Origin: Dehalococcoidia bacterium
Lineage (GTDB): Bacteria > Chloroflexota > Dehalococcoidia > Lucifugimonadales > HRBIN23
Assembly: GCA_025060295.1 (NCBI GenBank)
Contig: JANXCH010000004.1
Span: 1-48,710 of the forward strand
Length of the DNA stretch: 48,710 nucleotides
Direction: 5' to 3'
Position numbers and translations under genes: made by a program. A model generated the notes under the pieces. That model saw only the letters and a program-made list of their open reading frames with translations. It searched no databases and was not told where the DNA came from. Shown here one piece after another: positions 1 to 48,710 of the stretch. Numbering within the stretch: the stretch's first letter is position 1; every line of letters starts with the position of its first letter.

Positions 1-534
1 GCCCAGGCCCAGGCTCTCCTCCAGGCTAACAACATAGAAGTCCTGGAACACTACAGTCTGCTGGGCATTTATCGGGTGCGCCTGCCCAAGGGGATGAGCG
101 TTAAGCAGGCGTCCCAGCGCTTGGGGCCCAGCATCGCCTACATAGAACCTAACTACATCTTCGGCACCCAGCCGGCAGGGGAGGTGCACCTCACCCCCCT
201 GGGTCAGGCCCCGACGGTGGCAACCGTGCAAGAGGGGACTGGCAAGACCCCCGCCCAACCGTCTCCCCAGCAAAGTGGCGACACGGTGCAAGTCGTCCGT
301 GTCATCTCCCGGCAGAAGCCCGAGGCTGTGGAGGGCGAGGCCCTGGTAAAGTTCAAGGCCGAGGTCTCGGCCGCCCAGGCTGAGAGCATCCTACAAGCCC
401 AGGGCATCCAGGTGCAGGAGCGCTACCCCCTGTTCGGCATCTATCGTGTTGCCCTCCCTAAGGGGATGAGCGTCGCCCAGGCCCAACAGCGGCTGGCGGG
501 GCAGGTCGTCTACATAGAGCCTAACTATATCCTC
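1..534 (+). repeat. Tandem duplication of protease pro-domain (units 1-162 and 373-534)
   Basis: The segment at 1-162 and the one at 373-534 encode closely similar 54-residue units. Both contain GIYRV-LPKGMSV and end in YIEPNYI. The copies are 372 bases apart, joined by a Pro/Gln/Thr-rich linker. The first copy begins at the window edge, so there may be further copies upstream. Confidence 0.85.
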
Positions 535-2976
535 CGCGCTGCGCCCACCACCCCCAACGATTCCCTGTTCGGACAACAGTGGGCCCTCCACAACACCGGC
601 CAGACAGGGGGCACCCCCGATGCCGATATTGATGCCCCCGAAGCCTGGGACATCCAGCGGGGGAGCACCTCCACCGTCATCGCCGTCGTGGACACGGGCA
701 TTGACTTCAACCACAACGACCTGGCCGCCAATATGTGGCGTAACCCCCACGAGATTCCTGGCAACAACCTTGACGACGACGGCAACGGCTATCGGGACGA
801 TGTCCACGGGATCAACTGCATCGGCACCGCCACGAACCACGCGCCTCCGATGGACGACAACAACCACGGCACCCATGTGGCCGGCATCATCGGGGCCGTG
901 GGGAACAACAACCTGCAAGTGGTGGGGGTGATGTGGCGGGTCAGCCTGATGGCCCTGAAGTTCCTCGGAGCCGACGGCTCAGGTACTACAGCCGATGCCA
1001 TCGAGTGCATCCAATACGCGGTGGCCCAGAACGCCACTGGCACCAATGTGCGTGTTATCAACGCCTCCTGGGGAGGTGGCGGGTTCTCCACTGCCTTGCG
1101 GGACGCCATCGCCGCCGCCCGCGACCGGGGCATGCTGTTCATCGCCGCCGCTGGCAACGCCAATAACGATAACGACGCCTCCCCCTTCTATCCTGCTTCT
1201 TACGATGTAGAGAACATCATCGCCGTGGCCGCTTCCGACCACAATGATAACAAGGCGTCTTTCTCCAACTTCGGCAACCTGAGGGTGCACCTGGCAGCAC
1301 CAGGGGTAAACATCCTCAGCACGGTGCCCAATAACAACGCCGCCTCGATGAACGGCACCTCTATGGCTGCACCCCATGTGGCGGGTGTAGCGGGCCTGCT
1401 GTTCACCCAGTTCCCCAGCCTCACTTACCAACAGGCCAAACGGCGCATCTTGTGCAGTGCGGACATCAAGCCCCAGTGGGCCGGCCTGACCTTGACCGAG
1501 GGACGCCTTAACGCCTATAACGCCCTGACGGTGGGCACCTCTGCCATTATCGCCCTGCCGTTGGCCCCCGATCGCAACTTCCGTGTCCTCTCGGGAACCC
1601 CGGTGGTCATTCGTGTCGAACTGTGTGCCGGCCAAGACCCAGTGCTGGGGGCAACGGTAACAGCCTCCTTCGCTAACGGCGACCCCGCCGTTACCCTGCG
1701 GGACGACGGCGTGGCCCCCGACACCACAGCCAACGACGGCATCTACGCGGGCAACTGGACCCCCCAGAATGCGGGGGCAGCAAACATCACCATCACGGCC
1801 ACAAAGGCGGGGATGACCTCTGCGCCCCCGCGCACCATCCCCGGCCGCGTGCTCCGCAACCCCAACTATCAGAAGGCTACCGTCCCCTTTGAGTGGGTGG
1901 ACATCCGGGGCATGGGCCTGCGCTTTGAGTTGGATGATGACGGCTGTATCCTTCTAGGATCCAGCATGCCCATCCCCTTCTTCGGCGATGAGTTCACCCA
2001 GTTCCAGGTGGACAGCAACGGCTATATCGGGTTTTCGGAAGCGCACCCGTGCGGACAGTATAATAACACCGCCATCCCCAACAGCACCCTAGGAACAGCT
2101 ATCGCCGCCTTCTGGGACGACCTCATCGGCAAACCGCGCGCCTCCACAGGGGAGGTGTGGGTGGCCATTGTGCGCCCCCCCGCCTCGGCGTGGCGCTACT
2201 TGATTGTCCAGTGGCAGGATGTACAGCACTACCCCAATACCCCTTCCGGGGCCTCCTTCCAGGTGGCCATTGAGGAGGTTACGGGGCGCATCTTCTTCCG
2301 CTACTTGGACACGGACTTCGGGAACGCCTCTTACAACAACGGGGCTAGCGCCACGGCGGGCATCCAGTTGAACGCTAGCATAGGTCTACAGCACAGTTAC
2401 AACCAGCCGGTGCTGACGAGCGGGAGCGCCTTCGTCATCTTCCCGCAGCGGCTGCCGGGCGAGGGATTGTTGCGCGTGGAGACACAGCCGCCCGCTGCCA
2501 TTCAGATCTTCGCCAACGGAATCTTGCTCAACGAGTGGGGTGTCAACTGGCTGAAGCTGCCCCCCGGACCTTATCGTCTCGAGTTCCGTAATCCACCCTA
2601 CGCATTGAACGCCTCCAACACTATCCTGGTGCGCATGCACCCCCCTGGCGGCGCGTTCACCGAACAGCCGGTTGACCAACCTGTCACGGTAGAGGCTGGG
2701 AAGACCACCGAGGTGATCATGCGGATATGGGAGAATGGCTATCTGCGCGTCACGACAGAAGGTGGAGATAACCCGACGATATTCGTGAACAATCATCCGA
2801 GAAACCAGTGGGGGCTATGGGTTCATGTGCCCCCCGGAACCTACACCGTTTCCTTCGGGCCGGTGCCCAACGCCACCACGCCCTGCTCCCGGACCGTAAC
2901 CGTGGTCAGTGGGAGCGGGACACGGGTGCACGGCAACTACATTACGGGCACCTGCAACATTGTCCCCTATCCGTAG
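1..2976 (+). CDS. Secreted subtilisin-like serine protease (S8), 5' partial
   Basis: Frame 1 is open from the first base, so the start and any signal peptide lie outside the window. Counting residues from base 1, the S8 triad is Asp231 (VVDTGIDF), His289 (NNHGTHVAG) and Ser454 (NGTSMAAPH). Two copies of a short inhibitor-like pro-domain ending in YIEPNYI precede the catalytic domain. After about residue 490 come beta-rich extracellular modules. One carries the DDGVAPDTTANDGIYAG signature common in bacterial surface proteins, and the C-terminus holds two PEGA-like repeats (about residues 821-900 and 913-991). No LPxTG or C-terminal membrane segment is seen, so release or non-covalent surface attachment is likely. 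The family hydrolyses peptides outside the cell, after the pro-domain has assisted folding and been removed. The S8 assignment is firm; the roles of the accessory domains are inferred. Confidence 0.93.
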   Translation, partial: AQAQALLQANNIEVLEHYSLLGIYRVRLPKGMSVKQASQRLGPSIAYIEPNYIFGTQPAGEVHLTPLGQAPTVATVQEGTGKTPAQPSPQQSGDTVQVVRVISRQKPEAVEGEALVKFKAEVSAAQAESILQAQGIQVQERYPLFGIYRVALPKGMSVAQAQQRLAGQVVYIEPNYILRAAPTTPNDSLFGQQWALHNTGQTGGTPDADIDAPEAWDIQRGSTSTVIAVVDTGIDFNHNDLAANMWRNPHEIPGNNLDDDGNGYRDDVHGINCIGTATNHAPPMDDNNHGTHVAGIIGAVGNNNLQVVGVMWRVSLMALKFLGADGSGTTADAIECIQYAVAQNATGTNVRVINASWGGGGFSTALRDAIAAARDRGMLFIAAAGNANNDNDASPFYPASYDVENIIAVAASDHNDNKASFSNFGNLRVHLAAPGVNILSTVPNNNAASMNGTSMAAPHVAGVAGLLFTQFPSLTYQQAKRRILCSADIKPQWAGLTLTEGRLNAYNALTVGTSAIIALPLAPDRNFRVLSGTPVVIRVELCAGQDPVLGATVTASFANGDPAVTLRDDGVAPDTTANDGIYAGNWTPQNAGAANITITATKAGMTSAPPRTIPGRVLRNPNYQKATVPFEWVDIRGMGLRFELDDDGCILLGSSMPIPFFGDEFTQFQVDSNGYIGFSEAHPCGQYNNTAIPNSTLGTAIAAFWDDLIGKPRASTGEVWVAIVRPPASAWRYLIVQWQDVQHYPNTPSGASFQVAIEEVTGRIFFRYLDTDFGNASYNNGASATAGIQLNASIGLQHSYNQPVLTSGSAFVIFPQRLPGEGLLRVETQPPAAIQIFANGILLNEWGVNWLKLPPGPYRLEFRNPPYALNASNTILVRMHPPGGAFTEQPVDQPVTVEAGKTTEVIMRIWENGYLRVTTEGGDNPTIFVNNHPRNQWGLWVHVPPGTYTVSFGPVPNATTPCSRTVTVVSGSGTRVHGNYITGTCNIVPYP

Positions 2977-3002
2977 AGGCCTGCAGTACACGGGGCAAAA
3001 CT

Positions 3003-3037
3003 GGCGAGGGGGGCATATACAGCTCCCCTCGCCTTTT
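3003..3037. terminator. Intrinsic terminator between convergent genes
   Basis: The nine-base arm GGCGAGGGG (3003-3011) pairs perfectly with CCCCTCGCC (3025-3033) and is followed by TTTT (3034-3037). On the minus strand the stem is followed by GTTTT, so it can serve both directions. It lies between the subtilase stop (2976) and the end of the minus-strand small ORF (3037). Confidence 0.75.
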
Positions 3038-3267
3038 CACGCCCCCGCTTGTGCCGACGGCGGAGTTGCCTCGTCATGGCGCAGGGAGACTGGTGTCTGT
3101 GGCAACTCCTCCTTTGCCGGCGCGAAGATGGAATCCCCCTCGGGCAGGGGCATACGCCGCACCTCCTCCTCCCGGGAGGGTTCGCCCCCCGGCACCACCA
3201 GCCCCAGCCCGCCCAGCAGAAGACGGCGCAACCGCCCTAACGCCTGACGACGGTTCATGTCCCCCAT
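3037..3267 (-). CDS. Small hypothetical protein with arginine-rich, hydrophobic N-terminus
   Basis: The 76-residue frame starts one base after the stop of the dehydrogenase gene, with GGAG about eight bases before its ATG. It ends directly at the terminator stem, which is how the last gene of an operon would sit. The N-terminus (MNRRQALGRLRR, then LLLGGLGLVV) looks like a short twin-arginine or membrane-anchoring signal. The rest is charged and proline-rich with no recognisable domain. Position and ribosome site argue for a real gene. Size and lack of known relatives keep confidence moderate. Confidence 0.45.
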   Translation of the reverse strand: MGDMNRRQALGRLRRLLLGGLGLVVPGGEPSREEEVRRMPLPEGDSIFAPAKEELPQTPVSLRHDEATPPSAQAGA

Positions 3268-3268
3268 C

Positions 3269-4078
3269 CTAGTGCTCCATCACCGACCCGCCGTTGAAGT
3301 TGAGGGCCTGCCCTGTGATGTAATCGCACACCGGCGAGCATAGGAAGGCGATGAACCGCCCCACCTCCTCGTCGGTGGCGGCGCGCCCCAGAGGGATGGT
3401 CTTCAGCACCGCCTCCCACCGCTCCCCCCGCCCCAGGTCGTCCATGCGGGAAGTGTCCGTTACCCCCGGGCAGACGGCATTGACAGTGATACCATACGGG
3501 GCCAGCTCCCGCGCCACCGATTGGGTGAACAGGTGCGTGGCCGCATTGGCCGCTGCATAGGCTGAGGTATTAGCCTGCCCCCGCTTCCCCGCCGTGGAGG
3601 AGACATTCACAATCCGCCCCCAGCGCTGCCTCTGCATCACCGGGGCCACATACTTGGTGCACAGGAAGGTCCCCACCACCTTCACCTCCAACACCCGCCG
3701 AAAGACCTTCTCGTCCATCTCCCACACCGGCACCCGGTCGGGGCCACGGGCGAAGGCGGCGTTGTTCACCAGGATATCTATGCGCCCAAAGGTCTCCAGG
3801 GTTTTGGCCACCATCTCCTGCACCTGCTGGGCATTGGTTACATCCACCACCAGGGGCAACGCCCTGCGCCCCACGGCACAAATCTGCTCCGCCACGCTCT
3901 CAATATCCCTCCAGCCGATGCGCTTCTCATCCTCGGGGAAGGTGGCGGGGTCGCGCCCCGTGCCCGTGATAACCACATCACACCCCTCTTGGGCCAGGGC
4001 CACAGCTGTGGCCCGCCCGATGCCCCGCAAGCGCCCCGCCCCCGTTACAATAGCGACCTTGCCCTCCAACACGCCCAT
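3269..4078 (-). CDS. Short-chain dehydrogenase/reductase lacking the catalytic lysine
   Basis: A classical SDR Rossmann-fold protein of 269 residues. The start is placed at the ATG before GVLEGKVAIVTG, about ten bases after AGGAGG; an upstream in-frame extension looks non-coding. The nucleotide site is TGAGRLRGIG, two residues longer than the usual TGxxxGxG. The LVNNAA motif and the C-terminal ITGQALNFNGG follow the FabG pattern. Catalytic Ser161 and Tyr174 are present, but the YxxxK lysine is replaced: the sequence reads YAAAN with Asn178. Activity as a normal NAD(P)H oxidoreductase is therefore uncertain. It lies in a minus-strand run with a cyclase-family hydrolase and a CoA-transferase, which suggests catabolism of an acid or CoA ester; the substrate cannot be read from sequence. 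Confidence 0.88.
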   Translation of the reverse strand: MGVLEGKVAIVTGAGRLRGIGRATAVALAQEGCDVVITGTGRDPATFPEDEKRIGWRDIESVAEQICAVGRRALPLVVDVTNAQQVQEMVAKTLETFGRIDILVNNAAFARGPDRVPVWEMDEKVFRRVLEVKVVGTFLCTKYVAPVMQRQRWGRIVNVSSTAGKRGQANTSAYAAANAATHLFTQSVARELAPYGITVNAVCPGVTDTSRMDDLGRGERWEAVLKTIPLGRAATDEEVGRFIAFLCSPVCDYITGQALNFNGGSVMEH

Positions 4079-4100
4079 ACAGTCATTTCCTCCTTGCAGG

Positions 4101-4114
4101 GGGGCATATGCCCC
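4101..4114. promoter_or_regulatory. 14-bp perfect palindrome in leader of SDR gene
   Basis: GGGGCATATGCCCC is a perfect dyad placed 23 bases upstream of the SDR start codon, between the end of the cyclase gene and the ribosome-binding site. It could be an operator or simply a GC-biased palindrome. No regulator is identified. Confidence 0.3.
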
Positions 4115-4162
4115 TTGCTTAGTCCTCTGAATGGTCAACCCTGTGGAGTGTCCTGACACCCG

Positions 4163-4834
4163 TTATGGGGGATGAGGGGGAGCCCCCCACACCCGCGCCA
4201 CCACCCGGGCCGGCCCCCCATCGCCCCCGCCGATTTTCACAGGGAAGGCAAACACCTCAAAGGCTTTGCCCCACAGAGCCTCTAGGTTCACCAGGTTCTC
4301 TATAAGGGGTATGCCCGCCCCCAGCAGGATATGGTGCACGGGGAACCCGCTCCCAGGAGGGTCCACCGGGAAGTCCACCCCCACCGCCTTGACACCCTGC
4401 CCCCGCAGCCACTCGGCCGCCGCCGGCGCCAGGAAGGGATGGTGCTGGTAGTAGGTAGGGCTCCCCATCTCTCGTTGTGCCCACCCCGTCCACAGCAGGA
4501 CGATGGCCTCCCACAGCCACGCCTCCCGCAGGGCATAGCGCACCGCCTCAAGGGTCAAGGGCTGGCCAGGCTGGGCATAACGGCGCAGGTCGGCCAACAC
4601 CCCACGCCCCGTCCAGCGCTCTAACGGCACCTGGTCCACCGTTGCCCCCTCGGGGATGAAATGATACGGGGCATCCACATGGGTGCCCAGGTGGGTGGCC
4701 AGGGTGATGCGCGTATTGCTCCGTCCGTGCTGGGCATGGGTGTGGACAGGCTCGGCGCTGAAGCCGGGGAGACCCGGCACGGGCGTCACACGGTCGGGCG
4801 CCAGGGTCAGGGTCAGGTCCACCCACTTATGCAC
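4163..4834 (-). CDS. Cyclase-family metal-dependent hydrolase (kynurenine formamidase-like)
   Basis: Member of the cyclase family (PF04199), about 223 residues. The metal-binding signature HLGTHVDAPYHF is present, as are the family's N-terminal W-DLT-L start and later G-DFP-D segment. The start chosen is GTG at 4834, with GGAGG six bases upstream; it overlaps the RecX stop by eight bases (GTGCATAA). Upstream in-frame residues belong to shadow sequence. Characterised members hydrolyse formyl-kynurenine, isatin or cyclic amides. Here no other kynurenine gene is present, so a narrow substrate should not be assigned. It is probably co-transcribed with recX and the CoA-transferase upstream. Confidence 0.85.
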   Translation of the reverse strand: MHKWVDLTLTLAPDRVTPVPGLPGFSAEPVHTHAQHGRSNTRITLATHLGTHVDAPYHFIPEGATVDQVPLERWTGRGVLADLRRYAQPGQPLTLEAVRYALREAWLWEAIVLLWTGWAQREMGSPTYYQHHPFLAPAAAEWLRGQGVKAVGVDFPVDPPGSGFPVHHILLGAGIPLIENLVNLEALWGKAFEVFAFPVKIGGGDGGPARVVARVWGAPPHPP

Positions 4835-5306
4835 GAGGAGCCTCCAGGGAGGTCTGCTGCCACACCTCAAGGGCAACCTGACGCGCCAAGGAGGGGGCAA
4901 AACCCCGCCGCCTCAGGTAGGCGTACAGACGCCGTAAGAAGGTGGTTCGGGGCAGGCCTTGCAGGCGGGGTGCCCACTGCTGGGCGCAGCGGCGGGCCAG
5001 CACGGCATCGTCGCCCCCCTGCACAGCCTCTTGGGCTATGCGGGGGTGAATGCCCTGCTCCACCAGTTCGCGGGCTATCAGCCAGCGGGCCTTGGGGCGA
5101 TGGCGCTCCCGCTGGGCGGCCCATACCTGGGCAAACCGCCGGTCGTCCAGGTAGCCCAAAGCCTTCAGGCGCTCCACCGCCTCCTCCACGGCGGCGGGAG
5201 AGAAGGTCTGCTCCAACCGCTGGCGTAGGCGCGCTTCGGTGAGGGGGCGTCGGGCCAGCAAGCGAAGGGCTTCGGCTACAGCCGCAGACGGTGTGCCCTC
5301 GGTCAT
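4827..5306 (-). CDS. recX: Regulatory protein RecX
   Basis: A 159-residue, Arg/Leu-rich helical protein with the RecX three-helix repeats: LLARRPLTEARLRQRL, then ALGYLDDRRFAQVW and KARWLIARELVEQGI. RecX binds RecA filaments and modulates recombinase activity. The start is the ATG at 5306, whose ATGA overlaps the stop of the CoA-transferase gene; the longer open frame upstream runs inside that gene and is rejected. No recA is in the window, so this is an unlinked recX translationally coupled to unrelated metabolic genes. Confidence 0.88.
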   Translation of the reverse strand: MTEGTPSAAVAEALRLLARRPLTEARLRQRLEQTFSPAAVEEAVERLKALGYLDDRRFAQVWAAQRERHRPKARWLIARELVEQGIHPRIAQEAVQGGDDAVLARRCAQQWAPRLQGLPRTTFLRRLYAYLRRRGFAPSLARQVALEVWQQTSLEAPRA

Positions 5307-6496
5307 ACCACACCCTCCCGCCGCAAGGCCTCCACCTCGGGGGGCGTCAGCCCCAGCCAAGCCGCCAAGACCTGTGCGGTATGTTCTCCCAAATCGGGGG
5401 CGGAGGTGCGCACGCCCCCCGGCGTGCGGGAGTGGCGTATGGGGGTGTTGGGGTACTTCCACGCCCCGATGCGCGGGTGGGGCAGTTCCACCAACATCTT
5501 GCGGTGCTGGATTTGGGGATCCTGCACCACCTTGTCAATGGTGTTCACCGGCCCGCAGGGGATACCCAACGCCAGCAATTCGTCCAGCCACTCCTGGGTG
5601 GTCTTCTGGCGCATGGCCTCGGAGATGGCAGGCTCCAGGATGTGGTGATGCTGGGTGCGCGACCAGGAGGTCTGGAAACGGGGGTCATCTATCCATTCGG
5701 GATGGCCGATAGCGGCGCAGAATAGGGGCCAGTGGGTCTCGTTGCCACCAAAGATGGCCACCACGATCCACCCATCCTTGGTCGGGAAGGCTTGGAAGGG
5801 GGTGGCCGAGGGGTGGCGTGTGCCCAGGGGACGGGGCACCTCCCCCGTCGCCAGGTAGCGGGCGATGGCGTTCTCCAGAACCGCCACTTGGCAGTCCAGC
5901 ATGCTGATGTCTAGAAACTGCCCTTTTCCGCTCTGCTGGCGCTCATACAAAGCGGAGCAGATGCCCACAGCGGCAAACAGCCCCGCCACGATGTCCCCAT
6001 AGGAGGTGCCGGGGCGCACCGGGGGGCCGTTGGGCTCCCCCGTGATGCTCATCACCCCGCCCATAGCCTGGACGATGACGTCCAAGGCGGGGCGCTGGGC
6101 ATAGGGGCCGTCCTGCCCGAAGCCCGATATGGCGCAGTAAATCAGGCGCGGGTTGCGCTGGGAGAGGGTGTCATAGCCGAGCCCCAGATGAGCCATCGTG
6201 CCGGGAGTGAAGTTCTCCACCAGCACATCGGCCTGCTCCACCAGGCGGAGGAACAGGTCCTTCCCGTAAGGATGCTGCAGGTTGAGGGTGATGCTCTTTT
6301 TGTTGCGATTGAGGGAGAGGAAGTAGGCGCTGACGCCATCCACAAAGGGGCCGGTGCCCCGGGCGGCGTCGCCCGTGCCGGGGCGCTCCACTTTCACCAC
6401 CTCGGCCCCCAGGTCTGCCAAAATCATCGTGCAAAAGGGGCCCGACAGAATCCACGATAGGTCCACCACACGCACGCCAGCAAGGGGGCCAGCCAC
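5303..6496 (-). CDS. Family III CoA-transferase (CaiB/BaiF type)
   Basis: A full-length 397-residue CaiB/BaiF protein. It opens with PLAGVRVVDLSWILSGPF and ADLGAEVVKVERPG, typical of the family. It continues with the conserved N-RNKKSI-LNL stretch and an LLALGIPCGPVNTI segment near the C-terminus. The family moves CoA between organic acids (formyl, succinyl, carnitine, benzylsuccinate and others). The start is GTG at 6496 behind a strong GAGGAGG site. It is the first gene of the minus-strand run CoA-transferase, recX, cyclase, SDR and small ORF. Which acid is used cannot be told from sequence. Confidence 0.92.
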   Translation of the reverse strand: MAGPLAGVRVVDLSWILSGPFCTMILADLGAEVVKVERPGTGDAARGTGPFVDGVSAYFLSLNRNKKSITLNLQHPYGKDLFLRLVEQADVLVENFTPGTMAHLGLGYDTLSQRNPRLIYCAISGFGQDGPYAQRPALDVIVQAMGGVMSITGEPNGPPVRPGTSYGDIVAGLFAAVGICSALYERQQSGKGQFLDISMLDCQVAVLENAIARYLATGEVPRPLGTRHPSATPFQAFPTKDGWIVVAIFGGNETHWPLFCAAIGHPEWIDDPRFQTSWSRTQHHHILEPAISEAMRQKTTQEWLDELLALGIPCGPVNTIDKVVQDPQIQHRKMLVELPHPRIGAWKYPNTPIRHSRTPGGVRTSAPDLGEHTAQVLAAWLGLTPPEVEALRREGVV

Positions 6497-6517
6497 CGTT
6501 GATCCTCCTCACACCAC

Positions 6518-6533
6518 AGGATAGGTTTATCCT
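6518..6533 (-). promoter_or_regulatory. Palindromic -10 region upstream of CoA-transferase operon
   Basis: AGGATA-GGTT-TATCCT is a perfect inverted repeat. On the minus strand its TATCCT (6523-6518) would place transcription start near 6511, giving a leader of about 15 bases with the GAGGAGG site. The same TATCCT hexamer is the proposed -10 of nadD and nfi. The symmetry could also make it an operator. Confidence 0.45.
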
Positions 6534-6563
6534 AGCGGATGCGATGCAGAAAGGCTAGCCCGC

Positions 6564-7628
6564 CTATGGCGGGTGCAGGTGCACCTGCCCCTCGTCGCCT
6601 AGGAACAGGGTGAGCCATCCTTGCCCCTCCCCTTCGACCCGGCACCCCGCCCCCAGAAGGCTGTGGCGCAGGTGCACCCCGTGCAGGCTACTCCCCTCCA
6701 GAACGACGCTGTCCACCACCGTGCTGTCCTGCACATGGGTGCCGTCCCCCAGGCTCACCCAGGGGCCGATGTCCGACTCGTGGATAACGCAGTTGGCCCC
6801 GATGGAGAGAGGCCCCCGCAGGATACTCCCCCGCAGGTGGGAGCCCGCTCCCACCTCCACCACCCCTGACACCTGGCAATCCTCCAGGATGCCCTGAACG
6901 GCCCCGGACGTCCGCTCCTGCAGGACGCGCCGATTGGCCTCCAGCACCTCCTCTTTGCGCCCCAAGTCCAGCCACCAACGGGGGAAGCGACGGATGCGCA
7001 CCCGTGCCCCCCGCTCCACCAGGGCCTGCAGGGCATCCGTAATCTCCAGTTCCCCCCGCGCCGAGGGCTTCAACTGGGCGATCACCTGATGCACCACAGG
7101 CGTGAAGGCATACACGCCGATGATGGCCAGATTGCTCTTGGGTTCGCGGGGCTTCTCCACCAGGCGCAGGGGACGGTCGTGGGCATCCACCTCCACCACA
7201 CCGAAGCGCCGGGGGTCGGCCACCTCCTTCACCAGGGCAAGGGCTGCGGTGCCCCCCTCCTGCCAGCCCTGCAAGGCATCGGCGATCCCCCCTTGGAAAA
7301 GGTTATCCCCCAGCATGAGCAGGAACGGATCATCCCCCAAAAAGGAGCGGGCACAGGCGACGGCGTGGGCCAAACCCTTCGGCTCCTCCTGCACCACATA
7401 AGCCACCCGCATCCCCCACGGAGCACCATCCCCCACCACTTTGCGAATCTCCCGTCCGCTATCGGGGGCCACCACAATACCCACCTCCCGCACCCCCGCC
7501 TGGGCCAGGTAGTCCAACACATAAGCTAACACGGGGCGATTGCCCACCGGCACCAGGTGCTTAGGGCGGGTGTAGGTGAGGGGACGCAGGCGTGTGCCCT
7601 TGCCCGCCGCCAGTATCAGACCCTTCAT
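6564..7628 (-). CDS. Sugar-1-phosphate nucleotidylyltransferase (RmlA/GlmU-like, with left-handed beta-helix)
   Basis: The N-terminal half is a nucleotidyltransferase: LILAAGKGTRLRPLTYTRPK at residues 4-23, then the GDN of the active site (LMLGDNLF) and a LVEKP segment. The C-terminal third has hexapeptide-like repeats (GSILRGPLSIGANCVIHESDIG region), typical of a left-handed beta-helix. This long, two-domain form resembles archaeal and thermophile glucose-1-phosphate thymidylyl- or uridylyltransferases. It makes an NDP-sugar for surface polysaccharide or glycan synthesis in the cytoplasm. ATG at 7628 is preferred over an in-frame GTG two codons upstream. The nucleotide and sugar specificity are not certain. 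Confidence 0.87.
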   Translation of the reverse strand: MKGLILAAGKGTRLRPLTYTRPKHLVPVGNRPVLAYVLDYLAQAGVREVGIVVAPDSGREIRKVVGDGAPWGMRVAYVVQEEPKGLAHAVACARSFLGDDPFLLMLGDNLFQGGIADALQGWQEGGTAALALVKEVADPRRFGVVEVDAHDRPLRLVEKPREPKSNLAIIGVYAFTPVVHQVIAQLKPSARGELEITDALQALVERGARVRIRRFPRWWLDLGRKEEVLEANRRVLQERTSGAVQGILEDCQVSGVVEVGAGSHLRGSILRGPLSIGANCVIHESDIGPWVSLGDGTHVQDSTVVDSVVLEGSSLHGVHLRHSLLGAGCRVEGEGQGWLTLFLGDEGQVHLHPP

Positions 7629-7654
7629 GGGCACCCCACAGGTCGCTTTCCCTC

Positions 7655-7683
7655 AGCATAGGGGAGCGGGCTGGCCAGGGCAA
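7655..7683 (-). promoter_or_regulatory. Promoter of the nucleotidyltransferase gene
   Basis: On the minus strand TTGCCC (7683-7678) and TATGCT (7660-7655) are separated by exactly 17 bases. They would start transcription about 20 bases before the ATG at 7628. Confidence 0.55.
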
Positions 7684-7761
7684 GGGGATGGCCCCCTGGG
7701 AGCAGGGGGCGGCAGGGGAACTCGCCCCACGACCGACGCTGCACCTTGCCCCCCCCATGCG

Positions 7762-7770
7762 TGGTATACT
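7762..7770 (+). promoter_or_regulatory. Extended -10 promoter of the rpsF operon
   Basis: TGGTATACT is an extended -10 (TGn plus TATACT). It lies about 55 bases upstream of the rpsF start in the only non-coding gap before the ribosomal operon. No good -35 lies at 17 bases, as is usual for extended -10 promoters. Confidence 0.5.
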
Positions 7771-7825
7771 GGAACTAGTCCACACCGCCCTCGGCCCAGC
7801 CGGGGGCATAGAGGCGGAGCAGAGC

Positions 7826-8116
7826 GTGCCAATACGGGACTACGAACTGGTATTAGTCATCAGCCCCGAGGTGGATGACGCCCGCACCCAAGCGGTGGTG
7901 GACCGGGTGCATCGCCTTATCACTCAAAAGGGGGGCACCCTCGTGCAACACGAGTCCTGGGGGCGTAAACGCTTGGCCTATCCCATCCGTAACTACAAGG
8001 AGGGGGCCTACTTTTTCACCCGCTTCCAGGCCGATGCCCAGACCTCCCGCGCTATCGAGCAGACCCTGCGCGTGACCGAAGAGGTCCTGCGCCACCTGTT
8101 GGTGAAAGTCGAATAA
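7826..8116 (+). CDS. rpsF: 30S ribosomal protein S6
   Basis: A 96-residue S6 protein with the family opening IRDYELVLVISPE and the internal GRKRLAYPIRNYKEGAYF. S6 pairs with S18 on the 30S platform. The start is assigned to GTG at 7826, eight bases after GGAG, which gives the normal S6 N-terminus; a longer frame exists upstream but contains no S6 sequence. First gene of the rpsF-ssb-rpsR operon, an arrangement conserved in many bacteria. The rplI gene that often follows is not present here. Confidence 0.96.
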   Translation: MPIRDYELVLVISPEVDDARTQAVVDRVHRLITQKGGTLVQHESWGRKRLAYPIRNYKEGAYFFTRFQADAQTSRAIEQTLRVTEEVLRHLLVKVE

Positions 8117-8137
8117 GCCTGCGGCGGTAGGAGAGGG

Positions 8138-8536
8138 ATGGCAGGGCTGGTCAAGATTATCGTCATCGGCAATGTGGGTACCGACCCGGAGATGCGCTAT
8201 ACCCCCCAGGGCATCCCTGTAACCTCCTTCCGCCTGGCGGCCACCCGCACCTTCAACGCCCCCGACGGCACCCGCCAGCAGGAGACGGAATGGTTCACCG
8301 TGGTGGCCTGGCGGCAGTTGGCCGAGCAGGTGAGCCAGTACCTCACCAAAGGGCGCAGGGCCTATGTGGAGGGACGCCTGCGGAGCCGCTCCTGGGTGGG
8401 CAACGATGGCCAGACCCGCTGGGTCAATGAAATCTGGGCCGACCGGGTCCTCTTTCTGGACCGGCCCACCGCTGAGGCCCCCGCCGCCGATGAGGCGCCC
8501 GAGGAAGGCCCCTCGCCCAACGACCTGCCCTTCTAG
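8138..8536 (+). CDS. ssb: Single-stranded DNA-binding protein
   Basis: A 132-residue SSB with one OB fold: VIGNVGTDPEMRYTPQG, then FRLAAT and TEWFTVVAWRQLAEQV. A short acidic/proline linker leads to a C-terminal tip ending EGPSPNDLPF, the D-LPF peptide that docks partner proteins. It binds single-stranded DNA in replication, repair and recombination, usually as a tetramer. It sits between rpsF and rpsR, 21 bases after the S6 stop. Confidence 0.96.
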   Translation: MAGLVKIIVIGNVGTDPEMRYTPQGIPVTSFRLAATRTFNAPDGTRQQETEWFTVVAWRQLAEQVSQYLTKGRRAYVEGRLRSRSWVGNDGQTRWVNEIWADRVLFLDRPTAEAPAADEAPEEGPSPNDLPF

Positions 8537-8563
8537 CCACACCCCCCGAGGGAGGTGAAAGCC

Positions 8564-8941
8564 ATGACCAGCACACCCCAGCCTGCATCCACCCCACCAG
8601 CCCCGCAAGCCCAAACCGCAGCGGCCGCCCGCCGTAAGGCACGCCGCCGCTACTACCCCCCGCGTAAGAAGGCCTGCCCCTTCTGCGTGGACAAGAACCT
8701 GGCCATTGACTACAAGAACATTGTCCTGCTCAAACGCTTTATCAGCGAGCAGATGAAGATTGAGCCGCGGCGCAAGACGGGGGTATGCGCCAAGCACCAG
8801 CGCCGTCTGGCCACGGCCATCAAACGGGCGCGCCACCTGGCCCTCCTCCCCTTCGTGCCAGACCACCCGCGCAAGACGGGGTGGACCGCCCCCGCCGAGC
8901 CCGCCCCCGCTCCCGCGGCTCCCCCGCCTCCCTCCCGTTAG
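8564..8941 (+). CDS. rpsR: 30S ribosomal protein S18 (zinc-ribbon form, extended tails)
   Basis: The S18 core is [15 protein letters not shown], then [20 protein letters not shown] and the conserved [18 protein letters not shown]. The CPFC and C-x2-H residues mark the zinc-binding (C+) form. Both ends carry unusual Ala/Pro-rich low-complexity tails, making it about 125 residues against the usual 75-90. ATG 8564 follows GGAGGTGA; an in-frame GTG inside that site is rejected. It partners S6 in the ribosome. Confidence 0.95.
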
Positions 8942-8950
8942 GAGGCTAGA

Positions 8951-10072
8951 ATGGCCAGCAAAGCCCCGCCCCGCCCCACCGAGATGCGCTCCAGTCGGCG
9001 CCGTCTAGCCCGCTGGCAGCAAGAGCAACGCAAGGCCCGCACCGCCCTCATCTTCGGCATCGTGGCGGTGCTGGTCATCCTAGCCATCCCCGCCTATGGC
9101 TACTATGCCACCTTCATCAAGCCCCCGCGGGAGTGGGTTGTCCAAGTCAATGACCGCATCTTCACCATGGGCTACCTGGTGAAACTCCTGCGCATGTATC
9201 AGCGGGGGACGGAACTGACGGGCCAAAACCCCAACCTAGGGACCATGCCCTTCCAAATCGTGCAAGTCATCAGCGAAAACGAACTGGTGCGCCAGGTGGC
9301 CCCCCGCTACAACATCACCGTCAGCAAGGAGGACATTGACCAAGAGGTGCGCCGCCGCATCCTGGGGACACGCCCCCCCAACGACACCACACCCCCCGAC
9401 CAACTGGAGCGGGAGTTCCGCGAGCGCTATCGCCAATACCTGACCGCCATTCGCCTCTCCGAGCAGGAGCATCGCCAACTGGTGGAATGGGACCTCTACC
9501 GCGAGCGCATGCGCGACTACCTGGGCCAGACCATCCCCACCGTCCAGCCTCAAGTGCGCCTCTCCCGTCTCACCGTGCCCACCCAGGACAAGGCTCGGGA
9601 GGTGGTGCAGCGCTTCCGGGAAGGCCAACCCTTCCCCAAACTGGTCAACGAGTACTCCATTGACGACGAGGAGGTGCGCAAGGAGGGGGATATCGGCTGG
9701 GTCGTCAAGGGCATCCACACGGATCTCGACGAGAAGATCATCTGTCCGCCCGAGCCGGGCTCCAACCGCGAGACAGAGATGCCCGGCCTCTTCGCCGGCA
9801 TTCAACCCGGCACCCTCCTCTGCCCCCAGATGCGCCCCACCGGCCCTGAGGGGCAGAATGTGTGGCAGGTCTACCTGGTTACCGAGGTCGCCTCCGCCCG
9901 AGAGGTAGACAGCCAGCAGAGGGAAATCCTGAAGACCCGTGCCTTGGAGAAGTGGCTCTCCGAGGAGCGCCCCAAGCACATCGTGCGCCTCAACTTCGAC
10001 TCCGAGAAATACGCCTGGGTGGTGAAGCAGCTGCGCATCGCCTCCACCCCGACTGGGCAGACCACCCGCTAG
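8951..10072 (+). CDS. Membrane-anchored peptidyl-prolyl isomerase / SurA-like foldase
   Basis: A 373-residue protein with a basic N-terminus (about residues 10-30) and a single membrane segment (ALIFGIVAVLVILAIPAYGY, about 32-51), followed by an exported domain. The region after PQVRLSRLTVPTQDKAREVV, with a GDIGWV stretch, matches the parvulin (PPIC) rotamase fold. The flanking helices resemble SurA/PrsA chaperones. The likely role is folding of secreted proteins on the outer side of the membrane. It begins ten bases after rpsR and is followed ten bases later by hom, so it is probably co-transcribed. Isomerase activity itself is inferred from fold similarity. Confidence 0.78.
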   Translation: MASKAPPRPTEMRSSRRRLARWQQEQRKARTALIFGIVAVLVILAIPAYGYYATFIKPPREWVVQVNDRIFTMGYLVKLLRMYQRGTELTGQNPNLGTMPFQIVQVISENELVRQVAPRYNITVSKEDIDQEVRRRILGTRPPNDTTPPDQLEREFRERYRQYLTAIRLSEQEHRQLVEWDLYRERMRDYLGQTIPTVQPQVRLSRLTVPTQDKAREVVQRFREGQPFPKLVNEYSIDDEEVRKEGDIGWVVKGIHTDLDEKIICPPEPGSNRETEMPGLFAGIQPGTLLCPQMRPTGPEGQNVWQVYLVTEVASAREVDSQQREILKTRALEKWLSEERPKHIVRLNFDSEKYAWVVKQLRIASTPTGQTTR

Positions 10073-10081
10073 AGGACTGCT

Positions 10082-11374
10082 ATGGCAGAAATCGGCATCG
10101 GCCTCATGGGATTGGGCGTGGTGGGGAGTGGCGTGGCCCAGGTGCTCCAACAGAAGGGGACAAGCCTGGGCCAGCAGATCGGCGTTACCCTGGCCTTGCG
10201 GCGAGTGTTGGTGCGCACCCCCCACAAGCCCCGCCCCGTCGCCCTGCCCGAGGGCCTCCTGACCACCAACCCCGCCGACCTATTGGACAACCCCCAGTGC
10301 CATATCATTGTGGAACTGCTGGGGGGCGAGGAGCCGGCGGCGACCTACATTCGGCGTGCCCTGGAGGGGGGCAAGCATGTGGTAACCGCTAACAAGGAGG
10401 TCATCGCCAAACACGGCCCCTCCCTCCTGCGCCTGGCCCAGCAGAGGCAGGTGCACCTGCTTTTTGAGGCCTCGGTTGGGGGAGGAATCCCCCTCATCGG
10501 CCCCCTCCAGCGCGACCTTTTGGCCAACGACATCCTCTCCCTGCGGGCCATCATCAACGGCACCACCAACTACATCCTCACCCGCATGGCGCGGGACGGG
10601 GTGGACTACCAGGTGGCCCTGCGGGAGGCCCAGGAGAAGGGCTACGCCGAGCCCGACCCCACCAACGATGTGGAGGGCATCGACGCCGCCTACAAACTAG
10701 CGGTGCTCTCCCTGCTGGCCTTCCGCTCCTATGTGCCCGTCGCCCAGATTTACCGCGAGGGTATCACCCACCTGAAAGCGAAGGATTTCCGTTACGCCCA
10801 CGAGTTGGGGTATGAGATCAAACTGCTGGCCATTGGGCGCAAGGAGAACGGGAAGGTGCAGGCGCGGGTGCACCCCGTCCTGGTGCCTGCCCACACCCTG
10901 CTGGCCAAAGTGGACGGAGCCTACAACGCCATCGAGGTGCAGGGGGATCTCGTGGGGAAGGTGGTGTTCCACGGCTTGGGGGCGGGGCCAGCCCCCACCT
11001 CCAGCGCCGTGGTGAACGACATCCTCACTATTGCCCGCACCCTCAAGGCCCAAGCGCGCCCCCTGCCCTGGGTGGATACCAGCACCGCCCTCCCCCTGCG
11101 CCCCATGGGCGACCTGCTCACCCAGTATTACCTGCGCCTGAATGTGGCCGACCGCCCCGGCGTGCTGGCGCAAATCGCCCGCATCCTGGGCGACCTGTCC
11201 ATCAGCATCGCCTCGGTCATTCAGAAGGATGCCGACCCCACCGCGGGCACCGCCGAGATCGTGATCATGACCCATCCCGCTCGGGAGGGGGCGGTACAGG
11301 AGGCCCTGGGCCTCATCCGACGCCTGCCGGTGGTGCGGGAGGTGAGTAACCTGATACGGGTGGAGGCCGAGTAG
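10082..11374 (+). CDS. hom: Homoserine dehydrogenase
   Basis: A 430-residue monofunctional enzyme. The NAD(P)-binding site is GLMGLGVVGSG at residues 7-17. The catalytic domain has NGTTNYILTRM around residue 159 and the YAEPDPTNDVEGIDAAYK substrate segment. The C-terminal 80 residues form an ACT domain (LRLNVADRPGVLAQIARILG), the usual site of threonine feedback inhibition. It reduces aspartate semialdehyde to homoserine for threonine and methionine synthesis. It precedes thrC by 24 bases in the same direction, giving a partial threonine operon without thrB. Confidence 0.96.
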   Translation: MAEIGIGLMGLGVVGSGVAQVLQQKGTSLGQQIGVTLALRRVLVRTPHKPRPVALPEGLLTTNPADLLDNPQCHIIVELLGGEEPAATYIRRALEGGKHVVTANKEVIAKHGPSLLRLAQQRQVHLLFEASVGGGIPLIGPLQRDLLANDILSLRAIINGTTNYILTRMARDGVDYQVALREAQEKGYAEPDPTNDVEGIDAAYKLAVLSLLAFRSYVPVAQIYREGITHLKAKDFRYAHELGYEIKLLAIGRKENGKVQARVHPVLVPAHTLLAKVDGAYNAIEVQGDLVGKVVFHGLGAGPAPTSSAVVNDILTIARTLKAQARPLPWVDTSTALPLRPMGDLLTQYYLRLNVADRPGVLAQIARILGDLSISIASVIQKDADPTAGTAEIVIMTHPAREGAVQEALGLIRRLPVVREVSNLIRVEAE

Positions 11375-11398
11375 GCCCATCCCACCCTCGGGGGGCGT

Positions 11399-12463
11399 AT
11401 GCGTGAAGGCGTCTTATCCCGCTACGAGGCGTTCTTGCCCCTTACCCCCCAGACACCCCGCATCTGCTTGGGCGAGGGGAGCACCCCCCTGGTGCGTTCC
11501 CGCCGCCTGGAGCGCACGCTGGGGGCAGAAGAGGTCTACTTCAAACTGGAGGGGTGTAACCCCACCGGCTCCTTTAAGGACCGGGGGATGGTAGTGGCCG
11601 TGGCCAAGGCCCTGGAGCAGAAGGCCCGCGCCATTATGTGCGCCTCCACAGGCAACACCTCCGCATCCGCCGCTGCCTACGGGGCCTATGCGGGGCTCAC
11701 CACCATCGTCCTGGTGCCCCAGGGCAACATCGCCCGCGGCAAACTGGCCCAGGCCATCGCCTACGGGGCGCAAGTGATAGCCATCAAGGGCAACTTCGAC
11801 CGCGCCCTGGAACTGGTGCGCACCCTGGCCCAGCGCTACCCCATCACCCTGGTCAACTCGGTGAACCCCTACCGTCTGGAGGGGCAGAAGACGGCCGCCT
11901 TTGAGATTGTGGACGCTTTGGGCGACGCCCCCGATTACCTGTGCATCCCCGTGGGCAATGCGGGCAACATCACGGCCTATTGGAAGGGCTTCTGCGAATA
12001 TGTCCAGGCGGGACGGGCGCGCCGGCGCCCCAAGATGTGGGGCTTTCAGGCAGAGGGGGCAGCGCCCCTGGTGCGGGGCCACCCTATCAAAGACCCCAAG
12101 ACCATCGCCAGCGCCATCCGCATCGGCAACCCCGCCTCCTGGCAGGGGGCCCTCCGCGCCCGGGACGAGTCGGGCGGGCTGATTGACACCGTTACCGATG
12201 AGGAAATCCTGGAGGCCTACAAACTGCTGGCGCGGCAGGAGGGCATCTTCTGCGAGCCCGCCTCGGCAGCGGCTGTGGCGGGTCTTCTGAAGCAGGCTCG
12301 GCTAGGGGCCGATATGACCGGGAAGCGGGTGGTGTGTGTGCTGACGGGCACGGGCCTGAAAGACCCCGACCTAGCCAACCAGATATCCGACATCCCCCTG
12401 CACGAGGTGGCCGCCGACTGGGAAGCGGTGGAGGCAGTGGTAGTGGGGATGTTGGGGCGCTAG
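11399..12463 (+). CDS. thrC: Threonine synthase
   Basis: A 354-residue PLP enzyme of fold type II. The cofactor lysine is Lys60 in [11 protein letters not shown], and the phosphate-binding loop is VGNAGNI. It converts O-phosphohomoserine to threonine. The shorter length fits the bacterial/archaeal class without the plant-type N-terminal extension. ATG 11399 follows a GGGGGG run. Downstream it meets the convergent pyrE gene: the two stop codons interlock in a CTAG (12460-12463). Confidence 0.95.
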
Positions 12464-13035
12464 AGGGCCTGGTCTTCCACAATGCGGATGGAGCCGTCGG
12501 GGGAGGATTCCAGAAAGGCCCGCACCTCGTAGCCCTGCTTGCGCAGGTGGTCGCTTCCCCCCTGGTGACGGTCCAGGAGCACCGCCACCAACGCCACAGC
12601 GCAGTCCTCGGCCTCCACGGCGTTGATGGCGCGGAACAGGCTTCCCCCCGTGGTGCACACATCGTCCACAATGAGCACCCGCATCCCCTTCCCCAGCGGG
12701 CCTTCGATGAGGCGACGCGTGCCGTGCCCCTTGGGTTCACTGCGCACCAGGAAGCCCACCAGGGGATACCCCTCCAGGTGGCTCATCACTACCGTAGCCC
12801 CCACGATGGGATCGGCCCCCAGGGAGGGGCCCCCGATGGCCTGGGCGCGCACGGCGCGTGCCAGAGCCACCATCTCCTTACCGATCAGGTAGGCCCCCTC
12901 CGGGTCCAGGGTCAGCAGGCGTCCATCAAAGTAGTAGTGGCTCCGCTGGCCCGAGGAGAGGATGAAATCCCCAAACTTCAGCGCACCTTTGGCCTTAGCC
13001 AGGTCGAGCAGGCGCTGGCGGACCTCCCTACTCAT
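12460..13035 (-). CDS. pyrE: Orotate phosphoribosyltransferase
   Basis: A 191-residue protein with the family features [18 protein letters not shown] at the N-terminus and the PRPP-binding loop [13 protein letters not shown]. It joins orotate to PRPP to form OMP in pyrimidine synthesis. The start is ATG 13035, which overlaps the nadD stop by eight bases (ATGAGTAG) and has a GGAGG-like site inside nadD. A much longer open frame upstream runs inside nadD in another phase and is not coding. Co-transcribed with nadD. Confidence 0.95.
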
Positions 13036-13645
13036 GCCCTCCTCCCTTACGGTACAGGCCGTGTTGGGCGATGTACAGTTCCACGGGGCGGGGCACCCAG
13101 TAGCGAATGGAGAGGCCCATCCCCACCCGCCGCCGTATCTCCGTCCCGCTGATGCCGATATGGGGGCCATGCAGGAGCACCAGGCGCTGGGAGGCTCCCG
13201 GGAGCACGGCATCCAATACCTGGGGCGAGAAGTCCAAGTAGCCCGGGCGGGCCATCCCCACCAGGGTGCACATCTCCAGGATACGTTGGGGCTGGTGCCA
13301 GCGGGGGAAATCCTGCAGGGCATCCAGGCCCAGCAGCAGGTAAATCTCCGGCCCGTTGCCCCACTGGGCGCGCAGTTCCCTTAGGGTATCAAGGGTATAG
13401 GTGGGGCCGGGGCGGCGAATTTCCATGTCCGAGGCTTCAAAAAAAGGGTTATCCTCTATGGCCATGCGCACCATGGCCAAGCGGTGGTGGCCGGGGGAGA
13501 TGGGACGCCCCGCCTTCAACCAGGGCTGGCCGGTGGGAATGAACAGCACCTTGCTCAGGCCCAGGCGCACCCTGGCCTCTTCGGCGAGAATCAGGTGGCC
13601 CATATGGATGGGGTCAAAGGTGCCGCCCAAAATGCCGATATTCAC
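13028..13645 (-). CDS. nadD: Nicotinate-nucleotide adenylyltransferase
   Basis: A 205-residue nucleotidyltransferase with GGTFDPIHMGHL at residues 7-18, containing the HxGH catalytic motif. ISGTEIRRRV near the C-terminus is the second nucleotide-binding motif. It adenylates nicotinate mononucleotide to deamido-NAD. First gene of the nadD-pyrE pair. A TGCTATCCT extended -10 lies 25 bases upstream of its ATG. Confidence 0.95.
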   Translation of the reverse strand: MNIGILGGTFDPIHMGHLILAEEARVRLGLSKVLFIPTGQPWLKAGRPISPGHHRLAMVRMAIEDNPFFEASDMEIRRPGPTYTLDTLRELRAQWGNGPEIYLLLGLDALQDFPRWHQPQRILEMCTLVGMARPGYLDFSPQVLDAVLPGASQRLVLLHGPHIGISGTEIRRRVGMGLSIRYWVPRPVELYIAQHGLYRKGGGHE

Positions 13646-13669
13646 ACCTGGCCCGACCCCTTTTTCCCC

Positions 13670-13678
13670 AGGATAGCA
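13670..13678 (-). promoter_or_regulatory. Extended -10 promoter of nadD-pyrE
   Basis: On the minus strand the sequence reads TGCTATCCT, identical to the nine bases proposed as the nfi promoter. The expected transcription start (about 13663) leaves an 18-base leader. Confidence 0.55.
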
Positions 13679-13692
13679 TACCCCCAGGGGAA

Positions 13693-14529
13693 CTACCCCA
13701 CGCCCAAAAGGGCGGGGTCAGGCAGGGGGCGCACCGGCACCCCCCGCTGGGCCAGGTAGTCCTTCACCTGGGCAAGACGAAACTTCCCATAGTGGAAAAT
13801 GCTGGCGGCCAGCACTGCCGACGCTTTCCCCTGGGTAAGGGCCTGGTAGAGGTGCTCCAACTCCCCCGCACCCCCACTGGCGATGACAGGGATGGACACC
13901 GCCTCGGCCACGGTGCGGGTGAGAGCCAGGTCATACCCCTCTTGCCGACCGTCCATGTCCATACTGGTCAACAGGATCTCCCCCGCCCCCAGGTCGGCCA
14001 CGCGCCGCGCCCACTTGACCGCATCCATCCCCGTGGGCTTGCGCCCTCCATAGATATGCACCTCCCAGCGGGAGGTGGCATCCAAGGCAAGGGAGGGATC
14101 GGAGCAGTAGGTTTGGGGTCCCGGGCGCACCCGCCGCGCATCAATGGCCACCACGATGCACTGGCTCCCGAAGTGGCGGGCCGCCTTCCGCACCAGATCC
14201 GGGTCCAGCACAGCCGCAGTGTTCAAGGAGACCTTATCCGCCCCGGCCTGCAGCATGCGGCGGATATCGGCGAGGGTGCGCAAGCCCCCACCCACCGTGA
14301 AGGGGATGAACAGCACCTCCGACACCCGCCGCACCAGGTCCTCCAGGATATCCCGCGCCTCGGCGCTGGCAGTGATGTCCAGGAACACCAGTTCATCGGC
14401 CCCTTCCCGGTCATAAGCCTGGGCCAGGGCCACCGGGTCGCCCGCGTCCCGCAGGTTGACGAAAGAGACACCCTTCACCACCCGTCCCCGATCCACATCC
14501 AGGCAGGGGATGATGCGCTTAGTGAGCAC
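13693..14529 (-). CDS. hisF: Imidazole glycerol phosphate synthase cyclase subunit HisF
   Basis: A TIM-barrel subunit with the two catalytic aspartates in RIIPCLDVD and VVAIDARR, and phosphate loops FTVGGGLRT and VIASGGAGE. With HisH-derived ammonia it makes imidazole glycerol phosphate and AICAR. The start is GTG 14529, two bases after the methyltransferase stop, giving the normal N-terminus [10 protein letters not shown]. At 278 residues it is about 20 longer than usual because of a C-terminal tail (after VKDYLAQRG). It is the last gene of the his run. Confidence 0.96.
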
Positions 14530-14531
14530 GG

Positions 14532-15143
14532 TTACTTCCGCAAAATGAGCAAATAATGACGGCTGGAGACATCCCGCCGTTCGCTGGCGCGGAAACCAAC
14601 CTTTTGCGCCAGGGCCAACACCTCGTCCTCCGACAGGCGCTCCTCTAGCGGGGGGCCGTCCTTCTGCCCCTCCCGCTTCTGCCACTCCAGCACGGCGGCC
14701 CACCCGCCCCGCCGAATTACCTGTGCCGCCTCCCGCAGGAGGCCCTCCTTATCGGCTACCTCGGTGAGCACCAGGAACAGGAGCACCCCGTCCACGCTTT
14801 CGGGCTTCAAGGGCGGCATCAGGCTGGCGCTCTGCACCACCTCCACATTGGTCAGGTGCACCGCCTGCAACTGGGCACGCAAAGCCTCCAAGTGCTCCGG
14901 GGAGGGGTCAAGGGCGTAGACCTTCCCATCAAACAGGTACTTGGCGAAGGGGAGGGTGAAATAGCCCTTCCCACACCACAGGTCGGCGATGGTGTGGTAG
15001 GTGCGGATCGGCACAGTGGCGACCAGGCGCATCGGGTCTAAAGTCTCCCAGTTCTCCTTGGAGAGGAACTGCTCCTTGCGACCCGCAACGCCGGCAGTAA
15101 GGGGAGAGGAGACCTCTTTCCCCATAGAGGGACTGGTACCCAT
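14532..15143 (-). CDS. Class I SAM-dependent methyltransferase inside the his cluster
   Basis: A 203-residue Rossmann-fold methyltransferase. The SAM-binding motif I is [16 protein letters not shown], the acidic loop is VYALDPSP, and motif IV is [13 protein letters not shown]. The start is ATG 15143 behind GAGGGGG; fourteen further upstream codons in frame lack a ribosome site. It lies between hisA and hisF and its stop is two bases from the hisF start, so it is translated with the histidine genes. The substrate is not evident: it resembles UbiE/ArsM-type small-molecule methyltransferases only in general terms. No known step of histidine synthesis needs a methylation. Confidence 0.85.
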
Positions 15144-15187
15144 CTTACCCCCTCGTTTCGTTAGCCCTGTCTCGCGTGGCACCGGCC

Positions 15188-15949
15188 CTACCTTCCCTTT
15201 CCGTCCCGCTCCTTCTGGGCGGGGGACGACGCCTGGCGCACCGCCTCCAGGGCCTGGGGGAGGGAGATAGCCCCCGTGTAGAGGGCGCGCCCCACGATGG
15301 CCCCCTCCACCCCCAGGCGCGCCAGACGCACCAGATGCTCCACAGTGCTAATCCCCCCCGAGACGATAATAGGGTAGGGGCTCTGCTCCACCAGATGGGC
15401 GATGGCCTCAAAGTTCGGCTCCGTCATCGTGCCGTCCCGCAGGATATCGGTGTAGAGGAAGCGCCGCACCCCCAGGTCAGCCATGCGCTGGAGGAGTTCC
15501 CCGGCCGTCAGGGGGGTCTCCTCCGTCCAGCCCTTGATGGCGATGCGCCCGTTGCGCGCGTCCAGGGCCACCACCACCGCCTCGGCCCCCAACCGGCGCA
15601 CCATGCGCTCCACCACACGGGGCTGTTCCACCGCCACGGTGCCCAGCACCACCCTTTGCACCCCCATCTCCCGCAGCTCCTGCGCCATACGCAAGGTGCG
15701 GATGCCCCCACCCACCTGCACAGGGATGTCCACCAACGCCACGATGCCGTTGATGACCCCCAGGTTTACCATACGCCCCTGCAGGGCACCGTCCAAATCA
15801 ACCAGGTGGAGGCGGGGCGCCCCCAACTCCTGCCAGTGCAAGGCCAAAGCGGGAGGATCCTCGCTGAACACCTCCTCCTTCTCGTAAGCCCCCTGGTAGA
15901 GGCGAACGACACGCCCCCAGCGCAAGTCAATGGCGGGAATAACTTCCAT
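15188..15949 (-). CDS. hisA: ProFAR isomerase HisA
   Basis: A 253-residue TIM barrel with MEVIPAIDLRWGRVVRLYQG at the start, catalytic aspartates in AIDLR and VVALDARNG, and the phosphate loops VQVGGGIRT and IIVSGGIS. It isomerises ProFAR to PRFAR, the substrate of HisH/HisF. ATG 15949 lies 23 bases inside the end of hisH, which indicates translational coupling. Confidence 0.96.
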   Translation of the reverse strand: MEVIPAIDLRWGRVVRLYQGAYEKEEVFSEDPPALALHWQELGAPRLHLVDLDGALQGRMVNLGVINGIVALVDIPVQVGGGIRTLRMAQELREMGVQRVVLGTVAVEQPRVVERMVRRLGAEAVVVALDARNGRIAIKGWTEETPLTAGELLQRMADLGVRRFLYTDILRDGTMTEPNFEAIAHLVEQSPYPIIVSGGISTVEHLVRLARLGVEGAIVGRALYTGAISLPQALEAVRQASSPAQKERDGKGR

Positions 15950-16589
15950 AGGCCTCCGGGACGCGTAGGCGCTCCCCCACCCAACGCACAAAGTTGCGGT
16001 ACAGGCGCAAGCCCACCACCCCCGACTTCTCGGGGTGGAACTGGGTGGCCACCAGGTTGCCCCACGCCACCACAGAACAGAAGGTGATACCGTACTCCGT
16101 CTCCCCCGCCACCAGGGAGGGGTCAACCGGCTCGGGATAGTAACTGTGCACGAAGTAGAAGTAACTGCCCGACGGGATGCCCTCCCAGACGGGATGGGGG
16201 CGTTTCCAGTGCACCTGGTTCCAGCCCATATGGGGCACCACCAGGCCGCGGGGGAGACGGCGCACCCCACCAGGGAAGATGTCCAGGCACGCCACGCTGT
16301 CCTCCTCCGAGCGGGTGAACAGGAGTTGCAGGCCCAGACAGACCCCTAGGAAGGGCTTGCCTTGGTGCACCACCTCCCGCAAGGGGGCGACCAGGTTGTT
16401 CTGGTGCAGGAAAGCCATAGCACTCCCACACGCCCCCTGGCCGGGGAACACCACCCCATCGGCCTCCCACAGGGCTTGGGGGCCGGTGGTCAGAAGAGGA
16501 ACAGCCCCCGCCACCTCCAAAGCACGGGCGACGCTCCGCAGGTTGCCTGCTCCGTAGTCCACCACGGCGATACGGGGGGGAGTGGGCAT
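15927..16589 (-). CDS. hisH: Imidazole glycerol phosphate synthase glutaminase subunit HisH
   Basis: A class I glutamine amidotransferase of 220 residues. It starts with IAVVDYGAGNLRSVARAL. The nucleophile Cys84 is in LGVCLGLQLL and the His/Glu pair in QFHPEKSG. It releases ammonia from glutamine and passes it to HisF. ATG 16589 is preceded by GGAGAGGAG; the longer open frame overlaps the adenosyltransferase gene and is rejected. Confidence 0.96.
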   Translation of the reverse strand: MPTPPRIAVVDYGAGNLRSVARALEVAGAVPLLTTGPQALWEADGVVFPGQGACGSAMAFLHQNNLVAPLREVVHQGKPFLGVCLGLQLLFTRSEEDSVACLDIFPGGVRRLPRGLVVPHMGWNQVHWKRPHPVWEGIPSGSYFYFVHSYYPEPVDPSLVAGETEYGITFCSVVAWGNLVATQFHPEKSGVVGLRLYRNFVRWVGERLRVPEAYGSYSRH

Positions 16590-16599
16590 GGCTCCTCTC

Positions 16600-17160
16600 C
16601 TATACCCTTTGTCCCGTGACCACTTCCGGCGGGAGGGCGCGGTCCTCCCAACGGGCCAGCAGGAACAGCAGGTCGCTGGCACGGTTGACGAAGCGGAGCA
16701 CTTCGGGGTTGGCCAACAGGCCCTGCCGGTGCAGGTCCACAATGCGCCGTTCGGCGCGCCGCAGAACGGCGCGGGCCATATCCAAGGCCGCCGAGCCCGG
16801 CGACCCCCCAGGAATGATGAAGGCGTTGGGCAAGGTGAGTTGGCTATCCAACTGGGCGATGAGGGCGTCGAGGCGGGCGGTGTGCTCGGGGGTTATGGGG
16901 CGAAAGTGGCGGGTGAACTGGGGATAGGACGGGACATCAGTGGCCAGTTCCCCCCCGACGGTGAACAAGGCGCGCTGGACCTCCAGGAGCACCTCCTTCA
17001 CCCAGGCGTCCTGGCAGAGGGCACGGGCCATCCCCAGGGCCGACACCGCCTCATCGGTGCTCCCGTACGCTTCCACTCGGGGGTCGGCCTTGGAGACCCG
17101 CCCCCCATACAGGAGCGAGGTCTCCCCCTGGTCGCCGTAGTGGACGCGCTTGAAGGGCAT
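16600..17160 (-). CDS. Corrinoid (cob(I)alamin) adenosyltransferase, PduO type
   Basis: A 186-residue helical-bundle protein. The ATP-binding N-terminus is HYGDQGETSLLYGGRVSK, and the family motifs FIIPGGSPG, RRAERRI and VNRASDLLFLLAR follow in order. It transfers the adenosyl group of ATP to cob(I)alamin to make coenzyme B12. In the N-terminal loop the usual threonine (YT-xGD) is replaced by HYGDQG. It stands between a Lon-like protease and hisH, ten bases upstream of hisH, with no other B12 gene in the window. Confidence 0.93.
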   Translation of the reverse strand: MPFKRVHYGDQGETSLLYGGRVSKADPRVEAYGSTDEAVSALGMARALCQDAWVKEVLLEVQRALFTVGGELATDVPSYPQFTRHFRPITPEHTARLDALIAQLDSQLTLPNAFIIPGGSPGSAALDMARAVLRRAERRIVDLHRQGLLANPEVLRFVNRASDLLFLLARWEDRALPPEVVTGQRV

Positions 17161-17208
17161 GACTGTTTCATGATAGCACGGTCTGGCAGAGGAGCCTTGT
17201 CTCTCGGA

Positions 17209-19653
17209 TTAGGACGGGGAAGGGTTCTGGGTCTCGGCAGGTGCCCCCACAGCCTCGGAGGGGCGGCCGCCGTCGGCGGAGACGGCCGTCAGGGCCTTAT
17301 TCATCTCCCGCAGGCGCTTATCCACCCGCCCGTTGACGGTATCGGGGGGGAAGGAGCCATCGGCCCCCCGCTCCCCGGCGGGCACTCCGGTCAGGATGCT
17401 AATGCCCTCGTCCACCGTGCGCACCGCCCAGATGTGAAACTTCCCCTGGCGCACCGCCTCCACCACCTCCTCCTTCAGCATCAGGTGTTGCACATTGGCC
17501 TCGGGGATGATAACGCCCTGCTCCCCCGTGAGGCCCCGTAGGCGGCAAGTATAGAAGAAGCCCTCAATCTTCTCGTTGACGCCCCCCACAGCCTGCACCT
17601 CCCCCCGCTGGTTGACGGAGCCAGTAACGGCAATGCCCTGCTTGATGGGCAGGTCGGCCAGGGCCGAGAGGAGGGCATACAGTTCGGCGGAGGAAGCGCT
17701 GTCCCCGTCCACCATTTCGTAACTCTGCTCAAACACCAGGCGCGCCGAAAGGGTCAGGGGCTTGTCCTGGGAGAAGCGATGCATCAGATACCCGGCGAGG
17801 ATAAGCACCCCTTTGGTATGGATCGGCCCTCCCAGGCGTGCCTCCCGTTCAATATCCACCAGGCCGGCCCGCCCCAGGCCCAGGCTGGCGGTGATGCGGT
17901 TGGGACGCCCAAAAGCGTAATCCCCGAGCAACACCACCGACAACCCGTTCACCTGCCCCACTTTGGCCCCCTCCGTCTCCACCAGGAGCACCTGGCGCTG
18001 AATCATCTCCTGCAGGCGCTCCTCTATGAGGTTAGAGCGGTAGATTTTCTTCTCCACGGCCTTAAGCACATGGGCGGCGTCCACCCGAGGGGAGCCATCC
18101 ACTTTGGCCCAGTAATCGGCCTCCCAAGCCAAGTCCGCCAGTGCGCCGAAGCGGGCGGAGAGTTTGCGTTGGTCTTCGGCCATGCGGGAACCCATCTCCA
18201 CCATTTTGGCGGCGGCGTCCGCCGTGAAATGGCGCAGGCCCTCCCGCTTGGCCAGGGTGCACAGGAAAGCACAGTACAGGCGCTCCGTTTCGGGGGTGCG
18301 GTCCATACGGGAGTCAAAATCGGCCCGCACCTTGAACACTTTCCGAAACTCATCATCCAATGCGTAAAGGATATAGTACTGGAAAGGACTGCCGGTAATG
18401 ATCACCTTCACATCTAGGGGGATAGGTTGGGGCTGGATGGTCTTGGTGGCCACGATACCCAGGTGCTCCACCAGGTCTTCCGTGACGATCTCGCGGTTCA
18501 ACAGGGCGCGCTTGAGGCTCTCGTAACTGAAGGGGTTACGCACAAGGTCGTCCATGGAGAGCACCAAGTACCCCCCGTTGGCGTGGTGCAGAGCGCCAGG
18601 CTTGATGAGGGTAAAGTCGGTCTGCAACAGGCCGTACATCACCTCCTTCTCCAGGCGCCCGAACAGGGTGGGGTAGTTGGGGTTATGCTCCACCACCACG
18701 GGGGCACCCTGCAGGGTGCTGTTGTCCACTAGCAGGTTGACCTCATAGCGGCGCAGGGCCAGTTCCTGGGGAGAGACGGGGGCCTGGGGTGCAGAGGGCT
18801 GTTGGGCGGGGGCGAAGAAGTACTCCAAGTTATGGAGCATGTCCTCCCGCACAGCCTGGAGGTAAGCGGTAACCTGGGGCAGGTCAGCGTAGGTTTCCAT
18901 CAGGTCTTCGATGATACCCCCCACCACATGGAGGGCCACCTCCCGGTTGAGGGCGTGAATCAGCTCCTCGGCTTGGCGCTCCAGGGAGCGCACCTCCTTA
19001 AGGACGGTTTTGAGGGCGTGTTCAATCTCCTCCCGCCGTTTCTGCAACTCGGCGCGCACCACCGGGTCCAGGCGCAGGAACTCCTCGTCGGTGAGAGGAC
19101 GTCCCTTGCTCAGGGGGAGAATGACAAACCCCACGGGGGTGGCCTGGATGGAGAAGCCCCGCTCCAAAGCATGCTGGGAGAGGCGGGTGAACAGGGCCTC
19201 CCGCTGGCGGTTGACCTCCTGGGTGATGCGCTCCCGCCGGGAGATGTATTCCTCGGCCTCAAAGGCCTTGGGGATTTCCCGACGCGCCTTCTCCACGAGT
19301 TGGCGCATGTCGCGGCGGAAGCGCCGTCCCCGTCCCGGGGGCAGGGAAAGGCAGCGGGGACGAAAGGGGTCTTCAAAGTTGTAGACATAGCACCAATCGT
19401 TGGGTACCGCCTCTGTGCGCGCCCTCTGCTCCAGAAAAGTGCGGATGGCGGTGGTTTTCCCGGTGCCGGGCGGGCCGGCCACGAAGATGTGAAAGTGGGG
19501 ACGGCGAATGCCCAACCCAAACTCCAAGGCATCCACGGCCCTCTGTTGCCCGACAATGCCCGGCAGGGGGTCAAGTTCGTCGGTGCAGGTGAAGCCTAGA
19601 GTGGCCGGTGAGCAAACGGCACGCAGTTCCTCAGGTGCTAAAAGGCGCGCCAT
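17209..19653 (-). CDS. Lon-related AAA+ ATP-dependent protease
   Basis: An 814-residue soluble Lon-family protein of the type called putative ATP-dependent protease LonB/YcbZ. It has a Walker A site (VAGPPGTGKTTA), a long helical insertion about residues 120-300, and a C-terminal Lon protease domain. The Ser-Lys dyad is Ser652 in VDGDSASSAEL and Lys695 in VGGVNEKIEGFF. TGSVNQRGEVQAVGG is characteristic of this branch, as opposed to classical Lon. No membrane segment is seen, unlike archaeal LonB. The start is ATG 19653 with AGGAGG eight bases upstream; an in-frame extension is less likely. The role is presumably degradation of damaged or regulatory proteins. Confidence 0.92.
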   Translation of the reverse strand: MARLLAPEELRAVCSPATLGFTCTDELDPLPGIVGQQRAVDALEFGLGIRRPHFHIFVAGPPGTGKTTAIRTFLEQRARTEAVPNDWCYVYNFEDPFRPRCLSLPPGRGRRFRRDMRQLVEKARREIPKAFEAEEYISRRERITQEVNRQREALFTRLSQHALERGFSIQATPVGFVILPLSKGRPLTDEEFLRLDPVVRAELQKRREEIEHALKTVLKEVRSLERQAEELIHALNREVALHVVGGIIEDLMETYADLPQVTAYLQAVREDMLHNLEYFFAPAQQPSAPQAPVSPQELALRRYEVNLLVDNSTLQGAPVVVEHNPNYPTLFGRLEKEVMYGLLQTDFTLIKPGALHHANGGYLVLSMDDLVRNPFSYESLKRALLNREIVTEDLVEHLGIVATKTIQPQPIPLDVKVIITGSPFQYYILYALDDEFRKVFKVRADFDSRMDRTPETERLYCAFLCTLAKREGLRHFTADAAAKMVEMGSRMAEDQRKLSARFGALADLAWEADYWAKVDGSPRVDAAHVLKAVEKKIYRSNLIEERLQEMIQRQVLLVETEGAKVGQVNGLSVVLLGDYAFGRPNRITASLGLGRAGLVDIEREARLGGPIHTKGVLILAGYLMHRFSQDKPLTLSARLVFEQSYEMVDGDSASSAELYALLSALADLPIKQGIAVTGSVNQRGEVQAVGGVNEKIEGFFYTCRLRGLTGEQGVIIPEANVQHLMLKEEVVEAVRQGKFHIWAVRTVDEGISILTGVPAGERGADGSFPPDTVNGRVDKRLREMNKALTAVSADGGRPSEAVGAPAETQNPSPS

Positions 19654-19761
19654 CGTGGTCCTCCTGGGGTAGAGTGTATCCCCTAGAGGCACAGGCCACA
19701 ACCCCCCGCCACCCTTGGGCAAAATCTGGCAGACTGATAGAAAAGACCCGTATGGGCCTTC

Positions 19762-19791
19762 TTGTCCGAAGCCCTGGTGATCCGATATACT
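19762..19791 (+). promoter_or_regulatory. Promoter of PEP synthase gene
   Basis: TTGTCC (19762-19767) and TATACT (19786-19791) are 18 bases apart, a good sigma-70-type pair. Transcription would begin near 19798 and leave a leader of about 120 bases before the ATG at 19921. I see no riboswitch I can name in that leader. Confidence 0.6.
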
Positions 19792-19920
19792 AAAAGCTAC
19801 CTACACATGCCCCCTCTTGGGTGCTCCAGGTCCAGTAGATAGCAACGCGCAGGCAGGAGGGCACGCGTCTCCCCGAGGTCTTACCCCGTAGGAGAGGTGC
19901 GCCCTCTGGCAGGGGGTTAC

Positions 19921-22203
19921 ATGCCACGTGCGGTACTCCAGTTCCACGAGGTCGGCCAGGGGGAGATTGCCCTGGCCGGGGGGAAGGGTGCAAGCCTGGG
20001 GGAGATGGTGCGTGCCCGTATCCCGGTGCCCCCAGGCTTTATCGTTTCGGCGGCGGCCTATCGGGAGTTCCTGGAAAGCACCTCCCTGCAGAAGCGCCTG
20101 AAACAGCTTCTGCACGGCCTAGACCACAACGATTCCGCCGCCCTCCAAGAGGTCGCCCGCCAGGCCCAACGCCTCATTCTGGAGACGCCCTTCCCCGCCC
20201 CCCTAGCACAGGAGATCGCCGAGGCCTACCAAGCTCTGGGGGACGGCTTTGTAGCGGTGCGCTCCTCGGCCACCGCCGAGGACCTGCCCCAGGCGTCCTT
20301 CGCCGGCCAGCAGAGCACCTTCCTCAATGTGCGGGGGGTGGCCCAAGTGCTCCACGCCGTGCAAGCGTGCTGGGCGTCCCTGTTCGGGGCGCGGGCCATC
20401 TTCTACCGCGCCGAGCACCGTTTTGACCACCTCCAGGTGGCTATCGCGGTGGTCGTCCAGCGCATGGTCCAGTCGGAGGTCTCGGGGGTGCTGTTTACCG
20501 TGGACCCGGTGACCCGCCAGCAGGACCTGATGGTCATCGAGGCAGTTTACGGGCTGGGCGAAGCGGTGGTGGGCGGGGCCCTGGTGCCCGATTTCTACCC
20601 CGTGCGACGCACCCCCAAGGGCACCTTTCGCCTCGTGCGCGACCAGGTGCGCATTAGCCGCCAGCCCTGGAAACTGGTGCGCAACCCCAACCCCGGCCCC
20701 ACTTTGGAGGACGCCAACCTGAAGGTGGAGGTGCCCCCCGAGGAGCAAGCCCGCCCCAAACTCACCGAGGAGCAGGTGCTGGCCCTGGCGGCATTAGGGG
20801 CACGGGTGGAGGCCCGCTACGGCTATCCGGTGGACATCGAGTGGGCCCTGGAGAAAGGCACCCTGTACATTTTGCAGGCCCGCCCCATCACCACCCTGCG
20901 CCTGGCCGCCGAGGAGGTGGAGCCCTTTATCAACGCCCCCGTGTTGTTGCAGGGCGACCCCGCCAGCCCGGGTGTGGGGAGCGGGCCGGTGCGCATCGTG
21001 CGCTCCCACGCTGAGTTGAGCAACGTCCAGCCCGGGGATGTGCTGGTGGCGGAGATGACCACCCCCGACTATGTGCCGGCCATGAAGCGGGCAGTGGCCA
21101 TCGTCACTGAGCAGGGGGGGCGCACCTGCCACGCCGCCATCGTGAGCCGGGAGATGGGCCTCCCCTGTGTGGTGGGGGCCGAAGGGGCCCTGGTCAAACT
21201 CCGCGACGGACAGGAGGTTACCGTCCACGGCACCCTGGGCAAGGTCTATGCCGGCATCATCCAGGTGGCGCGGCGGGCGGTGGAGGTGCGCCCCGCCATC
21301 CGCACCCGCACCCGCCTCTATGTCAACCTGGCAGACCCCTCCTTAGCCGACCGCATCGCCCAGCGTCCCGTGGATGGGGTGGGCCTGTTGCGGGCGGAGT
21401 TCATCATCGCCCACTTGGGTTCCCACCCCCGCTGGCTCTTGGAGCAGGGGCGCGGCCACGAGTGGACAGAGAACTTGGCCAAAGGGGTGGAAACCTTCGC
21501 CCGTGCCTTTTACCCCCGCCCGGTGGTGTATCGCCTTTCGGATTTGAAGACCAACGAGTACCGCAACCTGGAGGGGGGCAAGGCCTACGAGCCCGAGGAG
21601 GAGAACCCCATGCTAGGCTGGCGGGGGGCACGCCGATATGTGGACGACCCTGAGGTGTTCGCTTTGGAGGTGGAGGCTATCCGCAGGGTGCGGGAGCGGT
21701 GGGACAACCTGTATGTTATGGTGCCCTTCGTGCGCACCCCCCAGGAACTGGCCCAGGTGAAAGCCCTGCTGGAGAAAGGGGGCCTCTCCCGCGAGCACGG
21801 CCTGAAGCTGTGGATGATGGTGGAGGTGCCGTCCAATGTCATCCTCTTGGAGGAGTTCCTGAAGGTGGGGATTGACGGCGTCTCCATCGGCTCCAACGAC
21901 CTGACCCAACTGGTGCTGGGGGCCGACCGGGACAACGCCCGCCTGCGGGACGTGTTCGAGGAGCGGGACCCGGCCGTCCTGTGGTGCATGGAGCGCACCA
22001 TCGCCGTTGCCAAGCAGTTCGGGGCCACCTCGTCCATCTGTGGGCAGGCCCCCTCCTTCTACCCGGACCTCACCGAGCAACTGGTGCGCTGGGGGATTAC
22101 CTCCGTTTCCGTCTCCCCCGATGTGATTGATAGCACGCGGGAGGTCATTGCCGCAGCCGAGCGGCGTCTGGGCATTCTCCCACCCCAAGACGGGCAGGAG
22201 TAG
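19921..22203 (+). CDS. ppsA: Phosphoenolpyruvate synthase
   Basis: A 760-residue enzyme with the three parts of the family. The N-terminal ATP-grasp domain has GGKGASLGEMVRA and AVRSSATAEDLPQASFAGQQ. The central swivelling phosphohistidine domain has His404 in GGRTCHAAIVSREMGLP. The C-terminal PEP-binding barrel has Cys707 in SSICGQAPS. It converts pyruvate, ATP and water to PEP, AMP and phosphate for gluconeogenesis. ATG 19921 (AGGGGG close by) is preferred; an in-frame GTG at 19897 is possible. Transcribed from its own promoter, divergently from the Lon-like gene. Confidence 0.95.
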   Translation: MPRAVLQFHEVGQGEIALAGGKGASLGEMVRARIPVPPGFIVSAAAYREFLESTSLQKRLKQLLHGLDHNDSAALQEVARQAQRLILETPFPAPLAQEIAEAYQALGDGFVAVRSSATAEDLPQASFAGQQSTFLNVRGVAQVLHAVQACWASLFGARAIFYRAEHRFDHLQVAIAVVVQRMVQSEVSGVLFTVDPVTRQQDLMVIEAVYGLGEAVVGGALVPDFYPVRRTPKGTFRLVRDQVRISRQPWKLVRNPNPGPTLEDANLKVEVPPEEQARPKLTEEQVLALAALGARVEARYGYPVDIEWALEKGTLYILQARPITTLRLAAEEVEPFINAPVLLQGDPASPGVGSGPVRIVRSHAELSNVQPGDVLVAEMTTPDYVPAMKRAVAIVTEQGGRTCHAAIVSREMGLPCVVGAEGALVKLRDGQEVTVHGTLGKVYAGIIQVARRAVEVRPAIRTRTRLYVNLADPSLADRIAQRPVDGVGLLRAEFIIAHLGSHPRWLLEQGRGHEWTENLAKGVETFARAFYPRPVVYRLSDLKTNEYRNLEGGKAYEPEEENPMLGWRGARRYVDDPEVFALEVEAIRRVRERWDNLYVMVPFVRTPQELAQVKALLEKGGLSREHGLKLWMMVEVPSNVILLEEFLKVGIDGVSIGSNDLTQLVLGADRDNARLRDVFEERDPAVLWCMERTIAVAKQFGATSSICGQAPSFYPDLTEQLVRWGITSVSVSPDVIDSTREVIAAAERRLGILPPQDGQE

Positions 22204-22234
22204 GGCCCTCCTCTGGGGGCACAACGGGCAAGGG

Positions 22235-22264
22235 GCACGGGCATTCTGCCCGTGCGGGTATAAT
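22235..22264 (+). promoter_or_regulatory. Hairpin and TATAAT box upstream of polA
   Basis: GCACGGGCA-TTC-TGCCCGTGC (22235-22255) is a perfect nine-pair hairpin with no T-run. TATAAT follows at 22259-22264, 33 bases before the polA ATG. The stem occupies the place where a -35 would be, so it may be a ppsA transcript end, a regulator site, or both. Confidence 0.5.
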
Positions 22265-22296
22265 GCTTCCAAAAGGCTATCCGAGGTCTTTATCCT

Positions 22297-25068
22297 ATGC
22301 CACGCGCATCGGGGCGCTCTGCCCCTGCCCAGGTTCCCCTTCCGTTGCGGGAGGCCCCTCTGCTGATGCTCATGGATGGCCACGCCCTGGTGCACCGGGC
22401 GTGGCACGCCATCCAGAAGCCCCTCACCCTCTCCAGCACGGGGCAGGAGGTGCGGGGGGCCTATGGCTTCGCCTCCACCTTCCTGAAAGCTATCCACGAC
22501 TTCGCCCCCACCCATTGTGCCATCGCCTTTGACCTGCCTGAGCCCACCTTTCGCCACAACCGCTTCGCCGCCTACAAGGCCCACCGCCCCAAGGCCCCCC
22601 CGGAACTGTCCCAACAGTTCCCCCTGGTGCGCCGCATCGTGGAGGCCTTCCGCATCCCAATCTACGAGGCCCCAGGCTACGAAGCCGACGATGTGTTGGC
22701 CACCTTGGCGGCCCAGGCCCGCGCCCAGGGGCTGGAGGTGCTCATCCTCACCGGCGACACGGACACCTTGCAACTGGTGGGGCCGGGGGTGCGGGTAGCG
22801 CTGCACTATCGCCTGCAGGAGCGCACCCTGTTTGACGAGGGCAAGGTGCGGGAGCGCTACGGGGGACTTTCCCCTGCCCAACTTCCCCACCTCAAGGCCC
22901 TCATCGGCGACCCCACCGACAATGTGCCCGGCGTCCCCGGCATCGGGGAGAAGACGGCCACCGCCCTTTTGCTCCAGTTCGGAAGCATCCAGGGGATCTA
23001 CGAGCACCTAGCGGAGGTGCCCCCCCGCCTGCAGGCGCTCCTGGCGGAGCACCGGGAGCAAGTTGTGCAGGGGCTGGACCTGACCACCCTGCGCGCCGAT
23101 GTGCCCCTGCGCCTGGACCTGGAGGCGTGCCGCTTCTGGCGCTACGACCGGCGGGAGGTGTTGGAGTGCTTCCGGGAACTAGAGTTTGTGAGCCTGATGC
23201 CCCGCGTGCCTCAACCGGCGGAGGCTTCAGCCCCAACGGTGTCTGCCACCACACCCCCGCCCGAGACGGCCCTGGTGGGCGAATATACGGTGGTGAGCAC
23301 GGCCGAAGCCCTGGACGCCCTGGTGCAGGAGTTGATCCACGCCCCCTCCTTCACCTTCGATGTGGAGACGGACAGCAAAGACCCCATGCGGGCCTCCCTG
23401 GTGGGGCTGGCCTTTGCCACGGGGCCGGGGCGCGCTGTCTACCTGCCTCTGGGGCACACCGATGGCCCTAACCTGTCCCCCGACCTGGCCCTCGCCCGCT
23501 TACGCCCCCTGCTGGAAGACCCCCAACACCCCAAAATCGCCCACAACGCCAACTTTGACATGACTGCCCTGGCGGCGCACGGAGTATGGGTGAAGGGGGT
23601 GGTTTTTGACACCCTCATCGCCGCCCACCTCCTGGGGTATAAGGCTCTGGGGTTGAAAGATTTGTGCATGCAGGTGCTGGGGGCGGAGATGAGGCGCATC
23701 ACCGCCCTGCTGGGGACAGGCCCCAAGCAGGGGAATATGGCCCAGGTGCCCGTGGCCGAGGCGGGCCCCTATGCCTGCGCTGATGCGGACGCCACCTTTC
23801 GCCTTTACCAGGCTCTGGAGCCCCGCCTGCGCCAGGAGGGGTTCGCCCACCTGTTCCACGAGGTGGAGATGCCCCTGGTGCCCGTCCTGGTGCGCATGCA
23901 GGTCAACGGCATCGCCCTGGATGTGCCCCTGTTGCGGGAGATGTCCCGCCGCCTGGGGGACGACCTGAAGCACCTGGAGGAGGAGATCTACAGGGTGGTG
24001 GGGCACGCCTTCAACATCAACTCCTCCCGCCAACTGGGGCAGGTGCTCTTTGAGGAGTTGCGGGTGGGGCGGGGCAAGCGCACCCCCACGGGGGCCTACT
24101 CCACCGAGGCGTCGGTGCTCGAGGGGTTACGGGGTGCTCACCCCGTCATTGACCTGGTGCTGAAGTATCGGGAACTGGCTAAACTGAAGTCCACCTATGT
24201 GGATGCTTTGCCCGAGATGGTCAACCCGCGCACGGGGCGTATCCACACCAGTTACAATCAGGCGGGGGTGATTACCGGGCGCATCTCCTCCAGCGAGCCG
24301 AACCTGCAGAACATCCCCATCCGCTCCGAAATAGGGCGCCACATTCGGCGGGCGTTCATCCCTGGGGAGCGGGGCTGGAAACTGGTGGGGGCCGACTATT
24401 CCCAAATCGAACTGCGCGTCTTGGCCCACCTCTCCCGCGACCCGGCGCTGATGGAGGCGTTTTTCCAGGGGAAAGATATCCACGCCTTCACCGCCTCCCA
24501 GGTGTTCGGGGTGCCGATGGAGCAGGTAACGCCCGAGCAGAGGCGGGTGGCCAAGGTGCTGAACTTTGGGGTGATTTACGGCCTTTCGCCCTTTGGAGTG
24601 GCCCAGGAGATAAAGTCCACGCCCGAGGAGGGGGCGCGGTTCATCGAGAACTACTTGGGGCGCTATCCCGGCGTACGCCGTTACATTGAAGAGACCCTGG
24701 AGAAGGCCCGCCGCCAGGGCTATGTGGAGACCTTGCTGGGGCGGCGACGGGCTATCCCCGAGATCAACTCCCCCAACCGGCAGACGCGGGCCGCTGCCGA
24801 ACGGGAGGCCATCAATATGCCCGTGCAGGGCACGGCGGCGGAGATCATCAAGGTGGCGATGATTCGCCTGCAGGAGCGGATGGACGCCCTGAAGATGCGG
24901 GCGCGGATGCTCCTGCAAGTGCACGACGAACTGGTGTGGGAGGCCCCGCCGGAGGAGATAGAGCCTCTGAAGGGCATCATTCAGGAGATTATGCCTACCG
25001 CCCTGCCTTTGGCCGTGCCTTTGGTAGTGTCCATCACGGTGGGGGAGACCTGGGGGGAGTGGGAGTAG
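22297..25068 (+). CDS. polA: DNA polymerase I
   Basis: A 923-residue protein with three domains. The 5' nuclease is N-terminal (LMLMDGHALVHRAWHA, then EADDVLATLA and GDPTDNVPGVPGIGEKTA). The 3'-5' exonuclease has all metal-binding positions: Asp355/Glu357 (FDVETD), Asp421 (NANFD) and Tyr492/Asp496 (YACAD). The polymerase has motif A at Asp700 (DYSQIELRVLAH), motif B (RRVAKVLNFGVIYGLSPFG) and motif C at Asp877 (QVHDELVWE). It processes Okazaki fragments and fills repair gaps. Proofreading looks intact, unlike in Thermus-type enzymes. ATG 22297 fits the TATAAT box; a start near MLMDGHA (22363) cannot be excluded. Confidence 0.96.
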   Translation: MPRASGRSAPAQVPLPLREAPLLMLMDGHALVHRAWHAIQKPLTLSSTGQEVRGAYGFASTFLKAIHDFAPTHCAIAFDLPEPTFRHNRFAAYKAHRPKAPPELSQQFPLVRRIVEAFRIPIYEAPGYEADDVLATLAAQARAQGLEVLILTGDTDTLQLVGPGVRVALHYRLQERTLFDEGKVRERYGGLSPAQLPHLKALIGDPTDNVPGVPGIGEKTATALLLQFGSIQGIYEHLAEVPPRLQALLAEHREQVVQGLDLTTLRADVPLRLDLEACRFWRYDRREVLECFRELEFVSLMPRVPQPAEASAPTVSATTPPPETALVGEYTVVSTAEALDALVQELIHAPSFTFDVETDSKDPMRASLVGLAFATGPGRAVYLPLGHTDGPNLSPDLALARLRPLLEDPQHPKIAHNANFDMTALAAHGVWVKGVVFDTLIAAHLLGYKALGLKDLCMQVLGAEMRRITALLGTGPKQGNMAQVPVAEAGPYACADADATFRLYQALEPRLRQEGFAHLFHEVEMPLVPVLVRMQVNGIALDVPLLREMSRRLGDDLKHLEEEIYRVVGHAFNINSSRQLGQVLFEELRVGRGKRTPTGAYSTEASVLEGLRGAHPVIDLVLKYRELAKLKSTYVDALPEMVNPRTGRIHTSYNQAGVITGRISSSEPNLQNIPIRSEIGRHIRRAFIPGERGWKLVGADYSQIELRVLAHLSRDPALMEAFFQGKDIHAFTASQVFGVPMEQVTPEQRRVAKVLNFGVIYGLSPFGVAQEIKSTPEEGARFIENYLGRYPGVRRYIEETLEKARRQGYVETLLGRRRAIPEINSPNRQTRAAAEREAINMPVQGTAAEIIKVAMIRLQERMDALKMRARMLLQVHDELVWEAPPEEIEPLKGIIQEIMPTALPLAVPLVVSITVGETWGEWE

Positions 25069-25078
25069 GGGAATTGCC

Positions 25079-25106
25079 TTGACAACACCCGCACCTGTAT
25101 TATAGG
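25079..25106 (+). promoter_or_regulatory. Candidate promoter of the restriction-modification island
   Basis: TTGACA (25079-25084) is followed by AT-rich TGTATTATAGG. A -10 can be read as TATTAT (13-base spacer) or TATAGG (16-base spacer). It marks the switch from GC-rich polA sequence to AT-richer island sequence. Confidence 0.4.
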
Positions 25107-25134
25107 AGAATGATGCATCACTGTAGGGGGAACT

Positions 25135-26449
25135 GTGCTTACCCAACAGGAATCTCGAGTCCAAGTAAAAGATTACGGCACATTCAAGGACAGTCTCAGA
25201 GCACCTGTACACAGATGGTTTCAATACCCTGCTGGGTATTCCTATAAGTTTATTGAAGCGAAAGCGAAAGAATACAGGCTTGCCGCATCGTCATGGGTTT
25301 TAGACCCTTTCGTGGGATGCGGCACAACTTGTGTTACCCTCAAGCAGTTGGGCATCAACTCCATAGGTATTGAAGCACACCCCTTTGTGTATTGGGTGGC
25401 GAAAACGAAACTTTATTGGGAATTTGATTTATCCAATTTGCATGCTGACATTGAGCGCTTTTGGCGTTCGGTTCTGGAAGGGATAAATCATGGACAAGTC
25501 TCATTTGCGGATACCAAATCTCTGCCCCCTTTAGTACATAAATGTTTCTCCCAAGATAACTTGTCTAAATTAGTTTTTTTACGAGACACCATAGAGCGTT
25601 TTGCGTCTGATGAGCATACAAAGGATTTATTGCGCCTTGCACTCACTGCAACTCTTCGCTTGGCGTCCCGTGCCGGAGCAGGATGGCCCTATATAGCCCC
25701 TTCTCGGTATCACGAGAAACACGAACAGGAAGCCTTTTCTACTTTTTACCGCCTTGTTGGGCAAATGTACCAAGACCTTCTTTATATTACCGCTCGCGCC
25801 GTGCCACAGGATACGCAATGCCTTCTTATCCAAGGCGATGCGCGCGACCACCACCCTACCATCCCCCCCTCTTCCATTGACCTGGTCATCACTTCACCAC
25901 CCTATCTCAACAACTACGACTACGCCGATCGCACACGCCTCGAGATGTATTTCTTCGGATGGGCATCCAGTTGGCGTGACATTACTCAGAATGTCCGCGC
26001 GCGCCTAATTACTGCCGCCACAACACAAATCACAGGAAATAACGCAGAGTCAGGTACGAGTGCTACGACCCGATATAAAACACATAGCACCACTGGTCTA
26101 TGCTGACCTGAATGAACGCGTTCAACAACTGGCCCGTATCCGCGTCACAAAAGGCGGCAAGAAGCGCTACGATCTGATGATCATCGGCTACTTCAATGAC
26201 ATGTTCCTCGTCCTCCGCCGTATATATGATGTCCTGAAGCCTGGACATGACTTCGTTCTCGTATTAGGCGATTCGGCACCCTACGGTGTGCACATCCCTA
26301 CAGAGATATACCTGGGTGAACTCGCAAAGGGATTGGGCTACTCCTCCTATAAGGTTGAATTGCTGCGCACGCGTGGCGACAAATGGGCCCACAATCCCCA
26401 ACGCCATAAAGTTCCCCTCAAAGAGTGCGTTTTGACGATAACAAAATAG
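25135..26449 (+). pseudogene. DNA methyltransferase (N4-cytosine/N6-adenine type), frameshifted
   Basis: The first frame (25135-26106) has the SAM motif LDPFVGCGTT at residues 57-65 and the catalytic TSPPYLNNYDY with SPPY at 254-257. The order, motif I before motif IV with a large region between, resembles alpha-group methyltransferases; TSPPY is commonest in N4-cytosine enzymes. The frame then slips between about 26000 and 26090. The homologous remainder (LMIIGYFNDMFLVLRRIYDV, VLKPGHDFVLVLGDSAPYG) continues in the next frame to 26449. The two pieces together would make a normal-length enzyme. GTG 25135 follows AGGGGG. The region is visibly AT-richer than its neighbours, a sign of transfer. 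A sequencing indel is the alternative explanation. Confidence 0.8.
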
Positions 26450-26458
26450 AGAGTGGGT

Positions 26459-27193
26459 ATGCCTCGGATCGCCGACCCTGCTAGTGCACTAGGGGAAGCC
26501 GTAGGGAAACTCATTGAAGAACACCTCAGAGCAACCATCGACGCTCTAGCACGGAAATGGCGCTATCATGCTGCCCCTCAACGACTGCGCAATCGTACGG
26601 GGAGCACCCATCAAATTGATATCGTTGTCTGTGATAGATAGAATCGTCCCATTGTCCTTGTAGAACCTAAATATCTACGCTATAAGAAACACAACTGGGA
26701 TAAGGCCAGTCGACTCGTTGTTGCTCATCTTGCCCTGCGGCGTGCCTTTCCGACCATCCGAAAATCCCTGGCTATTTTGGCAGGTAACTGGAGTGCCCCT
26801 TCCAAGGAATTCATCTCCGCTTCTGGTATAGAGGTGCACGAAATTCTGTTTGATCATCTTGTTAGCGTCCTTCGCAAATATGATATTCAGTTCGCCTGGG
26901 ACGAGAAAAACCGTTCAACCGCTAAAGAATCCTGGCGCACTTACCAAAGGCTACATCCTGCAACGCGCAGGGCTATAGGACGGGCTCTTATTGCCCCTGT
27001 TGAACGCGCCGTTGTGCTGTCTGTAGAGCCGGCTCTCCTCGGCCCCACGGCAATTGCCGGGCGCATCGCCGATGTAGAGGTGCTCATTCGCACCAGCCAA
27101 CAGCAGTTGCTTGTCGGCTCCTTTAGAACAGTTACCGATGCTATCAAATATCTTTTGGATTTCCAGACGGACAAAAAGAGGTTAGAGTTCTGA
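26459..27193 (+). pseudogene. Restriction endonuclease-like PD-(D/E)xK protein with internal stop
   Basis: Reading from ATG 26459, the frame is interrupted only by TAG at 26639-26641 (codon 61), then runs on in the same phase to 27193. The catalytic pattern is split by the stop: Asp54 (HQIDIVV) lies before it and Glu69-x-Lys71 (VLVEPKY) after it, the spacing of a PD-(D/E)xK nuclease core. It follows the methyltransferase by nine bases, so it is most likely the partner restriction enzyme. The later in-frame start near 26777 would omit the catalytic residues. Recognition sequence and subtype are unknown. Function is inferred from the motif and the neighbour. Confidence 0.65.
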
Positions 27194-27438
27194 AGGTAGA
27201 TATGGTGCACACACTAGGGCGAGCGCAGAAGATAGAACTCTCTAGCGCCCCTCCATTGTTCCTATTAGGTTTTCTTGATCACTATACAATCTAAAGATTT
27301 GCGGGGGGGCTTCCTAAAGGCTTGTACGACGCGCACAACCGCCCTATGCGTCTGGCTTGGGAGCACGGCCCTCGCATGAGCGTGGGGGCCAGGTCGATTT
27401 TTCGCCTCTACTTCCTCCCTGCTCAGCCTGTAGGGGGC
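27194..27438. other. Non-coding right flank of the island
   Basis: No convincing gene, tRNA or terminator is seen here. The first 110 bases or so are AT-rich like the island; from about 27300 the sequence returns to the GC-rich background. No direct repeats matching the left edge near 25070 were found by eye. Confidence 0.5.
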
Positions 27439-27783
27439 CTACCCCTGGCGCTTGAGGGTGGCCTCCCACTGCTCAAACAGCTCCTGGGCGGTGGCCTCGT
27501 CCTCCTTGCTCACCAGGGCGATGAGACGCCGCAGAAGACCCCCGAACTCCTGGGCAGGCACATGCTGCCGAAGGTAGTCCACCGCCTGGTGGGGGTCTAT
27601 GGTCTGGAACTCGTCAATCCAGAAGTCCTCGGCAAACTCCCGGGACATAGCCCGAATCACCTCGGCCCCCTGGTCGGTGGTGAGCACCTCCTCTCCGTCG
27701 GGGCCGAAGCGAATGTGCTCCACCACCTGCAGGACATCCAGGTCGCGGGGGCTGTTGCGCCAGAACACACGCAGTCGCTTCAC
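27439..27783 (-). CDS. Hypothetical protein, 114 aa, acidic
   Basis: I do not recognise a family. The start is set at GTG 27783 because AAGGAG lies six bases upstream; the open frame reaches an ATG at 27825, but that overlaps the proposed promoter. The protein is soluble, rich in Glu, Asp and Leu, with no signal peptide or cysteine (MKRLRVFWRNSPRDLDVLQV at the N-terminus, helices toward the C-terminus). It is divergent from sppA and shares the short intergenic region. Codon use and GC content match the housekeeping background, not the adjacent island. Confidence 0.65.
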   Translation of the reverse strand: MKRLRVFWRNSPRDLDVLQVVEHIRFGPDGEEVLTTDQGAEVIRAMSREFAEDFWIDEFQTIDPHQAVDYLRQHVPAQEFGGLLRRLIALVSKEDEATAQELFEQWEATLKRQG

Positions 27784-27823
27784 CGAAATCTCCTTCGCTC
27801 TGTCGTGGGATGCACTCCCCTTC

Positions 27824-27833
27824 ATTGTATACT
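27824..27833. promoter_or_regulatory. Shared -10 region of divergent sppA and hypothetical gene
   Basis: TATACT (27828-27833) can serve sppA on the plus strand, and TACAAT (27829-27824 on the minus strand) the hypothetical gene. The two boxes overlap, so the promoters would compete. Leaders of about 20-35 bases result on both sides. Confidence 0.4.
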
Positions 27834-27862
27834 AGGGGCAAGGGTGGCCAGGAGGTGCTCCC

Positions 27863-28675
27863 ATGCTGTTCCTTCGCCCCCGCATCGGACGCATCGCGCT
27901 CATCGAAGTGCACGGCACCATTGGTGGCGGGGTGCGTCCCACGCAGCTGGAGCCCCTTCTGGAAGCGGTGCGGCGGGTGCGTTGGATACGCGGGCTGGTG
28001 TTGGATATCAACTCGCCCGGTGGCTCAGCGGGGGCATCCGATTACCTCTACCGTCAGGTGAAGGCCATCGCCCAGAACAAGCCGGTGGTGGCCTTCATCC
28101 GGGAGGTGGGGGCCTCGGGGGCCTATTACATCGCCTGCGGTGCCCACTACATTGTGGCGTCGCCGGCGGCCGTGGTGGGCTCCATCGGGGTGCTCTCCCT
28201 CCATCCCGTGGTGGAGGCCCTGTTGCAGCGCTGGGGGGTCCAGGTGGGCGTCTATAAAGGGGGCCGGCTCAAGGACATGGGCGCACCCTGGCGACCTCCC
28301 ACCGCCGAGGAGCGGGCCAAACTGCAAAGCCTGGTGGACGACTTCTACAACCTGTTTGTGAGTGTGGTGGCCGAGGGGCGGAAGATGGCCCCGGAGCGGG
28401 TGCGGGAGGTGGCCACGGGGGAGACCTTTTTGGCGGCGCGGGGGAAGGAGTTAGGGCTCATTGACGCAGTGGGCGACCAGGAGCAGGCCCTGGAGAAGGC
28501 GGCCCAGATGGCGGGGATTCGCCGCAGGGTGATCACGTTGCGCCCCCACAGGCCGTTGCTGGCCCGCCTCCTCCAGCCAGCGGGGGATGCCCTGGTTGAG
28601 GGGCTCTGGAGCGCCCTGGAGGCGCGCCTGTGGCAGAGTGCCTTGCCCCAGTTCCGCTGGCCGTGGCAAATATAA
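27863..28675 (+). CDS. sppA: S49-family signal peptide peptidase-like protease
   Basis: A 270-residue SppA-like protein. The nucleophile is Ser85 in VGASGAYYIACGA. The general-base lysine is most likely Lys137 in KGGRLKDMG, 52 residues later as in short-form SppA. VLDINSPGGSAGASD is the conserved oxyanion-side loop, and GSIGVLS follows. No N-terminal membrane segment is present, so it may be cytoplasmic or peripheral, unlike Bacillus SppA. The family degrades leftover signal peptides and other small peptides. AGGAGG precedes the ATG. It converges on pheS with 29 bases between, where only a weak GGGC/GCCC stem is seen. Confidence 0.88.
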   Translation: MLFLRPRIGRIALIEVHGTIGGGVRPTQLEPLLEAVRRVRWIRGLVLDINSPGGSAGASDYLYRQVKAIAQNKPVVAFIREVGASGAYYIACGAHYIVASPAAVVGSIGVLSLHPVVEALLQRWGVQVGVYKGGRLKDMGAPWRPPTAEERAKLQSLVDDFYNLFVSVVAEGRKMAPERVREVATGETFLAARGKELGLIDAVGDQEQALEKAAQMAGIRRRVITLRPHRPLLARLLQPAGDALVEGLWSALEARLWQSALPQFRWPWQI

Positions 28676-28704
28676 AGGGCTTACGCCCCTCTCGGCTGCT
28701 CCCC

Positions 28705-29760
28705 CTAAAACTGGCGCAGGAAGCGCAGGTCGTTAGCGTAGAACAGGCGGATGTCCTCTATCCCCCACTTGAGCATGGCGATGCGCTCGGGCCCCATCCC
28801 GAAGGCGAAGCCCGTGTACTTTTGGCTATCGTAGCCCACCATCTCCAGCACACGGGGATGCACCATCCCCGCCCCCATAATCTCGATCCACCCGCTCCCC
28901 TTGCAGATGCGGCATCCCCCCCCCTTGCAGGCGAAGCAGTCTATAGCCATATCCACGCCCGGCTCCACGAAGGGGAAGTAGTCGCAGCGGAAACGTATGC
29001 GCCGGTCAGGGCCAAAGATGCGTCGGGCGAACTCGTACAGGGTGCCTTTCAGGTCGGCGAAGGTGATCCCCTCGTCCACCGCCAGCCCCTCAATCTGGAA
29101 GAAGTGCCACTCGTGGGTGGCGTCGGTGGCCTCGTAGCGGTAGCACTTGCCCGGCACCACCACCCGAATAGGGGGGCGCATGCGCTCCATAATGCGCGCC
29201 TGCATGGGGGAGGTGTGGGTGCGCAGGAGCATGGGGCGTTCCCCCGTAGGCGTAACATAGTCCACCCACAGGGTGTTCCACATGTCCCGCGCCGGGTGGT
29301 CTTGGGGGATGTTCAACAGCGCAAAGTTGTAGCGGTCCCACTCCACCTCGGGGCCTTCCACCACCTGGAAGCCCATAGCGACGAAGGCCTGGCAAATTTC
29401 CTGGACGATGCGGGTGGTGGGGTGCAGCCTGCCCCGCACGACGGGACGCCCCGGCAGAGTGACATCCCAGCCCGCTTGAGCCTTGCGGGCCACCTCTTGG
29501 GCCTTCAAGGCCTCCAGGCGTTGGGCGTAGCGCTCTTCCAAAAGGTCTTTGAGGGCGTTGCCCACGCGCCCCACTTCACGGCGCACCTCCAGGGGCAAGG
29601 TGGGCAGGGCACGCAGGACCTGGGTGAGTTTCCCGTCCTTGCGTCCCAAGTAGGTGATGCGCCACGCCTCCAGGGCATCCAGGGTGGAGGCTTGTTCTAA
29701 CGCCTGCAGGGCCTCTTTGTGCAGGGATTGGAGGTGCTCTAGGAGAGTCGGAGTGCTCAT
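28705..29760 (-). CDS. pheS: Phenylalanyl-tRNA synthetase alpha subunit
   Basis: A 351-residue class II synthetase subunit. The N-terminal coiled coil (about residues 1-90) binds tRNA. The catalytic part has motif 2 in GKCYRYEATDATHEWHFFQI and FQIEGLAVD, and motif 3 in GFAFGMGPERIAML. A cysteine cluster CFACKGGGCRIC in the catalytic domain could bind zinc, as seen in some bacterial PheS. It normally works as a heterotetramer with PheT. Here pheT is not adjacent, because the gene ends against convergent sppA. It follows glyA by eight bases. Confidence 0.95.
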   Translation of the reverse strand: MSTPTLLEHLQSLHKEALQALEQASTLDALEAWRITYLGRKDGKLTQVLRALPTLPLEVRREVGRVGNALKDLLEERYAQRLEALKAQEVARKAQAGWDVTLPGRPVVRGRLHPTTRIVQEICQAFVAMGFQVVEGPEVEWDRYNFALLNIPQDHPARDMWNTLWVDYVTPTGERPMLLRTHTSPMQARIMERMRPPIRVVVPGKCYRYEATDATHEWHFFQIEGLAVDEGITFADLKGTLYEFARRIFGPDRRIRFRCDYFPFVEPGVDMAIDCFACKGGGCRICKGSGWIEIMGAGMVHPRVLEMVGYDSQKYTGFAFGMGPERIAMLKWGIEDIRLFYANDLRFLRQF

Positions 29761-29768
29761 CTACCCTC

Positions 29769-31055
29769 CTACTCCCACGGCCACCCCTTGTCCACCGTTA
29801 CCCCCGGCACGGGGAAACGCTCCGTCAGGTGGCGCACCTCTTCCCGCACTTGGGATTCCACCCGCGCATCGCCCGGGTGGGCCAGCACCCGCAGAATTAG
29901 GGAGGCGATGGCCCGCATCTCCCCTACGCCCATGCCCCGGCTGGTAACAGCGGGGGTACCTATGCGCAGGCCACTGGTGACCCGCGGGGGCTTGGGGTCA
30001 TAGGGGATGGCGTTGCGGTTGACATAGATGCCCGCCCGTCCCAGGGCCTCCTCCGCTTGCCGCCCCGTCAGACCGATGGGCGTCAGGTCTACGAGGAAGA
30101 GGTGGTTGTCTGTTCCGCCCGAGACGATGCGCAGGCCCCCCTGGCGGAGCGCCTCGGCCAGGGCACGGGCGTTTTCCACGATGCGCTGGGCATAGCGGGC
30201 GAAGCCTGGGTGCAGCGCCTCCCCAAAGCAGACGGCCTTCGCCGCAATGATGTGCATAAAGGGCCCCCCTTGCGTCTGGGGGAACACAGCGCGGTCCACC
30301 GCCTGAGCCAGGTCTGCCGTGGAGAGAATCACGGCGCTGCGGGGCCCCCGCAGGGTCTTGTGGGTGGTGGAGGTTACCACATGAGCGTAGGGGAGGGGCG
30401 AGGGATGCACCCCGCCCGCCACCAGGCCCGCAATGTGGGCGATATCGGCCACCAGTTTCGCCCCCACCAGGTCGGCAATGGCGCGGAAGCGGGCAAAGTC
30501 AATGGTGCGGGAGTAGGCGGTGTAGCCCGTCACGATGACCTTAGGGCGGTGCTCCTTCGCCAGGCGCTCCACCTCAGCGAAGTCGATGGTCTCCGTCTCC
30601 CTGTCCACGCCGTAGGCCACAAACTTGTAGAGTTTGCCCGAGAAGTTGACAGGGCTACCGTGGGACAGGTGGCCGCCCATATCCAAGCGCATGCCCAGAA
30701 TGGTGTCGCCGGGCTCGCAGAGGGCAGAGTAGGCAGCCATATTGGCCTGGGTGCCCGAGTGGGGTTGGACGTTGGCGTGCTCGGCTCCAAATAGGCGCTT
30801 GGCCCGCTCTATGGCCAAGCCCTCCACCTGGTCCACAAACTCACACCCCCCGTAGTAGCGGCGGCCGGGATAGCCTTCAGCATACTTGTTGGTGAGCACC
30901 GTGCCCATGGCCTCCAGCACGGCACGGCTCGTGTAGTTCTCCGAGGCGATGAGGACAAGGGAGGTGGTCTGGCGCTCCACTTCGCGGCGGATGGCCTCGG
31001 CCACCTCGGGGTCGGCTCGCAGGATGGCGGGTGGTGCAACGGGGGCAACGACCAT
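29769..31055 (-). CDS. glyA: Serine hydroxymethyltransferase
   Basis: A 428-residue PLP enzyme of fold type I. The cofactor lysine is Lys233 in [13 protein letters not shown]. The other hallmarks are [26 protein letters not shown] and [12 protein letters not shown]. It interconverts serine and glycine while charging tetrahydrofolate with a one-carbon unit. ATG 31055 follows AAAGGAG. It heads a glyA-pheS pair, and mazG lies upstream in the same direction with a gap of 50 bases. Confidence 0.96.
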
Positions 31056-31105
31056 GGTGCTCCTTTCCTGGGGGATAACACCCCCTCAACGGTTAGGATA
31101 CCACC

Positions 31106-31885
31106 TCACCCGACGGCCTCTTTAGCCCGTTGCCAGAGGACCTCCTTCTGCTCCGGAGGGAGAGCGGAGAAGTCCCACCCCTGCGTGCGACAGGTCTCCT
31201 CTATAGCCTGCCAGCGGCGACGGAAGCGGGCGTTGGCGGTGCGCAGGGCGCTTTCGGCGTCCACCCCCAGCCAGCGGGCCAGGTTGACAATGGTGAACAG
31301 CAGATCACCTACCTCCCGTTCCCGCTCCTGGGGCGTAGAGGCCTTCTGCACCTCGGCCAGTTCCTCGTGCACCTTCTGGAGGAGGCTCTCCAGGGTGGGC
31401 CACTCGAACCCCACGCGCGCCACCCGCTGGGAGATGGCCTGGGCCGCCGCCAAAGCCGGGAGGTCTTTGGGGAGGCCGTCCAGGAGAGATGCCTGGGGCT
31501 TTTCGGCCTTCTTGATGCGCTCCCACTGCTCCTCTACCTGGCGGGCGGTGTGGGCCTGGGCGTCCCCGAACACATGGGGGTGGCGACGAATCAGTTTGGT
31601 GTTCACCTGGCGCAGAACATCCTCCCAGCGGAAGGCCCCCCGTTCCTCCCCCATCTGACAGTGGAAAGCGATGTGAATGAGCAGGTCGCCCAGTTCCTCC
31701 ACCAGGCGCTTCTCGTCCCCGCTGTCCAGGGCTTCCAGGGATTCGTAGCACTCCTCCAGCAGGGCACGGCGCAGGGATTGAGGGGTCTGCTCCCGGTCCC
31801 ACGGGCACCCCTCGGGCCCCCGCAGACGAGCCAGGATAGCCCGCAAGGTCTCCAACTTGGTGAGGTCGCCAACACCAGAGGTCAT
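31106..31885 (-). CDS. mazG: Nucleoside triphosphate pyrophosphohydrolase MazG
   Basis: A 259-residue two-domain MazG. The N-terminal domain starts with LRGPEGCPWDREQT and carries EEL-DLL metal-binding motifs (LVEELGDLLIHIAFH). The second domain has a similar E-EVGDLLFTIVNLAR pattern, so both MazG folds are present. It hydrolyses non-canonical or excess NTPs to NMP and pyrophosphate, keeping the nucleotide pool clean. ATG 31885 with AAAGGAG is chosen over an upstream start. It is divergent from udg, another DNA-integrity gene, across 64 bases. Confidence 0.92.
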   Translation of the reverse strand: MTSGVGDLTKLETLRAILARLRGPEGCPWDREQTPQSLRRALLEECYESLEALDSGDEKRLVEELGDLLIHIAFHCQMGEERGAFRWEDVLRQVNTKLIRRHPHVFGDAQAHTARQVEEQWERIKKAEKPQASLLDGLPKDLPALAAAQAISQRVARVGFEWPTLESLLQKVHEELAEVQKASTPQEREREVGDLLFTIVNLARWLGVDAESALRTANARFRRRWQAIEETCRTQGWDFSALPPEQKEVLWQRAKEAVG

Positions 31886-31931
31886 GGCACTCCTTTCACG
31901 CCCTATCATAGCCTAAGCGATTGACAGGGCG

Positions 31932-31940
31932 TGCTACACT
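31932..31940 (+). promoter_or_regulatory. Extended -10 promoter of udg, near the start codon
   Basis: TGCTACACT is an extended -10 ending ten bases before the ATG of udg. The expected transcription start (about 31947) leaves a leader of about three bases. TTGACA at 31921 is only eight bases from the hexamer and is not a usable -35. Confidence 0.5.
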
Positions 31941-31949
31941 AAAGGGGAG

Positions 31950-32558
31950 ATGACCCCTCTGGAGGCTTTGGCCCAGCGCATCCGCGCCTGCCAGGATTGC
32001 CCCCTGGCCCGCACCCGCACCCAGGCCGTCCCCGGCGAGGGGCCTGACACCCCCCTGATCATGTGCATCGGGGAGGCGCCAGGCTACCACGAAGACCAGG
32101 AGGGCAGGCCCTTCGTGGGGCCAGCGGGGCGATTCCTGGAGGAACTGCTGGCCTCGGTGGGCATCAAACGCAGTGAGGTCTACATCACCAATGTGGTGAA
32201 GTGTCGCCCCCCGGACAACCGCGACCCCCTGCCCGGGGAGATCGAGGCCTGTAAAAAGTACCTGGACGAGCAAATTGCCCTCCTGCGCCCCAAGATCATT
32301 GTGACCTTGGGACGGTACTCCCTGGCCCGCTTTGCGCCCAAGGAGTCCATCTCCAAAGTGCACGGCAAGCCCCGCAGAATCCCCGAAGGGATCCTGTTCC
32401 CTATGTATCACCCGGCGGCCGCCCTGCACTACCAGGGCCTGCGCCCCGTGTTAGAGCAGGACATCCGCCTCCTCCCCGAACTGATTCGGCAAGTGCAGCA
32501 GGGGCTGGCTCAGGTGCCCTCGGCCGAGCCTCCCCCTCAGCAACTAAGCCTGTTCTAG
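31950..32558 (+). CDS. Type 4 uracil-DNA glycosylase (iron-sulfur)
   Basis: A 202-residue family 4 UDG. The active-site motif is GEAPGYHED from residue 41, and the second motif is HPAAALHY. Four cysteines fit the 4Fe-4S cluster of this family: Cys14, Cys17, Cys85 and Cys101. It removes uracil formed by cytosine deamination from DNA, the form typical of thermophiles and many GC-rich bacteria. The C-terminus ends in PPPQQLSLF, a QLSLF peptide resembling sliding-clamp binding motifs. RNase J begins five bases after its stop. Confidence 0.94.
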   Translation: MTPLEALAQRIRACQDCPLARTRTQAVPGEGPDTPLIMCIGEAPGYHEDQEGRPFVGPAGRFLEELLASVGIKRSEVYITNVVKCRPPDNRDPLPGEIEACKKYLDEQIALLRPKIIVTLGRYSLARFAPKESISKVHGKPRRIPEGILFPMYHPAAALHYQGLRPVLEQDIRLLPELIRQVQQGLAQVPSAEPPPQQLSLF

Positions 32559-32563
32559 GACCG

Positions 32564-34219
32564 ATGACCACCACCCTGCGCGTTATCCCCCTTGGGGGGT
32601 TGGGAGAAATCGGGAAGAACATGCTCGCCCTGGAGGTGGGCGAGGACATCGTGGTCATCGACGCAGGGGTGATGTTCCCCGAGGAGGACATGCTGGGGGT
32701 GGACCTGGTCATTCCCGACATCTCCTATCTCCTTCAGCGCAAGGAGAAGGTGCGAGGCATTCTAATCACCCACGGCCACGAAGACCACACGGGTGCCCTG
32801 CCCTATGTGCTCAACCGCCTCCCGGTGCCCGTCTATGCGGTGGGGCTGGCGCATGGTCTCATCGGCATCAAGCTGAAAGAGCACCACCTGTCCCCAAAGG
32901 TCCCCTTGCACAAGGTGGAGCCTCTGCGCCCGGTGCACCTGGGACGCCTGACGGCCGAGTTCTTCCCCGTCTGCCACAGCATCCCCGATGCCATGGGCAT
33001 CGTGCTGGAGACGCCTTTGGGCTTGGTGTTCCACACCGGCGACTTCAAGATCGACCACACCCCTGTGCACGGTGCCCCCACCGACTTCTCGGTGCTGGCA
33101 GGGTATGCGCGCCGGGGCATCTTCCTGATGCTGGCCGATTCCACCTACGCCGAAGTGCCGGGGTATACCCCGTCCGAGCGGGTGCTCACAGAGAACCTGG
33201 ATCACATCATCGGGGAGGCGCCGGGGCGGGTGATGGTGGCCACCTTCGCCTCCTTGATCTCGCGGGTGCAACAGGTGTTGGACGCGGCGGCCAAACACAA
33301 GCGCAAGGTGGCAGTGGTGGGGCGCAGTATGGCCGAAACCGTGCAGTTGGCTTTGAAGATGGGCTATTTGAAGCCCAAGCCCGGGGTCCTCCAGCCCTGG
33401 TCCACCATCCGCACCCTGCCCCCGGAACAGGTGGTCATCGTAACCACGGGCACGCAAGGCGAACCGACCTCCGCCCTGGTGCGTATCGCCAACCGCGACC
33501 ATCGGGAGATTGAGGTGCTCCCCGGCGATACCATTGTGATGTCCGCCTCTCCCATTCCCGGCAACGAGACGGTCATCAGTCGCACCATAGACAACCTGTG
33601 TCGGCAGGGGGCGCGGGTGCTCTACCACCGCAACGCCCTGGTGCACGTGCACGGCCACGCCGCCCAAGAGGAGCTGAAACTGATGCTCCGCCTGATGCGC
33701 CCCCGCTACTTTGTGCCCGTGCACGGGGAGTATCGCCACCTGGTGGCCCACGCCCAGTTGGCCAAGAGCATGGGCGTTGCACCCGAGAATGTGTTCGTCT
33801 TGGAGAATGGGGATGTGCTGGAACTGACTGCCGACGGGGGGCAGAAGGTGGAGCGTATCCCTTGCGGGCATATTTATGTCGACGGCCTGCGCCTGTGGGA
33901 GCCGGAGAGCGTGGTGTTACGCGACCGCCATCTGCTCTCTCGGGATGGGGTGGTGGTGGCCGTGCTCACGGTGGACCGCACCACGGGGCGTCTGGTGCGC
34001 CCCCCTGACCTCACCTCCTCCGGCTTCGTAGATCCCCAGGAGGCGTCCGTGGTGCTGGGGCGGGCCGCCCAGGCCCTCCAGGAAGCCCTGGATAGCCGAC
34101 GCGCCATTCCCGCAGAGTGGGGCTATCTTTCCGCCAAAGCCAAGGAAATTCTGGAGGAATTCCTTTATCACGAGACCCGCCGCCGCCCTATGGTGTTGCC
34201 CGTTACCATTACGGTATAA
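32564..34219 (+). CDS. rnj: Ribonuclease J
   Basis: A 551-residue metallo-beta-lactamase/beta-CASP ribonuclease. The zinc motif HGHEDH is at residues 70-75. The beta-CASP and C-terminal domains follow, with HVHGHAAQEEL near residue 364 and PVHGEYRHLVAHAQLA soon after. It combines 5'-3' exonuclease and endonuclease activity in mRNA decay and rRNA maturation. Co-transcribed with udg. Its TAA stop overlaps a TATAAT that may drive ftsK. Confidence 0.95.
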   Translation: MTTTLRVIPLGGLGEIGKNMLALEVGEDIVVIDAGVMFPEEDMLGVDLVIPDISYLLQRKEKVRGILITHGHEDHTGALPYVLNRLPVPVYAVGLAHGLIGIKLKEHHLSPKVPLHKVEPLRPVHLGRLTAEFFPVCHSIPDAMGIVLETPLGLVFHTGDFKIDHTPVHGAPTDFSVLAGYARRGIFLMLADSTYAEVPGYTPSERVLTENLDHIIGEAPGRVMVATFASLISRVQQVLDAAAKHKRKVAVVGRSMAETVQLALKMGYLKPKPGVLQPWSTIRTLPPEQVVIVTTGTQGEPTSALVRIANRDHREIEVLPGDTIVMSASPIPGNETVISRTIDNLCRQGARVLYHRNALVHVHGHAAQEELKLMLRLMRPRYFVPVHGEYRHLVAHAQLAKSMGVAPENVFVLENGDVLELTADGGQKVERIPCGHIYVDGLRLWEPESVVLRDRHLLSRDGVVVAVLTVDRTTGRLVRPPDLTSSGFVDPQEASVVLGRAAQALQEALDSRRAIPAEWGYLSAKAKEILEEFLYHETRRRPMVLPVTITV

Positions 34220-34220
34220 T
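34215..34220 (+). promoter_or_regulatory. Consensus -10 box upstream of ftsK
   Basis: TATAAT overlaps the rnj stop codon and precedes the ftsK ATG by 92 bases. TTGCCC at 34196 is only 13 bases away, so a -35 is not established. Confidence 0.4.
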
Positions 34221-34312
34221 GGCGGGGCTCAGACGCCCCCAGTAGAGGGGTTCCCGATGGGCCCCCCTCCGCAACACCCTGTGGCCCTGCGTGGGCCAGG
34301 GAGGTAGATGCC

Positions 34313-36493
34313 ATGACCAGCAAGGCCTCGGTGCGTGCGCAACCATCCCCTTCTGCCCGTTCCCACCCCGCCCTCATCAAGGCCGGCCTGTTGGGCTTTT
34401 TGTTCCTGACCGGGGCTGGGCTTCTGGCCCTGGTGTGGGAGTATGTAGTGTTTGCTTGGGTGGGGGTAGTCGTGTGGTGGGGAGCCGTCCTGACGGTAGT
34501 GGGCCTGCGCCCCCGCTGGCTCCGACGGGTGAACCTTTGGCTGGCGCTTCTCGTTATGGTAATTGCAGGGGCTGGGGCGCTGTCCCTGTATCACCAGGGA
34601 TGGGGAGGCCACCTGGGCGCATGGGTCGCCGGCGGTTCCCTGTGGACAGGCATCCCCCGCCTGCTGGGAGTACTGGTGGTCGCCACTGCTCTCGCCTTCC
34701 CACGCTGGACCTGGCAAGGGGCGCGCTGGGGGTGGCGATGCGCCTGGCGAAGTATGCTCCGGGGGGCACGGGCCTATCGCCGTTGGCCTGTGCACCGGAT
34801 CCTGTGGCAGGCAAGCCTGGCTTTGGCCCGTCTCCCCTGGCGGAGCTGGAGGCGCTGGGGGCGCAAGGAGCAGGTGCCCTTGTGGGAGGTGGCGTCAAGC
34901 ATTCCCCCACCCGTGCGGGAGCCACGTCCTAGCCGCTCCCCCGCCCCCACAGAGGAAGCCTCTACGGCGACCCCAGAGGAGGTTGGCCCCGCAGTGCACC
35001 GCTCCAGCCACGCCTTGGGAGGCTGGAAACTGCCCCCCCTGAGTGTGCTGGCCCAGCGGGAGGAACACACCGTCTCCGACGAGGAAAATCTAGAGAAAGC
35101 CCGTCTTATTGAAGAGACCTTGGCGCAATACAACATTGAGGTAACGGTAGAGGAAATTCGGCCTGGCCCCGTGGTTACCCAGTTCGGGCTGGTGCCGGGG
35201 TGGGTGCGCAAGGTGCGGGAGGTGCGGGAACGGGATAAAGACGGTCGCCCCAAACTGGATAAGAACGGCCGCCCCGTCATCACCCAGGTGGAACAGAAGA
35301 CACGGGTGAAGGTGGATACCATCCTGCAACGGGAGAAGGACTTAGCGATGGCTTTGGCCGCCCCCAGTATCCGCTTTGAGGCCCCCGTGCCGGGGGAATC
35401 CTTCATCGGCCTGGAGGTGCCCAACAGCAAACCCTCGGTGGTAACCCTGCGGTCGGTGATGGAGAGCGAAGAGTTCCGCCAGGCCCAGCGCAAGGGGCAC
35501 CTCCCCATCGCCTTGGGCAAGGGGAGTGGGGGTGAGGTGGTGGTTACCGACCTGACCGATATGCCGCACCTGCTCATCGCCGGGGCCACAGGCAGCGGGA
35601 AAAGCGTGTGCATCAACGCCATCCTGTGCTGTCTGCTGATGCAGTTCACCCCCTATGACCTGCGGCTGCTCCTCACCGACCCCAAGCGGGTGGAGCTGAC
35701 CCCCTACAACGGCATCCCCCACCTGGTGCGCCCCGTGGTGGTAGAGAGCGAGGAGGTGGTGCCCCTGTTGCGCGCCCTCATCCACGAGATGAAGGAGCGC
35801 TACAAGCGCCTGGAGACGGCGGGGGTGCGCAATATCCAGGGGTTCAACAGCAAAATCAAGACCCCCCAAGAGAAGATGCCCTACCTGGTGGTGGTCATCG
35901 ACGAACTGGCCGATTTGATGATGTCGGCCCCGGTGGATGTGGAACAGAGCCTGTGCCGGCTGGCCCAGTTGGGGCGGGCGGTGGGCATCCACCTCATTGT
36001 GGCCACCCAGCGCCCCTCGGTGGATGTCATCACCGGCCTTATCAAAGCCAACTTCCCCAGCCGTATCAGTTTCGCCGTCTCCTCCCAGGTGGACTCCCGC
36101 ACCATCTTGGACGGGGCAGGGGCCGAGAAACTGCTGGGTAAGGGGGATATGCTGTTCCTCCCAGTGCACCTGCCCAAACCCAAGCGCCTGCAAGGGGTCT
36201 ATGTCTCCGATGATGAGGTTACCCACCTGGTGGAGCATTGGCGCTCCCAGAAGGGTATGCCCGTGCCGCCTCTGGACCTGGTGGTGGCGGAGGAGGATGA
36301 GGACGACCTCCTGGAGCGGGCGCGGGCGTTGGCCCAGAAACACGGACGCCTCTCCGTGGCGCTCCTGCAACGCAAACTGGGCATCGGCTATCCCCGCGCG
36401 GCCCGCCTCCTGGAACGCTTGCAGGAGGAGGGCACAGCCGAGGCATCCTCTGGCCGCCCCCAGCGCGGGGAAGAGGACGAGGAGGGTCAGTAA
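34313..36493 (+). CDS. ftsK: DNA translocase FtsK/SpoIIIE
   Basis: A 726-residue translocase. The N-terminus has about four membrane segments between residues 20 and 135. A Pro/Ser-rich linker leads to the alpha/beta motor: FIGLEVPNSKPSVVTLR, then Walker A GATGSGKSV from residue 424 and Walker B VVVIDELADLMM. The C-terminal gamma winged helix (about 645-710) reads polar DNA signals. It pumps chromosome DNA through the division septum. AGGGAGG precedes the ATG. The gene is followed three bases later by accDA, so the two are likely co-transcribed. Confidence 0.95.
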   Translation: MTSKASVRAQPSPSARSHPALIKAGLLGFLFLTGAGLLALVWEYVVFAWVGVVVWWGAVLTVVGLRPRWLRRVNLWLALLVMVIAGAGALSLYHQGWGGHLGAWVAGGSLWTGIPRLLGVLVVATALAFPRWTWQGARWGWRCAWRSMLRGARAYRRWPVHRILWQASLALARLPWRSWRRWGRKEQVPLWEVASSIPPPVREPRPSRSPAPTEEASTATPEEVGPAVHRSSHALGGWKLPPLSVLAQREEHTVSDEENLEKARLIEETLAQYNIEVTVEEIRPGPVVTQFGLVPGWVRKVREVRERDKDGRPKLDKNGRPVITQVEQKTRVKVDTILQREKDLAMALAAPSIRFEAPVPGESFIGLEVPNSKPSVVTLRSVMESEEFRQAQRKGHLPIALGKGSGGEVVVTDLTDMPHLLIAGATGSGKSVCINAILCCLLMQFTPYDLRLLLTDPKRVELTPYNGIPHLVRPVVVESEEVVPLLRALIHEMKERYKRLETAGVRNIQGFNSKIKTPQEKMPYLVVVIDELADLMMSAPVDVEQSLCRLAQLGRAVGIHLIVATQRPSVDVITGLIKANFPSRISFAVSSQVDSRTILDGAGAEKLLGKGDMLFLPVHLPKPKRLQGVYVSDDEVTHLVEHWRSQKGMPVPPLDLVVAEEDEDDLLERARALAQKHGRLSVALLQRKLGIGYPRAARLLERLQEEGTAEASSGRPQRGEEDEEGQ

Positions 36494-36496
36494 AGA

Positions 36497-38323
36497 ATGG
36501 TGGGTAACCTTTGGGGATTGGTGTTCCACCGGAAGAAAGGGGAGAAGTGGGCGCCCCTCCGGCATGAGCGGTGTTGGCAATGCACGGCAGACCTTGCAGC
36601 CGACGACACCTACCGCCAGTGGCGGGTGTGCGGGGCATGCGGGTGGCACTATGCCCTCACGGCGCGGGAGCGCATCGCCCTGTTGGCCGACCCCAACTCC
36701 TTCAAGGAGAAGTATCGGCGGGTGACCTCCCTGGACCCCCTGGCCTTTGAGGGGAAGGTGCCCTATCGCCAGCGCCTGTTCCGGGAGCAGAAGCGCACGG
36801 GCCTCGCCGAGGCGGCCGTGGTGGGCAAGTGCACCATCGGAGGCGTCAAGGCAGTGCTCCTGGTGTTGGACTTCTCCTTCCTTGGCGGAGGGATGGGGTG
36901 TGTGGTGGGGGAGAAAACGGCCCTGGCCTTTGAATATGCCCGCCGGCGCAAGCGCCCCGTGGTGGCGTGCATCACCAGCGGGGGGGCACGGGTGCAAGAG
37001 GGCCCCCTCTCCCTTGCCCAAATGGGCAAGGCGGTGGTGGCTATCAACCGCTTCCGCGCGGCGGGGCTACCCTTCCTCTGCCTGTGCGCCAGCCCCGTCA
37101 CCGGGCAGGCCTTCGCCAGCATCGTCCCCCTTGCCCACCTGATTCTGGCGGAGCCAGGGGCCATCCTGGGCCTTGCCCCCCGCCAGATTCTCCTGCAGGG
37201 CAATGATAAGCGTCAGGTGGAAAGCATCCACTCGGCCGAAGGGCAATGGGCTTTGGGGTATATCGACCACATCGTGGACCGCCGCCAGCAGAGGGAAGCG
37301 CTGGGCACCCTTTTGAGCCTGCTGGCAGGAGATGGAGCACGGGAGCCCTTCAAACGCCCCAAAGGGAAAGACCCCGCCCCTGTGGTGCCGTCCGCCTGGG
37401 AGGCGGTGCAACAGGCCCGTTCCCCCCAGCGCCCCGGGGCCAGGGCTTATGTGGAGCACCTGTTCACCCCCTTCGTGGAACTGGGGGGCGACCGTCAAGG
37501 CTCCAACGCCCCGGACATTCTGTGTGGCATTGGGGGGTTAGAGGGGCGGGGGGTGGTGGTGATAGCCCACCAGCGCACCCTGGCGGGGCCGGCGTCCACC
37601 TCCCCCCAGGGCCTGCGCAAGGCCCAGCGCGCCATGCGCTTGGCGGGGGAGGTCGGCCTGCCCCTTATTACCCTCATTGACACCCTGGGCCCTTCCCGCC
37701 GCGTGGAGGCGGAGCAGGAAGGCATCGGCTTCGCCCTGGCGGAGACCCTGTCCCTCCTCCTTGCGACGCCGGTGCCCACCGTGGGGGTGGTGATCGGCGA
37801 AGGCGGGGCCGAAGCGGCCCTGGCCCTGGGAGCCACCGACCGCCTCCTCATGCAGGCGGGAGCCATCCTGACCCCCGCCTCCCCAGAGGAGACGGCCGGA
37901 TTAATGTTTCGCGCCCCCGAGCGGGCACCCGAGGCGGCGTCAGCCCTGCACCTGACGGCGCGGGACTGCATGGAGAGCGGACTGGTGGACGCCATCGTCC
38001 CCGAGCCGTCGGGGGGTGTCCAGGCCGATTTCCCGGCCGCCGTGCAGATGCTTCGGCGGGCGCTTCTGCGGGCGCTGGCCAGTGTGCCCCGGAACAACCC
38101 CAACCGCCTTCTCCAGATGCGCTACCAGCGCTTTCGCCGCCTGGGGGAGTATACCTCCTACTTCCGTGCCGCCCTGGCGCGGGAGATTGCCCTCCTGCGG
38201 GAAAGGAAGACTCCCCAAGCATCAGAACCCCCGGGGCCCTCTGCAGAGGGGGCAGATTCTGCCCCAGCGCCCACCCCTCCGCCCCCATCGCCCTCGCACA
38301 CAGCAAGTCCGCCGCAGCGGTAG
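36497..38323 (+). CDS. Acetyl-CoA carboxylase carboxyltransferase, beta-alpha fusion
   Basis: A single 608-residue chain that joins what are usually two subunits. The N-terminal half is AccD-like, with a four-cysteine zinc finger (Cys26, Cys29, Cys45, Cys48) and the carboxyltransferase core FLGGGMGCVVGEK and ITSGGARVQEG. From about residue 310 the sequence is AccA-like: YVEHLFTPFVELGGDR, LPLITLIDTLG and VIGEGGAEAALALGA. The complex moves carboxyl from carboxybiotin to acetyl-CoA to make malonyl-CoA for fatty acids. The tail after 570 is Pro/Ser-rich. Biotin carboxylase and carrier genes are not in the window. A propionyl-CoA-type specificity cannot be fully excluded. Confidence 0.9.
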   Translation: MVGNLWGLVFHRKKGEKWAPLRHERCWQCTADLAADDTYRQWRVCGACGWHYALTARERIALLADPNSFKEKYRRVTSLDPLAFEGKVPYRQRLFREQKRTGLAEAAVVGKCTIGGVKAVLLVLDFSFLGGGMGCVVGEKTALAFEYARRRKRPVVACITSGGARVQEGPLSLAQMGKAVVAINRFRAAGLPFLCLCASPVTGQAFASIVPLAHLILAEPGAILGLAPRQILLQGNDKRQVESIHSAEGQWALGYIDHIVDRRQQREALGTLLSLLAGDGAREPFKRPKGKDPAPVVPSAWEAVQQARSPQRPGARAYVEHLFTPFVELGGDRQGSNAPDILCGIGGLEGRGVVVIAHQRTLAGPASTSPQGLRKAQRAMRLAGEVGLPLITLIDTLGPSRRVEAEQEGIGFALAETLSLLLATPVPTVGVVIGEGGAEAALALGATDRLLMQAGAILTPASPEETAGLMFRAPERAPEAASALHLTARDCMESGLVDAIVPEPSGGVQADFPAAVQMLRRALLRALASVPRNNPNRLLQMRYQRFRRLGEYTSYFRAALAREIALLRERKTPQASEPPGPSAEGADSAPAPTPPPPSPSHTASPPQR

Positions 38324-38382
38324 GAGGGCCTTGCCCATGGCTCTGTCCCCCATAGGCGTATCGGCGCACCGTGTGGGATATC

Positions 38383-40548
38383 ATGCCCCATGTGAGCACC
38401 CTCCTGGAAAGCCTCAACCCCAGCCAGCGGGAAGCGGTCACAACACTGGAAGGCCCCCTCCTTATCGTGGCCGGCCCAGGGTCCGGGAAGACGCGGGTCA
38501 TTGTGCACCGCATTGCTTACCTGGTGCGGGAGGCGGGGGTCTCCCCCACACGCATCTGCGCCGTTACCTTCACCAACCGTGCGGCGCGGGAGTTGCTGGA
38601 TCGCCTCCACCGTCTGTTGGGGCCGCGCGCTGAGCACCTCACCTGTGGCACCTTCCATGCCCTGTGCGCTGCCATTCTGCGGCGGGAGGGGAAGGCCATC
38701 GGTCTGTCCCCCTCCTTCACCATCTATGACGAAGAGGACCAGCGGGCGGTGCTCAAGCAGGCGGTGGGGGACGCGGGGTTTGACCCCAAGCGCTATAACC
38801 TGGGTGCCATCCACCACGCTATCTCCCACGCCAAGGCCCGCCTGCTAGGGCCGGACGGCTACAGTGCCCAGGCCCAGACCTACCTGGAGCAGGTCATCGC
38901 CAAGGTCTACCAGCGCTACCAGGCCCTCCTGGCCCAGAGCCAGGCGGTGGACTTTGATGACCTGCTCCTGCTCACCTACCAGCTGTTCCGCGACCACGCC
39001 GCGGTGCTGGGCAAATACCAGGAACGCTACCTGCACCTGCTCATTGACGAGTTCCAGGACACCAACCGCGCCCAGTATGCCCTGGCCAAGCAGCTGGCGG
39101 GCAAGTGGCGCAACATCTGCGTGGTGGGCGACCCCGACCAGTCCATCTACTCCTGGCGCAACGCCGACATCCGCAACATTCTGGAGTTCCAGAAGGACTT
39201 CCCCGATTGCCGTGTGCTGTATTTGGAGGAGAACTACCGCTCCACACCCCCTATCCTCCAGGCGGCAGAGGGCATCATCCGTGCCAACACTCTCCGCATC
39301 GCCAAGCGCATGGTGCCCGTGCGCCAGGGGGGAGTGCCCATTGTGGTGCACGAGGCCTTCAATGAGGACGAGGAGGCGGCGTGGGTGGCGGGGGAGATAG
39401 AGCGCCTGGTGCAGCAGAAGGTCGCCACCTACCGCCAGTGTGTGGTGCTCTACCGTACCCACGCCCAATCCCGCGCCTTAGAGGAGGCCTTCCTGCGGTA
39501 TGGTATCCCCTACCGCGTGGTGGGGGCCATCCGCTTCTACCAACGGCGGGAGGTCAAAGACCTGCTGGCCTACCTACGCCTCCTGGTGAACCCCAATGAC
39601 ATCGTCAGTCTCCAGCGGGTCATCAATACACCCCCGCGCGGTATCGGCCCCAAGGCCCACGACGCTCTCCTCCACTACGCCCAGGTTCACGGCAAAGGGG
39701 CGGGGGAAGTGCTCCTGGGCCTGGCACAAGGCGAAGGAGACCTCCCCCTGACCGGGCAATCCCTCGCCGCCGTGCAGCGCTTCGCCCATTTGCTGGCGGA
39801 TCTCTCCGGGCAGGCCCGGACCCTTGACCTCGTGTCCCTGATGGACGCCGTGGTGGAGCGGACAGGGTACAAGGAGTGGCTTTTGTCCCAGGAGGACGGG
39901 GAGAAGCGTTGGGAGAACCTGGTGGAACTGCGGGGCCTGGCCAGCGAGTTCAAGGCCCTTTCCCCTCCCCAGGGCCTCATCACCTTCCTGGAACGGGTCT
40001 CCCTGGTCTCCGAACAGGACGAGGTGGACACCCAACGGGATGTGGTAACCCTCCTGACCCTGCACCAGGCCAAGGGCTTGGAGTTCCCCGTGGTGTTCCT
40101 GGTGGGGTTGGAGGAGGGGCTCTTGCCCCACTACCGCTCCCTGGACTCGCCCGAGGAGATTGAGGAGGAGCGGCGGCTCCTGTATGTGGGGATGACCCGC
40201 GCCCAGGACAGGTTGTACCTCTTACGGGCGTTCCGTCGGCACCTGGCGGGGGAGAGCCATCCCACCCTCCCCTCACGCTTCCTGAAGGACTTACCGCCCC
40301 AGGTCGTGCAAGGCCCCCCGCGGGTGCGCAAACCCGCAGGGGAGGGGCGCTCCCCCGCCCCCTCGCCTCCCCCCTCTTCGCCTCCACCCTTCAAGGCGGG
40401 CGACCGGGTGCGCCACAGCCGCTTCGGGGAGGGCGTCGTCATATCCATTACCCCCGCAGGCAACGAGCACGAGGTTACGGTGGCCTTTACGCACGCAGGG
40501 GTAAAGCGTTTGCTGTATCCCATTGCCCCCTTGGAGCCAGTCGTTTAG
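38383..40548 (+). CDS. UvrD/PcrA-type superfamily 1 DNA helicase
   Basis: A 3'-5' helicase with the complete SF1 set: LNPSQREAV (Q motif), Walker A VAGPGSGKT, motif Ia AVTFTNRAA, motif II LIDEFQDTN, motif III VGDPDQSIYSWR, motif IV NYRST, motif V TLHQAKGLEFP and motif VI LLYVGMTRA. The C-terminus (VRHSRFGEGVV) is a Tudor-like PcrA tail that binds RNA polymerase. It acts in excision repair and removal of RecA. The start is uncertain: ATG 38383 is given, but GTG 38392 is an alternative, because TATCAT ending at 38384 would start transcription next to it. Confidence 0.94.
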   Translation: MPHVSTLLESLNPSQREAVTTLEGPLLIVAGPGSGKTRVIVHRIAYLVREAGVSPTRICAVTFTNRAARELLDRLHRLLGPRAEHLTCGTFHALCAAILRREGKAIGLSPSFTIYDEEDQRAVLKQAVGDAGFDPKRYNLGAIHHAISHAKARLLGPDGYSAQAQTYLEQVIAKVYQRYQALLAQSQAVDFDDLLLLTYQLFRDHAAVLGKYQERYLHLLIDEFQDTNRAQYALAKQLAGKWRNICVVGDPDQSIYSWRNADIRNILEFQKDFPDCRVLYLEENYRSTPPILQAAEGIIRANTLRIAKRMVPVRQGGVPIVVHEAFNEDEEAAWVAGEIERLVQQKVATYRQCVVLYRTHAQSRALEEAFLRYGIPYRVVGAIRFYQRREVKDLLAYLRLLVNPNDIVSLQRVINTPPRGIGPKAHDALLHYAQVHGKGAGEVLLGLAQGEGDLPLTGQSLAAVQRFAHLLADLSGQARTLDLVSLMDAVVERTGYKEWLLSQEDGEKRWENLVELRGLASEFKALSPPQGLITFLERVSLVSEQDEVDTQRDVVTLLTLHQAKGLEFPVVFLVGLEEGLLPHYRSLDSPEEIEEERRLLYVGMTRAQDRLYLLRAFRRHLAGESHPTLPSRFLKDLPPQVVQGPPRVRKPAGEGRSPAPSPPPSSPPPFKAGDRVRHSRFGEGVVISITPAGNEHEVTVAFTHAGVKRLLYPIAPLEPVV

Positions 40549-40554
40549 CCCCTG

Positions 40555-40563
40555 TGCTATCCT
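40555..40563 (+). promoter_or_regulatory. Extended -10 promoter of nfi; leaderless configuration
   Basis: TGCTATCCT ends six bases before the GTG start of nfi. By the usual -10 to +1 distance, transcription would begin on or next to that GTG at 40570. No Shine-Dalgarno sequence lies between. The same nine bases are upstream of nadD. Confidence 0.5.
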
Positions 40564-40569
40564 GGCCCT

Positions 40570-41277
40570 GTGAAAGTGCACCCTTTGCACCCCTGGGATG
40601 TTTCCCCTGCCGAGGCCATAGCTGTACAGGAGCGCCTGGCCCGGCACCTGCGCCTGGAGCCTCTGCCTACTCCGCCCCAGACGGTCTGTGGCCTGGACCT
40701 GTCGGCCGAGGATGCCGAGGGATGGGCCATAGGGGCGGCGGTGGTGGTGGCCTTCCCCAACCTGGAGGTGGTGGAGGTGCGCACGGCCCGCCGCCAAGTT
40801 ACCTTCCCCTATATCCCTGGCCTCTTGGCCTTTCGGGAGGTGCCGGTGCTGGTCGCCGCCTTGGAGCGCCTCACCATTACCCCCGACTGCTTCATCGTGG
40901 ACGGGCAGGGCATCGCCCATCCCCGGCGGTTCGGCATCGCCTGCCACATTGGGCTTCTGGTGGACCGCCCGACTATCGGCTGTGCTAAGAGCCTGTTGCG
41001 GGGGACGCACGCCCCCGTGGCTGATAAGGCAGGAGCCTGGGAGCCATTGGTAGACAGAGGGGAGGTCATCGGGGCGGCAGTGCGCACCCGTGCAGGTGGG
41101 GCGCCGGTGTATGTCTCCCCGGGGCACCGGATTGACCTAGCGGGGGCTGTGCGGATTGTCGTAGCATGTAGTCGGGGGCATCGCCTGCCCGAGCCGACCC
41201 GCCTGGCCCACCTGGCGGCGGGGGGCCGTCTGCCGGAGCGGGCGCCCCACACGCCCTGGCAAGAGCGCTTGCTGTAG
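40570..41277 (+). CDS. nfi: Endonuclease V (deoxyinosine 3' endonuclease)
   Basis: A 235-residue EndoV. Metal-binding acids are Asp43 (CGLDLS), Glu90 in YIPGLLAFREVP and Asp111 in VDGQGIAHPRRFGIA. The usual DVAY near the first aspartate is changed to DLSA. The enzyme nicks DNA next to hypoxanthine formed by adenine deamination. The start is GTG, with no ribosome site and a promoter directly against it. It lies between the pcrA-type helicase and prfB. Confidence 0.9.
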   Translation: MKVHPLHPWDVSPAEAIAVQERLARHLRLEPLPTPPQTVCGLDLSAEDAEGWAIGAAVVVAFPNLEVVEVRTARRQVTFPYIPGLLAFREVPVLVAALERLTITPDCFIVDGQGIAHPRRFGIACHIGLLVDRPTIGCAKSLLRGTHAPVADKAGAWEPLVDRGEVIGAAVRTRAGGAPVYVSPGHRIDLAGAVRIVVACSRGHRLPEPTRLAHLAAGGRLPERAPHTPWQERLL

Positions 41278-41291
41278 CGAGGCCCAAAAGC

Positions 41292-42423
41292 ATGCCCCCT
41301 CTCCAGGAGATTCAGGAACGCCTCCAGCAGGCCCAGGAACGCCTGGCCGTCCTGCTGGAGCGCCTTTGACATCCCCCGCAAGCAGAAAGAGCGGGCCGCC
41401 CTGGAAGAGCAGAGCACCTCCCCCACTTTCTGGGATGACCCCGTGAGCGCCCAGGCCGTCCTCCAGCGTCTCAACGCCCTGCGGGAGGAGGTGGAAGCCT
41501 GGCAGGCTCTCCAGCGCCGCCTCTCGGAAGTGGCCGGTTTGGTGGATTTGGCCCTGCGGGAAGGGGATGAGGGCCTGGCCCCTGACCTGGACAACGAGTT
41601 GGCCTCCGTGCAGCGGGACATGGAGGACCTGCTGGTGCGTGCAGCCCTTGCAGGCCCCTATGACCAGCGGGATGCGCTGCTCTCGGTGCACGCAGGGCTG
41701 GGGGGCACCGATGCCCACGACTGGGCGGAGATGCTCCTGCGGATGTACGTGCGCTGGGCGGAGCGCAGGGGATTCCGGGTGCGGGTGCTGGACCGCTCCC
41801 CCGGTGAGGAGGCAGGCATCAAGAGCGCCACGCTGGAGGTGGGGGGCCCCTACGCCTACGGATGGCTCAAGGGGGAAAAGGGCACCCACCGCCTGGTGCG
41901 CATCTCCCCCTTTGATGCCGACCGCGCCCGCCACACCTCCTTCGCCTTGGTGGAGGTGCTGCCCGTCGCCGAGCAGGTGGGGGATGTGGTCATTCACCCC
42001 GATGACCTGCGCATAGAGACCTTCCGCGCCTCGGGCCACGGGGGACAGAATGTGCAGAAGGTCGCCTCGGCGGTGCGCATCACCCACCTGCCCACCGGTA
42101 TCACCGTTACCTGTCAGCAGGAGCGCTCCCAGCACCAGAACCGGGAGATCGCCCTGCGCATCCTGCGGGCGCGCTTGATGGCCCTGCGGGAGCGCCAACG
42201 CCAGGAGGAGTTAGCCCGCCTAAAAGGGGAGCACATCCCCGCCGAGTTTGGTGCCCAAATCCGCTCCTATGTGCTTCATCCGTATAAGCTAGTAAAGGAT
42301 CACCGCACCGGCCACGAAACCCCCGACGCCGAAGGGGTGCTGGACGGAGACCTGGACGCCTTCCTGAAGGCGTATCTGCTCTGGAGCGTGGGCAAGGGCG
42401 CCACCCCAGCGGAGCACCGATGA
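41292..42423 (+). CDS. prfB: Peptide chain release factor 2, with programmed +1 frameshift
   Basis: Translation starts at ATG 41292, and after 25 codons meets TGA at 41367-41369. A +1 shift at CTT-TGA-C continues as DIPRKQKERAALEEQ and then the full RF2 body to 42423. GAVS-type domain contacts include ISPFDADRARHTSF (the SPF stop-recognition loop) and ASGHGGQNVQKVAS (the GGQ catalytic motif). RF2 releases peptides at UAA and UGA, and low RF2 favours the frameshift, so the gene regulates itself. The stretch from 41443 alone would lack the N-terminal domain. Fourteen bases separate it from nfi. Confidence 0.96.
41357..41370 (+). promoter_or_regulatory. prfB: RF2 +1 frameshift site
   Basis: The sequence reads GGAG-CGC-CTT-TGA-C. 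The internal Shine-Dalgarno-like GGAG sits three bases before the CTT slippery codon, the same spacing as in E. coli prfB, and the TGA is followed by C, a poor termination context. Confidence 0.93.
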
Positions 42424-42431
42424 ACCATCGT

Positions 42432-42466
42432 CTGCCCAACGCTAGGGCAGAGCACTCCGTTATAAT
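42432..42466 (+). promoter_or_regulatory. Inverted repeat and TATAAT before the peptide transporter genes
   Basis: CTGCCC (42432-42437) and GGGCAG (42445-42450) form a short dyad just after the prfB stop. TATAAT is at 42461-42466, 44 bases before the ATG of the binding protein. The dyad covers the -35 position, so it may be an operator; no regulator is known. Confidence 0.45.
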
Positions 42467-42509
42467 ATCCTAGAAGGGCCTGCAGGCTTGCCCACTTGGG
42501 GAGGACACC

Positions 42510-44195
42510 ATGAAGCGGGCTGTGGTGTGGCTCACCGTCGTCAGCGTGCTCCTACTCGCTCTGACCGTGGGGTGCCGTCGGGAGGCGGCCCAACCAACCC
42601 CACGGGCACCAACCCCCGCCCCCGCCGCTCCCGGCGTAGCCCCTACCCCTACTCCAACCGTAGCGCCAGGGGCGCCGGCCCCCACCCCCAGGACGGGGGG
42701 CGTGTTCCGCCGCCTGTGGGATGACCCCCCCACCCTGGACCCCCACCTGACCACCGATGTTACCTCCGCCTTCGTCATCGTGGAAATTTTCAGCGGGCTG
42801 GTCACCCTGGACACCGACCTGCGGGTCATCCCCGACATCGCCGAGCGGTGGGAGATTAGCCCCGACGGGCGCACCTACACCTTCTACCTGCGCCGGGGCG
42901 TGAAGTTCCACAACGGGAAAGAGGTTACCGCCGAGGATTTCAAGTATTCCTTTGAGCGCGCCGCCGACCCCAAGACCCAGTCCCCCGTCGCCGAAACCTA
43001 TTTGGGGGATATCGTGGGCGTCAAAGAGAAACTGGAGGGCAAAGCCACCGAGATCAGCGGGATACGGGTGATTGACCGCTATACCCTGCAAATCACCATT
43101 GACGCCCCCAAGGTCTACTTCATCGCCAAACTCACCTACCCCACGGGCTTTGTGGTGGACCGGGAGCAAATTCAGCGCATGGGGCGGCGCTGGACCGACC
43201 AGCCCAACGGCACCGGCCCCTTCAAACTGCGGGAGTATCGGGTGGGGGAGCGCATCGTTCTGGAGCGTAACCCCGACTTTTACCGCGGCCCCCCCAAACT
43301 GGAGCGGGTGGAACTCATCTTGTCGGGCGGAAGCCCTATGGCCATGTACGAGAACGACGAGATTCACATCACGGGCGTGGGGCTGGCCGACTTAGAGCGG
43401 GTGCGGGATCCCCGCAACCCCCTCAGCAAGGAACTGGTGCAAGCCCCCATGTCCTTTGACACCTATTACATCGGCTTCAATGTCACGAAGCCCCCCTTTG
43501 ACGATGTGAAAGTCCGCCAGGCCCTCAACCACGCCATCAACAAGGAGCTCATCGCTACCCAGGTGCTCTCCAACCTGGTTACCCCTGCCTATGGCATTTT
43601 GCCCCCGGGCTTCCCCGGCTACAACCCTGCTATCCAGGACAAGGGCCTGAAGCACAACCCCGAGTTGGCCAAGCGTCTGCTGGCGGAGTCCAAATATGCC
43701 GGTCGCCTCCCCCGCATCGTCATGACCGTCCCTGGCACGGGCGGCTCGGCCGGCCTAGACCTGGAAGTGATTATGGACCAGTGGAAGCAGGTTCTGGGGG
43801 TAGAGGTGGAGGTGCAACAGGTGGAGTGGGCCACCTTCCTGCAGGAACTGAACCGGGGCACCTTCCAGGCCTTCGCCGGCCTGGGATGGATCGCCGACTA
43901 CCCCGACCCCCAGAACTTCCTGGATGTGCTTTTCCACAGCAAGAGCCCCCAGAACCACACCTACTACGCCAACCCTGAGGTGGACCGCCTCCTGGAGCAG
44001 GCGCGGGTGGAGAAGGACTGGAACACGCGGGTGGAGTTGTACAACAAGGCCGAGGAGATTATCGTGCGGGAGGCGGCGTGGGTGCCCCTGTGGTATAGTG
44101 GGGAGCGCTTCGCCCTCATCAAACCCTATGTGAAGGGCTACAAACTCCTGCCCATGATCGTCCCCCGCCTGAAGGATGTGTGGATTGAACGCTAG
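42510..44195 (+). CDS. ABC transporter substrate-binding lipoprotein, family 5 (peptide/nickel type)
   Basis: A 561-residue binding protein. The signal peptide ends in the lipobox LTVGC (Cys22), so it is a lipoprotein. A Pro/Thr/Ala-rich tether of about 45 residues leads to the SBP_bac_5 fold: YTFYLRRGVKFHNGKEVTAE, then FERAADPKTQSPVA, VRQALNHAINKE and a late LGWIADYPDPQNFL. These are DppA/OppA hallmarks; relatives bind di- or oligopeptides, nickel or glutathione. The two permease genes follow in the same direction. The ligand is not decided by sequence. Confidence 0.93.
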   Translation: MKRAVVWLTVVSVLLLALTVGCRREAAQPTPRAPTPAPAAPGVAPTPTPTVAPGAPAPTPRTGGVFRRLWDDPPTLDPHLTTDVTSAFVIVEIFSGLVTLDTDLRVIPDIAERWEISPDGRTYTFYLRRGVKFHNGKEVTAEDFKYSFERAADPKTQSPVAETYLGDIVGVKEKLEGKATEISGIRVIDRYTLQITIDAPKVYFIAKLTYPTGFVVDREQIQRMGRRWTDQPNGTGPFKLREYRVGERIVLERNPDFYRGPPKLERVELILSGGSPMAMYENDEIHITGVGLADLERVRDPRNPLSKELVQAPMSFDTYYIGFNVTKPPFDDVKVRQALNHAINKELIATQVLSNLVTPAYGILPPGFPGYNPAIQDKGLKHNPELAKRLLAESKYAGRLPRIVMTVPGTGGSAGLDLEVIMDQWKQVLGVEVEVQQVEWATFLQELNRGTFQAFAGLGWIADYPDPQNFLDVLFHSKSPQNHTYYANPEVDRLLEQARVEKDWNTRVELYNKAEEIIVREAAWVPLWYSGERFALIKPYVKGYKLLPMIVPRLKDVWIER

Positions 44196-44234
44196 GCGGG
44201 CACTGGTAGGTTCGCCCGCCGGGGGAGAGGGGCG

Positions 44235-45164
44235 GTGCTGGTCTACATCGTCCGGCGCTTGTTGTGGCTGCCGGTGCTCCTGGCGTCGGTAACCTTCGTA
44301 ACCTTCGTGCTCGGGCGCTACGGCCCCGGCGACCCCGTGCAGGTGCGCCTAGGCACCAAGTATACCCCCGAGGCGGCTGCCCGCTTGCGTCGGGAGATGG
44401 GGTTGGACCGCCCCCTCCTAGTGCAATACCTGGACTACATCCGCAAGGCGGTGCGCGGCGACCTGGGCGAGAGTTACACCTATCCGGGACGGAGTGTTTC
44501 CTCCCTCATTGGCAAGCGCATCTGGGTGTCAGCCCAGTTGGGGTGCGCCGCCCTTCTCATCGGGATTATCCTGGGCATCCCCTTAGGGCTGCTGGCCGCC
44601 TATCGGCAGGGCACCTGGCTGGACACGGCCCTGGTCAGCGGAGCCTTGTTTTTCTACTCCATGCCCGTGTTCATCACCGCACCTTTCCTGATTTTGGTAT
44701 TTGCGGTGCGGTTGGACCTGCTCCCCACTTCGGGGTGGCAGGGGTTTTTCAGCCCCCACATCGTCATGCCCGCTCTAGTCATGGGCTTGCCGGGCGTTGC
44801 GGGCATCGGTCGCCTGACCCGCGCCTCGGCGTTGGAGGTGTTGGGGCAGGACTTCGTGCGCACCGCCCGCGCCAAGGGCCTGCCCGAGACGCTCGTGCAA
44901 ACCCGGCATGTTTTGCGCAACGCCCTTATCCCCGTCGTCACCGTTTTAGGGTTCTCCCTGGCAGGGTTGGTGGAGGGAGCCTTCATCACCGAAACCATTT
45001 TCGGCATTCCCGGGATTGGTCGTCTGGCGGTGGAGTCCATCTTCCGGCGGGATTACCCCATCATCACCGCCCTGGTGATGATCTTTGCGGTCTCCTTTGT
45101 GCTGGCCAACCTGCTGGTGGACATCCTGTACGCTGTCCTAGACCCCCGCATCCGCTATAGGTAG
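44235..45164 (+). CDS. ABC transporter permease, DppB type
   Basis: A 309-residue inner-membrane permease with about six membrane segments. The N-terminus (YIVRRLLWLPVLLASVTFVT) and GDPVQVRLG loop are DppB-like. The cytoplasmic EAA loop (DFVRTARAKGLPETLV) contacts the ATPase. The start is GTG 44235 behind GGGGGAGAGGGG. It pairs with the next gene to form the channel for the upstream binding protein. Confidence 0.93.
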   Translation: MLVYIVRRLLWLPVLLASVTFVTFVLGRYGPGDPVQVRLGTKYTPEAAARLRREMGLDRPLLVQYLDYIRKAVRGDLGESYTYPGRSVSSLIGKRIWVSAQLGCAALLIGIILGIPLGLLAAYRQGTWLDTALVSGALFFYSMPVFITAPFLILVFAVRLDLLPTSGWQGFFSPHIVMPALVMGLPGVAGIGRLTRASALEVLGQDFVRTARAKGLPETLVQTRHVLRNALIPVVTVLGFSLAGLVEGAFITETIFGIPGIGRLAVESIFRRDYPIITALVMIFAVSFVLANLLVDILYAVLDPRIRYR

Positions 45165-45170
45165 AACGGC

Positions 45171-46130
45171 ATGGCACAAGCGCACGCGGTGGCGGTGCCT
45201 ACAGGGCGGAGCGAGAGCCTGTGGCTCCGCTCCATGCGCCGCCTGCTGAGGAAGCCCAAGGCCGTGTTCGCCCTGGTGGTCATCGCCATTCTCTATGGCA
45301 GTGGCCTTTTTGCCCACTGGGTTGCCCCCTACGGCTACAACCAGCAAGACCTCACGGCAGTGCGTCAGCCCCCCAGCGCCCGCCACTGGCTGGGCACCGA
45401 CGGCGTGGGGCGGGATATCCTCTCCCGCATCATCTATGCCCTGCGCACCAACCTTATCATCACAGCGGCAGCGGTGCTCACGGGGAGCATGCTGTTGGGC
45501 ATTACTTTGGGCCTGCTGTCGGGCTACCTGGGGGGGAAGGTGGACTCGGTGATCATGCGCATTGGGGAGTTATTCACTGCTTTCCCCGGCATTTTGCTGG
45601 TCATTCTGCTGGCGGCCACTTTGAAGCCTCGGGTGCTGGAGATGGTGCGGGACTTCGAGGATGCCACGGGGATACGAGGCTTGGTGCGCTGGGGCATCGT
45701 GGACTACTTTGTGGTGTTTGGGGCGCTGGCGGCCTTCTCGTGGATCGGTATGGCCCGTCTGGTGCGGGGGCAGGTGCTGTACTTGAAGGAGCAGGCGTTT
45801 GTGGAGTCAGCCCGGGCTGCGGGGGCGTCCCTGTGGCGCATCCTGCTGGTGCACATTCTGCCCAACGCCTTGCCCCCCGTGATTGTGTCCATCTCCATGG
45901 GACTGGGAGCCATTGCGGGGGCGGAGGTGGTCCTCAGCTGGTTGGGCATCGGTATTCAACCGCCCGTGCCCAGCCTGGGGAACATGATCTGGGAGGGGCA
46001 GAGCATCTCGGTGCTTCAGCGGTGGCCCCATATGCTCTTACCCCCTGTCATTACCGTCGCACTCCTCATTTTCGCCTGGAACCTCCTGGGGGATGCCCTG
46101 AATGATGTGCTCAACCCCAAGGCCCGCTAG
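45171..46130 (+). CDS. ABC transporter permease, DppC type
   Basis: A 319-residue permease, six bases after the DppB-like gene. It has the DppC N-terminal region with HWLGTDGVGRDILSRIIYAL, typical of the family, and the EAA loop FVESARAAGASLWRIL. About six membrane segments are present. No ATPase genes (DppD/DppF) follow, so the transporter must borrow ATPases encoded elsewhere. Confidence 0.93.
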   Translation: MAQAHAVAVPTGRSESLWLRSMRRLLRKPKAVFALVVIAILYGSGLFAHWVAPYGYNQQDLTAVRQPPSARHWLGTDGVGRDILSRIIYALRTNLIITAAAVLTGSMLLGITLGLLSGYLGGKVDSVIMRIGELFTAFPGILLVILLAATLKPRVLEMVRDFEDATGIRGLVRWGIVDYFVVFGALAAFSWIGMARLVRGQVLYLKEQAFVESARAAGASLWRILLVHILPNALPPVIVSISMGLGAIAGAEVVLSWLGIGIQPPVPSLGNMIWEGQSISVLQRWPHMLLPPVITVALLIFAWNLLGDALNDVLNPKAR

Positions 46131-46257
46131 CCGGCCGGGGATGAGGCCCATCAGAGCACGGAAGGTATCCCCGCACCCTGCGCCCATGGCAGAAACCTCC
46201 CCTCCCCAGCTGGGGGCACTGCAATTCCCCCCGTGCACCTTTTGCCCCGGAGCTGCA

Positions 46258-46286
46258 TTGACCCCCCAAAGGGGGGGTGATACAGT
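46258..46286 (+). promoter_or_regulatory. Promoter of GYD gene with palindromic spacer
   Basis: TTGACC (46258-46263) and TACAGT (46281-46286), the latter within an extended -10 TGATACAGT, are 17 bases apart. A mirror arrangement CCCCCC-AAA-GGGGGG fills the spacer region from within the -35 to near the -10, a perfect inverted repeat that could be an operator. Confidence 0.6.
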
Positions 46287-46325
46287 AACGGAAGGGAGGG
46301 CAAGAGAACGCCAGGGAGGTGCCCC

Positions 46326-46616
46326 ATGCCCATCTTCGTGATGCTCAGCACCCTGACGGACGAAGGGGCCAAGACCATCAAGACCAACCCCACCCGCATC
46401 AAGGAGGTCAACGCCGAGCTGGAGCGCTCCTTTGGGGTGAAAGTGTTGGCCCAGTATGCCGTTCTGGGCCCCTACGACTTTGTCAACATCGTGGAGGCCC
46501 CGGACAACGCCACCGTGGCGCGGGCCTCGGCGGAACTGGCCTCTCGGGGCAGTGTGAAGATTCAGACCCTCGCCGCCATCCCCATAGACGAGTTCATCGC
46601 CCGTCTGCGCAAATAA
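46326..46616 (+). CDS. GYD domain protein
   Basis: A 96-residue protein of the GYD family (PF08734), a ferredoxin-like alpha/beta fold. It shows FVMLSTLTDEGAKTIKTNP, then VLGPYDFVNIVEAPDN and the end TLAAIPIDEFIARL. The GPYD segment is the family's GYD-like signature. The family has no settled function; it resembles AsnC/Lrp ligand-binding and dimerising domains. The gene stands alone behind its own strong promoter, downstream of the peptide transporter and convergent with the protease gene. Confidence 0.85.
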   Translation: MPIFVMLSTLTDEGAKTIKTNPTRIKEVNAELERSFGVKVLAQYAVLGPYDFVNIVEAPDNATVARASAELASRGSVKIQTLAAIPIDEFIARLRK

Positions 46617-46622
46617 AGGGAA

Positions 46623-46644
46623 GTGGCGCCGCTAGGGGCGCTAC
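46623..46644. terminator. Hairpin between convergent GYD and protease genes
   Basis: GTGGCGCC and GGCGCTAC form an eight-pair stem (one G-U) with a six-base loop. It overlaps the stop codon of the minus-strand gene. It lacks a clear T-run, so it is a weak terminator candidate. Confidence 0.4.
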
Positions 46645-47993
46645 CGCCGACGGCGGAGCCACCCCCATGCGCTCAAGACCACCACTCCTCCCACCACCAG
46701 GAGGCCGTCGCCTGCGGCGGTGCGGCCGGGGGCGCATCCTCCGGTTCGGGTGGGGGGGCGAGGTGTAGGCGTCGGGGCGGGGGCGACGGTTTCCGGGGTG
46801 GGCGTGGGCACGACAGCGGGCGGGGTGGGCACCCCGAAGGGGATAATGGTGGGGAGGGGAATGGGCGTGGGCAAGGGGGCCTCGTCCGCAAGGGGCGCAC
46901 GCAGAGGGGCACCGATAGTGCGCCGCCAGGCGTTCTCCACCTCCAGCAGGCTGGTGCCGTAGACCTGCTGGAAGGCGTCCCGGAAGCGGATGTTCTGGTC
47001 CAATAGGCGGAGCAGTTGGCGTAAGCGCTCCTCCCCATACTGCTCCAGGATAAACTTCACCATCGCCTTGCCCTGCCCATAGACCAGGATGACATCGTCG
47101 GGGCGGCCGGGCATGCTCTCCACATCGGTGATGGGGAGCAGGGTGCCCCGCCGGAGGGCCTGGAACAGGGCCTGGTCGTATTCCGTAGTGGGGGCTAGGT
47201 TACCCATTTCGGCAATGCCCTCGTTGAACCACACGGGGATGGGCAGACGGCGGTTGGCCAACGCAGCGTCCAGCAGGAAGTGCATGGCCTCGTGGGAGGC
47301 GATGCCCCGCACGGCTGGCCCCGACGCCAGCATGACGATGACCCCCTGGTCGGCGAAGGTGGTGCCCTCAGTGACCAGCTGAGTGCGCACCGTGCGACTG
47401 GTGGGGGGCAAGGCGGGAAGCATGTCCCGATAGGTGGTGTAGACCACCACCGTTACCGGGTTGAAGGTCTCCACCCCGAGCACCGGCCCCCACTTTTGGA
47501 AAGTCTCCTCCACCGCCTGGGCGATGGTCTGGGCACGGGTGCGAATGGGGGCATAGAAGTAGACGGTAACTTGACCCTGCTGCAGGCTTTCCCAGGTGGT
47601 CCAGCGGGGATCCAACAGCACAAAGGTGTCGGGGGCTGTCTCGCGGCGATTGCCCGCCTGGTCCTCCACCTCCCACAGGTATTCAATGCGCGCCCCTGGG
47701 GGAATGTAGCGGGCGGCGGTGTCGGTGCGGATGAAAACTTCGGTGGCGATGCGGGGGGCAGGGGTGATGTCCACAGGTTGGAAGCGCCGGCTCCGTTCAT
47801 TGCCCACGCGGAAGCGCAACACGAGGCGGGTGATGGGGGCATCGCTCTGGGCCTCCACTCGGAACAGGATGCCCTCGGGGAACCTGCTCTCCACCCCTTT
47901 GGGGGTGATCTCGGGACCCGCCCCATGCGCCACCCACGGCCACATAGCACCCACCACGGCCACCACCAAAGCCCCAGCAAGCATGCGCCACAT
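46641..47993 (-). CDS. Exported gluzincin-like metalloprotease (peptidase MA-like)
   Basis: A 450-residue exported protein. The signal peptide is at residues 1-25, and a beta-sandwich domain spans about 30-130. A zinc-peptidase domain follows, with His234-Glu235-x-x-His238 in SHEAMHFLLD and Glu258 in WFNEGIAEM, the HExxH plus NEGxAE pattern of gluzincins. After about residue 370 comes a Pro/Thr-rich wall-spanning stretch, then a membrane segment (LLVVGGVVVLSAWGWL) and RRRR at the very end, so it is held at the surface by its C-terminus. Peptidase activity is inferred from the motifs. The ATG is three bases after the stop of the oxidoreductase gene, so the two form an operon. Confidence 0.82.
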   Translation of the reverse strand: MWRMLAGALVVAVVGAMWPWVAHGAGPEITPKGVESRFPEGILFRVEAQSDAPITRLVLRFRVGNERSRRFQPVDITPAPRIATEVFIRTDTAARYIPPGARIEYLWEVEDQAGNRRETAPDTFVLLDPRWTTWESLQQGQVTVYFYAPIRTRAQTIAQAVEETFQKWGPVLGVETFNPVTVVVYTTYRDMLPALPPTSRTVRTQLVTEGTTFADQGVIVMLASGPAVRGIASHEAMHFLLDAALANRRLPIPVWFNEGIAEMGNLAPTTEYDQALFQALRRGTLLPITDVESMPGRPDDVILVYGQGKAMVKFILEQYGEERLRQLLRLLDQNIRFRDAFQQVYGTSLLEVENAWRRTIGAPLRAPLADEAPLPTPIPLPTIIPFGVPTPPAVVPTPTPETVAPAPTPTPRPPTRTGGCAPGRTAAGDGLLVVGGVVVLSAWGWLRRRR

Positions 47994-47996
47994 GGT

Positions 47997-48710
47997 TTAT
48001 CCCCCTTTGCGCTCCTGCTCCTGAAGGGCTTTCAGACGCCCCACAAGGTCAAACCGCCCCACCACGGTGAGGAGTTTCTCCACGAACATCTCCGGCGATA
48101 CCGCACCCGTCACTTCGGCGAAGCCGTCGATAATGGTCTTGGGCACCGCCCGCACCTGGTAGGTCTGAGCCAGGTGGGGGAACTCCTCCGCCTCCACCAC
48201 ATCGGCGCGGATGCGGGCGTTTTCCATTGCCACGGCGTGGGCCAACCTGGCCACCTGGGGACAGTGGGGTCAGGTGGGGGTGACGAAGACCTGCAGGTGC
48301 ACCTCCTTGTCTATCTGGCGCACCACCTCCCGCAGGGCGGGACGCAGGGACGATACTCCCCGAGAGAGGGCGAGGATGTCCTCTATCAGGGTGGTGAACT
48401 CGTACCCCGTAGGGAGACCGTAGAACTTGATGTTGTCGTAGGGTTGGTCGTCGGCGCTGAAGGTGAAGCACGGGATACGGTCCACCCTGCGACGGCGGGC
48501 CTCCTCGGCCTGAACGTAGAAGTCCACCACCTCCAGGCGCAGTTTGGGCGAAAGGGAGACCACCTCCTCCAAGACCTGTTGCACCTGGGGGCAGGTGGGG
48601 CATTCCCGCCCCGGCACCAGAAGCAGACCCGCGCTCCGCGAGGTAAACAGGGTGATGGTGATGTCCTTGAGCAGGCTACGGCTGAAGCGCTCCTGCAACA
48701 GGGCCTGGTC
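47997..48710 (-). CDS. Probable selenocysteine-containing protein disulfide oxidoreductase (5' end at window edge)
   Basis: A double thioredoxin-fold protein like thermophile PDO/glutaredoxin-like proteins. Counting from the window edge, domain 1 has Cys37-Pro-Thr-Cys40 (ECPTCPQ) and a cis-proline loop (DRIPCF). Domain 2 has TPT-x-PHC, where position 147 is encoded by TGA (48272-48270) and Cys150 is intact. It ends with a cis-proline loop (VRAVPKT) and runs to 47997. The 110-residue spacing between sites matches known PDOs (Pyrococcus furiosus, Cys35 and Cys146). The frame is otherwise uninterrupted, so I annotate one protein with selenocysteine at position 147. It is open to the edge; TTG at 48698 is possible but a start just outside is likelier. 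The alternative is a nonsense mutation or error turning a Cys codon into TGA. Confidence 0.75.
48237..48254 (-). promoter_or_regulatory. Candidate bacterial SECIS hairpin
   Basis: In the mRNA, GUGGCC-AGGUU-GGCCCAC forms a six-pair stem with one bulged C. The loop begins 24 bases after the first base of the UGA (position 25, UGA = 1-3). E. coli fdhF also has a small hairpin with GGU in its apical loop at about the same distance. Confidence 0.55.
48270..48272 (-). other. In-frame TGA, probable selenocysteine codon
   Basis: The codon replaces the first cysteine of the second redox motif (TPT-U-PHC). Codons on both sides stay in the same frame and encode conserved thioredoxin-fold sequence. Confidence 0.7.

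Follow-up and report, generated by a model that had tools for sequence, protein, structure and literature searches.

A predicted selenocysteine at the second active site of a two-fold protein disulfide oxidoreductase from Dehalococcoidia

An in-frame TGA codon in the gene for a two-fold protein disulfide oxidoreductase (PDO) of Dehalococcoidia (Chloroflexota) is almost certainly read as selenocysteine (Sec), because the full sel machinery is present in the genome and the site is common to relatives. Decoding would proceed through SelB and tRNA-Sec with the help of a hairpin downstream of the codon, and would place a selenol in the UPHC motif of the second active site. The stretch of DNA analysed (48,710 nucleotides, hereafter the window) belongs to a draft genome of 1.61 Mb in 23 contigs, estimated to be 95.7% complete. 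The family, the active sites, the position of the UGA, the Sec machinery, the conservation of the site and the hairpin motif were all computed directly. The features of the region are the following.

47997..48710, minus strand: PDO gene (TIGR02187), read through one TGA; the 5' end (about 7 codons) is cut off at the contig end, and the stop codon is TAA at 47999-47997
48591..48602, minus strand: CPTC motif of the first active site (residues 37-40), with C37 and C40 invariant in 27 homologues
48270..48272, minus strand: TGA as predicted selenocysteine codon (residue 147), where the attacking residue of the UPHC motif in the second active site is expected
48240..48252, minus strand: bacterial SECIS-like hairpin GGCCAGGTTGGCC (GGCC-AGGTT-GGCC), predicted 17 nt 3' of the UGA, with a G-rich apical loop
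46641..47993, minus strand: Peptidase_MA_2-like gene, the downstream neighbour on the same strand and not part of the selenoprotein

Reading frame, active sites and fold

The minus-strand frame 48710-48000 comprises 237 codons and is interrupted by a single stop, the TGA at 48272-48270, before it ends at the TAA. The sequence around this codon reads ...VFVTPT-U-PHCPQVARLAHAV..., which puts the TGA at the first cysteine position of the second CxxC motif (TPT-U-PHC), and some 90 thioredoxin-like residues follow in frame. A preliminary description of this DNA had placed an in-frame TGA at the nucleophilic cysteine of a second CxxC motif, with the CPTC site intact and about 90 residues beyond, and the minus-strand reading confirms each of these points. 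That description gave no strand; the PDO gene lies on the minus strand, and the plus strand is not the coding one. About seven N-terminal residues are absent because the window is the entire contig (C4) and the gene runs off its end. In the closest relative (G001, locus L022; 79% identical) the N-terminus reads MPLLSPR-D, that is, MPLLSPR stands ahead of the aligned start.

The read-through protein matches the NCBIfam family TIGR02187, 'PDO_seleno_TRX', with 224.3 bits against a cut-off of 185, covering positions 5-208 of the 209 in the profile, and Pfam Thioredoxin_3 matches it in two stretches. Two thioredoxin folds are predicted, each with a redox site of its own (CPTC and UPHC), in keeping with membership of the family. 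A profile built from the 27 homologues matched the PDB entries 1a8l, 1j08, 2ywm, 2ayt and 2hls over nearly the whole length, with E-values from 3e-54 to 2e-36. These entries are deposited as protein disulfide oxidoreductases or glutaredoxin-like proteins, and at the level of sequence profiles the match settles homology to PDO structures. The relationship covers archaeal and Aquifex PDOs (1a8l, 1j08, 2ayt/2ywm, 2hls), which presumably carry cysteine at both sites, whereas the window protein has its predicted Sec at the second. The likeness to the amino-terminal domain of AhpF is weaker, with TIGR03140 and TIGR03143 scoring 77-84 bits, far under their cut-offs; unlike AhpF, the window protein has no flavoprotein domain after the thioredoxin part.

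Exchange of selenocysteine and cysteine among homologues

A search of 59 genomes, comprising the genome itself and others of its genus, family and order, returned a match in 26. The codon at the second-site column is TGA in 18 loci from 16 genomes, cysteine in eight and serine in one, with one further locus partial; a wider set of loci holds 30 Sec and 67 Cys forms. The in-frame UGA aligns with Cys or Sec of homologues in both sets, the pattern expected of bacterial selenoproteins, and aligning homologues read through the TGA, a check put forward in the preliminary description, gave the predicted result. The genome itself encodes a paralogue on another contig (L048, C13:15697-16344) with the motif TPT-U-PYC, which is about 46% identical and scores 229 bits against TIGR02187. 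Among named genomes, loci of Dehalococcoidia, SAR202, Thermomicrobium, Acidobacteria, Bacillota and Sulfopaludibacter also show the UxxC form, and those archaeal and Aminicenantes loci that were sampled carry Cys.

Were the TGA a real stop, the gene would be a pseudogene or would yield a truncated product with one domain. TGA does serve as an ordinary stop in the window, where it ends 2 of 21 long open reading frames (for example 5303-6496, with another stop eight codons on), but several observations speak for translation beyond the codon in the PDO gene. Differences between the window and G001 after the TGA amount to 0.19, 0.07 and 0.27 at codon positions one, two and three, and before it third-position changes reach 0.36 against 0.07 at second positions. 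As third-position changes exceed second-position changes after the TGA too, the distal part is still under coding constraint. Further, the TGA falls exactly at the catalytic cysteine in many genomes, and the domain that follows it retains motifs conserved among the homologues, CP and VPKT among them. A genuine stop is therefore very improbable. The recurrence of the TGA in the same column, together with the protein-level constraint after it, indicates that its placement is not due to chance.

An error of sequencing or assembly, with TGC or TGT (Cys) as the true codon, could be suspected because the assembly is a draft, the gene lies at the edge of a contig and some homologues have these very codons. 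However, the same TGA is present in 17 other loci, namely those of 15 other genomes and the paralogue, and the TGA loci share a hairpin motif (see below) that most Cys forms lack. Since the TGA recurs independently in other loci, an error is refuted in practice and we consider its likelihood negligible.

Other differences among the homologues concern the second site and the gene neighbourhood. An altered second site was seen in L040/L076 (one locus, OY282371.1), L062 and L125, in the form of serine (TATSPACP), TPSDTDCP or TPGSEISAG; judged from these motifs, the site may have been lost in some lineages. In the same-genus relative G001, recA precedes the seleno-PDO gene (profile-checked). The two genes adjoin in loci L134, L136 and L138, one of which is the same-genus relative identified by profile, the other two being judged by eye; the neighbours in L139 and L140 look different.

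Machinery for selenocysteine insertion

Searching the rest of the genome for selA, selB, selC and selD had likewise been proposed, and all four were found. Profile searches located selA on contig C9 (563 bits) and selB on contig C20 (343 bits with its neighbour in frame). The selC gene, encoding tRNA-Sec with a UCA anticodon, lies at C22:1370-1458 (72.3 bits), and selD (L050) lies at C23:54384-55304 (380 bits) and carries an in-frame TGA of its own; SelD of this genome is probably a selenoprotein as well. As a separate observation, a thioredoxin match shares the strand of the tRNA-Sec gene and is separated from it by about 33 bases (L001/L013, C22:1370-1791). Among the genomes with a Sec form, selA exceeds the cut-off in 15 of 16, the exception (G027) being 74% complete, and it does so in 6 of the 9 genomes whose PDO forms are all Cys or Ser. 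Genome-wide reassignment of UGA, or its suppression by a Trp, Gly or Cys tRNA, is scarcely credible: while the residue cannot be told from the frame alone, the genome has the complete set of selA, selB, selC and selD, cysteine is the residue that alternates with Sec at the column, and the TGA that normally ends some genes of the window, such as 5303-6496, argues against reassignment throughout.

A conserved hairpin downstream of the UGA

The predicted hairpin at 48252-48240 sits just 3' of the UGA and has a G in its apical loop, as is expected of a bacterial SECIS element. Of the 30 Sec forms, 28 have a stem of three pairs with a G in the loop at this point, compared with 17 of the 67 Cys forms (Fisher p 2e-10); the sequences are related and the test is not phylogeny-corrected, so that Fisher values overstate the evidence. 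Codon choice in the loop is also skewed: AGG or CGT encodes 27 of 28 loop arginines, compared with 101 of 395 at other positions of these genes, and TTG encodes 17 of 21 loop leucines, compared with 64 of 619, both comparisons being uncorrected for relatedness. Folding energy after the UGA showed no significant drop relative to synonymous recodings (mean z -0.62 for Sec and -0.21 for Cys forms, p 0.054); the enrichment is confined to the specific short hairpin and does not extend to overall folding energy. In close relatives, several Cys forms (L028, L029 and L031) retain the stem, which would be expected either from a recent change of Sec to Cys or from constraint by the protein and GC content.

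Proposed mechanism

Translation through the UGA, SelB-dependent insertion of Sec, the selenol chemistry and the redox partner are what we infer from these sequences. SelB and tRNA-Sec would decode the UGA that opens the second CxxC motif as Sec, with insertion directed by the hairpin that lies within the coding sequence directly downstream of the codon. The resulting selenol would most likely be the low-pKa attacking group of the C-terminal UPHC site and would exchange disulfides with substrate proteins. This site could then be recharged by the N-terminal CPTC site, by thioredoxin reductase or by both; a thioredoxin reductase gene (TIGR01292, 381 bits) is present on contig C11 of the same genome, at C11:117231-118130.

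Relation to known selenoproteins and implications

A bacterial selenoprotein family termed 'homolog of AhpF, amino-terminal domain' was reported from Carboxydothermus hydrogenoformans and Symbiobacterium thermophilum (Zhang et al. 2006, PMC1794560). Two reviews, from 2022 (PMC9312934) and 2026 (PMC13188914), link this family to TIGR02187, with the motif UxxC and the example ABB15282.1. Further, Sec forms of the TIGR02187 family were described in Asgard archaea in 2024 (PMC11227280). The window protein shares with the TIGR02187 selenoproteins of Carboxydothermus and others a whole-length match above the cut-off, two predicted thioredoxin folds and a UxxC motif with one Sec, and like them it is a predicted bacterial selenoprotein; it differs in being a member from Chloroflexota.

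The preliminary description had proposed a UxxC selenol-thiol site at the C-terminus of the PDO, and this part stands, backed by the sel genes, the exchange of Sec and Cys and the conserved hairpin. Its suggestion that such a PDO form was undescribed does not hold, given the family TIGR02187 (PDO_seleno_TRX) and the published UxxC motif. The window gene is, as predicted, a real selenoprotein gene whose family has already been catalogued as a selenoprotein family. No enzymology of this predicted family was found in the publications consulted.

The raw sequence alone sufficed for an earlier reader to spot a real selenoprotein, while annotation unaware of Sec would split the PDO gene or lose its second half. 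Tentatively, and with its biochemistry perhaps never measured, a mixed CxxC/UxxC PDO, of which there are two paralogues here, might be a main selenium-dependent disulfide exchanger of a widespread Chloroflexota lineage, with the selenol at the C-terminal site only. The present case adds Chloroflexota examples, and Sec/Cys differences inside one order, to the predicted family.
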